From Lichina pygmaea (Eukaryota > Ascomycota > Lichinomycetes > Lichinales > Lichinaceae): a stretch of DNA of 64,000 nucleotides. Shown here piece by piece: positions 1-64,000 of the stretch. The translations under genes and the position numbers were made by a program. The notes under the pieces are model-generated. The model was not told the DNA's origin. It saw nothing but the letters and a program-made list of their open reading frames with translations, and did no database searches. The stretch covers positions 2,294,001 to 2,358,000 of the forward strand of contig OY730173.1 of NCBI GenBank assembly GCA_963422465.1, written 5' to 3'. Numbering within the stretch: the first letter of the stretch is position 1; every line of letters begins with the position of its first letter.

Positions 1-228
1 CAGATCTTCCAAATGATCATTGGAACAACAGTCATCCGAGCGACGAGATCTATCCGAGTGACACATGCCCCAACTCTCTCTCCCTTCCCTTATAACGGCA
101 GGCAGCAAAGCTTCGGTCGTACGGGAGTACTTGTTTACGTAGTGCAGTAGGGTATAGTTGGTGGTCATCAGGGTATGATGATGAAGGAGAGGGGGGGAAG
201 GGAGGGGGGGCAACATGAGTGTTTGTTA

Positions 229-310
229 GACACACGCACATACATACATACACACGCACATACATACATACACACGCACATACATACATACACACGCACA
301 CACACACACA

Positions 311-370
<60 letters not shown>
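229..370. repeat. Compound microsatellite (CACA/TACA, CT, CA)
   Basis: Repeated CACACGCACATACATA units run into a (CT)n tract and then a pure (CA)n tract. The simple repeat gives spurious open frames on both strands (Cys-Val and Arg-Glu repeats), which are not genes. Confidence 0.95.
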
Positions 371-372
<2 letters not shown>

Positions 373-469
373 GCTGACTTGTGTTTCTCTGTAAAGGGTT
401 TTGTTGGCTCTATGTACCGTACTGTATATGATAAGTAGCTGATGATGGGTTTTGTTTATTGTTGTGGTA

Positions 470-592
470 TGCCATGCCATGCGTCATGCAACTTTATATT
501 GTGTCATGCCATGCCATGCTGTGACATGCCATGAGGTGCTACGCCATGCTACGACATGCTACGCTATGCCATGCTGTGCCATGCTGCGCCAT
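470..592. repeat. Degenerate ATGCC/ATGCT tandem repeat
   Basis: The words ATGCCATGC, CATGCTG and CTACG(C/A)CATG recur in a degenerate 5-10 base tandem pattern. No coding potential is seen. Outside this tract and the neighbouring microsatellite, positions 1-1449 hold no gene I can support. Confidence 0.8.
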
Positions 593-1449
593 CTACTTGC
601 GACGCACAAGAGTAACTATAGTTGACTTTTGATGCACGGACAAAGAAGCATGATAGTTTGCAAGTACTCAAGTACGAACAGTGACCTGTGATGCGTACAT
701 ACGTACTTGGTGAACTTGAGATGAGGATCACCATCATTCTCATCAAATTCTCCCTCCAACATTTCTCTAGACCCCCTCCCCGCACCCCCAATCCCCCAAA
801 CCCCAATCAGACGCTGCCATCATCGTAAAAAGCTCCATACAATTAAAAGAGAATCCCTCCCATACTTGAAAGATGCAAAAAGAACTCCTCCATGCTTGAA
901 AGTTGCAACGCCCTGATGAGACCAACGATGAACGGCCCCCCGGCCCGGCTCGGCCAACCATGGCCGATGCTAGCCGTTTCCAGGCAATGACGAAAGATTC
1001 GAACGCCTGTGTTCGATGTGATGGCAGAGGAAGAAGGCCGCACTAAGATTCTGTGCAAGAAGAAGAAGATTATCGTCGTCGGTTGAGGAGTGATGAACGG
1101 TCCGGTCACGTCGTCAAAGAAGGTGGACCGAGAACAAGGATCGGAAGTGGCCCAGAGAGATGAAAACGGTGTGACGGTCGATTGCTGCGAACATTGAGTA
1201 TATCCTTGCGAAGAAGGGCGGTCTGAGGATGGGCACCGCTTTGCAGAGCATATTCGACGACGTCTCTTGCGACACGGCTCGAAGGATCGTGCACTCCGTG
1301 TTCAAAGGGCGAGTCGTGGATGCTTTGCCAGGCCGAGAAGCGGAGGCTCTGGTGCCGGCCAGTCGTCCTTCGACGGCAGCCGGCCGCAACGGCCTCCACT
1401 GCCGGTGACGCCGGTGAATCGTCGCGCGTTGATGCGTCTCGACGTTCGA

Positions 1450-1839
1450 TCATGCGACCATGCTGTCCAGACCGCCAAAGAGAGGGAATGGCCTCGGCTC
1501 GAGCATCTCCAAGCCCGATGCCCATCGTGCTCGTTCTTCCTCGAGATCCGTCATGCTCGTGAGGCGAGAGAGAAGGTTGTAGCGGGCCGAGGATCCGAAA
1601 GGCGTTGACGCTGGCGACGGAGAAGACGACGATGACGACGGTGGCGAGACGGTCACGACCGACGCCGCTCCTTGGCTCGCAACGGCGCCGCTACCGGACG
1701 GCTGCGGGAAGGGCGACGTTGGTGACGACATGGCCGGAGACGCGAGCGACATTGAGGGTGACGACGGCGACGAGGGAGACGGGGACGCCGTAGCGGATCG
1801 GTGTCGGAACCGAGAGACGATGAGGCGGGACGTCCACAT
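1450..1839 (-). CDS. Doubtful small Ser/Pro-rich hypothetical protein
   Basis: A 129-codon frame starting MWTSRLIVSRF is rich in Ser and Pro through its middle and ends with a more ordinary stretch (MTDLEEERARWASGLEML). I do not recognise it. The ATG chosen is the internal one after a leader-like region; the frame is open upstream of it. Beyond the stop the same frame stays open for about 110 more codons, so it could be the first part of a longer broken or spliced gene. Ser/Pro bias in GC-rich DNA can also produce such a frame by chance, so confidence is low. Confidence 0.28.
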   Translation of the reverse strand: MWTSRLIVSRFRHRSATASPSPSSPSSPSMSLASPAMSSPTSPFPQPSGSGAVASQGAASVVTVSPPSSSSSSPSPASTPFGSSARYNLLSRLTSMTDLEEERARWASGLEMLEPRPFPLFGGLDSMVA

Positions 1840-2776
1840 CGTTGCGATCTGTTCTTTGGAATGTTCTTTGGAAGCGTAGAATGCTGTGGTGGTCGAGGTG
1901 GAAGGAAGGTCTCCTTCGTTCAAGATGTAATAGAGGATCGGGTACGTGGGTGGAATGCTTGCACCAGGCAAAGCAAAGAAGGAATGTTGATCGACCGGAG
2001 ACCGGAAGCCCGAAGGAAAGAGCGACGAGTAAAGACGAACGACGGCGAATGTCTTCAACAAGAAAGATAGGACGACCACCCAGCACGGTAAAGGCCAATC
2101 GACAACGACAGTAGAGTACAGTATATACAGGTGAATTTCGTACGAGGTCCCGACAACAGACTGCTCGACGCCGACGACGCACGATCAAGAGAAGAGGATG
2201 TGTGGGGGATGTGGTTGTCTTTTAAAACGACAAGCAGGAGACGCCGGCTTTGGTTTGCTTCCCTCCTTCCTTCCTTCTGCATGTGGACTCCGTATTCGTC
2301 GTCCAATTGTCGATGCTCCACGAAGACGCTGGGAGAGGGTACATGCCACTGCATGCGTACCGGTCAGGCGAGACCGAGGCCGATGCCGATAGCGTACAGT
2401 AGGGTACTGTCCGGCGTAAGATGAGCCTGCCATGGCTCATCCGCCAATTTGGGTTGGTCCGCTCAGTACGAATGTACGATGAACTGGACTTGTCGAGCAG
2501 CTACGTTGAGCGTTTGGAACCAGGGACACGCTAGATTGCAAGGAGGTCGACGTTGTGATGACTTTTGTCACATAAGCGCACGTGACAAGGTCGCTCGTCA
2601 CCAAAGCTAGTACGAGATGGTACATCGAGCCTCTTGATCGTCGACGACTTCTTGGCCTCATGATGTCAGCACGCCTGCAGGTGACGACTGCCGGCCGGCC
2701 ATAATTTCGACAGGGGTACACGATATTAGGTCTGGTGGCATTAGTCCTGCGACAGCCCCGCTGTACGAGCGCTGTA

Positions 2777-2952
2777 CAGTGTCACGACACAAGTCTGCGT
2801 ACACCGGTACGACCCATCAGCCGCTATCTTCTTAAGTAATGCGACAGAATCAGAGTAATAGCGACAGCAGCAAGTGATGATGCATTGATCCTCCGGACTA
2901 ACCCGAGGTAGATTATGTATGGAGGTGTACGCAGACTTGTGTCGTGCCACTG
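2777..2952. mobile_element. Mimp-like MITE, copy 1 (176 bp, TA target site)
   Basis: The element has 29-bp terminal inverted repeats starting CAGTG(T/G)CACGACACAAG and ending in GCGTACACC, with one mismatch between the two ends. It is flanked directly by TA at 2775-2776 and 2953-2954, the target duplication of Tc1/mariner-type transposition. It has no coding capacity, so it must have been moved by a transposase made elsewhere. The interior matches the reverse complement of copy 2 almost base for base. The CAGTGG start, the AAGT.TG..TAC core, the size and the TA site resemble mimp elements of Fusarium mobilised by impala-type transposases; that similarity is from memory, and the family here may be distinct. 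Confidence 0.88.
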
Positions 2953-4550
2953 TATCAGCGTTGCCGCTCTTCCCCTTTCTGCGCCGTGTCAAATTTCGGC
3001 TCGGCTAAAAGATAGTCACGCCAAAAGCGCGTTGCATGATAAGGCCTGGCGATCGCACTGACGACGGCACTGAACGTCTCGAACGCATTGTGCACCCAGA
3101 TGGCGTGGGGGAAAAGAAAATCGAGGCTTGGCCAAGATGCAGTCCGATACGGCCCCAGCACTCGGCCTGGTCTGGGAGCGCGACACTTGCGATTCCTGTT
3201 CTTGGGTAGACCTTTGTCGCGCCAAAGACGACGGATCCAGGCAGCCAGGAACCGAGAGGAGCGTTCTGTCTGGCGTGGGTCTCGCCACCAGAGCCTGGAT
3301 TCGAGAGTTGTGGGCCGCAATCGTACGATAAGAGTACGGCATGCAGGCTGAGACGGCCAACTGTATAATCGTGCAGGCGAAAGATGCAGTCAAATCTCGG
3401 TCCGGTTCGTTTATGCCTGCCGCTGCAGATGCTCTCGCAGAAAAGATCACGTCTCGCCCGGATTGAACAGAGACCGGCGCCACTCAGCCAAGGGCGTGTT
3501 TCTCCTGTCGCCGTCAGAGGTCCATGCTCATGCTCTGCTGTGCCTCGTAGACAGATCGTATCCGCTTGGACGTTTATCCCGACAGTATCGTGTGTAGGAG
3601 AGCGGGTCATAGTGCGTCGTATATTCATACGTAAACCTCCGAGAACCTTGCGTTGACGGACAGATCAAAGACACCCGGACGACAGTGGCCCAAGTCAGAA
3701 GTTGAGGACTCGACGGAACCCGCTATTCTATACGGTATCCTCGTAATGTACCTTCGTACGTACGTTCGATCATGACAACTCGCTTGGCTTGAGATCATGA
3801 TTGACACCCGATGAACTTTATGAAATTCGAGTCGAGCAGTCTTACTGTACGGAAGTACTCGTACGTACGGGGCACCCGGTTGAAAAAAAAGCCGGCGGAG
3901 CCAGCACTCTTACTGAGGGCTAGTTTCAAGAATCTTGCGACATCTCCAATGGTATAGACTGTGGTCCACGGACTCGGGACTTTTTACAGCGAAGTCGCTC
4001 GCTTTAGCCGGTTCTATTGTCAACCCAGTGCGAGGGTACGTACGCATCACGAAGACCACTCTTTCTCTTCTTGACGCGGCAAAGAAGATCCATTGCCCTT
4101 TCAGGGCAGTGGCGTGCTGTCCTTGGCGGGGGAGATCAAACGCTAGCCGGAAAAGTGTTTGTCGGTACTCCCGTACTCCGGGGCGTACTGTAACGAATCC
4201 CGCGCGGGACCGACCGAAACCCCAATGAGACAGACAGACACGCAGACAGGCGCGTACAGTACGTATGTACGTGTCTTGAGAGCCGGGCGTGCCGAGGGCA
4301 CCTGACCCTGTCCTGAACAGCGACCTAGGACTAGCACGGTGACCTACTCGTGCTACTGTACGTATGTAGGACTGGGACAGTAGCCTGAGACTGGGAAAGA
4401 AAACAAGAAGAGGGCTGTTGCGCGAGGACATGGTATGCAGCATGCAAGACTGGCGCAGTATGTAGCGGTAGTGTCTAATTATGTCTACCAAGGCGCCTGA
4501 TAGAGACCGCTGACTAACCAGCCATCTGCTGACTGATCCTCCTCCAAATA

Positions 4551-4730
4551 CAGTGGCACGACACAAGTCTGCGTACACCTTCATACAAAATCTACCTCGG
4601 GTTAGTCAGGAGGATCAATGCATCATCACTTGCTGCTGTTGCTGTAACTCTGATTCTGTCGCATTACTTAAGAAGATACGTAGCGGCTGATGGGTTGTAC
4701 GGGTGTACGCAGACTTGTGTCGTGACACCG
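4551..4730. mobile_element. Mimp-like MITE, copy 2 (180 bp, TA target site)
   Basis: The same family as copy 1, in the opposite orientation, about 1.6 kb away. The left end is CAGTGGCACGACACAAG; the right end carries the inverted repeat with a few substitutions. TA dinucleotides lie at 4549-4550 and 4731-4732. Copy 2 has a 4-base insertion in the interior (CGTA beside the TCTTCTTAAG motif) relative to copy 1. No coding capacity. Confidence 0.88.
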
Positions 4731-5428
4731 TACTCCGTAGTCTACTAGGCACCTGCCCGACCACGACCAAATCCAGGAGGTAACACTCGGTATCTACACC
4801 ATCTACCGTAGACATCATAGACACCTCAGATTTGTACTAGAAAAGGGTCAGGGTCATGTCACATGTTGACATGTCAATGCCGCCATATACTACTCCTGTA
4901 CATACGTACAGCAGTGACCCCAAGAATTTTTCCCGTCAAGAAATCCAACCTTGTACATGACATCCTCTGTCTATACTGTGCTGCCTGACTGCCACAGTTT
5001 TACATCATCTTGCATATCATCGAACGCCTTCTTCGGCACCAGCTGACTACACTCAGGTAGTGACCAACTACGTTAGGTACCTGGTCATCTTACCTCATCT
5101 CTGCTTACTATTTATCTCCCCTGAAACAGAGAAGGAAAGACAGAGGGGGATACCGGTAACTGCCAAGGAGGAAGAGAGCAACAAGGAAATAGGATGAACA
5201 AGGTGAGTGGGGGGGTTCTTTTTGGGAGTAGAGATATAAGTGCACAAGATTGCTCCCGGGAAGAGCATTGTAGGATTTGGTAGAGGAAGGAGATGGCGAT
5301 AGTAACTTGTCCTGATACGTAAAATGTAGCCGCTTGCATTACAAGAGATGAAAACTTTACTCGATGGGAAAAAGAGTACGACTAACGGTGCCACGGCAAA
5401 AGAAAAGGGTGCCGTGAAGGTGACGTTG

Positions 5429-8400
5429 TCACCGGCCATGGCCACGGCGGTGACCCTGCTCGTCGCCACCCATGCTACTCCGCTCGCTGAAGCTCCGTCG
5501 GATACTGTCGCCCCAGGCTGAAGTGTCGAGAACGTCGAGCACGTCTTGCCTCGTCACGGTCGACTCGGCGCGGGGTCTTGCGTGCTGGGCCTGATCTTCG
5601 CCGAGACCGCGGCGATGGCTGTCGGCGGGCGACACCGGTAGGGCGTGGCTGTCGAGTCGGTGATCGGACTGGTCCGTGGCCGCGACCGAGCCGATTCGTC
5701 CGAGGATGCCTTCTCCTGCGGCACCGGCGTCGCCGCCGCCGATTGGACGAGGCCCTTCGTGGCCGTAGCTGTAGCTGTACGATGAACTGTGCCCACCACC
5801 GTGTCGCGGCGAGGACGACTGGACCTCGGTCGACCGTCGTCCACGTTCGGGTGATGGGAAGGGGAGGTCCATGTTGCTGAAGGCGCGGCTTGGTGACGGT
5901 GGTTTGGACTCGGCACGATTGCGTAGTTGTCCGCCCGAGACCGACCCTGTGTCGATGCTGCTTGCCATAGGCGACTGCTGCCAAGCGTCGCCGAATGATG
6001 ACGGCGGCGGTGTAGACGTGGTAGATCGTGGCGAGATGTGCCCGTCCGAGGCAGGTCTTCCAGACACGACACCGTCCTCGCCGGCGACGACAATCTCGGG
6101 CACGGCAAAGTTAGGAATCGTCTGCAGGCGCGAGGCCGAGCGTTGGGCGAGCGTGCGTCTCAGGCAGCGCGTCCAGTACCTACCGGCGTAAAGTTTCAGC
6201 CCTCCGGTCTCCCAACGTTGAGGGAAACGAACGAAACTTACATCATGTCGAAGAAACCGATGACCACATTTCTTCGTACTTGCTCCTCGACTCGCTGAAG
6301 TCTCGCACGTCTCCGTAAGAATTCCTCTAGCCTGTTGTTCAAGTCAGCCGATTGTCCGACCAATCGAGCCATATCGTCGGCGGCGGCTTTGTGAGCGAGG
6401 TGCGTACCGTAGGCTCTTGTTTTCGTTGATGACCTTGTAGTGAGCCAATGTCATCAGAACCGTCGTGAACGATATCCCCCTGTCCAGGTCCGCCGAGACG
6501 AGAATCTCCTCGTAGAAGAGGTTGAGCCTTTGCCTACGCCTTCGAATATCCTTGACCGGAATCCGCGAGATCCGCTGGGCCAGCTTGTCCAGGTCCACCC
6601 CCTCGACCACTCGTCCCGAGTGATCTCCATCTCGAATTGAGACTGGATCGGTGCGACAGCCATCGAGCAATCTGCCAACCGTGTGCTCGCCGTCATGGAT
6701 CCGCATTTCGAAAATACCCGACAGCTCCTTTTGTTTATCAGGTCAGCCCACTTCTCGTGTTAGGCCTTCGAGAGTTGCTTACGCAGAGCAACCGAGGAAA
6801 ATCCTCCTTGGGGATGAAGCCCGCGCCTTGGGAATCGAACGTTGCCCAAGCCTGTTTGAACCTGCGAATCTCATCGCGCGAGACGGCAGAGGACGTGCTC
6901 GACCGCTGATAGACGTAGCTGAAGCTCTCGAAGATGAGAGACACGAAGAGGCTGACGAAGATGTACATGCTGATGATGTTCCACGACACGAAGAGCGCTC
7001 GGGCCCACTCAGGACTGCCGCAATCGCTGTTCAAGAAGTTGTCCGAGGCGACGCAGTAAGGCTCTGTCATCTCCGCAAAGTCTTCCATGATGGCGTTCCA
7101 ACCCTCGCCGCAGCTGACCCGAAAAAGCAGTATCAGAGCTTTCGGGACGGTTCGAAAGTTGAGGTTGCTGTTCTGCGTCTGGCCGAACTTGGTGAGGCCC
7201 AAGGTCTGCGTGAAGGCGATGGCGTAGACCAAGAACAGCACGAACCAGGTCGCGAGGAGGTTGCCGATCGTCGGCAGGCTGGCCGCGGCCGTCTTGGACA
7301 GCTGGTCTAGCTGGTCGTTACGTGGGATGAGAAGCAGCGCGATCGAGACCAGAAAGAGCTTGTGCAGCTGATCCGACGCTCGTCCGTTCACCTCAGCAAG
7401 CTGTAGAAGCGTGGTGACGAACGCGCCTCCGACCGCGACGATAGAGTACAGATCCCAAGAGCTCTTGCGGAATCGCATCCACGAAAGGCCGACGATGCGA
7501 ACGACGATGTTGGCAATGTACAAGAGGGTGAACAAGAAGAACAGAATCTCTTGTTCTCGTCAGCCCATGCGCGCGTACTTCAAACGCGGCGACGCCACTA
7601 CGTACCTCTTGCTCGCTCCCACGGCGACACGCCCGGGTAGAACTCGAGGATGAGCAGGAGAAGATGAAGAAGTATGACGGTGGTGATGGATTGCGACCAT
7701 CTTCCGTGTTTCTTGGTTGCCTGTCGGTAGCACCAGCTCCTCCATTCCTGATCTGACTTGTTCGAAGGCCGCTTGGACGGTGAGATTTGCCGGAGCAGCT
7801 TCCTCATCTCGAGCCAGGACCGTTGCTCGGCCGTCAAGAACGCCACGCCCGTCTGTTCGGTGTAATTGCGCATGAAGACGGTCACGAACAAGGTCAGCAC
7901 AAAGACGGCGCCGAGCAGGTTGAAGACGACAAAGAAGACCGCGTTCCCTTGCGAGGCAAAAGGCTGGGGCTGAAGATCTCTCCCTGTGATCATCTGCGCG
8001 CTCCACATGACGTCCGTCCATCCCTCCTGAGAGACAATCTCGAACAGAATGAAGAGGGCCGAGCCAAAGTTGTCGAAGCTGAACTGCGGGTTGGAGACCG
8101 TCCGCGGAGAGAGGACCTCCCAGTCGTATAGGCTGCTCGGATACTCCCCGACGCAGTCCGTCGTGAGGTTCGTGACACTCGGACCGTCGTCGTTGCATAG
8201 TCTCATCTGTCCATTGAAGAGGTTGAGACCATAGATGGCAAACGGGATGAGAAGACTGAGCGAGACAAAAGCAGCCTACAAGCACACACTCGGGTCAGCG
8301 GGCTCAAGAGGAGATACATCGGCCTAGCAACTAACCGAGATGACTTTTTGGCCGCCCACGATGATGACGGAGTGGAAGGTGTTTCGAGCATTGTCGCTGA

Positions 8401-11400
8401 TGTTCAGCAAGCGCAGAGCACGAAGGGCTTTGAACGCTCCGACAGCCCGAGATACATCTCCTTGGTTGAAAAAGGACGTGACGACGTCGATCCACAGCGT
8501 GATCAGAACCAGTCCGTCGATGAAGCCCCAAGATCCACGGAAGTATGCGTTTGGCGTCCAGAAAAAGCCATCGGCGATGACCTTGATCACAGCCTCGACG
8601 GTGAAGAGTGCAGCGAAGCCAAGGTCGGTGAATAGAAACCAGTTCCGAATGCTGAATGAGTGGGTCGCAAAGTATTCCCTCTGATAAACCGGAGTGGCGA
8701 TGCAGGCCAAGATAACCATCGCTACGATGGCTGCGTAGATGAAGGCTGAGAAGCTATACCAGAGAGCTTTGACAGGCTGCACACCTTCGACGCGCTGATC
8801 ACCACGTCCCGGTCCAACGACATACTGGCAGGCTTTGCGAAGCGGATGTGACGGCCTGAAGATGAAGAGAGAGACATTATACTTCGGGTGCCTCTGGAGA
8901 TACTCCCGTTGCGCTCGTTTGCGTCGTTCGGCGGCGGACACCACTTCTTTGGCCATGCTCTGCGGGTCCAAGTCGTCATGAGAACGAGAAAACTCGAAAG
9001 TGGTATAGAACGGGTTTGGTTCTTGACCGGTAAATGCCCGGCAAATTTTAGACCACAGCCGTGAAAGCATGCCTAGACGGACTTCTGGTATCTGAGCCGT
9101 TGCGGTCGTCATCCTCTTGTTTGGTCGTGGCTGTTCCGACCCTCCGTCAGCTGACCTTCAGCCTTCAGCACGACACAATGGGCCAGAACGTACCGTCATC
9201 GGTTCTATAGGCTCATCCAGAAAGTCCCGAACGACGGCGTCCTTGAGAAGCATTTCCATCGTCGCCGGGCCATAGTCCAGAGGATCTCGCTGGCGGCGGT
9301 CCCGGCCGAGTCTTAATATGGTAGACAAGGCCAGGTTACTGGTTATCGTCAGCGGAAGCCTAGAACCCAAGAGGCGCCAGAGACCTACCCATGTCCTGTA
9401 TTCCCAATTTCCTTGCGCTGCAAGAAAGCTTTGATCTGCTGCAGGCGCTTCTCGTCCTCTGTCATATCGAAGTTCTCTTGGATGACCGCAATGAACATGT
9501 TCAACACGATGACTATCGATACCGGTCAGTACCGACACCTTGGGGGATTCGACGAGACTCACAATGTGCCAAGATGAACCAGAGAACCAGAAACGCCGCG
9601 CCGATCCAAGCCGTCCCGTGGTCATTGAGGTTCTCAGTGACGTTGTATAGGATCGCGGTCCAGTTCTCGCTCGAAAGAACCTGGTACATCCCCAGAAAGG
9701 AGTTGTAGATGGTGAAGAAGCTGACTCTCATCGTGTCTCCACCGCTGTCTTCTGAAGGAAGCTCCCCACGAAAGATCTGGACCGCAAAGATGGCCGCCAG
9801 GAAGGTGATGAGGAACACAAAGACGACCAGGTTGACGACACCGCTCACGTTGCCGAGTACAAGAATCTGTGAACGTCAGTCTTGTCTGACGTCGACTCCA
9901 GAGACGAGGGCCGACTCACAAGGAGATCTCGCGTGACCGAGACAGCTAGGACGACACGGTAGATTCGCATGACCTGGAAGACGGTAAACCAGGCGTAGAC
10001 CTGGCCCGACCTACGAATCGGCGGGAGCTGGATGACGGTGGTGACGACGGCCAAGGCAAGGTCGACCCAGTTCCTTTTGCTCCTGTGGAAGTTGCGCCAA
10101 TCCGAGATGAATCGAAACAGGATCTCTACAAAGAGAAGAGCGGTGACCACGGTCTCGGATGCATCTAGATGTGCATTAGTCAAGGTCGTGCTGTGCGGGC
10201 CTAGAGATGCTATCGTCGTTACCCAGGAAGCGTGCTCGTCTTCTACTCATTTCTGCGCTACGAAAAGCTTGGACGACAAGACCATAGACAATGATACCCA
10301 TCCAAACCGCAGCGGATTTTTCGTAGAGCCTCTTCAATGAGGTCCATCGTCGTACGTCAGCGCCTGACGCAGAACCTCGTTCTTTCAGCGGAGCGCTTGA
10401 AGGACGGTCAGCTCGAGCCTCTCCTGTGACGAGAGGAAGCATCACCTTTCTGCTCCAGTAAAGGCGCTGGTCTTGCTTTCTTCGCGGATAACCTGGAAAG
10501 AGGACGTAATGACAGCAACGAGCTACGTACCCAGTCAGCGTCGGCTATGGAACGGTTCCTCACGCAACGGGGCACATACCAAATTCATAAGCCATAAACT
10601 CAAGAGTACTATGCTAGGAGGGAGTCAGTGGTCCGTCAACAGAGTGTAGCTGGGGCTGGACACACCCTGCGGCGAAAACTGTAGATCGCCACATCAGCAC
10701 CAATATGCCTACGCATTCTCCAAGGTGTCACTCACACAAAGCAGCCGCCAGATAATCGCTATGCGTCGTATAATAGAGCAAGTCGGAAAAAGTGTTCGAG
10801 CTCATGACGACAAAAACCAACTCCAAAGAATGCAGGATATTATCGAAACTGACGGTGCCTTCGTAGGGGTTGAGGTTCTCGACGCACATCGAGTTCCGCG
10901 GACAGAGGTAACCCTTGTGCTGCCGGGCGCCCCGGCTCCCGTCAGTACGGACAAAAGGCTCGGCGGCACCGGTGACGTTGTTCAGGTGTCCGCCGCAGAA
11001 CTGAAAGGAATCGGTGAAGTTGCTGCGGATACCTTCTGGGTCGATCCAAACGCAGTTGCGCCGAAGGCTCGCCTTGAAGCTCTGAACGCCGACGATGGCG
11101 AAGAGGAGCCAGAAGAAGCCAATCAAAAAGGCGACGTGGACGAGCAACGGAGCAGCCTTCTTGAGACTCCGCAGGATGACCTGTGGCAGCATCTTCGGTC
11201 AGACGTGCACGTGTGAGGGAGGTCGGAGGGACACTGACGGCGGTGCCGCTGGTGATGCCTAGCAGACGCAGGATCCGTAAGCAGCTCAGCATCTGAAAGA
11301 CGTAGAGGTGCTTTCGAGACTCGACGCCGAGTACGGCCAAGACGAAGGACGTCCAGAAGGAAACAACGGCGACGAAATCTAGACGGTTGAACGAATGGCG

Positions 11401-13105
11401 TAAAAATGCCCGCTGTGCCAGGCGGACACGCTGCTGTTGCCGGGTGTGCTCGGGCCGGTCCATGTCAGCCTGGACGGTGGTGAACGATCGAAGGAATGAT
11501 GGCTGTTGCACGCCGTACGGGCTAGGCGTGTCTTTCCGTGGCCGTTCGCTCTCAGCATCGAAGACGGCCCGGATCTTCTGTAGGGCTGCGGCCTTGATGC
11601 CTCCTTGACGGCCGACAGTGCTGTACTCCTCGGGATTAAGGAAGAAGCCGGAGACGACCGTGCGCGCAACAATCTCAAAACTAAGCAGGACAAGCATAAG
11701 CCTCTTTCGAGCGATCCAGACGGCGCACCGGGACCGTCGACGTACGTGTAGATGACAAAGAGACTCAGCATGGCGTAATCGATCCACGACGTGCCCCAAG
11801 ACTTGGAACGGGGGTCGTCATAGACATTGGGTGCAGAGTCTATGGCGAGCAAAAGAGTCTGGAAGACGATGAGGGCGAGAAGGCATGGCTCCGTAGCACT
11901 ACGTTCGAGCCCGCCAAACCCGTCAACACAGCTCCATTTTGATGAGTAGGGCCGGAGTGGTGAGGAAGGGAAAGCACTGACGGGTGCACGAGCAGATCGC
12001 ACAGCTTCCTCCTAAGGGTACTGTTACCGGGGAAGATTCCCAGCGAATTTCCCTTGAGCGGATTGACCTGTTGTTGCCAATGCTTTTGTGGCCGACCAGC
12101 GAATGTCAATGGAGGCGCCTTCTCGACCGGTGACGGAGCAAAACCGGGCGCGGCCGCAGGCTCCCCCGTCAGCGTCGGATCACCGTGCGATTCGTGCCGC
12201 CGTCCTTCTCCGATGTACGAACTCTCCCTTATGGTCTGCTCGACAATCTCGGGTTCGTTGCTCAGGTTGACCACCCGTTGGGACATCTTCCGCACCATTG
12301 TCCCGGCCCTCTGGAGCGAGGACGTCGCCGATGACGGCGACAACGACGCTTTTCGGGCAGCCGTAGAGCCGGACCTTGGCCGCAGCTGGCTTCGAGAGCG
12401 CCCATCTTCGGCATCGGTCGCCCACAAGTCATCTCCTAGCCGGCTCACCGGGGAACCTTGATCGCTGAGGCGAACACTCTGGAAACTGCTCCTCTCGTGG
12501 TCCGGCGTGCGCAGCAAAGACCGCCACCGGGTCCCAGGATATCCGCCAAGTGGCGCGTCCGTCAAGGGGATCGTGTCGCTCTCGCCGCAGAGAGGTGGTT
12601 CTTGGGCCTCGTCACTTGCTCGTCTCGCCGGAGTGGAGTGCGGCGAGATCTCGGACATCTGCCTAGCGTCCCGACGGAAGACATCCGAGCTCCCCCGACC
12701 GGGCTCCACAAGCGGCCTCGAATGCTCTTCTCGCTGAACGATCAAACCGGCAAACCCAAGTGCTTCCTGGAGTCCGGCGCGATTCTCCAACGGAGACACG
12801 GCATCATCGTCTCCACGGAGGTTGCTAGTCGACAACGTCAGGGGGTAAGGCTGGGACGGTCTCCAGACCCTTTCCGTCGGGCTCGGTGAGCCCTCAGCCA
12901 GTCGACTATATCTCCTACCTGCCCGAAAGGGACTGCCGAGCGACGTTCTCGATCGTGGCGAGGTTGGGATGTATCCGTCGTCGTTACCGTGCCCGCGGCT
13001 CCTCCCTTCGGTGACATCTCGAGAGTCTGGCGGCCTCTCGAGGTCCTGCAGGGGGATGGACTGCGGCGTAGGCGCATCACGGAAGTTTTCATCTCGGGAC
13101 GCCAT
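5429..13105 (-). CDS. CCH1: Voltage-gated Ca2+ channel Cch1, 18 exons
   Basis: Alpha-subunit of the high-affinity plasma-membrane calcium channel, which works with Mid1. Joining 18 exons (13105-11982, 11898-11746, 11701-11239, 11180-10736, 10678-10666, 10613-10580, 10522-10446, 10395-10223, 10164-9920, 9866-9563, 9512-9389, 9338-9194, 9130-8336, 8275-7606, 7549-6783, 6727-6408, 6331-6242, 6179-5429) keeps phase and gives 2230 residues, normal for Cch1. A disordered Ser-rich N-terminus (about 370 residues, start MASRDENF) precedes four six-helix repeats. P-loops read VMSSNTF, SSENW, SQEGW and CGEGW, giving an N/E/E/E filter. After repeat IV comes an EF-hand-like region (SRDEIRRFKQAW, then FEMRIHDGEHTVGRLL) and a cytoplasmic tail ending near SAWGDSIRRSF. 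Exon 5 is only 13 nt. Exon edges are inferred and need cDNA support. Confidence 0.95.
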
Positions 13106-13739
13106 TCAGGGGATACATGGGTCTGTACAGTACGCCCTCAAGGTTGAAGCTCCTGAGGAATCCGAGCGGTCCACTCCATATGCGTTCAACGAGCTCTTGC
13201 AGATGACTGGCTGGTCGGCCTCGCGGCTTGTTCAAGAACCTGAATGCGAGGGGTCGCAACTTCTTCCGAAGAGATCAACGAGGTCGTTTACGTCCTGCGC
13301 GACAAGACGTCAGCTGCCGGTTTTCAGGTCGTCCCTGTACGAGTAGAAGTAGATGTGGCATGTAGCCTTGTCCCTTACCTGCAGCTCTTGCCATAGCAAC
13401 CCTACGACGTCGACATATTCGTACGTGTACTCGCTCGTGCTTACAAAGACTCTGTGGCTTATGTAAGGCAACCATTGCGCCCGGTAGCCGTCCCGTCAAG
13501 TCACACTATCTGGACGGAAATACTCGGTACGTATGGGTACGTACAGTACGTACGGGTAAGGGGCAGTACGTTACGTGCTACATACGTACTTGTACGGGAT
13601 ACGTATGTACCCTTTGGTGATACTTGATTATTAATATTTCTGTCAGCTTGGGAGACTCAAAATTACACGGCCGCTCAATCTTGACCTCCAGACTCATTCC
13701 ACCTCTCAACAACAGTCGATCGATTCACTTTTTTGCTTA
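13106..13739. promoter_or_regulatory. Divergent promoter between CCH1 and the DUF7924-like gene
   Basis: The two starts lie 634 bp apart on opposite strands, so this interval must hold both promoters. About 13525-13615 is dense in TACGTA/GTAC palindromes, followed by an AT-rich stretch (TTGATTATTAATATTTC) near 13625 that could serve the plus-strand gene. No specific factor site can be assigned by eye. Confidence 0.5.
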
Positions 13740-15555
13740 ATGGTTCCGTCAGAGCACAATCAAAACTCTGGTCGGAAAAGATTGCTCAGTGCTGTTGATG
13801 AAGCACAGAGTGTCGAGAGTCCGAGGAAGAGAGCAAGGAGACAGTCTTCGTCACGTCAGGAAGCCAAGGCCGCGTTCTGGGACTCACTGTCGCGAGTACA
13901 CCTGACGAGACGTGCTCTCAAGGAGTTGGATCGACGGAATCAGCTTCATATCCAGCCACGGAAAACAGCCTCGAGAACCCGACCAGACCAAAGTCGACCT
14001 CTAAAGACTCCAACACATATCACCAGGCAGATCAAGTGTTTCGCTAGACACGGCGGTCCTGACCTGACCGATCTGAGGGCGGTGAGACTCGTCTGATAGG
14101 GTATCCCAGCAATCTGCTCATCATTCATGTCCTTTAGTGTCCCGAACCTGAGCTTGGACAAGGACGTTCAACCGCCCACGCAATGTCACCAAGTCAGTCT
14201 ACCTCCAGGACTCGGACCAAGTCCACCAACACCTTGGGCAAGACAACTGGGAAGACGAGTACTACAAAAACCAAGAAGACCTCTCCCTATGATTCCAACT
14301 TCGAACAACACCTCGTTGATTACGGTATCTATCCTGTCCGGTACAATCACCTTGACGGCCACGCCTCCCAAAAGCCTGCCAATGAGAAAGAAATTCGTGA
14401 TGCTCTGGGCAGGTCAAGATCCTCTCTCTCACCATCTCGTTTTCCTGATGAGAGGTTTGATGATTTCGTGCAAGCCAATGAAGATGCGTTGTCGGAAGAT
14501 AAGGTCAAGGAAACAGTATATCCGATATTGAGAGGCACCACCAAAATTCCTTCGGAGAGAGGAAAGCTTCTAGCTAATTGGGCACACTTGACCGATGGCA
14601 ATCTTGTCACAGCGAAACCTGATGCCTACGATGGAGCTCACCCAGCGCAAATGCACAAGTCAATTCGAGAAAGTCTTGGTCCTCATGTACTGCCCTCATC
14701 CCAACATAACAGCCCAGCGCTACCCAACTTCTTTGTTGAAATTAAAGGTCCCGATGGATCTGCAGCTGTGGCTAGAAGGCAAGCTTGTTATGATGGTGCC
14801 CTCGGGGCTCGTGGCATGCATAGTCTTCAGAACTTTCGAATGGAGGAATCCAAGACATTCGACAACAATGCCTACACCATGACATCAACCTACCACAGCG
14901 GCACTGGTTCTCTTCAAATCTACACCACTCATCCCACCGAGCCGCTTAACTCGAACTCCTCCCCCGACTACCACATGACTCAGCTCAGGTCCTTTGCGAT
15001 GACGGACACTGTCGAGAGATTCCGGGAAGGTGTTGGTGCGTTCAGAAATGCTAGGGACTGGACGAAAGAGCAACGGGACAAGCTCATTACAGCCGCCAAC
15101 GCGAGAGCTCTGGAGCCACAAGTTGATACCCAAAGCGATGCGGGAACAGAGTCGGCCTCTGTGTCATTCAGCGATAGCCAGGTCTCGCTCTCGTCGCAAG
15201 GCGCAGAGTTGCCAGAGTCTGGAACATCTGGTGAAGTCGGTTTGGGCTGTAACAATCCACCCAAGCAACCAAAGCGAGGACGGGAGACATCTTTTTCAGA
15301 CCCGGATCCCAAAAGATATCCTTCTGCAGTTGGCCGCTTGTCACTCGACCAGTCTGTGACAATGCCATCATCCTCTGCAGGTTATTCTGTCGATGGGAAT
15401 CAAAGTGAGTATAGTGAATCATCACTCGTGGCTGTATGACTGACCATGCCTTGCTAGGTAATCCGGTGGTCATCTCCGATAGCGAGCTTGATACCGCATA
15501 CGAAACTGCTTGTGAAAGTGGTGATGAAGCCAGTATTGGAGGCAAGGACGATTAG
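13740..15555 (+). CDS. DUF7924-like fungal protein of unknown function
   Basis: Three exons (13740-14081, 14138-15404, 15458-15555) give 568 residues in phase. The N-terminus has a basic patch (SPRKRARRQ) that could be a nuclear signal, then FARHGGPDLTDLR, typical of the start of this family. The core shows SPYDSNFEQHL.DYGIYP, SLSPSRFPDERF, LPNFFVEIKGPDGSAAVARR, QACYDGALGARGMHSLQ, DNNAYT.TSTYHSGTGSLQIYT and a final NARDWTKEQRD. These match a family widespread and often multicopy in Pezizomycotina genomes; its function is unknown, and a remote nuclease-like fold has been suggested for related groups (from memory, unverified). The last exon is acidic. The family name is a recollection; the homology of the core is clear. 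Confidence 0.85.
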
Positions 15556-16682
15556 GAAGACGACAATACCGACCACGCTGCAACACGTTTTGTTGAGAAC
15601 CCACAACCAAAGAGTTGTAGCAATCAATGTACAGAAGGCCGGATGGATTGCTATCGAATCATACATGACGGATTATTACGAACACTAGGCAAAATTGGAA
15701 GGATACACACGCTACGTACGTACTTTCCTCAAGACGCTAGCCGATGCGGAACATCTCTGCGGATGTTGTCCCCATCCTGATACACTGTCCCAGCATCCTT
15801 ACCTGAGAGCCAGTGCTCCTCGTCCAAAAGGATCGAAGTGAGAAAGGAAGCCGACAAAGCCACCTCCTCACATGTCCCGACATCTTGGCGTCGTCTTTCC
15901 GCCGACACTGCAGACCAGCTCGAACCTGGCCTTGCCCCCGACCACGTCCAGTGTCATGACACTGGTCGGATTCTCACGCATGCTTCCCATCGCCTGCTCA
16001 GTCTTTAATCAGGCCTGAGGATCCTCTCTCTCTCTCTCTCTGTTGGCGACGGAGGTTTCAGTCGTGGACGGACGACGACGCCATCTTCTCGCCGCACTTC
16101 TTCAAAACCTTGCGTTGCCCACGCAGACCCCTTTACCGCTATCGGTCTTGCCCTCATTTGAGCGGCAGTGGTAATCGCCTGGAAATGATCAGCGTTCTCA
16201 GCGATCTGGATCTGACACATCCGCCGGCAGCGGTGGTGGCGGTGCCGCCACTGTTGAAGACCGAGATAAAATCACTGGCGGGAGCTGGATTTTGATCTCT
16301 TGTTGAGATTCTTTATACTTGCAGACAGAGGAAAGAAGTACTGCCATCAGATTGAAGCGACTCCGGGATCACGGGCCGTGGCTGAGGCCAGTTCCCCTTT
16401 CGTGAATACAAGGATCGGGAAGGTGTAGCATGTCCTTCATTGATCATGCTCTGGCCAATTCTGCGAGCTATCTATACAGATAAAGGACATGACGAAGTTC
16501 CAGAAAGATAGTCAGCAGGTGGGCACTGGGGAAGCGTGGAAAGGAAAAGTGCAAAGGGGAACTGCAACGAAACCATAAACTGCAGAGACGACTTTGGAAA
16601 TGATCGATAACGCCTGGACACAGTACAAAAAGACGACAGTTCCAGGCAAGAAAGCTGTTGAAGATCTAAGGTACGTCGATTA
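15556..16682. other. Intergenic, no gene seen
   Basis: No coding feature can be supported. A short (CT)n tract lies near 16025-16040. A plus-strand frame with a plausible intron around 16598-16720 was considered, but it is the antisense of the ankyrin pseudogene end. Confidence 0.5.
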
Positions 16683-17566
16683 TTATTCTACTATCCTTTC
16701 CTTCAGCATCTCGACGAGTCTACCGTCCTCGAATCCCTCTGCCATGCTCATGGCACTATGCATTCCCCAGCAATCCCGATTAACAGATCAGCATCTCGGT
16801 CTAGCAGGAAGCGCACCAGCTCCTCCGAGTTCAGTTGGACGTAGATTGCACTACAAAGTAGTGTTCCCCAGTGGCTCGGCATCTTCGAGCCAGTATCGAG
16901 GGCAATGGAATCAAGCCTGAGCTTGTCGGTTGGATATCTGCACGTAGCTGTGCGAATGGTCGAATTTTCCGGGTCGCTACTCGTGCACGCCTCACTCCCG
17001 ACAGCACTGTACAGGGTGCGAGGCCCAAGCTGGGCGCCTCGCGACCGAAGGAGGACGAAGGTGGAGTGGGTACTGACGGAGGCACCCACTTGAAGAAGCG
17101 GCGGGTTGCGATACGGGTCTGGGTCAACATCCTCGACCGAGGCGCCCAGGTCCAAACACTAGCGCACCAGTGTCTCGTCCTCGCAGACTAGCTGCAGGAG
17201 CCGCATGCGACGCCCCGCGCCGCGGTCAATCCTCTAGTGATTGATGTCCTACCCCTAATCGAGCAGGACCTAGAAAACGTCAGTTGACTTCGCGAGGGCC
17301 TCGAACGTGGGCGAGACTTCTTTGAGCGATGGTGCATTCTCGCGCTCGAGCAGGTATCGTGCTGCGTTCAGTGCGCAACAAGACACTGCCCTTCTTAGCA
17401 ATCTGGAGAGCGTCCCGCCGTTGTTGTTATTGGACCTTGAGGATGCGCCTTCGATGGCGCTCTGGATGTCAGCCACGATAACATCTTTGCCTCCGCTGAT
17501 AGGGGCACTCGGCACAGGAGGACGCTGAGCCGCAGGCGAAACAGTTTTCTCAGCGGGTAAGCTCAC
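16683..17566 (-). pseudogene. Ankyrin-repeat protein pseudogene with five in-frame TAGs
   Basis: One minus-strand frame from 17566 to 16748 reads as an ankyrin-repeat protein: AARYLLERENAPS, VLLD.G.DINH, LLQLVCEDETLVR, CLDLGASVEDVD, MPSHWGTLLC, SEELVRFLLDRDAD. A shifted frame then gives SMAEGFEDGRLVEMLKE and ends at 16683. The continuous part contains five stops (complements at 17159, 17234, 17249, 17255, 17270), and all are TAG. Each sits where the family usually has Gln or Trp (for example GWDIN and LVRWCLDLGA), so each is explained by CAG or TGG becoming TAG. That is CpA-to-TpA change on one strand or the other, the signature of repeat-induced point mutation. At least one frame slip is also present. 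Ankyrin proteins are often duplicated in fungi, which would expose them to RIP. Confidence 0.75.
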
Positions 17567-18654
17567 GATTCCGGCATATGAGAGTGGGGTGCTCTGTCGT
17601 CATCTCGAATTATTTGAAACATCTTGGACGACGTTCGTTACGTGCCGACAGCGACGAATGATCTAAGATGGCATTTTACTTTGTTGAGGACGACGCCGTC
17701 AAGTAGCGAGGCCCGAGAGCGCATCACCATCACTTACAGTCCGTCTGAATAAGACTATGACCGTGCCGAGTTGGCAGGCGCAGCACCCGGATGAGGCACA
17801 GCACGAGAAGCAGGCACAACACTACGTGACCGGAAGTCAGATCGCTTCGCAATCTAACTCTCTTCTCAAGAGACTTTATGCGACTTGATCCTTCACCTAC
17901 GCCCGCTGACTTTTGGCTTCTTCGACTGCAGTATCGTGCGGCAAGTTGAGTCTTTGTGTACGGACGTCCGTACTCGTAACACCGCAACAATAAGTCACAA
18001 CTTCAGCTCTCCACGCTCACTACAAACATAGCTAGATCAACACCGAGCCAGTTCTACCAGGCTTATGCTTCCAACTAGGAATCCTGAATATCAGGTCGAA
18101 ACGTGTTTGGAGGGACATTCCCTGTGGTTGACCTGTGTGCCATATGTACCACGGCGGAGGAAGTGGAACACAAATCTGTCCATCATCATCGATGAATGGC
18201 CGGCTACGCTACAGAAGCCGAACGAGCTGTGCCTCCATCACCGTCCATGCCACAGCGGCACTGCAGTCCTGCAGCTATCAGGCTCTTGCAAGAGACATAA
18301 TCCTAGGCCTGCCTGCAGAAACAGATCGTCATGTGAGCCTCCAGGAAGATGGTGTGCCAGTCCACCATCTCAGTCTAGTCATTTCGTCTAGCCGTCAAGG
18401 ACAGGCACCCGCCCGATATCAAACAGATATGAGTTTTCACCTGTGCAGGTGCCAAAGCACCTGCTGCTTTGAATATAAAAGAATCGTCGCCGCGGGATGT
18501 CTTCGTTCATTCTGGTCTGCCTCATCACGCTCTTGCTTCAGACTGTGGGAAGTCATCTTGGATAGGTCTGGCAGTACACCGACATCAATTGGATCAGCTT
18601 CTGTTACTATCAAAAACAAACCTCCGTTGTTGGACAGCCTTTTCACTCTACGAC
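17567..18654. other. Intergenic, promoter of the secreted-protein gene
   Basis: No supported gene. Overlapping frames at 18065-18860 cover the same DNA in different phases and show no domain. The part close to 18655 should hold the promoter and leader of the secreted Ser/Pro-rich protein; TATAAAAG at 18474-18481 is a possible TATA element about 180 bp before its ATG. Confidence 0.45.
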
Positions 18655-20176
18655 ATGTCGATACCCTCTTCCTCACTTCTCTTTCTTCTTGCCTCGGTCT
18701 TTCTCCTCAGCGCTGCATCGCCAATCGAAATCCCTGCCAGCGAGGCCTCAACGCCTATCGTGACGTCGCCGAACAGCGTCGATCCACATGTTACAGACAA
18801 TTCCGGTCACATCGCCCCACGATCAGCTCCGTTTGTCCTTCCTTGGCACATCCCGACTGACGCTCCTAATCCGATTTCCCCAAGCCAGCCTACACAGCCA
18901 TGGGCCGGCACCCTGCAAAATGGAACCTTGCCACCCAATTCAGGTTGGTCTGATCGAAGAACCAGCACTCCTTCATCCGTATCGCCGTCGGTACCGTCTG
19001 CAGGAAGCACGGGAGGATCGAAGCCGCCGTCGCGCCCCGGTCAAAAATCGTCTCAGCCATCCAATTCTGCCCCCATGCCGGGGTCATCTTCGAACATGAC
19101 GGCTCCATCACCCTCTTCTGGTCCCATTTCCGGACCAACGAACCCTTCATTATCACGGCCATCGAATCAACGCTCTCCATCCTCGTCTTCGAATGCCAGG
19201 ACGAAGCCGGCAAAGCCTACCTTGTCCGAGGGGAATATCCTATCTCCGTCAAGCCCGAATCTTACACCTAGCCCAAGCATGCCGTCTCCTGGCCGACCTG
19301 GCGCGACGGCCCAGTCTCGTTCAGCTGGTCCAGTCACATCGGCCTCGCAGAGCTCTCCCACAACTACACCCGCAGATGTGCCTTTCGGTGTCTTTGTCAC
19401 CTCAATATCAGACAGACGTTACACGTTGACCTATGTGGCAACTACAGCTACCGTCCCAACTACCATCGTGGTTTCGGGTCCGTCGACAACAATCACCACG
19501 TCTCAGATAGCAGGAGGCTTAATCTGGAGTGTTCCAACTCTCCCAGCCGGCTTCCCAAAGCCACATGTCGGACCTCCACCTGGTGCGCCTACACCACCAA
19601 AATTTCCGGGGAGCGCTCCCGGAAGACCTGGATGTGTCTTTGGATGTGGGCCTGGTGGCGGCGGTAAGGGCGGAGGAGGAGCAAAAGAAGACAAGAACAC
19701 AGGGAAGGACGAGAACGAAGATGAGGAAAACAAGACCTCGAGCGATACTAATACAAAGTCGAGTCAAACTTCGTCGCCCACGAGCCCCCCAGACTCGACG
19801 TCTGTGAGCACCTCAAGTTCTTCGTCCTCGGGCACTTCTTCCAGCGAGAATGTCTGTCCGGCTAGATGCCCGACGTGCACTCGAGGAAGGGCTTCTGCCA
19901 CATCAGCTCCCTCAAAAACGGCCACATCTTTAACCGCTCCACCGACCACTTCGAGTACCGCTACACGAAAGCCGCGACCGCGACCGTCGCGTCCAACCCC
20001 CAAACCCAGACGCACCAAGATGGGGGGAGATTTAGATCGGGGAAGACGTTCCGGAAGACGGGTCCCAGGTCGTGATCTCTGTCCAGCTTTCAAACGGGCA
20101 CTACCGTGTGTGTTGGGGCGGACGGCCTCTAGAGGCCACTTATCGATCGGCAGATAGCCTCCGAAATCACGATTAA
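18655..20176 (+). CDS. Predicted secreted Ser/Thr/Pro-rich protein
   Basis: The ATG at 18655 starts a classic signal peptide (MSIPSSSLLFLLASVFLLS, then AASP). About 360 residues of Ser/Thr/Pro-rich, probably O-glycosylated, low-complexity sequence follow, including a Gly-Pro patch (PHVGPPPGAPTPP) and an acidic Lys/Glu segment. The long frame runs on past this, but protein-like sequence switches to other frames: I propose introns 19804-19865 (GTGAGC...CTAG) and 19986-20035 (weak GTCGCG donor), giving FCHISSLKNGHIFNRSTDHF and then VVISVQLSNGHYRVCWGG before the stop. That model is 469 residues. Without splicing the frame ends at 20157 with a basic tail. Function is not recognised; a cell-wall or extracellular role is inferred from the signal and composition. 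The 3' half is uncertain. Confidence 0.62.
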
Positions 20177-20621
20177 GCCACCATTCGGCATGCGAGTCAA
20201 GCTGGCCACCTCAAGCAAGACCGATGTCGGTTTTGCTAACGGATCACAGTCCTAGGGTTCAGATTCGTCCGACGGCTTGGTTCATGGTTGGGATAACGGT
20301 GAAAATCTGTGGTTTTTGGAGATTGGCCGGGGCCAAAGCCAACGCCGGTGGGTTCTCTCCCCACGGGTACTGAACTGCTAAGATTGTTGTTCCTTCTTTT
20401 CTCCCACGACTACCCTTCTCCGACTCTCAAAAATATCGATTGACCAACGGTGTTCGTGTTAGAATCACCTAATGGATTGCAAGCTCGATAACTGAACCGA
20501 GAAAGCTCGACAACAAACTGATTTAGATTGGCGATGAGTGGTTTTATCCTACTAGCAAGAGACATTTCTCGCGACGACAACGACGAGGAGACTCACTTCC
20601 TACCAACCTTCTGTTCTGGAT

Positions 20622-20824
20622 CTCTGGCTGATGTCGGTGGCCTTTTTGTTTGACAAGCGTGACAGATCTGACAGTTTCTTTATCCTCTCATCTCTATCGT
20701 CCTTTGGCATGTACTTCCCCACTCTGGCTAGTGTCGGTAGCTCTTTTTTTTCTCACAAGTATGGCAGATCTGACAGTCTCTTTCAATTCTCTCATCTCTA
20801 TCGCTGTTTGGCATGTACTTCCCC
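20622..20824. repeat. Two-copy tandem duplication, period 100 bp
   Basis: CTCTGGCTGATGTCGGTGG... at 20622 and CTCTGGCTAGTGTCGGTAG... at 20722 are direct copies. Both contain GACAGATCTGACAGT-like words, CTCTCATCTCTATCG and TTTGGCATGTACTTCCCC in the same order. The copies have diverged by several substitutions and small indels, so the duplication is not recent. Confidence 0.88.
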
Positions 20825-20834
20825 GCTAGAGTTA

Positions 20835-21000
20835 CCGTGAATGTCTGACTGTTCATTTCCAGGAACACCTCTGTGCCCTGGTATCCGAAGAACACCTGCC
20901 ACAGGTAGGACGAGGAAGTTGCATCCTCCCAGGCGAGTTTGTCGCAAGCATGGAGGAGTATTTGATCCTCTTATATGGCTGCTAGACTCGAGGTTGCCCC
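20835..21000 (-). mobile_element. LINE fragment, end of RNase H domain
   Basis: The minus strand encodes LRIPGHRGVPGNEQSD, the conserved WxPGHxGxxGNExAD motif at the end of the RNase H domain of fungal LINE-type reverse transcriptases (Tad/I-like clades). The bases on either side do not continue an intact frame, so this is a small decayed scrap. The boundaries are approximate. Confidence 0.55.
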
Positions 21001-21985
21001 GGGAGCCATGGACTACTGACACGACTCCTCGGCTCTCCAGGCAAGTCCATGGAAAGTTCATTGCACTGGCCGGACATGGCCGGTGGCCAGTCGATGCCCC
21101 GCGCAGTGGAGTCTCCAACATGCCTCAGCTCTGCGGTCTTGGAGCTTGGAGCCGTCGGAAAAGAGCCAGAGAGACTAGGGGCGTCTTGTCGCCTACAACG
21201 AGTGGGAAGGCTTTGCTTGTCGCGCCTGTGTCTCGGGTTCGCCCCCTCTGATGGGCCTGTGGGTGGCTTGTGCCATGAGGGTGTTGCTACAGTACTTCCT
21301 ACGTATGGGTCACGAGAGGCATGAGGAAGTACATACAGTATGTCAGTACATACGTACGTAGCTCAGGTGAGTTGGACTTGCCCAAGTACCAGTACCTATT
21401 GGGCCCCGTATGCAAGCTGATCGGAGCATGTAGAAGGTACCGCAAGAAGTACGTCGTATGTAGTCGGAGAGCAAAAGTGCTCATGCGAAAGTGTCAAGAA
21501 TGGTACCAAATGTCATGATAAGGTTTGTTAATGCTATCACTCAAGCAGATTGTGTCATTGACTTAATAGCACTTATGTAGACTACGCAGTGAATCGCGAT
21601 GACTTTTGTTGAGTCCTTCCATCTACCGCCGCCATCACCCCCGTACACCTCTCGTCCTCAACTGCGCCAGCAGGCCTCCATCACTCTATTGTGACTTCAG
21701 CTAACTAGGCCAGCCAGCAATCGGAGAGCCAGCGACGACTAAGCGCCCACCTTAAATAACATGGACACCTCATCCACTTGACCACGCTTCCCCGTGGCAC
21801 ATCGAGAGAAAACCAATCCATCTATAGCCCCCCTCCCTCAGGAACCGGCTGAGACGTTGATCCACCATTTCATCTTCCCCACGAACGCAGTCGTCAGGCG
21901 ACAGCGGCTCAGGCATTCCTCGAGCCTACTCCGTCACCATCATCATCGCCATACTACTGGTCTCAACCCTTCAGACGTGGACACC

Positions 21986-23334
21986 ATGCTGCAAGCTCAG
22001 CACATCTTCTCTCACCAGCACCAGTATCCGCATAGCGAGCCATGGATTCACCAGCAACAGGCCCAGCAGGCCCAACAGCACTCCCATCAGGCCGCCCAAG
22101 TTCAAGCTCAGGTCCAGGCACAGGCGCAGGCTCAGGCCCAGGCTGCCGCTGCCGCCGCCGCGGCGGCCCAGCAGCAGCACTACAACCGCATCGCGGCAAA
22201 CGTCTCGAGCCGTAACCTGCATGCCGACCACGTGGGCCAGGGATCGATGACGCTGGAGAACGGTATCAGCGAGGAGAATCGACGCGTCTTGGGCTGGATC
22301 GCGGAGCTGATGAACGGCGACTCGCGAGAGGCCGCTCTCCTGGAACTCAGCAAGAAGAGGGAGCAGGTTCCGGAGCTCGCTTTGATCCTCTGGCACTCGT
22401 TCGGTCAGTCACGTACCACTTTCTGCGCTCAGGATCGGTGACGTATCGCCTGCTGACTCCATGCTGCTTTGGTCTTGCAGGCGTCATGACGTCGCTGTTG
22501 CAGGAGATCATCTCGGTGTATCCCCTTCTCAACCCATCCCAGCTTACGGCCGCCGCTTCAAACCGGGTCTGCAACGCACTGGCCCTCCTGCAATGTGTTG
22601 CGTCCCACAACGAGACACGGGGGCTCTTTCTCGCTGGTGAGTCTGCGGCGCATGGGTTCGGAGCGTCATCGGCTTGGTCTGTATGTGGGACTGACTCTCC
22701 GCTCCAGCCCACATCCCGTTGTTTCTCTACCCCTTTCTCAATACGACCTCCAAGTCTCGGCCTTTCGAGTACCTTCGCCTGACCTCCCTTGGAGTCATCG
22801 GGGCCTTGGTCAAGAACGATTCTTCGGAGGTCATCAATTTCCTCCTGACGACGGAGATCATCCCGCTGTGCCTTCGGATCATGGAGACCGGCTCCGAGCT
22901 GAGCAAGACGGTCGCCATCTTCATCGTGCAGAAGATTCTTCTCGACGACATGGGGCTCGCGTACATCTGCGCCACGTACGAGCGATTCTACGCCGTGGGG
23001 ACGGTCCTCAGTAACATGGTCTCGCAACTGGTGGAACAGCAGACGGTCCGCTTGCTCAAGCACGTCGTCCGCTGCTTCCTTCGGTGAGTCTCCCGCGCCT
23101 TGCGAGCCACCACCCTCGGCCCACCCGGGTGACCGTGCCAGCTAACTCGAGAGGTGTAGTCTGAGCGACAATGCGCGAGCTCGGGAGGCTCTCCGCCAAT
23201 GTCTCCCCGAACCGCTGCGCGATGCTACCTTTTCCTCCGTGCTCCGCGACGACGCGGCCACGAAACGTTGCCTGGCTCAGCTGCTCATCAATCTTTCGGA
23301 CAATGTGGTCGACTCCCACCACCAAGGCATCTAA
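21986..23334 (+). CDS. CAF40: CCR4-NOT subunit Caf40/Rcd1
   Basis: Cell-differentiation protein Rcd1/CNOT9 family, a scaffold subunit of the CCR4-NOT mRNA deadenylation complex. Four exons (21986-22403, 22481-22636, 22708-23083, 23160-23334) join in phase to 374 residues. The N-terminal ~75 residues are Gln/Ala-rich (QQQ, QAQAQ and an A9 run). The armadillo-like core is highly conserved: [81 protein letters not shown] and [19 protein letters not shown]. The start at 21986 was chosen because the core family begins soon after the Q-rich tail; an upstream in-frame start at 21794 would add a His/Ser-rich leader with no family support. Confidence 0.95.
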
Positions 23335-24682
23335 CACTCCGGTGCCGCCGCCGTTCTTACGTCAGCCAGCCGTGTGAAAGGCCTGGGACAGACGCGCAAA
23401 CACCCTCTCCCCCACACGCTAGAAAGGATTTGGTCACCTCCCGCCATCTTTTGCTTCACATGCTTTCTTCTCCCTGCCTCATAGCTCCGATTACTTCCTT
23501 CCCAATCCTTCGACCAAGCTTGAGCCATGCTGGCAATGGCGATCTAGAGCGGCTAGGATGATCATGATTTTTTTTTTCAATCAGGCTTTGGCGTCCCTAT
23601 CGGTCCAGGTGTCGGGTCATATCCAGTCTTTGCTCCGAGTCACGGGACACGAATCTCTCCCTCTCCTCTCTGTATCTTTCTTTTTGTCAGCTCACGTTCT
23701 AGGGAGCCACGTGGACATAAGGTACGGGAACGGGAAATGACAACGAGCAAACAGACAGGGCGACACGACACTACGCATCATCGAACGGACGCTCATCTCT
23801 CGGTCTTGCTTCTTCGGTGGCCTCACTCTATTGCTCGATCGACCCACGGCTACCATAATGGGCATGCATATACACATACATCATCTGCCGGCGCTTGGAG
23901 GGAGCTGGGCTGGGAGAATGGGCATTGACAGGAAGGAGGGAAAACGGACAAAACAGACTGCCCGTATTTCTTGTCTCTCCGTCTTCTTTTAGCTTGTTGC
24001 TGGCATGTGATCTCTCTCTGGCAGACTCATCATAGGAAGCATCGTCATCTCTCCTTTAGCCTTTTCGAACCCTTCGGTATTCTCATATCTTCCACGCCTG
24101 CTTTGCGCATCCTGCTGCGTACACAAGAGGAGCTCCGTGAAAACGACGCCGGTATACCTCATCTGCATTGCTGTTCCCCATCTCCTTCTGCTTTATATAC
24201 CTTAGCTGCATCATCTGGTGTCAGGTGCCTTCCATCCGGCTTTCGGCATTTCTCTGAGGAGGCTATGCATGAGACCTTTACGACAGCTTAGATCTGCGTC
24301 CCACAACAACGTAGTGACACCCGATGTGCGTAGGATGCCAGTCACTATATCTAATTGCAGTTTCATCGTCGGTAGGAATATGTACATTTACGGAGGACAA
24401 TAGCAAAATAGAGCAAAGAGTCCCACCCAGGCAGTGCCAGGCGTGCCAGCACGGCCAGGTACGACTACATGATATCACGGCGGTCAGATGAGTCAGCGAT
24501 CTCGGAAAAATAATTTTCCGGAAAGATTACCTCATCGGCCGCTCCACACCGTGCACACTTCCGCGCGCAGGAAGCGCGTTTCACGAAATAAGTTGGGCCG
24601 GCTTTAGAGAGATATCTCCACGTCCCTCACAACACATCTCTCACTCGTACATCCGAGCATCTTCTTCCATAACCGTGCCATC
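23335..24682. other. Intergenic between CAF40 and the PHD gene
   Basis: 3' UTR of CAF40 and promoter of the DDT/PHD gene. Short pyrimidine-rich stretches occur, but no supported coding or RNA gene. Confidence 0.5.
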
Positions 24683-27600
24683 ATGACGGGTCGCAAGCGC
24701 GGCCGTCAGGAGCTCGAGGCCGACGGCGCCTCCCACGAACCTTCAATCCTCAATCGTATCAGGAACATGTGGCAGTTTGCCAATCTCATGCAGTTCCTCT
24801 TCACCTTCGGCAAGGCTGTCCGAATAGACGAGAACCTGGCGATCGAGGTATGCACGTCTGTTGCGTCGCTGCCGGGCGGTCCTTTGACTCCCCATAGCTG
24901 AGGCTGACGGGGCTTGCCCCCTGCAGGACCTCGAGACCGAGCTTCGAAAACCTGGCCATTCAGAGAAACTGACCGAGATCGGCCTCGGCCTCCTCAAATT
25001 CATCACCTCACATCGAGGTCTGACGTACGGGCCAGGCTACATTCCGCGTCTCTCTTTCATGGTACGGTGCTTACGGGACTACAGTACGGACATGTTTGAC
25101 GAGCACACGCGACGCCAGTATCAGCAACGCGCGCCAGAGCGCAACCCTTTCGGCGATGACGAGAAAGCAGCAAGGTTCTCCGAACTGGACATCTTCACCA
25201 AGGTGAGCCGCCACCAGGATTGTGTCTACTTGAGATGGAAAATGACAGCGCTACAGATACGCGTTCTCTATCAGCTGGCTCAATGGACCATGGTCCATAG
25301 CGACAGGATCCGTGAGCGGATGGAAGACAAGAAAGATCGGGAGCAAGCCTACTGGGTGAGCATCTGCTCCGCTGTCCTGAGTGGCCGTCTGCTGACCCTG
25401 TTGCAGCGTGTTGACCCTACGGGCTGGGATGCCGATGAGCGAACTTACTTCCTACTCGACGATAATCGACTCTATCGCCGGACTGACCCGGCTCCCCCTC
25501 CTCCCCCCGCTCCGAAACCGAAGAAGAACTCGAAGAAGGCCAAGGCTCTCGCGAGGGCTGAGAAGCGCCGAAAGCTCGCCGGCGGTGACCCTGCTGATGA
25601 GACCAGCATTGCCGACAACGACGGTGCAGGGTCAGAGAGCAAGCTCGTCGATGATGGCTTTGGAGGGTTCAAATGGGAATGCATCGCCATCACGACGGAC
25701 GACTACAAGCGGTTCATGGAGAACATCAAGCGCAGCAAAGATCCGAACGAGCAAAGCCTGTACGAACGCTGTCGCGACGACATTATGCCGGTCGTCGAGA
25801 AGGCCGAGGAAGAGCTGCACCGCAAGATGGCCAAGAGAGAGAAGGAACTGCGAAATCTGGCAAGGTTGGCGACGGCGAAGCGATCCAGCCGCATCGCAGG
25901 CAAGGCCGAGAGAGAACGGGAAGAGGCGGAGGCGGCCGAGGCGGAGCGAAAGCGACACGCGGATCTGGCTGCGGCGAGGAAGGAACAGGAGCGGCTGGCC
26001 AGATTGGAACGGGTACGTGGGATTCCAGCCGGTCAAGCGGGCATGCAGCGTCTGACGTGTGGTTCTAGGAACGCGAGTCGCGCATCATGACGCGCGAGCA
26101 ACGACTCAAGGAGCGCGAGACGCGTCGGACGCTGCAAGAGCAGGAGCTTGCCAGCCTGTCGGAGGACAGCAAGAAGGCGGGCGAGGCGGAGGTACGAATG
26201 TCGGAGAGGCATATCAAGGGAGAGATTGAGAAGCGCAAGAAGCAGCTCGAGGCGCTCGAGCCGAAAGACGAATGGTTCTTTGACTGCTCGGGATGTGGGG
26301 TCTACGGCGAGAATGTGGTTCGTTGCTCTCGTTCCTCTTTCGGCCGGGCGTCGGTTCGGCGGCTTACAGGTCTGTGCAGGACGACGGCACGAGCACGATC
26401 GCGTGCGAGAAATGCGACGTCTGGCAGCATCTCAGCTGCCTCGGCATCAGCGAGACCGCGGCGAAGCAGAGGGACTTCCACTTCATCTGCAGCCTCTGCA
26501 AGCGTCGCGAGGAAGACCGCAAGAAGTCGGCCCGGAACCCGATCAAGCTGAACTTCCGCAAGCTAGGGGCTTCGACGTCGCCGCCGATGGGCCAGGCGGG
26601 CGTCACGGTCAGCGCCAACGGGTCGCCCATCAAGAGGAAGAGCAGCGAGGACCATCACGGTGCGTCGAAGAAGGTCAAGCAGACTGGCAGTGGCACGATG
26701 GGCGGCCAGTCGCGGGCTGTCGGCGGCGCGGCGAGCAGTCTGTCGAGGCCGGCAACGGCCAACGGGGGAGAGGCTCCGTCGTCCCACCCGCCTCTCTACA
26801 CGTGGTCTCATGGATCGTCAAACGGCATTGCTGCGTCGTCGACGCGGAGCTCGGATGTCTCGTTCGTCGCCAACGGCATGACTTCTTCCCATCCGAACGG
26901 GGCTTCCACCGGAGCGGCCGATCCTGCCGGCAATCAGGCGCCAGCCAGCATCGGCCAGTTGAGCAGTCTCGACGCCTCGGGTGGGGGGTCCAGCTCCGCA
27001 ACCTCACCAGGCTTGCAGCTGGCAGCGTCCAACGGCGTCGCCCGCGGTGCGTCTGGCCTGCCACAGTCCACCGAATCTCGACCTGGCTCGCCCACCAAGC
27101 CATCCGGATCTGGCCCGTCTCAGAACAAGGCTTTCATCAAGGACAGCCACGCGATCTTCACGCCGGGGCCCCGCATCGGCAACCCGGCCGTCAACGGCGT
27201 CTTCTCGGGCACGCCGAAGCTGGATCCGTCGCCGGGCGTGCACAAGACTCCTGGATCGCTCGCCCCAGGGGGTTCGAATGGCTGTGCGCATGAATCTTCC
27301 GCCACGATGACGCCGTCGGCTGCGGTCTCGGCGCTTCCTCCGTCGTCGTCGGGAATCTCCCCCACCAAGCGCTCCCCTCGGCCGTCTTCGTCGCCCAAGG
27401 TCGGGCCCATCTCGGCAGGCAAGGGCATGGCCATGGTCTTGCAGGAGGACACGCCGCTGCTCCACGCCGCGCCGATGCTCAGTCCGAGTCCGCAGCAGGT
27501 CGACCTCACGCCGCCGCAGAAGAAGTGGACGGGAGCCGCACCGCCGCCTCCGGCCGAGCTCGGCGTCCAACTCCAGGCGCAGTCTCTTGCGGCGCAGGCT

Positions 27601-27693
27601 CCCATGTCGAAAGCCGATCATCTCCGATCTCCTTCTCCAGCTCCGGCCGTCGTGGGTCCGGCAGGTACGACGAACGGGACGACGCACCATTGA
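24683..27693 (+). CDS. DDT/WHIM and PHD-finger chromatin protein
   Basis: Six exons (24683-24847, 24927-25202, 25257-25355, 25407-26012, 26069-26317, 26380-27693) give 902 residues. Residues ~20-120 resemble a DDT/WHIM1 helix module (FANLMQFLFTFGKAV, LLKFITSHRGLTYGPGYIP), and DPTGWDADERTYFLLDDNRL is the WHIM-type tryptophan box found in RSF1/CECR2-like partners of ISWI remodellers. Residues ~260-450 are a highly charged coiled coil. A PHD finger follows (CSGCG, C.KCDVWQH, C.GI, F.C.LC, with C4HC3 spacing), then a ~400-residue Ser/Pro-rich tail. The second intron (54 nt) is a multiple of three without a stop, so retention would leave the frame open. The C-terminus may instead splice from GTACGA at 27665 to give PLTVI. 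Nuclear chromatin role inferred from domains. Confidence 0.85.
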
Positions 27694-28149
27694 CGGTGGA
27701 TCAGCCGAGCACGACGAGTTCATTATCCTCTCTGGGGCAACTAACGACACAGGACCTCTCACGGTCATCTAAAGATGAACACCCACCACTCCAAGCACCA
27801 CCAGCTTAAGCCTACACGCCTACCAGCAGGAGAGATGTACCAGACCATCTCTAGTTCTTGGCGTACGACGAGGGGATATGCGAAGGATGATGATGGACGA
27901 CATACGACGACGTACAACGACGGGAAGAAAAAGAGGTGCGGATGAAGGTCAGGACAGATCGATTCGGACCTGTGTCTTTAAAAGTATAGAGAGAATTTTC
28001 AAGAAAGAATGGGGTTGAGTGCTACTTGTATTGTTCGTTGGGTTACGTGGTCGTTGCGGTGCTATTTCATCGTCGTAGCACCGGCCTTACTGTTTGGGTG
28101 GGATGCTAATCAGGAGGCTCTACTGGTGTGCAGAGTATGCGAGGGTGTT
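27694..28149. other. 3' flank of the PHD-finger gene
   Basis: Probably the 3' UTR of the upstream gene; no further coding feature is seen. Confidence 0.5.
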
Positions 28150-28430
28150 TTTTCTTCTTCTTCTTCGCCTTCTTCTCTTGTGCCCTTCTTCTTCTCTCCC
28201 TCTTGTGCTCTTCATTCTCCTTCTCTCGTTCCTTTTTTTTTCTCTCTCCTTCCTCACATGACTCAACTCCAGGTGCACTACATACATGATTCCATCCATC
28301 CATCCATCCATCCATCCCCTTGTGCCCGCTCCATCTGTCTTCATCTGTCTTCATCCATCTTCATCCCTCTCCATCCCCACTCCACTCCCTTCCCTCCACC
28401 CGTCTCCATCCCCGCTCCATCCATCCTCCA
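28150..28430. repeat. Pyrimidine-rich simple repeats, including (CATC)n
   Basis: TTC/CTT-rich DNA passes into a run of CATC tetramers near 28285-28316 and then CCATCTTCATC variants. Frames through it are repeat artefacts. Confidence 0.9.
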
Positions 28431-31400
28431 GCCTCCACGTCCTCAGTGCTCTCATGCCTCGTACACTTCCTCGACCGCCTTTCCCTCCACGGAACCTGCT
28501 ACACGGAAGACGAAATGTCGAACCTGAAATACAGAACAAGAAATCCAGGACATGAGACCGAGGTGAGAGAATACATTCACAGCCAAAGTAAGATCACGCT
28601 GATCGATTGGAACGACCGAGCGGTAAGTAGATGATGTACCGTGCATGTCAGTAGAGCTACCGTGAGAGCCAGCTGGAGCAGCTGCTCTCGTGAGAGAGCC
28701 ACCGTCGCGAGAGCTACCGTGAGAAGTATCACGATCTAGAGATGGACAGCTAGACAGGGAGCTAGAGCCACTGTCTTTCCGAAAGCTACTCTTGTTGGAA
28801 CTTTTACCGCAAGAGCTACGTGGAGCTACTACCGGGCCAGCCCACTGCCAACAGGGCACTTGTCATCACCTTTTTCTTCTTGCCCGGTTTCTTGTTGTGG
28901 GACTGCACGTCTCTTTCTTTTGTACGGAGCTACGGTACAATACTTTACGGTACAGTGACTAGATTGATGGTCGAGATCAATCACTATTCAATCCCACGCT
29001 TGACCATCTCCCGCCCTCCGTGCCCTCCCTTTGCCCCAGGCTCTTCACTGCCCTCCAGGCTCTTCACGGCCCTTGCAGTACTGTACATACGTCATGTTCT
29101 AGACCCACCGATTGACGCGGCACGGGGGAGAGGGAGGGAGAGAGAGAGATTCGTGTACAGCTGTTGATGTTCACGATGATCAACCTCGCCGTATGCTTTT
29201 GTTTGATGTGGGGTACGGTACGGTACGTAACAGACGGTACGGTACGGTACGGTGCGGTACGGGAGAGCTTGGGATGGACGGCAGATCATGACGGACGTGA
29301 TGATGCTCCGCAGGTCGAAATCTTGGCGGAGAGTACATACTACATACGTACAGTACATGCGTACGTACGAGGGTGCGTAGACGGCAGTGGAGATGCCTAG
29401 AGCCAGAGCCAGAGCTAGGCGTTGCCAAGGCTGGACGGTGTGGCCGTCGAGATGAACAAAGTGCCGTCGATGGAGAGAGAGTATGTGTCTTCCCACGTTG
29501 CCGCAAGCGGCTCGAGACCGGCTAGGATAAGTCACGGGATCAAGAACAAGGCAGCACGTGCCCTTCTTCCCTCTTGAGGCTCAGGCGGCTTGGAAATCAA
29601 ATTGTCCGATAGGTACGTACATACGTACGTACGACAGATGTATGGAGGTACAGACGGACAGACGGACAGACGTACGAGGAGTCGACGCCGACGAAATAGG
29701 TTCGGCCTACGTAGCCAAGCTGAAACCGGCACGACGCAGCCGGCGACGCTACCGTGCCGGCGCGAAGAGGAAAGAGGAAAAAAAACGGTGGGGTAACTCC
29801 CGGACAGTACATGCGCAGCGCCAGCCCTGGCTCGGGCTCTGGCTCTGATCGGAGCCGAGATATCCGGTTGAGTGGGGCTTGGCTGTACTTGGTTCTGCTT
29901 GGCTCTGCTCGAGGCTGTGTGTCGGCGATGCATCCGGTCCCGTTCCGTCCTCGGCGTCTCGTTGTGTATGTATTCGGTGCTGCGGTGTTTGGTGGTAGGT
30001 ATGCAAGGTTGAGCTGTCAAGGTTCGAGGGGAAAGAGGCCGGAATAGGAAAGTGAGAGAGAGGGGGAGGGCGCGCCGACTGGCAGCTGTCGCTGACAGAT
30101 CACGGCCCTGCCTTGGCGGCTCAAACGTCACTCCGCCGAAGGGATGATGACGCTGCTTGCCAGCAGAGCCAACGACGGCTTGAACGCGCGATCGCCCTCG
30201 ACGATACTCGACCAGACAGTAGCTCGAGCACTAGCCCTCCGCGCCCCCTCGTACACAGGTAACGTGCGTACAAACGATACGTAGCCCTCAGTAGCTCGTA
30301 TCGAGGCGCAGGGACCCTGCCGTCGCCGCTGCAGCCCTGCTGATCGACGTTCGCGTAGGTTGAGAAGATCGCCAATCGTCCAGATGCGCCGAACCGAGCC
30401 AAGTACGAAGCGATCAGGTTACGGTGGCAACGGCCTGCCTCGTACGTACAGCACAGTACGTATGTACGCTGGCGCATGCAAGGGTCGTTCTCCCGGGGGG
30501 TGGGGGGGGGGGTGTTGTCGTCTGATGCAGAGGCCGGGCACCGGGCGATATTTGGCCGGCCAACGCTTGGCTGGAAGGGACCTGGAATGAAACAAGAACA
30601 AGAGGTTGCGCCGGGAGAAGAAAACAATGACGCAAGTGGGGCTGCTTTTGTCATGGGTAATCATGTTTGGAAAGGTTGACCGGAAAGGGAAATTGTAGAA
30701 CATCAATCTGTCGACGACGGATGGGGCTGGAAGTGGATGACCGATGACATGTCTGTATCTGTGCTGCATAAACAGGAGTGTAGCGGTAGTCGTCACTAGT
30801 AGAGGGCACAGTAGTGTCTGAGGTCTTCACCCCCTCTCCCCATCTCAATCTTAGAGTACTGTAACTTACTTCCGTACAGAGTAGATGTCTAGCAAGAGCA
30901 CTTACAATCCTGCCAGTTGAAGTTGTTGCTTTCATGACACTCCACCCTGTTTGTTCCACCTACTCACTAAAGTACAATCAATCATCCGTCCCCTCCGACG
31001 GTCCATCAGTCCATCCATCCATCTGTCTATCTGTCTATCAGCACCACTACCACTCAACCACAAGATCTTAAACAGTCACCAAAACCTCCCTACATCAACC
31101 TCGACATCTCAGAATGTTGATGTCAGACAGAGAAAGTCACAGCTTGTCAGTCTAGGCAGCTCACCCTTTGCTGTTTGGCAGATCATCATGTGGTGTCTGT
31201 TATCATCAGATCTCCCAAGATCTACAAGCTCGTTCATTCAAGATGTTGATAGGTTCTTGTCTCTCTTTTTCTTCCCCCACCACTGTCATCTTCCTTCGTC
31301 ACTTTCGTAAGTCGACCATCATCAGGCATGAGATCTCCCCCCCCTCCATCTTTTTTTCTTTTCCTCCTCTCCAGTCTCACCCACCGCCACGATTGTAACG

Positions 31401-31950
31401 ACGTATTCGACGGCCATGAACGTAATCCCCCACGCTCACAAATCTCTCAGCCTCGACCCTTTCAACTTTGGCTCTCATCGACGCAAATATCATCTCTGGT
31501 GCTCGTCGTGCTCGTCGTGCCTGTCGTGCCTGTCGTGCCCCCTCGAGCAATCTCTCTTCTCATGCGGCTTCCGTCTTCTAGCCGCAGCGTAGCTGAACCT
31601 CAGCCTTGACTCCAGCCTCAGCCCTGCCCTGAGCTCCATCCTCGGCTTCAGCTTCGATCCCGAGCTCGAAGAGCATCGAGTCCAAAGATAGCAATAAGAT
31701 CAAGAACAAGAACGGTCTAAAGACGAGAATAGGACAGCTGTGGAGAACAGCTGCAGCTTCACGCGAACAGATTTTCTACCCCTTCTTCTTTTTCTTCTTC
31801 TTCTTCTCGTCTTTCGTTCTTCTTTTGCTTCTTCCTTCCTTCTCCTTCTTCTCCTTCTTCCACACCACCCGACATCACACCACACCCAAACCAACCAACC
31901 AAACCCCCCCACAGACACACACACACACTCATCAGACGGTTACACGACCG
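28431..31950. other. Gene-free interval of the 10-kb accessory block
   Basis: No supported gene. Around 28640-28830 the words GAGCTACCGTGAGAG and variants recur. GTACGGTACG repeats occur at 29205-29265, and TACGTACGTACG words at 29335-29370 and 29605-29635. Large frames at 29532-30131 and 30121-30654 have low-complexity or repetitive composition and no domain. Pyrimidine-rich DNA resumes from about 31720. Confidence 0.5.
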
Positions 31951-32010
31951 ATGAAGAGCTACTCGGGGTACTCAGCGAGGCGAGGACCAACCAACGCCCA
32001 ATCAAACGGG
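31951..32010 (+). other. Possible orphan first exon (20 codons)
   Basis: After a long pyrimidine- and CA-rich leader typical of a fungal 5' UTR, an ATG opens MKSYSGYSARRG and ends exactly at a good donor (GGG|GTAGGT). No convincing continuing exon could be found downstream before the CpG-poor block. It may be the detached start of a gene, or chance. Confidence 0.22.
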
Positions 32011-32518
32011 GTAGGTTTACATCCCATCGCCGTTCATCCTCGCGTTCACCCGCCTCATCCTCCCAGCCCCGCCGCCGCCACATTCCCACTCATCCCCCCT
32101 TCTTCCCCCCAAGGCCGCCGCCAATCGCGTCGTGTCACCAAGGTTCTCCATTCTGCATTCCCATTTCCCATTTCCGTTTCCCATTCCCCATTCTACCTTT
32201 CCCATTCTGCCTTCTCGCATTCCCCATTCTATTTTGCTGCATCCTTCTTCCTCCCCTTCCTCCCCCTTTTCCCCCCTTCCCGTGCGTTGGAAGAAGAAGA
32301 CGAAGAACAAGATGGGGTTCTTTTCATGCGGGGCGTACCACCGGTGTGGTTACTTTCGTTCCGCGCTACACACTGTACTGTCGCGCCGCGCTATACCCGT
32401 ACGTACAGTATCATACTGTACTGTACCTGTACACACGCTGGGGGTGAGGCGACACGAAAAGAGAAGGGGCAGGGATGGGAGGGGGAGGGGGGGGGGGGAG
32501 GGAAGGACATCTTCTCTC
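32011..32518. other. Pyrimidine-rich non-coding DNA
   Basis: Repeated CCCATTC/CCATTTCC words (32150-32230), then C- and T-rich sequence, and a G-rich tract near 32476-32500. No gene seen. Confidence 0.5.
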
Positions 32519-33053
32519 GAGGTGTAGGAGGCCTGGACAGAGGATATACTTGTAGTTGTCCAACAGACATAGCTGCATACTGCTGTTGCCTTGTCTTGTC
32601 CCATGACACCAGCACACTGCTTCTGAAGCTGATACTAGTGTTTCTGCTGCTGTCACTGATGATGATGATGTTGATGATGATGTTGATACTGTCCTGCCCC
32701 TCTTCTATCTCTCTCCCATTCCTCTTTCATCCTCCCCACCTTCCCTCCATCTCATCTTCAAACTCTTTCTTCTCTTCTCTTCCCTCTCCCTCTCTCTCTA
32801 TCTCCATCCTCCAGTCTTGACCAGTTTTTTAAGATCTTGCCTGATCAAGATCTATCCAGAATGTACATCACAGAGTTTGAGCTTCAATTTTCAAATATCA
32901 TGACACCACCAAAAATTTGGTGGCTGCACTACATCTAAAAAAATCTTTGTACTGAATTATGTATGCACACACAGGCAGCACAGTATGTACATCTCTCTTT
33001 TCTCACTTTTATCCTCACTTCTTTATCTCAGGCAAGGTTATTGTGAACTGGCA

Positions 33054-33319
33054 ACCGGCCGGGGAATGAGTGTCTTGATTGATCTCTCTCCCTTCTAAAA
33101 TCTAGAAGCGACGACCAAGGAGAAAACTCTGCACACCGTCACGTGCAGACAAACAATTTAGCCGTCACTCAGGGGGAGGCTGATCTCTGAACCCCTGCAA
33201 ATCCTCGGGCTATCGACTCCCTGTCGAGTCCCTAGTTGACACCAATATACAGTGAGAGTTCTCTTCTCTCACGTGAGCTTGGCTCTAGCAGCAAGCAAGG
33301 ACTAGTCTTCTCACTCCCG
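33054..33319. other. CpG-normal island inside the CpG-depleted block
   Basis: About 270 bp with roughly a dozen CpGs (for example GCGACGACC, CGTCACGTG, CTCGGGCTATCGACTC) lie between two stretches with none. It could be a later insertion or a regulatory stretch that escaped mutation. No terminal repeats were confirmed by eye. Confidence 0.55.
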
Positions 33320-35295
33320 CAGCTGACAGTTATCCAGACAAGAAAGAATAGCTTCTCCACAGGCACAAGCAACATAAGCTTCAGACCCAGTGCAAGTTGT
33401 TAGGTATAGTGGTGAGTGGAAATAACCTGGAGCTTCTTGACTGTGTCCACCACCAAGAAGAAAAACTGAAAGCTGACCAAACAAAGTCAGATGAAGAAAG
33501 TGCAGAAGACAGACCTGTGGAAGCAATTCTCTAGTCTTGTTGATGTGCTAGACATGCTTCCTGATAACACCACTGTTTGTTGTCAAAACAAGCTACTCTG
33601 AGAGACTGAGAACACCACTCTGGATTACAACTATAAGCCTCTCTGATAGTGAAACTCCAGCAGTGAGTCTGGACCCACTAGAAAAACTTGATGGAGTATT
33701 AGCCAAGCTAAGTATTATAAAATCCACACTTGAACAGACTAAGAAAAAAGCCAGCTTACTGAGTATGTCAAGCAAAAAATATTCCAAGATTTAAGACTAA
33801 TTTCTCTCTGTGTACCACTATAACATAGCAGGCAATACAACAGTGAAAGACTAGATCACTATCACTGAAAGCAACATCACTACCTACTTTGGTGATCCTC
33901 TTGCGGACAGCAAGCTTTTCTGAAATAAACACTATACAGACAACACTTCTTTCATTAACTTATACAGACTACACTAGAGCAGTCTCTATCTACAGTTAGT
34001 TTTTTTCTTTACCACTTCTTGCAGAATAAGTAGTATAACAAAAGGCTAATTTGTTGATATCTGCAGAGGATAACACAGTGTTATTACATGTCCTAAGTGT
34101 CTATACCACAGCAAAGACTGAAGAGAGCAGGTGTGTCAGTTGTAGAGCCAGAGATCCAGCTTGTGTTCTGGAAGCTGATCAACACTCTCAAAGATGGCAA
34201 GTACTGTCCAGACTTTATGGACAACAAAAACTCAGCAGAGAAAAGATTCTATTAGAAGTTCTGGAACACTTGGGGAAGATCACAAAAAGTGGAGAGAAAG
34301 TATGTATACTTGCTGTTTGTGACCAGAAGGAAGATCTAACTCAAGTGGCAGACAAGACTGATAGAACAATACACAAACTCTGCTAGACACTATGCAGTCA
34401 GCCAGACAACTTCAACATAGGTGGTTCCCCACATCAACACATGTTCTTGAGCAACAGACCAGCTCTACTCACACAACTCTTCTGGCCACATCTCTGTCCC
34501 TGTCTCCAGTGCCTGCAATACTTCTGGCTCTGCTTGAACTCTGTCACTAGTCTCTGTTATACTTCTGGCTACATCTCTGGTTGATATTCTTGGCTCTACC
34601 TCTGACTCTACTCTCAGTACCTGTGATGTTTCTAATCTGACAATATCTGGACCTGCTGCTGTTCTGCCAGACCTAGACTGTAGCTATAACTACAAACATG
34701 ACAATGACTCTGAACCTCTTGTTATAGAGATAGTGAGGAACATTGTAAATGCTAGAGACAGAACCAGAGATAGTACTGAAGGCAGAGCTGGGACTGAAAT
34801 AGTGCAGTGGCTGAAGATCTCACAAGATACATCTCTGGTGGGAGATATTCCCTGATAGAGGTTAGAAAGATTTCAGGACCTGTAGAAAGCAGTGTTTAGT
34901 ATTTTGCTACAGTACAGTGTCAGTACAATTATTGTCTGTTCCAAGTTGAAATGTCCCAGATGCTACACAACTCTAAGCTTTGTGGTGCTACCCTATACTG
35001 GTACTCTGTTTTTATTTTTTTATTTTATTCTTACTCTGATTTGGCTGGTGAGCCATGCAGAACTTCTAGATACATGTTTGTTTTCTCAGAAAACCTTTGA
35101 AGGAATAAAAACTGAGACTTGGGTAAGACTAGGGAATTATCTGAGAGAATATGCAGTGTCTGAAGAAAATAAAATCACAGAGATGATGGGTTTTCTGGTA
35201 AGAGTTGGTGTGCTAAGTTAAACTGGTCTAGTCACTGGTACTCTGTACCAGTATGGTTCAGTTGGACAGTCACATTCAAGGATATACATATACCT

Positions 35296-35510
35296 TAGTA
35301 TGTGTGTATGTGGGTGTAGAGAAGGAAGGTTGTGTGTGTATATATATGTGTGTGTAGGCCTGTTGTGTGTCTATGTATGTGGGCATGTATATAGGCATGT
35401 ATGTAGGTGTGTTGTGAGTATGTAGTGTAGGCATCTTCAAGGGAGTCCAAGAGGAGGGAGGGGGGGGACTGGGGTTGTATGTACATGTGTATGTATGTAT
35501 GTGTGTAAGG
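35296..35510. repeat. TG/TATG-rich microsatellite
   Basis: Degenerate GTGTATG, TATATATG and ATGTATG units, with a short G-run in the middle. It closes the CpG-depleted block on the right. Confidence 0.85.
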
Positions 35511-35512
35511 TT

Positions 35513-38077
35513 CGATGGAACCAGTCGAAGCCGAAGCTTCTACCTTAGTACTTCCGTACCTCCCAAAACTCCCTAGCATTGCATCACCTGGTGTGGTGCA
35601 CACTGTGCAACCACATCTCTGACGCGGGCGCGCCCTCGCGCGGTCGCGGGCGAGGGTGCGGGCGCGACCATCTATCTACTGTATCGGACGCTGTCGTGTA
35701 TCTACAGTACGGACAGTACAGTAGTTGCAGTACGTACGTGTATCTGTGTGGTATGTCTGTGTGCATTAGTGTGTACGGTATATGTGGAAAGGGTATCTGT
35801 GTTCGAAAGCCCTCCCGTGACGGGAGCGGCGCTGTCGTGTTTTTTCCCCGTTTACACTCTCATCGGGCTTTGGTATGTATGTATGTATCATGGCGTGTGT
35901 GCGCGTGTATAAATGTCCACACGACTGTATGCACATGTGTATCTGCGTACTCGTATGTCTGTGTAGACGGGTCAACACACGCCTGCGCCGCCGCCATCAT
36001 AGATTGGCCCGTTCCAATTCCCCAAGGCCGCCAAGACCGACCAGCTATCGTGACGACCGTCCACGAGACCGAGTCGCGGTCGCGGCCGTCGAGCGTTGGA
36101 AATACTTGTACCCCGCCTGGTCCTGCGTTTGTCCCCCTTCCGCGATCGCGGCTGCTCCGGACTGCTGGGACGAAGAGCCTTTCTTCCGACGCGGCGCCTC
36201 GGCCTGCGAGAGAGCGCAAGAAGGTCGTGCTGCTGGGAACAAGAGATTCCCTAGGGGCTCGCCGCAAGGAACTGGGAGCCCCCCCTTCCCTCGTGGCCTG
36301 GGAAAAGCGAGATCCGGGCGGCGCTGCCGTTTCCGGCGACGGCCATTCGGTGCGCTGAGATGAATGCGCCCTCCATTAGCCCTAGCCCCGATCTGTGAAG
36401 AAGCACTCTAGGCGGCTCTCAAGCGAAGGGAGGAAGCGCAGAACAGAGTGCCGTAGAAAGATGGAGAGAGAGTGTGAGGAGAGGAGACGAGAGAGCTCGG
36501 GGAGTCCGTCCGTTTGGTGATTCCGGCCGCGACGGCAGCGGGAGACGGTGGTGGTAGAGGCTGGTGCCTTCGCATCGCGCGCGCGCGCCATCTCTCTCCG
36601 ATCTTGAAAGCTGCTTCGTTTCCGTCATGATCCATGTGTCCCGTCTCGGACACCGTCTCCGACCCCGTCCGCGACGGCCGTTTTCGAGCTCGATTACGCT
36701 TCCCAGGCCGCCATGCGCCATCGGCCCCAACCCCGACTCCGTTCCGGATCTGATCGCTGAACACACCTCGGCGCGCGCTCCGTCGACGGCTTCCCTGCTC
36801 CGGCTTCCCCAACTCCGGCGAATCTGCAGCTTCATAAGAGTAGATCCGAGCCTCCCCGGCTCCCAATGCCCACCCCCCCCCCCCCCCCCCCCCCCCCCAA
36901 TCTCTCAAGGGCTTTTTTTGCACTTTCTTCGACAAAGGGAAGGTTTCCGTCGACCGGGAAAAACACCCCACGCCCTCTCCGATATACTACTCGTCCTTGC
37001 GTGAGCGCGTGCATGTGTGGATGCGAACGCGAGCGCGAACGCACCCGGAATACCAATCTGATCTGATCGGGCACGGCGGCCACGAGACAAAGAAAAAAGT
37101 GGTGAGACATCGTCGGTAGCGGAAGTGCGGTGATCGAAACAGCAAATCTGCGGTCCATCGCCGCACGTCTCGGCGGTTGCTCCTAGACGCTCTTGGTCGC
37201 TCCTGGTTGCTTCCCTGAGTCCCCGTCACGGGTAGAGACTTTCTCGATCCGACACAGATGAACCACTTGCGGGTAGCGCACCCACGAGAAGTTCGTCCCA
37301 AACCCGCTCTCTGAAAATCTTCGTCGCCCTTCAAAGGGGGAAACCTCAAACCCAGCAGTCTCCTGTCACGTCGCCAAAGAGAGAGACACAGGGAGGACGA
37401 GAGGGAGAGAGGGAGAGCGAGAACGGAGGAAGGAAGAGAGTAAGAAGAACTGGGACGACTGCCTGAGAGGCTCGGATGCAGACACTTTGGACGAACGTCA
37501 AACCCAGCACATCGGACAGGTCCAGCGGGATCTTCTAGAAGCCTGTCAGTGTCTTTCAAGGTCAACTTGCCTCCAGGGCCTGCCCTCGTCAAACGCTTGC
37601 TCGCTCGCTCGCACGTTGTCCGCCAGAAGCGTCCACGGCAGAGCTACGAATTCTTCTCACGGCTTCTGCGACACGCATCCGACCGCGTCGTACCATCCTT
37701 GCGCTCTTCCAGGAAAGCCACCAAGCCCGGGTAGTCATGTCCTGTTGAACTAGCACCGACCGCCTCGCTTATAGCTGGGGAGCAGCCCCCTCCCCCTCCC
37801 CTCCCCTCCCAACATCCGCCGTTCACCGCGTCTTCATCGTGCCGTCACCTCTTTCGGATCCACTGGCTGGTCACTCGATATCGCAAGACACTCTTGCGGC
37901 CGGAAGAGCTGGCGACAGCCTGTCGAGGTCACCTCCTGCTTCCACCTCCCTCCCACCGTTCAGAAGCCTTGAGGCGTCACCGTTTGGGGCTCTTTCCCGA
38001 GACCGCGTGGAAAGTGCAACAGGTGCCCAGGGGGCTAACAGTCCTTTCGATTCCGGCGGTAGACATTAGCAGCGGCG
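35513..38077. other. Gene-free interval before the HMG-box gene
   Basis: CpG returns abruptly here (GCGGGCGCGCCCTCGCGCGG at 35622-35641). Frames at 35579-36358 and 36408-37592 are repeat- or composition-driven and show no domain. Pyrimidine-rich DNA at 37770-37815 may belong to the leader of the HMG-box gene. Confidence 0.5.
36873..36898. repeat. Poly-C tract, 26 bases
   Basis: An uninterrupted run of C, one of three homopolymer C/G runs above 20 bases in the window. Confidence 0.95.
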
Positions 38078-40062
38078 ATGGCAGACGCCGAGCCACAGCA
38101 ACACGTCGGCAAAGACGCTGCCATCCCGTATGGCCTGCGCTATATGGTTCAACATACCACTGATCTCCCTTACCGAGATGATTTCCCGCCCGCGGAGGAG
38201 AGGAAAGACGCCGCCCTGACGCCTCAGGATCAGCAGAGCCCTTATGACGCCACACCGTCCCACTGGCAAGGAAACATGCCGGCGGCGGCAGTCGACGAGC
38301 TCGATCGGCACCTCGACGGAGGACCAAGCTATGATGCGCTGCAGGGCCACGACGCGCAGGTGAGCGTCCTCGTTCGGTGCTCTAGGGTCGCGCGCGGATT
38401 CCTCAAAGCTCACCGGGGGGAACCGGTGATGTAGTACGCCTACCCAGAACCGAACGAGCGGGTCGGGCTCGGGATCCAATATGTCAGTATGATCGTGTCC
38501 CTTTGTGAAGAGGTCTGGGAAGCTCACCCATGACGGAGACCGTACCCTACCAGCAGGGCGAATGCTACGGCAGCCAGGGCCATCGAGAGTACGGCCTGGC
38601 TCACTCTCATGCGACCGAGCAGGATGTAAGCCGCACGAGCATCGTTCTTCGGAGCCATGTCGCTGATCCATCGTCGCAGCGCATCCTCGCTTCGTTGCCG
38701 GCTCAGTCACCATCCTCGACGGTCGAGACGGCAGATCAGAGCGCCACGACGAGAACGACGCGCAGCGGACGCGTCGTCGGTCGAGTCGAGACACGAGTCG
38801 CCGCGGCCGCCGCGGCCGCGGCCGCCGCCTCCTCTCACGACAGGTCAAAGGTGACCAAGTCGCCACAGACGAAGAAGAACTCGCGGCTGTCGAAGAAGGA
38901 GAAGCCAAAGACGCCGCAGCTGACAGCTCCGCTGAGCGAGCTGACAAAGGCCTTCAAGGCCATTCCGATCAGGGACATGGAAGCCTGGGTCAACCGGCCG
39001 GCCGAGGTCCGGTGGAAGGAGGTCGAGAAGCGCAACGGCTACATCGCCCGGCCCATGAACTCGTTCATGCTCTACCGCTCCGCCTTCGCCGAGCGGACGA
39101 AGCAGTGGTGCACCCAGAACAACCACCAGGTCGTCTCGTCCGTGAGTGGCGAGAGCTGGCCGATGGAGTCGGCCGAGGTCCGGAACAGGTACAACGAGTA
39201 CGCCCGCATCGAGCGCGAGAATCACCAGCACGCGCACCCGGGGTACAAGTTCTCGCCGAGCAAGCCCAACAACGCCAGCAAGAAACGAAAGCCGGCCAAC
39301 GCCGAGGTCGAGGCGAGCGAGACGAGCGAGCTGGACGGCCTCGAGTACGACTGGCACGACGCGGACGGCGTCTTCCACGCCGCCAACGGGTCCAGACGGC
39401 CGGCCAGAGCCGGACCGGCCACGGACGGAGATGCCTTGGCCGTCGATCCTCGTCCTCGGCCGTTCCCGTCCGGCGTCGGTGCCCACCAGTCGTCGTACGA
39501 GGCCACGAACCCCGGGAAGCCGGCCCCGAGCGTCATGGAGCCGCACGACCTGTACGGCTACTACTATCAGACGGAGGTGTATCCCAACGTCGACGCTCCC
39601 TTCATCGAGGACGTCCGCATGCAGAAGACCGAGGTGCCCGAGCCAAGCCTCGGCGAATACCACGGCCTCGTCGGTCTTCCCGGCGCCGGCCACCACGACC
39701 TCTACCGGCAAGGTGATTTGGCCGTGGTACCAGACGACGAGCACCTGGTCGACCCCATGTTGTTGACGTCGATGAACGGGCTCGGGCCCGCCTCGGCGTC
39801 GGCGCACGCCGGCCACCATCACGATCTCGCCTTGCACGGCCTGCCGCCGGACTACGCCGACGAAGCAGGCTTCGGACCGACCATCGAGGAACTGCGGGCC
39901 TCGTACCCACACGGTCTGGGTCCCGGCGGCTACGGCGACGTCCCCCACGCCCCGGAACTGCAGGCAAACGCCCATGGCACCTCGGGCCTCCACGATCAAT
40001 GGTCCGCCGGGTTCGACATGGGGACAGAATTCGAGAAGTGGTACAACAACGACGAAAGATGA
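38078..40062 (+). CDS. HMG-box transcription factor (MATA_HMG type)
   Basis: A nuclear DNA-binding protein. Four exons (38078-38359, 38435-38482, 38554-38625, 38680-40062) join in phase to 594 residues. The HMG box (~255-325) reads RPMNSFMLYRSAFAERTKQW, CTQNNHQVVSSVSGESW and HPGYKFSPSK, the form found in non-mating-type HMG regulators of Pezizomycotina rather than the RPPNAF form of MAT1-2-1. It is preceded by an A9 run and a Lys-rich segment (KKNSRLSKKEKPK), and followed by KKRKP and a His/Pro/Asp-rich tail with no known domain. The third intron (54 nt, GTAAGC...CAG) is in frame without a stop, so unspliced RNA would still encode protein. A 465-codon antisense frame over the body is a shadow caused by codon bias. 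Targets are unknown. Confidence 0.87.
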
Positions 40063-40241
40063 GACGTCACGAGAGAGAAAGGAACGAGAGGTGACGGAAA
40101 GCTGATTGGCCCAGCTTTCCTCGAGAAGAAAGATTATCATTTGACCGGCATGCTCCAAGGTATGCCTTGATGAGCCGTAGACTGCGCCCAGCCTTGGTGC
40201 CAGAGACTTGACCAGGACGGTGATGAAATTCCTTCTGAGCA

Positions 40242-40610
40242 CTAAAGCTCGGAAGAAACGCCTCGAAACCTCGCGTGCAGTCCTCCACAGGCCAACACCA
40301 TCATTCGTTGGACATCAACCTTTTCCTTTTTGAGCACGGCCGATTCACATAGTCCATTCCCCTCGAACAGGTCCGCGGGGGATATTCCACTTGCATCAGC
40401 ATTGGCCTGGTTTGGGTGGATAGCAGTGTCTTGGACGATGGAGGCCTTGCATTTTTCTTGAGTTGCATCGTCTTGGAGAGCTTTGGCAATACCCCTTGGG
40501 AACGGGTTCGCATCGTGTGTTTCTGAGTGTGCAAAGGCAGCCTTTTCGGAGGGATCTGGTAGATATCGTGTCTGAATCCACTTGGCCTGGAGGTAGTATC
40601 CTAGGAACAT
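40242..40610 (-). CDS. Small hypothetical ORF
   Basis: An uninterrupted 122-codon frame starting MFLGYYLQAKWIQTRYLPD, without low-complexity bias, with a fairly even amino-acid composition and a Lys/Glu patch (LKKEKVDVQ). No signal, membrane segment or family is recognised. It lies just past the HMG-box gene on the opposite strand and could be a real small gene, a relic, or chance. Confidence 0.3.
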   Translation of the reverse strand: MFLGYYLQAKWIQTRYLPDPSEKAAFAHSETHDANPFPRGIAKALQDDATQEKCKASIVQDTAIHPNQANADASGISPADLFEGNGLCESAVLKKEKVDVQRMMVLACGGLHARFRGVSSEL

Positions 40611-41683
40611 AGGAGTGTGTCTCAGCTGAGGACCTGATCTAAGTAGTCACCACGTCTTGTACTCCAACCCTCCGATGATTGAGATGGAGATGCTTAACAT
40701 CCGAAGCTGTGGCTTTTTTCCGAGCACGAGCCGGGCTCGTCCGCACGTGAGAAGCCGCCGCCGCCGCCGCCGACGACGATAACGACGATTACGACGACGA
40801 CGACGACTATACCAGTTACCGGTCACCGGTACGCGGGCCCAGCTTCCTGCCCCGGATCCAGGTTGTGGGTGTAGTCGATGCAAGGAGCCGACGGCGCACC
40901 GTGGACGGGGACTCACCCCGTCCCCGAATCTCGAAACCGCGGGCGCCTGTCCGGAGGTGTCCTAGTCCGGTGGGACGTCCACTGGTCCGACCCTTTCGAT
41001 CCCATGTCGCTGGATCCCGGGTTCCTTGTCCTGAATCGAAGGGGAGGTTTCACAGGGCATGAGGTCTCGAGGGGGGAAAAAAACTGGGTTCCTCGGAGTA
41101 TTGTGGGATTTGTAGCCCTTGAACCGGTGTGGCTGCCATGCGTTGGCCTCGTGACACAAGCTGCTTACTCATACGACGAGGGAGAGCTCGAGATTCGAGC
41201 ACGTGACTCGGGATCAGATTAGGTAAGTATTGGAAGTTGCTGGTAAGAGTATAGTTGAGTCAAAGTTCAAAAGTTCTGCTTAGGCTCTCGACTGGCACCT
41301 CGTTGAATCTAGGTAAAATTTTTGTCTGGAAACAATGGCACGGTGACAGGACTTGTCAAGAGTGGTGAGATTTTTCTCCGGATCAGCCGGCTTGGAGACT
41401 TTCGAGGCCTGACTCATAACTACAAAGTGTACGTAGAGGTACTTCCGTACTGAGGTGTGAGCCCTCTACGGGATCTTCGATACTTCTGACACTCGTGCAT
41501 GTTTCACAAAAGTACTCCGTAGCGCGGTACGTACGGCGATGTCTCTAAAGGTTCGCGGACGTCAAAGGTCCTGCGGCCAGACCCCTCCGCGCCGTCGTAC
41601 TCGTACGCAAGTCATCGTTCGCCGGCACCGAGTCCACATCCGGATTGGATCGACATCAATAACACCGCGCCATCAGCGTCTCC
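40611..41683. other. Intergenic with triplet repeat
   Basis: GCC/GAC triplet repeats lie at about 40756-40808. The rest shows no gene; the last few hundred bases form the PSF1 promoter. Confidence 0.5.
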
Positions 41684-42505
41684 ATGTATGGCGAGCTTGG
41701 AAACAAACTGGTAAGTACCATCAAATCCTTCAGCACAGTTCACCGCAGTTGATGCTGGCAGGTTCACCATGCCAAGCGCACCCAGTCGCTCGCACATCTC
41801 CCTCCGTACCAGACCGAGACGGTCCAGGCCGTGACGAGGGAGGTCCGCGAGCTCGACAAGGATGTCACCGGCATGCTAGAGCCGTACCGAGGGAGTTTCA
41901 ACCCGTCGGCCGAGCCGGCTGCCGCCTGCGCCCTCCTCGTGAACCACCTCTCGATCCGGCGGAATAAGCGCTGTCTCCTGGCCTACCACCGCGTGCGCAC
42001 GGACGAGCTCGAGGCCATGTGCTGGAGTGGCATCGACGTGCTCGAGGAAGCCGGACAGCCGCGCCCGGCTCAATCTCGAACCCACGGCGACAGCGCCGCC
42101 GCAGCGGCAAGCAAACGCGCCGCCGGATCCGCGGCCGAGGCCGGCAAGGCGAACTCCTTGAGTCCGGAGGAGGAGGAATACGTTCGTCTGTACGGCGATC
42201 TCCTGGCGGCCTACAAGGGTCAGTGGACCGACATCGACCTCACCGGCTCCCTCGAACCCCCACGGGATCTCTTCATCGACGTGCGCGTCTTGAAGGACGC
42301 CGGCGAGATCCAAACCGAGTACGGGTAGGTCTCGTGCTGCTACTGCGCCATCTCGTCCCGTCACCCTCTAGAGACTGGTGGATCCGCTGACGGCGGATAC
42401 CTGCGCATCAGCTCGATCACGTTGACGAAGAACAGCCAGTTCTACGTTCGACAGGGCGACGTTGAACGGTTGATTGCCCAAGGCTATCTACAGCGACTCG
42501 GTTGA
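41684..42505 (+). CDS. PSF1: DNA replication complex GINS subunit Psf1
   Basis: Psf1 is part of the GINS tetramer, which joins Mcm2-7 and Cdc45 to form the replicative helicase. Three exons (41684-41710, 41762-42324, 42412-42505) give 227 residues, the normal length. The first exon is only nine codons (MYGELGNKL), matching the invariant MYGELxxKLV start of the family; this decides the start. The helical domain contains REVRELDKDVTGML, NHLSIRRNKRCLLAYHRVR and DELEAMCW. A low-complexity Ala-rich linker (~115-145) precedes SPEEEEYVRLYGDLLAAYKG. The C-terminal beta domain reads FIDVRVLKDAGEIQTEYG, then NSQFYVRQGDVERLIAQGYL. Confidence 0.96.
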
Positions 42506-44032
42506 GCTACCAACGGTGTACCCGAGCGAAGGGCATATGTGGCCGCAGCTCGGATCCTCCCTCGCCCTGCAGCGGTCACTCGAGCGCATCGCCGCTGCCA
42601 ATGGCGCCTCGACGTGTCGCTCTGCATGTCGCCGCACGTATGGGCCCGTGCTGCCTCTCGCTGCTGGAGCACAAGATCGTGACTGCCCTGCGTCTACGGG
42701 GCCACGCGGAGGAAATGTTCGGCTCCTCTCCAACTCCTCAACCGGGAGATGGCGCACGGGGCTCGCTCACGCCGCATCAGCCCCTTCTGCCGGTCTTCCG
42801 AGATGGGCGTTAGGGAAACGGGATCTGCCCAGCCAACGCTTGCCCTACGGATGGGTCACTTCGAGCTCACATTGGCACATCCCAAGGAGAGCGCTCGTAA
42901 TGCTGTCAGGGGTCATCTTGCTGTGCGACTCGGCGACTTCTCGGTACAGGGTGGGGCGTCACGTGGGAGTCTCGCGTGCCGCAGGCCGGCAGTAGCGGGG
43001 CACTTGCAGCAGTAGATTGTATCTGTCTAAATACACCCTTTCAACGAGCACTAACCTTCAGAAGTCGTGAGAGGCTCTCTTCTAGACACAGCTGGCAAAG
43101 CCTCCAGTCGAGTTTTGCTAAGGTCTGTTTGTCCAAGTTGTATGATTTGAAAGGAATCCATGAAACCACCCACCCACCCCTCCCTCTCGAGAAAAACCGT
43201 TGAGCCGCATTAGCTTTGGGATTCTTGACTTTTCCTGCTTCCGTTGCAAGGGGCCGAGTGTGAGTCCGGTCTGTCATCGTAAAAAAGCATCGGACTGCCG
43301 GCAACGGCGCTATACGAAATGGTTCGACCGCCCGACCCGTCACGATCGTCTCCTCGTCGCGAAGAGCTCAATTTTGGGCTCCCATATCGAGGTTTCTGCA
43401 GCGCCGCGGCCTCAGGTACATGGCGAAGGACGCTGTGAGCACTCTCCCGCTCCTGCAGTGGCATGTGTTTACTGTCGGGATCAATCTGACGATGGCATTC
43501 TAGCTTGCTCGCGGCGTCGCCCCATATCAGACGTTTTCAGAAGCTTGATGGTGATGGTGATGACGATGACGATGACGATGGCGATAAGAACGACGCAGAT
43601 GGCGCCATTGCCGTCTTTCAGCGCCCTCTGAGGTTCTTGGACGTCGCACGCCTGCTCGAGGACCACAACACAGTCGACTGGATTCAACGCCCGACTGAGC
43701 GTCGACTTGGGAGCTTGATGCGGCTTTGGGATAGCTCGGAATTGACGGTCCGGACGCTTCACGCCCGATGGTCGCGCCCGTCCGTCTGACTTTTCTCGCT
43801 TCGGCTGCCGGTCACGACTGACATGTGAATGCGGGAGCCAAAACCCTGGCAGGTACAGTACGTGCGTACATCACGGGTGGAATCGGGGATAGGGAGATTC
43901 GACAAGGTGGGATGAGCCCGGTCGACCGCCCAATCGATCTTGCTGCACTTCATGATTCGTGGCGCTTCTTGGAATCTACGACAAGCACCTTTCGGCGGGG
44001 CATTGTCGGACGCTTTCGTGACGACGCCATAG
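42506..44032. other. Intergenic between PSF1 and the SulP transporter
   Basis: No supported gene. A (GATGAC)n-like tract at 43548-43585 gives acidic frames on one strand and hydrophobic Ile/Val frames on the other; both are repeat artefacts. Confidence 0.5.
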
Positions 44033-47000
44033 ATGACGCCGGGACGGAGCGGAGAGGGCGTGTCCATCGCCATCAACGACGGCGACCCTCACGATGCTCG
44101 AGACGAATCCCCCGAGCCCGCCGACGTCGCGGCTGCCGCTTCGTCCTCGACCGCCAGTCATTCCCGTCGAAAGCCTTTGCAGATTCGGCGCGCTAGATCG
44201 TCCTTGTCGGCGACGACAACGGCCTCGACTTCCATGCTATCTTCGTCCGCCGTGAGCCACAAGACCCCGGCGCGTTCGTACTTCCACAACTCGTACCACG
44301 GCTCTCATGGTCGGTGTTCCCCCACCCCCGATCACCGTGGTCGCATCTCTTCATGGCGGACGGCGTCGCTGATGCAGGGCCGGTCGAGTAGGCGATGCTC
44401 GTCAGTATTCTTCCCGCCGCATACGCGAGCAGACGGCCGAGCTGGCGTCATATGCTCTCTCTGATGCCGCTTCGGACGTCTACGATGCAAGCCCACCTGA
44501 ACGGCATCGATCCTCCGACGCAGAGGCCCCGGCCGAGGGCTCGCACGCCGACGATCAGCACCCTCGACGGACTTTGGACCATCTGCTTCACACCGAGGCC
44601 ATCCCGGAGCTCTCGGAGCCGGTCTCACCCGCGAGCGGGGCGTCGTCCTCGCACTCGCCGGCGGCCGGCACCTCGGTCTTGACCGAGCTGCTACGCAACT
44701 CGCCGACGGACGAGCACAGGCCGAGCGTGGACATGCCAGCGCGAGATTCGAGAGAGCCGGCACGGGCTCATCGTAAGGACATGTCCCTCTCGGACCGAGC
44801 AGATGCCGATGTCACGTCGGTCGACGAGAGGACCGCTCTGCTGCATCGTTGCCACGACGCGCGTTCGCTGCGCTCAAGGTCCAGCAAGCCCCATCGTGAT
44901 CTAGAGAACCAAGGCCCATCTCACGGGAGACCTTGGCTGAGCGGCCGACGGTCGCTGTTCTGGTTCAACCGGAAGAGCCTGTTGGAGCTGGGCCGATACG
45001 TTCTCCACCCGAGCCGCTGGAACCATCGCAGCATCTGGCGAGTCGGTGTGGTCGAGACGGTCGGTCACATCCCGGCCGTCGTGTTGGGGCTGTTGCTGAA
45101 TGTTCTGGATGCACTTTCCTACGGTACCGTTGCAGCCGCCCGTCGCCAGATCCTTTTCCGTCCCGATCGAGCTGATCTGATCGGCGCCAGGTATGATCCT
45201 CTTTCCGCTGGGACAGCCGTTGTTTGCCGACCTCGGACCGGATGGGATATCCATGTTCTACGTCAGCTGCATCGTCTCGCAGCTTGTCTTCTCCTGCGGC
45301 GGGAGCGCCTTCAGGGGTGGTATTGGCTCGGAGATGGTCAGACGGAACCCCCGGCGATGTCGTTTCCGTCACCTTGCATCCTGCTGACCCTCACCAGATC
45401 GAGGTCGTCCCCTTCTTCCATAAGATGGCCTTCACCATTCTAGCTCGCGTCGGCGAGGACGATCCGCGCGCCGTCCTGGCCACCACCGTCTTGTCCTATT
45501 CGCTCAGCTCCGTCCTGACCGGCTTGGTCTTCTTCGCCATGGGAGCCTGTCGGCTCGGCTCGCTCATCGGATTCTTCCCTCGACACATCTTGATCGGCTG
45601 CATCGGTGGCATCGGCTGGTTTCTTGTTGCTACCGGCGTCGAGGTCTCGGCCCGGCTGGAGGGCAACCTGGAGTACAATGTCGCGACGCTCACGAGGCTC
45701 TTTCGGCTGGATACCGTCTTTCTCTGGACCATTCCCTTGCTCCTGGCCGTCGTCTTGGTCGTCTGCCAGCACTGGATAAAGCATCCGTTCTTCGTTCCGC
45801 TCTACTTCATCATCATCCCCGCCGTCTTCTACTTCTTCGTCGCCGTCATCCCGGAGCTCAGCCTGGAACGGCTGCGACGATTGGGCTGGATCTTCGAGAT
45901 GCCTCGGGCCGGCGTTCCTTTCTACCATTTCTACCAGCTCTACGGTACGTGGTTGCCTCCGCGAGACCGGCCCCCGAACGGTGGGAAGACGCGCTTGCTG
46001 ACGAGCGAGGCTCAAGACTTTCGCTTTGTCGACTGGTCGGCCATGGCGCAGACCATCCCGGCCATGCTCGCCCTCACCTTCTTCGGTGTCCTTCACGTGC
46101 CCATCAACATCCCAGCCTTGGCCTTCTCGACCGGGGTCGATGACGTCGACGTCGACCGGGAGCTCGTGAGCCACGGCATCTCGAACGCGCTGTCAGGTTT
46201 CGCCGGAAGCATCCAAGTACGCGCTCTTTTCCGCCGTGGGCTGCCGCTGCCACTTGGCCGTTGGCCGCTTTCCCGGAGCTCCGCTGACCCCGCCGCAGAA
46301 CTACCTCGTCTACACCAACAGTATCCTTTTCATCCGTAGCGGCGGCGACAGCCGAATCGCAGGGATCATGCTCGCCATCGGCACCGGCGGCATCCTCGTG
46401 GCCGGCCCTACCATCATCGGCTACATCCCGATCATGGTCGTTGGAGCTCTCATCTTCTTGCTCGGGTTCGAGCTCATCCGGGAAGCGCTGTACGACACGT
46501 GGGGCCGCGTGCATCGCCTCGAGTATCTGACCGTGAGTGGATGGAAGATGGCGTAAGTCTCCGAGGCCAAAGTCTAACCAGGAAGGCCAACTCAGATCGT
46601 TGCCATCGTGGTCATCATGGGCGCTTGGGACTTTGTCGTCGGCATCTTTGCCGGCATCGTGCTCGCATGCGTCAACTACGTCGTGCAGACGTCCCGCAAG
46701 TCGGCCGTCCGGGCAACGTACACGGGCGAGATTGCGGGCTCGACCGTACGGCGACACCCCGTGCAACGGCGCTTTCTGCGGCGGGTCGGCAGCCAGATCC
46801 ACGTGACCAAGCTGGCCGGATTCCTCTTCTTCGGCACCATCGTCAGCGTCGAGTCTCGGATCCGCGCGATGCTGGGAGAGAACGCCTTTGAAAAGCACCC
46901 GATTCGGTTCCTCATCTTCGACGTGGCCAACGTCACGGGCATCGACTTCTCGGCGGCCGAGGCGTTCGCGCGCATCCACCGCACGCTGTCGAAGAAGCGT

Positions 47001-48038
47001 GTCCGCATGATCATGTGCGGCATCACCGGCGACGGCGGCATCGACAGGAGCCTGCGCAGCGTCGGTCTGTGGGACGAGAACAACGACGTCCAGACGTTTG
47101 ACGATCTCAACTCGGCGCTTGAACTCTGCGAGAACGAGCTGCTCAAGACGTTCTACGTTCGACGGGACGCGATCGCGCATCGCAACACGCCGTCGCAGAC
47201 GCTCGGTAGGGGCTCAGCCCCGGCCCCGACATGCTCCCTCTGCTGATGGAGGACGATCTTTCCTAGATGTGCCCAAAGCCGATCCCCCATCCAGCTCGAG
47301 CTTCGGCTTCGACGCCGCATTCAGCTCTCCGCGGCGGTCGCACCTGCACCTGATCGCTCACCAGACGCTCCACGAGCAAGAGACGTCGGCGCCGCCGAGG
47401 TGGCAGCACCTGCGCCAACCGCTGCCGCTCATCCTCCAGGCCTTCCACGACCTGACGGACAAGGGCGACGATTTCTGGTGGCCGACGACGTCCTTCTTGG
47501 AGCGGCGCGAGTATCCGGCCGGGTCGGTCGTCTTCCGTCGCGGCGACGCGCCGCACTGCTTCTACCTCCTCGAGGACGGCATCTTCCGGGCCGAGTACCA
47601 GCAGCCGCAGGGCACCTTCTACGAGAGCATCGTCGCCGGCACCACCTGCGGCGAGCTGCCCTTCTTCTCGGGCACGACGCGCACGGCCACGGTCGTGGCC
47701 GAGCGGGACTCTGTCGCCTGGCTCATGACGCAGCCCAAGTGGGACGAGCTCCAGAAGAAACACGCCGACGTCGCGCACGAGCTCCTCAAGATTTCGCTCA
47801 AGCTCACGAGCGAGCGCATGGCGACGATCACATCGTAAGTCTGGTCCTTTTTTTCTGCTTTCGTCCCATCCATCGACCGTTTCCCTTCTTTCTTCCTTCT
47901 GTCCCCCTTCCTTCCTCTCTTCTTTGGAACATGTCCGTACGTGTATAGGTATGCTCACGACGAAACCACCGTGACACTAGGTATCTCATCTACGGCGAAC
48001 CCATCACGAGAGATGACACGAACGACGGTCAGCAGTGA
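44033..48038 (+). CDS. SulP-family transporter with STAS and cNMP domains (Vsb1-like)
   Basis: Nine exons (44033-44309, 44392-45123, 45191-45336, 45398-45944, 46017-46216, 46299-46532, 46596-47205, 47267-47834, 47981-48038) give 1123 residues, close to yeast YGR125W/Vsb1, a vacuolar-membrane protein linked to basic amino-acid storage. A ~300-residue Ser-rich cytosolic N-terminus (with TAELASYALSDAASDVY) leads into the SulP membrane domain (VLDALSYGMILFPLGQPLF, FPRHILIGCIGGIGWFLVAT, AMLALTFFGVLHVPINIPAL). A STAS domain follows (RFLIFDVANVTGIDFSAAEA, ~790-890). Near 1000-1075 is a cyclic-nucleotide-binding-like domain (GELPFFSGTTRTATVVA) that keeps the Arg of the phosphate cassette. The transported substrate is inferred from yeast. 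The first intron and the final acceptor (47981 versus an earlier TAG at 47948) are the least certain points. Confidence 0.9.
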
Positions 48039-48958
48039 GAGTACAACCGAACAAGCTACCGTACAGTACCGTAGGACTCGGGAGTGATGCTCTCTTCACT
48101 TTTTCAACCAACCTTTCCCATCTCTCTCTTTTTTTTTTTTCTCCTCTCCCCCATTCCTTCTCAAGCTTCTCACCTCCTCCTCTTTCCAAGACCAAAAAAG
48201 CTCTTATCCGTCCACGAGAACCCAAACCCCTACCTACCTTCTTTTTCTTCTTTTCCTTCTTCTTTTCTTCTTTTCCTTGGAGGTTCTGTTTCTTGGAGAC
48301 TGAAGAACATAAGTAGATATTGTATCCTTGTATAAAAATGCTTACTCGGGTTGATTGAAGTAACTGAAAGTCGAGTCGGTGAAAGTATTTTGAAGATACA
48401 CATCTGAACTTGTTGTTGTCGTTATTCTTGTCGTCGTTGTTCTTGTCGTCGTCGTTGTCATTGTTGTGTGAGGCTAAGTAACCTAACTTGGCATGACTTG
48501 ATAGTGATACTTACCACCCCTCTTCTCCTCCTTCTTCTTCTTCTCCTTCTTCTCTTTCTTCTTCTTCTTCTTCTCTACCTCCTCCTCCTCCTCCTCTCTG
48601 CCAGAATCCTGTGAGCCCAGAGTTCTATGGGTTTTAGAGTCTCGTGGGTCCAGAGCCACAGTCCGTCCCATGTCCTTGCACCTGCTCATGACCGGTCTTG
48701 TCAAGATCTGGGGGTGTCTTTCGCAGCATTTGAACGTATAGGGGGGGGGGGGGGGGGGGGGAACCTGTTCTCGGGAGGTCAGTTGGGCATGTTACATGTG
48801 TCATCTTTTTTTTTTCCAAAGAAAAAAGTACAACGGATGGAAGAAGGATGATGGGGGTTTGAACCCGCTGCACTCTCTCCCGTGTGCGCTGTTAAAAAAA
48901 AGGAATTCTTCTCATCGCTGTATGCATTAGACTACGGTACTTGGCCATCGGACTACTA
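48039..48958. other. Convergent 3' region with simple repeats
   Basis: Pyrimidine-rich DNA (48115-48290), GTTGTC/GTCGTC repeats (48410-48470), a CTT/CTC tract (48520-48600) and a 21-base poly-G run at 48741-48761. It separates the 3' ends of two convergent genes; no gene seen. Confidence 0.6.
48741..48761. repeat. Poly-G tract, 21 bases
   Basis: An uninterrupted run of G between convergent genes. Confidence 0.95.
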
Positions 48959-49968
48959 CTACAATGCCATCTGCCGCTCGATGACATCCATGCTGTAGAC
49001 GGCGTCGAGGACCACTCTGGCCGTGTCGCGGCGCTCGACGTCGTGTCTCAACTGAGACGGTTGCTGCTTCCAGAGCCGCCACTGTCCCGGGTGGGTGCCG
49101 GCCCTCGCGACGTATACCCTCTCGCCGTCGTCGGCGGTCGCTGCACTGTCGTGCAACGCGCCGAAGATCATGCGACCGTCCGTCAGGATCCAGGTGGCGG
49201 CCACGACGGCAAAACAATCCACGTGCTTGCTCGCGGCCGGCTGTGCCTTCAGGGCCGCGATCACCGTCTTGATGTCGAGATAGGGCACTGGAAGACCCCC
49301 GATGATCCGCATGCACAGAGCAGCGATGAACGCGTTGGACTTGATCGAGGCCGAGATGAACTTCTCGTCCTTGTTCTCGCCCCCCCCGGAAGACGTCCTA
49401 CTCCCTCATTTAGCTTGGTCCTGACCCGATGTGTCGACAAGAGTCGATACAGGTCTTGTGAGAGAACAGAAGATGTACCATCCAACTGGCTGATCAGGCT
49501 GCTCTCCAAGTATGGAATATTGATCCGTAGACGTCTCTTCACCGCAAGAGGCTTGTCAAGCTGCGTTTAGTCGATATTGTTCCATGGGTCTACCGCCGAA
49601 ACGATCCGCGAGATGTCGGAGGAAGAAGTACTTACATCCCGCAGTTCAATCTCAGTTGACGGCGGGGTGGCCAGTTCTTTCAGCAGAAGGACCAGTCTGT
49701 CCTGCGCGCCATCGGTGTCGGGAATCTGCTTGGCCATCGCGATGACGACCTCCCAGAGATTGAACAAGCGGTTTAAGAGTAGGGAAGATCTGTCACTTGT
49801 ATCGCGACTCGGCGAATAGGCCGGTGAATCCAACCTCTCGATTTTCTTGGCAACCTTTTGGGCCGAGATTGTGGAGGCTGGCGCGAGAAAGTCCTGGATC
49901 ATGACGAGGACCCTGTATATATACTCTGGTACAGGTTCATCTCCGTCGTGAGTGTTGAGGCTTGCCAT
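48959..49968 (-). CDS. DUF3632-like protein, probable G-run frameshift
   Basis: Exon 1 (49968-49636) encodes MASLNTHDGDEPVPEYIYRV, VAKKIERLD and RLFNLWEVVIAMAK. After a GTAAGT...CGCAG intron, exon 2 from 49560 gives RRLRINIPYLESSLISQLDG and TKLNEGVGRLPGG. From a run of eight G (complement of 49380-49387) the protein-like sequence continues in another frame: KDEKFISASIKSNAFIAALC, YLDIKTVIAALKAQ, VAATWILTDGRMIFGAL and ERQMAL before the stop. Nine G would restore continuity; this may be a true inactivating slip, a sequencing error, or a splice I missed. The overall pattern (short helical N-terminus, SNAF.AALC, TWI) resembles the fungal DUF3632 family, function unknown. The family assignment is tentative. 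Confidence 0.55.
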
Positions 49969-50761
49969 CCGGCCGTGTTCGACCCGACGGAAGACCGGGA
50001 CACCTTCTGTTGAAAACGGCGATGATAGAAAGATGGGTGCGGAAATGATGAAGGCGAGAATAGGCCGGAGTCCTCTGAGTGTGGTATGGCTGAAGAGAAG
50101 TGACCGTGATAAAATGCACTTTGACAAGTCAAGAAAATAAGCAGTGAAAGTTGTCGTGGTACTCCGTACTGGAGCGTGGCACGTTATGACAACCCCCCGC
50201 CTCCCCCTTTTCACCCCTGGAAGCACAGGCCGTCACGGCAGTCGAAGATCGAAACTTGATCTTCTGGCTGCAAATTGGTTCCTGCCATCAGCTTCGCGAA
50301 CCGAGCTTGGGATCGATGCGTACAATACCATATGTACAAGAAGCAATGCGAGGTGATCGTCGAGTAGAGACAATTTGACGAGTGCAATTAGCTATTAAGA
50401 TGTTTGCATGCTGTCATGACAGGAACAAGCCCACGGCATGATCAAAGAGGGAGAGGATGTGGGAACGCCCTAACGAGTGCCGTAGCGGGTATCAAAACAG
50501 CCAAAACCAGGAACAGCGACGCTTGCTGTTGACAGACGGGTACACCTTGCTCGTGCGACGGGGACATGTGGTGCAATGACGAAAGGGTATTCGGATGCGA
50601 GACAATTGGCAGACCGGGGAGGCGGGCAAAGCAACCAAAGAAGGCAGATTATCTTGGAGCAGCTCTCAGACAGTGAAGAGCATGGACAGGGTGCGTCGCG
50701 GGCCGCCGCTGAAGTTCTTTGTCCCCGAACGACTCGTCGTGAAGGTCATCTGGGTCCAGGG
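49969..50761. other. Intergenic
   Basis: Promoter of the minus-strand DUF3632-like gene and 3' flank of the PH-domain gene. No further feature seen. Confidence 0.5.
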
Positions 50762-53139
50762 TCAAGCGGCCGCTTGGACCTCGGCCGCAGGCTTGGCGGG
50801 CTGCGCCGCGGCCGGGGTAGCTGTGGCGGGGCCGATGTCGTCCGTGGTCGAGGCGACCTGAGGAGCTTCGCTGGACTGCTGAACAGGCGCGGCCGGATCC
50901 GCGGTGATCGTCGTCGTCGTCGTCCCCTCCGTCGGAGCGACGGCTGGTCCGGCACCGGTGTCGGACGGCTTGGCCTCGGACTTCGCCTCGGCCGCGGCCG
51001 GAGCGGATTCGACCTTGTCCTGGCCGAGCAGGGTCTTGGCGCCGCGGCTGGGCTTCCGGAAGAGGCCGCTCAGCCTGGGGATGGGAGAGGTGTTGCCGGT
51101 GTTCTCGCTGTCCGACGTGGCCTCGCTCTTCTTCTCCTTGCCGCGTGAGGCGAGGGCGAAGAACGAAGTGCGTCTCTTGTCCTTGGAAAGGCCAGGCGGG
51201 GCGCTCTCGGCGACAGGCTGCCCCGCGCTCGTCGTGGCAGCGGTGTCCGGACCGGGTGCGGCGGCAGGAGCCTGGGCGGTGCCATCGGCCGGCGTGCTGG
51301 CGGTCTCGGCGGCGGCGGCGGCGGCGGGCCCGGCAGCTTCAACTTTCTTCTTGTCCTCGACCTTGGCCTCCTTGTTCTCCTTTGGGCCGCGACGGGTCAG
51401 CAACGGTTAGACGAGGGAGCTCGAGCACCCGCACGTACCTGTGGCTTGCCTTCGACCAGGTTGAGGAGTCGGCCGAAGAAGCTCTCCTTCGGAGTCGACG
51501 GCGACTTCTCCTTGGACGCGTCGTTCGTCACGGGCACCGCCGGTGCCGGGGTCTCGACCGGCTCGATGGGCTTGTCGCCGCTGACCGTGGCCGGCTCGGG
51601 CAGCGTGGGAGCGGTGGCCGGAACTTCCGAATCCTTCTTCGGCACGGCGGGCGCCGCCTCATCCTCCCTTTTCTCCTCGGCCGGCGTGGTCGCATCGCGA
51701 CGCCGGAAGACCGAGTCGAAGAAACTGTTCCGCTTGGTGGGCTTGGGAGCGTCCTTTGGCGTGACCGGCTCGGCCGAGGTCGACTCGGTGGTCTTGGCCG
51801 GCTCCGTGGCCGACGGCGCCTCGGCGTCCTTGGCTATGGGGGCGGGCTTGTCGTCGTCGACGGGGATGGCGGGCGCATCTGCGACGCGAGCCGCTGGCGG
51901 TTGTTAGCCCGATGGTGAACATGCACCGGCCGCGCTCGGAGAATCGCAGAAAACGTACCGACAGCCGGAGCATCGAGGGGCGGAGGCACCGCGGCCGGGA
52001 CTTCGGCATCGTCGGTCTTCTTCGCCGTTTCGCCCTCCTTCAGAGGCTCGGTCTCCGTCAGCTTCGGGGGGGCGGCGGCGGCCTCGGTCTTCTTCTCCTC
52101 GTGGTCTTCTTTGCGGCCCAAGAGATTGCCGAACAAGCTAGTCCGTTTGCGCGAGGCCGAGCGACTACGGCGGCTCTTGGCCTTCTTCTCCTCGACGGGA
52201 GCGTGAGAGGAATCGCTGCTCGACGAGTCGCTCTTCACGCCCGAGGCGGTCTTGTCGGAGCTCTTTCGCGGTGCGGTGGCAGCCGCGGCCGCGGGGGCCG
52301 AGACAGTGGCCAGTTTGCCTGCCAGATCTCAGTCTCGTCCTCGGTGTCGATCAAGAGTCGATGTTCGCAGCCAGGCATACCAATCTGTTCGACGTTCTCC
52401 TTATAGCCGGCACTGTTCTTGATCCCCTCGGCCTGCGTCTTCGCCTCGGCAGCGACGGCCTCGATACGTTCCAGCCAGGCATCTCTCTCGAGGGTCGAGG
52501 GTGCCTGGAAGGCGTGCTTGTGGCCGTGGAGCCTGAAGTGGAACTCCACGCCACCGTCTTTGGTCGGTTCGGTGATATCGGCCTAGCGACGCCAAGGTTC
52601 AGCAAGTCGATCGGGGGGCTTCGCTGCAAATGCTTCATACCAGGTTGATGATGCCAGATGGCGCTGCTTTGTGGTCGGCGTGCTTGGCAAAGTAGAGCAG
52701 ACCCTTGCCGGTCTGGCTGGACCAGGCCACGTTGGGTTGGGCAACCTCGGCCTTCTCCTCGCGCAGATAGGCCTGCAGATCCTTGGCGGCGACCGCCTCG
52801 TCACCGAACCAGAAGTGCTTCTTCACGAACCGCAAGCTCCTGTCGAGTTCTCCGTCAGCCTCCGCGTCGATCCATGCCTTTGACCGTCTCGTCGAGCCGG
52901 ATGACAGGTACGTACTTGATGAGACCAGGTGCCTTGTAGCCCAAAACGCCGTCCGAGATTGCCGCCTTCTCCACGGCCGGGGCGGCCGAAGCAGCTTCGG
53001 TCTTGGGCGCCTCGGTCGCGACGGGCTCGAGGGGTTCGGCGGCGATGGTCTCGGGCTTCGACTCCACGGGCTCGGCCTGTGCGGCGGGCTTCGACTCGGT
53101 CGTCTCGACCACGGCCGGCTGATCTACCGTCGCAGACAT
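50762..53139 (-). CDS. PH-domain protein, Meu6/PH_6-like
   Basis: Six exons (53139-52916, 52839-52641, 52582-52381, 52318-51959, 51893-51439, 51379-50762) join in phase to 685 residues. After an Ala/Glu/Pro-rich N-terminus, GVLGYKAPGLIKSLRFVKKH, FWFGDEAVAAKDLQAYLREE, FHFRLHGHKHAFQAPSTLER and DAWLERIEAVAAEAK form one pleckstrin-homology domain (~65-205) of the PH_6 type, known in S. pombe Meu6. The remaining ~480 residues are low-complexity Ala/Pro/Glu/Lys/Thr. Within them are three short similar blocks, RKRTSLFGNLLGRK, TKRNSFFDSVFRRR and KESFFGRLLNLV, plus RRTSFFALASRGK: a repeated basic/(S)FF motif that could be a docking or phosphorylation site. A membrane-lipid or cortical adaptor role is inferred from the PH domain only. 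Confidence 0.85.
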
Positions 53140-55205
53140 GCCGATGGAGACAAGTCGTGCTCACACGACCGGCAACGACGCTCCTCAAAGACCAGCGTCA
53201 AAGACGATAGGCGGTGATGCTGACGAGGATCGAAGAAGAGCAGGTCGAGTCGAAGCTGTCACGCGATCGATCCGGACAACGAGAGGACAACGGCCAACGA
53301 CGGGTGGACTGACAACCAACGGCCACCACCCGGACGCAGACACCCAAACAAAGGATGCAGTAGAAAAGATCGAGAGGAAGACTCTCGAACGCAAGGAACG
53401 AAGTAGAAGTAGGGTAAGAGGGATGAGTTGCAAGTGGGTCGAGAGAAGCTCGAGAGGACGAGAGAAGAGCTGGGGAAGAAAGGGAAGGAGGAGCGGAAGA
53501 AGACGGAAAGGCCAAAGGAGAAGAGCCGGGTCGAGACGTGGGAAGAGCCGTGGAGCAAGGGGAGCCGAGGGTAGCCTTCGAGCGCGGGACCAACAGCTTG
53601 CCGTGCGATGCAGCCTAACGAGTACTTTCTTGTAGGGTGCGACAGGACCAGCGTCAAGGGCGACGACGCCTGATCTCGAGCTGTCTGAGCTCCGTGACCT
53701 AGCGAGCCCAAGTACAGTACGTAACGTACTCGTGATAGAAACAACCAGCGTTGTAAATTGATTACGTGACAAATCAAGACCGTTTTTGCCGTTTCTGGCC
53801 CGCTGTCTCTCGGCTTCATCTCCCACCGAAACCACAGCTGCAACCCTGAATTCAACGGGCGTACGTAACGTACGTAACGTACGTACCGGGGGGGGCGCTA
53901 CATGTGTTTTTTTTTTCCTTCGGCTAGGCGTGCTAGGATGATGGAAGGGAGTTTCCGCGCCTCGGTTCTTTTCCCTTTTTTCTGTCTCGGAAGATAAGTC
54001 GCGATCCCGACACCGGCAAGGGGACCGAGATCGTCGATCGCAAGAGAATCGATGGACGTCAAAAGTCCCCGTGGCCGACAGCGCCAGGGGGGTCCCCGCA
54101 GAAGTGCCAGTGGCACGAGTCGGTAAAGGGGCCGCGTGACTCTGGAACATCACGTTGTTCCGGACCGACAGGAAAGAAGCCGGAGCGTGACCTCGGCTGC
54201 GGCTCCCCATGATAGTCCCGACGGGTGGCCCAAGCGCACTTACAGTACGGAGGTACTTACGTACGTACATTGGAGTCCCTGATGACTAAGTCGATTGCTG
54301 AGCCGAAGGTGGTGGTGGCTCCACTGGTAATTTCAACACAAGTCTATCTACGCACCTACATTGGTCGCAATGGCAATGTGTGATGTGACATGGTCAACGC
54401 TTCTCTTTGATGCGGTCCTGCAGTCGCATTATTGACGACTAGATGGACCCACCCTACGGTTGATCTTGTATGGGGCCGTACACAGACTTGTGTCGTGCGA
54501 CTGTACGCGTGTGAAAGGCTGTTGTGAGATGGACCTCGGTCTTGTAATTAGTATCAAGTATTTTCAGAGAAGCATTCGAAACAACACAGTAGCAGCCACG
54601 ATCGGATCAGCCGGCTTGACATTGCAACAGTAGTGAAAGTGGTTCGTATTGCGGTGAGCTACTACGTAGTTGATCCAGCAACCCGAGCAGCACCTCCCCC
54701 CCCTGTATCTTGCCGTCATCACGAGCCCCGATCCTACCACTTGCAGTATCCCACGACAGCTGAGCCCCCTGCTGGTTTGAAGACATGTACGAGGAAGCAA
54801 ATGGATCTTTGGACTTTCCCTCCCGAGAACGACGACGATGACGACAAGGACGGCCTGCTCCTCTCCCGGATGTTGTCGTCTTCCGCTTCATCTCTCCCTT
54901 CCCCCCCCCGCCCGGCCCTCTTCCGGCCGGGTACAAATGTACAAGAGCGAACGTTAGATGCGTTGTTCGACCTGACCGATTCGGTTCGGGTGCATAAACG
55001 GCTACGGGTAGGAATCCCCGGAATGGTGGTGAATGTCAAACGAAGGCGAAACAGCGCTGGAGAAACGCTGGCAGGGAACAGAAAGAGACTCGTCAGGAGA
55101 GAATTCAGAAGAAGAGGGAAACAGAAGCGACGGTTAGATGAGGGCGGCGCCATGTGCGTATAGTATGTAGGTGGATTCGAGGGGTCCGGAGAGTGGAACC
55201 GGCCC
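53140..55205. other. Intergenic with mimp-like copy 3
   Basis: The promoter of the PH-domain gene is purine-rich on the plus strand (53360-53560, AGA/GAAG). TACGTAACG words occur near 53850-53885 and TACGTACGTAC near 54255. A third TIR element lies at 54330-54503. The last ~350 bases are likely the KIN1 3' UTR. Frames at 54633-55163 lie inside that flank and have no domain. Confidence 0.5.
54330..54503. mobile_element. Mimp-like MITE, copy 3 (174 bp, diverged)
   Basis: The right end CACAGACTTGTGTCGTGCGACTG is followed by TA (54504-54505) and matches the inverted repeat of copies 1 and 2. The left end is decayed (TTCAACACAAGTCTATCTAC) but starts right after TA at 54328-54329. The length agrees with the other copies and the interior shares GATCTTGTATGG-like words. 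An older copy of the same family. Confidence 0.7.
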
Positions 55206-56520
55206 CTACAGCCGCAGTTCCTTGAGAATCTTGTCGGCCATGTTCTTGTACTGCCAGGTGCCGCCGCTCATGCGCTTGAACTGCAAGCCGTGGAGGGCGA
55301 GGATGGGCACCTTGACGATGATGATCTCAAAGGTCAGCACCATGTTACCGCCTAGCTCGCTCTGGACGTGCGTCGTCGTGTCCCCGACGGCATGCCAAGC
55401 TCGGCCGACGCTCGTCTCCGACCCTTCTGAGAGCGTCGGACTGCCATCGTGCCGGCGTCGACGGGACGGCGTCTTCGGGGTGTTGGGTGGTCGTTGGTGC
55501 TCCCGGGGCTCGTCCTTCTCGTTTCCGCCGCCGATGAAGCCGCCGAGGCTGATTCGGCGACGCCCACCGGGGGTGACGGCGGAGGCGTGGCCTCTCTCTG
55601 CCGGACCGGCGGCGGCGGCGTCGTGATCCTGCACGCGGTTGAGGTCGATGCTCGGCGTGTGCCGGCACCTGAACCCACCTCGGATCTCGTTGTGTTCGAC
55701 GCCGAGCTGTCGGAGGACCCGGATGATCTCGATCCGGATGGCGCGGACGGGCTTCGGGCTGGTGGTCGACACGCTGAAGAGGCCCTTTAGGAACACCGGG
55801 CGAACGTTCTCGGCCCCGTTCGCTTTGGGTGCCACGTCGCCACTTCCGCCCGAGGCCGCCAGGCCCCGGTCCGTCTCCTCGGGCACCGCTTCCTTGGCCT
55901 CTTCTCGACGGGCTCGTCTGGCCTGGATGCTCTCGCGCCGAGCGTTTCCGAGCGACCGAGCCCGGGTTGCCGTGCCCCCGCTCCGTGTGCTGGGCCGGAT
56001 CGTGTCCGCCGTCTGCGCCGCCGCCGTCACCTCGGTCGCGTCCCCATGGGCGCCGTCGGCGCTCGACTGATCGGAGCCGCTGGTGAGAGGTGGTGGCTCG
56101 TTGAAGGGAGCCATTGGGCTGGCCTGAGGAGTGCCATGGTGCCCGTGCTGGCCGGGGTGGCCGGGGTGGCCGCTACGGCGCCGAATATCGGCCGAGTTGA
56201 CGCTGGTCGACCGGCCCAGGCCGACACCCCGTCGGTGCCTGGCGTCCGCCGTGGCCGGTGGAGATAGGAGGCGCTGATGATGCGGCTGGCTGCCGCCGGC
56301 TTGGAGCATCGAGATGGGTGGTCCCTCCCGGTTGCGTCCCCGTCGCACGCCGAAACCCTTCCGCGTCTGCGCCGGTCCATCCTCGGCGGCGGGCGGCGGC
56401 GACGCAGGCCCCGTGGCCTTCCCCGAGCCATCCTTCTCCGGCTCTCGATGCCTACGTGTGCTGAGACGGCGAAAGATGCCGGCCGCGGTGCTTTCCTTCT
56501 TCGGCTGCGTATGCGGCTGC

Positions 56521-56555
<35 letters not shown>

Positions 56556-58679
56556 GGCATCGGCCGCCGGAGCCACGATGGTCGGCGGCTGAGGCGGCCG
56601 GGCCATGCCGACGCTGACTTTCTTCATCGTCTCCGTCACCTCGTCCTCGCCACGCGTCCTTGCGCGGGGTCGAGTCCGACCGCCGGTCGGTGCCTCTCCG
56701 GGCATCTCTGGCATGGCGGCGTTGGTGTGCGCCTCGACCGGGGCAGGCAGGTCCGCCACCCGCAACGGTTGCTCGCCTGGCGAACGCGGCATGCTGGTCG
56801 CCCCCGGGCTCCTCTCGGCTTTCTGTCGCTGTTGCTTCTCTCGCACGAGATGGTAGATGGAGATCAGAGGGCTGTAGGCGTTGACCGGATCGGCGCCGAG
56901 ATGGATCGCTTCGGTCGACGGGTTGGGCAGAGTGGTCCCACTCATGGTCGAGCTCCGGCGCTTGTAGAAGTCGAAGGCGGCGAACCGCCTACGTTCGCCG
57001 CCCTGGCCGTGTGCCGATTGATCCCGCCCGGCCGCGGCTCGGACGGCGTTCTGATAGTCGTCAGACTCGATCACTCTGGTCAGCTGGCTCGTGATGAAGT
57101 CGGACGGTCCAAAGTCGAAGCCGGTCATGCCGTTGACGACGGCCGGGTCAAGTGGAAGCTGCAGCGGCTCCCTTGCGGGCAGGTAGTTCTCCACCGGCGA
57201 GCTGAAGCCTTTCATCATCCACGGGTGCGTCATGATCTCTTGCAGCGTGGCCCGCTGTCGAGGTTCAGTCACCAGCATGCGGGAGATGAGATCCTTGCAT
57301 TCTGCGGAGGGCGAAGCGTGAGAAGGCTGCCTCTCTGGCCTGTCTGAAGGGTGGTTCGAGGAAGATATGCTACTTACCAGGGTGAAGCCACGGGGGGTAG
57401 TCGACGATACCCTTCTTGATCTTGGCGTGCAGCTGAGGCATGCTTTGGTCGTCAAAGGGCACCTTTCCGCAGGCCAGAACAAACAGCACAATGCCAAAGC
57501 TCCAGACGTCGACCTCGGGCCCGGTGTAGGGCTTTGCTTGCAGCAGCTCCGGCGCGGCGAAGTATAGGCTGCCGCAGAAGGTCTTGAGATGGCTACGGGG
57601 CGAGAAGAGGTTGCTGAGGCCGAAGTCGATGATCTTGATATCCCCCGTCTTGCTGATGAGGATGTTCTCGATCTTCAGATCACGGTGCACGATGCTGTTC
57701 CGATGGCAGTAGTCGAGGGCGCTCGCGATCTGTCGCGAGAACTTCCTCGCCTGTTTCTCCTTGAGCCTGCCATGGGAGATGATGTAGTCGAGCATCTGAC
57801 CACCGTTGACGAATTCAAAGAGCATATACCAGTGGAAGTTGGTCCGGACAATGTCTCGTAGTCCGCATATGTACGGGTGCTCCAGGAGCGAGACGATGGC
57901 AGCCTCCCTCTGCGTGCGGATCTCCTTCGACCGATCGTGTCGCTCTCGGTCTCGCTCGTCCCGTCCGTCGTCCACCGAATGGCGAGGCACGATCTTGACG
58001 GCAACCTATGTGGAAGGTTTCTTAGTATCGCCGGAGACGAACCGATACCTGAAGCCTGGAGAAGGTCGCTCACCTGCTCGCCCGTGTCCAGCCTCTTGGC
58101 CAGTTTCACTTTTCCCATGCTCCCGGCGCCGATGGTCTTGCCCAAGGTCCATTCTCCGCTCTGTCCCGTGATCGTCGTCCGTCGACGGTTTGATGATCCG
58201 CTGCTAGAGATGGTGCGGTCGGCGGTCTCCATGCCCATACCGTGGGATCGAGCGGCGGTGGTTTCGCCGTTCGTCATGTCCGAGCCCTGCCGCACATGGC
58301 CGGATCTCGACACGTTTCGATGGTAGGCACGTGTCGCCTCTGCTCGTGTGACGCTTTGAGGGGCATAGGCACCATCGCGAGAGGAGATGCTGCGCCGTGT
58401 CGTCGCGGTTTCAGGCAGATTCGACGCTTCGAAATCTCGTCGCGGAAGGACGTCGTTCAGAGCATGCGGAGCTGCTTGACTCGACGACTGTGGCCGATTG
58501 TAAGAGTGCGACTGGGAGCCAGATCGCTGAAGTGGAACGGGGCCGTGCGGGGGCGGCCTTGATGCCGTCGACGACGCCCTGTGCGGTACCCCGGAGGACG
58601 TCGTGTACGGCTGGCTGCGCCGCGAGGACGAGTGCGCTCGCTGCACCATGGCCGGGGCGGCCGATGTGGTCGTCGACAT
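55206..58679 (-). CDS. KIN1: Ser/Thr kinase Kin1 (PAR-1/MARK family)
   Basis: A cell-cortex polarity kinase acting in exocytosis, growth and septation in fungi. Three exons (58679-58074, 58005-57378, 57301-55206) give 1109 residues. A Ser-rich N-terminus leads to the kinase domain (~175-460): P-loop [17 protein letters not shown] lysine, [10 protein letters not shown] catalytic loop, DFGLSNL, activation loop [16 protein letters not shown], and [20 protein letters not shown]. All catalytic residues are present. A long low-complexity linker follows, with poly-Pro (13 in a row near 56526-56564) and Arg-rich patches. The C-terminal KA1 membrane-binding domain (~1005-1109) includes [24 protein letters not shown] and [13 protein letters not shown] before the stop. 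The linker carries many Ser/Thr sites, so phospho-regulation is likely by inference. Confidence 0.95.
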
Positions 58680-59975
58680 CGCGATGACCAGCGATGGCTA
58701 CCGCAGCTGCCAATATCGGCCCTGGAGGAGCTATTGGGTATGATCGCGAAAGTCGACGGATCTCGAGGCGATGAATATAGCACGATCGTAGGCGAGGACA
58801 CGAGCTCAACCGCCGGTAAGCACTGCTTTCATACGGCGGGGACAACTACCATTGACCATTCACACCCCGACTATAGCTCTGTCCGTTCAAACTAGGTAGG
58901 CGCCGTGATGCTGCTTCTTCTCCTCGCCGTCTCCGTCGTGCGTAGGCAGGCAGGCAGCGCGTGTTATCTCGAGTCGTAAACTCCAGTATCAGTATCAGGA
59001 TGGGCTGAATGTAAAAGCAGCCGCCGAAGACGTGTGGCGCATGAGTCTCTCTCCGCCGGTGTATCGACACTGGAGGTTGATGAAGTGTTGACTCTCTCAC
59101 GCGATATCCCTGTCGGTCGTCCTCGGTCCCGAGTCCCTCATGCCACTTCGAGATCCACCCAAAGAGGCATCTCCGTGGTCAAGACGGTATTGAGTTGTTC
59201 GCATGGGATTGGTTGTGCAGCAAGATGACACCAGAGCACTATCGCGGCTGGCGACGATGGGTCGATGCTGGATGCTGTTGATGGTGTTGCTGCCCTGTCA
59301 TCTGCCGCATGCCCTCGGCCCTCCGCAAACGGGGAGGCTTTTGAAGGATGAGGTATCTAGACATCCAGTCGACGCGGTAAAGTGACTTTTAGAGGCTATT
59401 AGCATGAGCCCCCCTTTCACTTGCCACACAAAGGGCTGCTCCCAAGCTAAACCACAACGGAGAAGTGCCTGATATAGGCTTTTTTCCAAAACCTACGAAG
59501 GCTGGGCTCGCAAGTACAGTAGCTTGACGGAAATGTCTTATGACTTTTCACGAGCCCTCCATGGAGCTTCTAGCTGCGGTAGAAAATGAACGCCAAATCA
59601 CGTGCTCGGTGCCGGCTGCAGGGTGTGTCCGAAGCACTACGAGTGAGTAGCTATCATTAGTCCTCATACTGTACTGTTGAGTTGCTGGATAAGAGCCGCA
59701 ACCTACAAGTAGATATCCTTGGGGCTGTAGGGAAAATCAAACTCAGGACACAGTGAGTACTTATGATGAGCAGCTCATGATTTTTGTCAAGCTCCATCCC
59801 GGACGCTAGGCTGCCCGGGCTCAAACCCGTTGCTAATCGAGGGTGGTGCCGTACTTATGTACTCCGTACCTTCGTATGTTTTGGTGTCCTTCGTCGACAC
59901 TGAGAGAAAAGGCAGTGACAAGAATCAGTCTGTCCAGAGATCATCTGTGCCCTGACTTACGGCTTCTGTCTGCCT
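58680..59975. promoter_or_regulatory. Divergent promoter region between KIN1 and GPATCH1
   Basis: 1.3 kb between two head-to-head start codons must hold both promoters. No large credible ORF, repeat or recognisable factor site was identified; short TACGTA/GTAC words occur near 59850-59880. Confidence 0.5.
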
Positions 59976-62284
59976 ATGGCGCAGAAGCGCTCTAGAGCTG
60001 CCTATGAGGCCGATCTGCAGGCCCGACAGGCCCCCTATGTCTCCTACGGGACTCCACTGCCACCACAGGACCCGGATGTCCGCGACGACGGGTCCTACGT
60101 CCCTGTCTGGAAGCAGGAGGTGACGGACGAGAGGGGTAGGAAACGCCTTCACGGCGCTTTCACCGGCGGCTTCAGCGCGGGGTGAGCAACGAATGCTTCA
60201 ACACTCGGGAGGGCAACAAGGAGGAGCACCGAAGGCTGATTTCCCCGTCAAGATACTTCAACACTGTCGGGTCTAAAGAGGGCTGGACGCCGTCAAGCTT
60301 TATCTCCTCGAGATTGAACCGGGCTCGGGATGACGACAAGGCACGTCAACAGCGGGCGGAGGATTTCATGGACGAGGAAGACCTGGCCGATGCAGACGAG
60401 GCGCAGCTATTGCAGACATCTGCTTCGTTTTCGGGTCTGGGACGAACCGAGGACGATGTCGGCCGTCAGGGCGCGTTCATGGACGTCTTCAAGGTGGAAG
60501 GCGAGACGATGGGAGTCAGATTGCTACGAAAGATGGGCTGGCGAGACGGACAAGGTATCGGAGCCAAGGTCCGTCGACAAGCACGTCTCGCCGACGAACT
60601 TGAGCCGGGGAAGATGACGGAATGTGATGGAGAAGAACATTGGTTCGCACCGCAAAACACGATTCTGGTGGCTTTGATCAGGAAGAACGACCAGAAGGGT
60701 CTGGGCTACCAGGGAGAGGCCCGATTGGAGGCCGATGACGGCAGAACACGTCCTTCTGATAGAGCAGAGGAGCCCGATGATGGTGATCCGGAATTCAGTC
60801 CTATTGCAAGGCACGCGAAATCAAAGGGCCTCGACGGGTCTGCCCGTGGTGGATTTGGCGTTGGGATTCTCAACGATACTGGTTCCGATGACGAAGATCC
60901 CTATGCGATCGGCCCGCGAATATCCTACAATAAAGTGATTGGAGGCTCGAAGAAGAAGAAGAAGAGGGATGCAAGATTGACTGAGAAGGGACGGACAGCA
61001 GCTGTGGGCGGTGCAGCTAACCCGTTGCTGGGGTCAAGGCCTGTCTTCATCTCGAACCGGGCGTCGTCTTCGACAAAGTCTGGCTTCCGTAAGTGCCACG
61101 ATGGGCGTCTGCCGCTCGATGGTTTCATCTTGGCAGCGGATAGTGAGGATCTAGCAGCCATCGTCGAGTACGACAAACGATATCCTCCCCCGGATATCCC
61201 TGAGGGCTGGAAGTCGTCTAAGAAGCTCTCGTCGACTGCCGATGAGCCGGACTATCGATCCACCGCTGAAGCCGCCAAGGCGTCTGCTCTTGACCCCAAG
61301 TCTCGAGCATCACTGTTGGGGGAAGTGCAGCTGCCAGGGAAATCGGTGTTCGATTTTCTTAGCCCTGTTGCAAGAGATCGGATCGCATCTGCCTCGGGAC
61401 GACAGGATTTACCTGCAGCCCTGAGCGAAGGTGCACCAAAGGGTTTCGCCGTCGACGAGGGCGAGCGACAACGACAACTACGAGACGTCGTCCCCGACCT
61501 AGACAGGGATGTCGCCTTGAAGGCGCTGGGCCGCGGTGTTGGGGGTTGGATGCCGTATCTCGAGGATGAAGCCAAGCGGACGCGATATCGAGCGTTTCTG
61601 GAGATCCAGGCCGGTCTGAGAGGCGGGCTGCCTGAACGGAGTCAGGCTTCATCGACCGATGAATGGATCCAGGAGCTCCACGAGTTCGCACATGCAGCTC
61701 AGATATTCAAGCCGATGACGGGCATGATGGCCGCGCGCTTTACGTCCGCCCGTTCGCAATCCCAGTCTTCTGCCAAACGAGAGGGCTCGAGTTCGGATTT
61801 GTCTTCGGCGGAGAACATCGTCCGGAATCCCGCCGACAACCCAGGGGATCCGGCGGAAGCGGCCGCGAAGGTGGGCATGTACGGCCCGATGACTCGGTCG
61901 GCCCAGATGTTCTACCCTACCCGTCTACTCTGCAAGCGTTTCAATGTCCGGCCACCAGTTCACGTGCAACCTGATGCACAAGGCCGCAGCGGTACGACGA
62001 CTGTTCCAGGGTCAACCGCTACCCATGCACCAACGGCTGCCAAATCGACAGCGCTACCGACAAGATCCTTGGAACTGATGTCGACAGCCGTTGTCAATGA
62101 CATGCTAAGGGAATCGAACAGGGGACACCTCGTCGAGGATACGTCTATTACGAATGGGAAGGACCAGCAGACCCCCATTGTGGATGCAACTAGGAACCTG
62201 GCAATCGAGGGCGACCGTCCAGGTGATGCTGTCTTTCGAGCTATCTTCGGGAGCAGTGACGACGACGACGATGATGACGAGTAG
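59976..62284 (+). CDS. G-patch splicing factor GPATCH1/TGH homologue
   Basis: A nuclear pre-mRNA splicing cofactor associated with late spliceosomal complexes and their RNA helicases. Two exons (59976-60181, 60253-62284) join in phase to 745 residues. The first exon gives [20 protein letters not shown], then [12 protein letters not shown]; the intron splits the glycine codon, and exon 2 resumes with [20 protein letters not shown], the DUF1604 signature of the family. The G-patch is near residues 155-175 ([20 protein letters not shown]). [16 protein letters not shown] and [20 protein letters not shown] are further conserved blocks. The C-terminus is a poly-Asp run. LINE-derived DNA starts almost at the stop codon, so the 3' UTR is probably transposon-derived. 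Confidence 0.93.
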
Positions 62285-62289
62285 CTGAG

Positions 62290-62555
62290 TTCAGTCCTGG
62301 CGACCCGGCGGATACCCGCTGTGTCGTTGGCGTCCCTAATCTGCACAATGAAGATGTTGAGCTCTCTTGGTGCAGGTTGTTGGGTTGGTTCCTGGCCGGG
62401 GCTTGCGCCCGGGATGCCGGCGTTCTCCCGGCGGGCTGCGGCCGCGTAGGACCCTGGGTTCTTTTCCATCTTCTTCTCAGTCCTGAGGACTACATCTAGG
62501 ATTCGCTGGAGGGTTGGGGTTGGGGCCGGGGTTGCGGCGGCTTCCCTGTCACTCT

Positions 62556-62586
<31 letters not shown>

Positions 62587-62711
62587 GTGCTGGACATGAA
62601 CCAGTCCAGTATGTCGACCAGGGTCTTCACACAAACTTCTCCTAGTCTAGGGATATCCCTTGCTTGTCTGCATCTAGTTGTGCTACTGGTGCAAGGCTTG
62701 CGCCTTGCCAA
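62290..62711 (-). mobile_element. LINE fragment, ORF1 N-terminal part
   Basis: The minus strand encodes ILDVVLRTEKKMEKNPGSYA, AAARRE, and RELNIFIVQIRDANDTAGIR: a helical start, a SYAAAA-type linker and the beginning of the beta-rich region seen in ORF1 (Gag-like) proteins of fungal non-LTR retrotransposons. It is cut within about 15 bases of the GPATCH1 stop. A 29-base G run lies inside, giving a poly-Pro stretch. It keeps 5' sequence rather than the 3' end usually left by LINE insertion, so a rearrangement is likely. Confidence 0.5.
62556..62584. repeat. Poly-G tract, 29 bases
   Basis: The longest homopolymer in the window, inside the LINE-like fragment. Confidence 0.95.
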
Positions 62712-63530
62712 TGTTCATGGGTCGGAGTGGTAGCATCTTTTCTGTGGAGAAGTTATAGTGGGTTGAAGACAATTTAATCAATGTGGAAAAAAACATTGAT
62801 TGATTGATTGATTGAATTCCTACACTATTCATCAGCAAAAACAGAATTTACATCTGTGGCATAGGGTGCCCAGGATGCCCGGGACGCCAAAGTAAAAAAA
62901 CGCTGTTATTTACGCCATCGGGTGCCATCAAAAACATCAGATGAAGTCAGTTCCATACTAAGGAAAGTTAGTCACCAGCCGCCATACTAAAAAGGCTAGC
63001 TGCCGGCTGCCATCAGGTGATAGCTGGCATCTCGACACTTGCTAGTAGCAAGAAGATGGCATCAGATGTAGTGAAGATAGCATCTGACGATAACCTGCAT
63101 CTTGATGCTCCCTAGCAGTGAGAGGATGGCACCAGATGTGGCAAAGGCAGCACCGGAGGTAATAGTGATTCCTAGTAAGGAGTTAGGTAATCAACAGCAA
63201 AAAGATTCTATTTCGCAAGGTCTCGACAGGATTTGAATTGAGGCGATACACTATTGAGTTTACAAAGATTCTTGCGAAGGATAAGGTGAATATTGGACAG
63301 ATGACTCAATTGATTCATTTAGTAATGGCTATTGATTGATTGATTGATTGAAGTCTTCCGCCGTTCTAAAACTAGCTGACTAGATTATGCCGGGAGTAGC
63401 AATAGTAATTTGAAAGGATAAAACCGTCTTCGGGGCGAAAACCCTTCCTTCTCCTCTATTCCGGGATCTCTTACCGTGGATGTTGTGCTTGCGTGTACGT
63501 GTGTTGTAGATCTTGTAGTTGCTGACGCGA
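62712..63530. other. Repeat debris with two (ATTG)n tails
   Basis: Two short (ATTG)4-5 runs (62795-62815 and 63331-63351) resemble short-tandem 3' tails of LINEs read on the plus strand. Between them are recurring words such as GATGGCA(C/T)CAGATGT and AGCATC(T/A)GA with no coding frame. Confidence 0.45.
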
Positions 63531-64000
63531 CTACTCTGCTCCTGTCTCCCCCCTACCCTCTGCACCCCTTCCACGGGCTGTGGCATCCAAAGTAGTCTGC
63601 CTCTGGAGTTGCCTCCGGGGCTGGCCCTTCTTTGCTGTAGGCTGTGGGAGGGCTACAGTGGGAGCCCTTGGTTGTTTCTCCCCCGCCACTGGAGAATGCT
63701 GCGGGGGTGGAGTATCCAGCTCCATTGGCTCTGCCTCCGCGTCAACACTCGGTGCCGGCCGTGGCTGCGTGGGCTTCCTTGGCTCTGTAGGGGTCTGCAC
63801 CACAAAGCGAAGAGGAAGGACATCCCGTAGCTGCCGGATTCTCTGTAAGGCCCCTGCCTGTGCCCGGCACTCTGAGGACCACGCCTTGTGGGCCTCCCTG
63901 CACACCGCACACTTCTGTCACTGCTGTACCTTGCAGGCTTTAGTGTCATGGGCCCCTGCGCAGTGGGCGCAGCACACTTGAGCTTTGCACTGTTTTGCCA
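63531..64000 (-). mobile_element. LINE fragment, ORF1 zinc-knuckle region (runs off window)
   Basis: Read from the window edge on the minus strand, two zinc-knuckle-like motifs appear: CAHCAGAHDTKAC, then after one in-frame stop CAVCREAHKAWSSEC, followed by RAQAGALQRI and a Pro/Gln-rich tail (PTEPRKPTQPRPAPS) to the stop at 63531. The pair, with AW before the last Cys, is typical of the C-terminus of ORF1 in fungal Tad-like LINEs. The element continues beyond 64000. Confidence 0.6.

Follow-up and report, generated by a model that had tools for sequence, protein, structure and literature searches.

A block nearly devoid of CpG, carrying a CpG-bearing LTR-like insert, in 64 kb of probably fungal DNA

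One block of the window (the whole stretch of DNA that was analysed, 64 kb) is strongly depleted in CpG relative to the rest of it. The loss is near total and sharply limited, it is accompanied by a shortage of CpC/GpG, and it is interrupted by an LTR-like insert that bears CpGs. On balance, and with moderate confidence, the block is taken to be the relic of a repeat that a MIP-like or RIP-like process methylated at CpG and that then mutated almost to saturation, an LTR element having arrived later. The locus is thus most likely a case of an already described kind of fungal repeat decay.

CpG counts and limits of the block

The two segments that the sequence-only reading had called almost free of CpG are so: 32519-33053 has none in 535 bases, and 33320-35512 has a single one, at 33904, in 2193 bases (observed/expected ratio, o/e, 0.01). 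Its description of the surroundings as dense in CpG is likewise borne out, the o/e being 0.91 in the left and 1.11 in the right 5-kb flank and 1.03 in the whole window. The o/e of 0.01 in 33320-35512 lies far from both flank values. The gap between the two segments, 33054-33319, holds 12 CpGs (o/e 0.68). The old parts of the block, defined as 32519-33041 plus 33334-35512 (2702 bases), carry one CpG where 112.5 are expected (21.9 + 90.6); the Poisson probability of one or none is ~10^-47, and 1000 shuffles of their bases gave a mean of 115 CpGs and a minimum of 85. Ranked by length, the first three CpG-free runs in the window (1609, 586 and 538 bases) all lie within the block, the fourth being 190 bases long. 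Outside the block every 2193-base stretch has at least 110 CpGs and every 535-base stretch at least 8, and with the block and its margins excluded, o/e in 400-base windows falls no lower than 0.25, at 30801. The features of the block are listed in Table 1.

Table 1. Features of the CpG-depleted block, with observed and expected dinucleotide counts
Feature	Start	End	Strand	CpG, observed vs expected	TG+CA, observed vs expected	Remarks
Left part of CpG-free relic	32519	33041	.	0 vs 21.9	89 vs 60.1	
GTTAT, first target-site duplication copy	33037	33041				within left relic part
Probable solo LTR (287 bp)	33042	33328	.	12 vs 19.1	39 vs 36.0 (no clear excess)	TG...CA ends, GTTAT on each side
GTTAT, second target-site duplication copy	33329	33333	.			
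Right part of CpG-free relic	33334	35250	.	1 (33904) vs 78.9	306 vs 231.3	no recognised coding content
TG-rich low-complexity tail	35251	35512	.	0 vs 7.1		CpG-free; relic membership uncertain

The last CpG to the left of the block is at 32518 and the next to its right at 35513, and a two-state model assigns 32532-33055 plus 33230-35484 to the block. A CT tract at 32691-32818, with 3 G in 128 bases and 1.4 CpG expected, adds little information. The tail is TG-rich (20 C, 93 G and 90 T in 262 bases). Because it could carry only ~7 CpGs, the right edge is uncertain by ~260 bases; the old part is thus taken to begin at about 32519-32550 and to end somewhere from 35250 to 35512. The sharp edges noted earlier are borne out for the CpG loss, with this uncertainty on the right.

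The two-state model also marks four other, short segments, 28168-28400, 30794-31294, 48090-48345 and 48459-48641, which are weaker and mostly G-poor. The largest, 30794-31294, has 6 CpGs where 23.8 are expected and 85 TG+CA where 60.6 are expected; it lies ~1.2 kb to the left of the block and is possibly a partly decayed relic. The segment 48459-48641 (183 bases), which a CT-rich stretch adjoins, has no CpG against 8.1 expected and no excess of TG/CA (17 vs 18.4). A further stretch, 62450-62880, has 7 CpGs against 27.0 expected and includes a long G run.

Dinucleotide composition and the kind of mutation

In the block as a whole CpA stands at 1.28, TpG at 1.46, CpT at 1.53, ApG at 1.34 and TpA at 0.81. 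The earlier remark that CpA and TpG remain abundant is thus correct overall, but CpT and ApG are raised too, and CpA shows no rise in 34501-35250 (37 vs 38.3 expected). The absence of classic Neurospora RIP, also claimed, agrees with the RIP indices. The substrate ratio, (CpA+TpG)/(ApC+GpT), is 1.20 in the block and 1.06 elsewhere in the window, so that CpA and TpG are undepleted, and the composite RIP index (the product ratio less the substrate ratio, following PMC4165359) is negative, at -0.12. The raised TpA/ApT (1.08 in the block, 0.64 elsewhere in the window) would, taken alone, fit RIP; CpA-type RIP, which should reduce the substrate ratio, was rejected on that ratio.

Removal of CpG alone lifts the share of every other CpN, and the CpG cell was therefore treated as a structural zero. 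With CpG set aside in this way, the block has CA/TG 1.11, CT/AG 1.18 and CC/GG 0.57, and the means of 113 2-kb control windows are 1.04, 1.10 and 0.90, respectively. The CC/GG value is lower than that of all 113 2-kb and all 295 600-bp control windows, these controls being richer in GC than the block, with no 2-kb window below 50% GC; the 27 600-bp windows below 50% GC range from 0.64 to 1.09. The shortage runs through the right part, with values of 0.52-0.65 in the three pieces of 33334-35250; for the piece 34501-35250 (0.65), 1 of the 295 600-bp windows is lower.

Deamination at CpG only was simulated on two kinds of ancestor. On 37 host stretches it gave CC 0.78, CA 1.28, CT 0.93 and a GC content of 48.9%; on random host-like ancestors (150 at each of three GC levels) it gave CC 0.77, CA 1.22-1.24 and CT 0.93. 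In each set of 150 runs the CA value of the block was reached by at most one run, and its CT and CC values by none. The GC content of the block is 40-41% and that of the window 56.7%. Besides an unmutated control, ten settings in which CpG, CpC, CpA and CpT were converted in host DNA were also simulated, and none fits all the dinucleotides together; ApT, for example, is 0.74 in the block core vs 1.00 to 1.11 in the simulated mixtures. The most enriched trinucleotide in 32519-33041 plus 33334-35250 is CTG/CAG, at 2.38 times the base-composition expectation. The excess of TG+CA, ~126, is close to the ~112 CpGs lost, but this mass balance is no proof of a change from CpG to TpG/CpA because, CpG aside, CT/AG is as raised as CA/TG. 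The misfit of the simulations and the low CC/GG therefore indicate that CpC was also targeted, or that the ancestor had a different composition, or both. The loss of CpG is nearly complete, but a purely CpG-specific deamination, as first proposed, is more than the CC/GG shortage and the simulations establish.

The LTR-like island and the older sequence around it

The gap 33054-33319 does not belong to the mutated unit and resembles a younger LTR insertion. The island to which it belongs starts TGTGAACTGG and ends GCAGCTGACA, and an exact 5-bp repeat, GTTAT, flanks both ends. Insertion of an LTR element typically leaves TG...CA ends and a 5-bp duplication. At the island borders, 33042-33328 is the sole TG...CA pair with a duplication of 4-6 bp, and 18 of 2000 random placements with a search area of equal size gave a 5-bp duplication with TG...CA. 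As no internal region is present, the island is read as a probable solo LTR. The 64-kb window holds no further copy of 33042-33328, so the LTR label is a structural one; one 21-base pattern from the island was absent from the viral contigs. With its CpGs kept, the island would be younger than the CpG loss that surrounds it.

The old block is flanked by two ORFs, one with a PHD finger (26293-27693) and one with an HMG box (38530-40062); ORF lists cover the 11 kb that separate them. The Pfam matches in the window fit a fungal host, which we take to be, probably, a filamentous ascomycete. For the right part, five ORFs and six read-through frames gave no Pfam match above the cut-offs, the hits obtained (E 0.045 to 0.29) falling far short of them. 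Two queries against PDB sequences found no relative (best E 0.89), three peptides gave no confirmed related locus in viral contigs, the right core found no relative among plasmids, and searches of the whole window with Rfam (gathering scores) and for tRNAs gave no match. The window contains neither an LTR pair for the old element nor a second copy of it, and no target-site duplication (TSD) or terminal inverted repeat (TIR) better than those of random pairs. The best candidate, the 8-bp GGATATAC at 32542-32549 and 35280-35287 (9 bp in another register, AGGATATAC), scored 15 and was rejected; 3 of 20 random region pairs scored 15 or 16.

Thus, the old relic shows no protein domain (sought in the right part), no TIR or LTR pair and no TSD by which it could be assigned to the transposable elements. 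Hallmarks of this kind are commonly missing from old fragments, and their absence makes a transposable element less likely without removing it from consideration. Because neither family, relative, terminal repeat nor TSD was found, it is by inference that the old block is regarded as the relic of a repeat or transposon. The earlier description of an insertion mutated as a unit has none of these marks behind it, nor a second copy in the window.

The protein-like stretches said to survive in the block do not clearly exceed what chance would give. In 33334-35300 all six frames contain at least 15 TAA/TAG each, plus TGA stops. No open run in 33334-35250 is longer than 115 codons, a length that 26 of 500 Markov copies attain when all stops are counted; when TAA/TAG only are counted, the open runs of this part are reached by 53 of 500. 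A hidden gene in 33334-35250 was rejected on these counts. Seven stretches of the old block were tested for 3-base periodicity: 0 of 200 Markov copies match that of 34387-34855, and 4 to 137 of 200 match that of the remaining six; two gene ORFs scored far higher. The segment 34387-34855 also contains degenerate internal repeats.

Explanations, known fungal systems and other repeats

The favoured explanation would begin with the insertion of an old repeat, probably a fragment of a transposable element, into the genome of a probable filamentous ascomycete. The repeat would have been recognised and then CpG-methylated by a Dnmt1-type enzyme in a MIP-like or RIP-like manner, with methylation restricted to the element. 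Methylated C would have changed to T on both strands until CpG was almost exhausted, with CpC partly affected. Insertion of an LTR retrotransposon at 33042 would have followed, and recombination would have reduced it to a solo LTR, presumably left unmutated. In this sequence of events methylation is the presumed cause, and the C-to-T direction, the order of the steps and the kind of host are likewise presumed. Several observations support the favoured explanation: i) one CpG is left of ~112, a loss unmatched elsewhere in the window; ii) CpA and TpG are both raised across the whole block; iii) CpG stops sharply at 32518 and restarts at 35513; and iv) the island has CpGs and no excess of TG/CA. 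The sharp limits and the intact central insertion argue against a process that spreads continually over the locus. Other observations count against the favoured explanation. The window has no second copy in which repetitiveness or C-to-T polarity could be seen, and no TSD, TIR or transposon protein was found. The CpG-only simulations misfit (CA 1.11 vs 1.22-1.24; CT 1.18 vs 0.93), the GC content of 40-41% is below the 48.9% given by CpG loss alone, and CpA is flat in 34501-35250.

A rapid burst of RIP in the sexual cycle, preferring CpG (and CpC) over CpA, could have destroyed the element within a few generations, which we regard as unlikely. The completeness of the CpG loss and its sharp edges would follow from such a burst; repeat-induced mutation at CpG and CpC, as described for Coccidioides in a review (PMC9409882), provides a parallel; and a length threshold would predict that short repeats, such as the 287-bp LTR-like island and the ~186-bp MITE-like pair described below, retain their CpGs. 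However, a change at CpG only converts CGA to TGA and never produces TAA or TAG, of which every frame of 33334-35300 has at least 15, and no protein family is recognised; together these point to other, long decay or to DNA that never was coding. The abundance of TAA/TAG is better fitted by long decay or non-coding DNA than by a single burst. It is unlikely that the DNA was already poor in CpG before its arrival, whether because the donor genome was heavily methylated or as an element with dinucleotide habits of its own. CT/AG, AC/GT, TA, AT and CC do differ from those of simulated CpG-stripped host DNA, as such an origin would have it, but the plasmids, viral contigs and PDB sequences searched contained no donor (best E 0.89). 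A vertebrate-like depletion, with the typical CpG o/e of ~0.2, was rejected as too weak, since ~22 CpGs would be expected in the block and the probability of none or one is 4e-9. An assembly artefact or contaminant read-in is hardly credible, as the sequence is unbroken across both sides of the block and the block holds an insertion that is flanked by a target-site duplication.

Precedent for CpG-biased repeat decay in fungi such as Coccidioides, to which the first reading had appealed, is on record in three sources (PMC9409882, PMC4165359, PMC4352252). The review describes the repeats of Coccidioides as mutated by a repeat-induced process, above all at CpG and CpC (PMC9409882), and those of Uncinocarpus are given as highest for CG-to-TG (PMC4165359). 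By these accounts the Onygenales resemble the block in losing CpG from the repeats of filamentous ascomycetes and, in Coccidioides, CpC as well. The block differs from them in the GC content of its window, 56.7%; that of Coccidioides is lower.

CpG signatures in copies of transposable elements were reported for Tuber, together with a CpA signature, and for Microbotryum (Amselem et al. 2015, PMC4352252), and in three basidiomycetes were tied to Masc2-class enzymes (PMC4352252). Tuber melanosporum and Microbotryum share with the block a C-to-T loss deduced at CpG, presumed mobile DNA and undepleted CpA. Unlike them, the block is one locus without aligned copies, is near saturation and is short of CpC/GpG, and the CpA signature is Tuber's. 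Methylation of Tuber transposable elements is described as biased towards CpG, with limits that largely coincide with those of the repeats (PMC4165359); the account of mutation in the same source gives no significant enrichment of either mutation, CG-to-TG included, for Tuber repeats, which counts against Tuber as a precedent. The MIP (methylation induced premeiotically) of Ascobolus immersus (PMC4165359, PMC13297926) would fit the block in its symmetric CpG preference, its repeat-coextensive limits and its minimum size (PMC13297926), but MIP itself acts without mutation. Neurospora RIP (CpA to TpA), for which a length threshold of 400 bp is given (PMC3017866), likewise leaves bounded regions of shifted, AT-richer composition; the block differs in its undepleted CpA/TpG and negative composite index. 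In Rhizoctonia, CpG-biased changes are reported in genes and repeats alike (PMC4014442), and in Sporothrix, RIP-like patterns are described though an RID homologue is seemingly absent (PMC4226871).

By itself the locus adds one case to a known pattern. It offers a clean, near-saturated loss of CpG with a probable internal time marker, and the CpG-retaining insertion suggests that the process did not go on spreading across the locus. Other copies in the same genome could show whether the loss came in a burst or by slow decay of methyl-cytosine, and whether CpG was targeted alone or together with CpC. A more far-reaching proposal, which we consider quite improbable, is that a host process mutates C completely before G and partially before C, spares CpA and CpT, is confined to its target, and was already finished, or was blind to short sequences, when the LTR inserted. 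If so, the locus would offer a dated cross-section of a defence system that resembles neither CpA RIP nor plain methyl-CpG decay.

The window contains other short repeats. A MITE-like pair at 2774-2955 and, inverted, 4548-4733 is ~186 bp long and 93% alike, with inverted ends of ~31-37 bp; a third match, at 54445-54505 (61 bp, 80%), is a partial relic. The pair keeps most of its CpGs, and 3 of its 9 mismatches are CpG/CpA transitions (alignment read by eye); this retention is compatible with a length threshold, without demonstrating one. A tandem duplication of ~100 bp, 83% identical, lies at 20622-20827.
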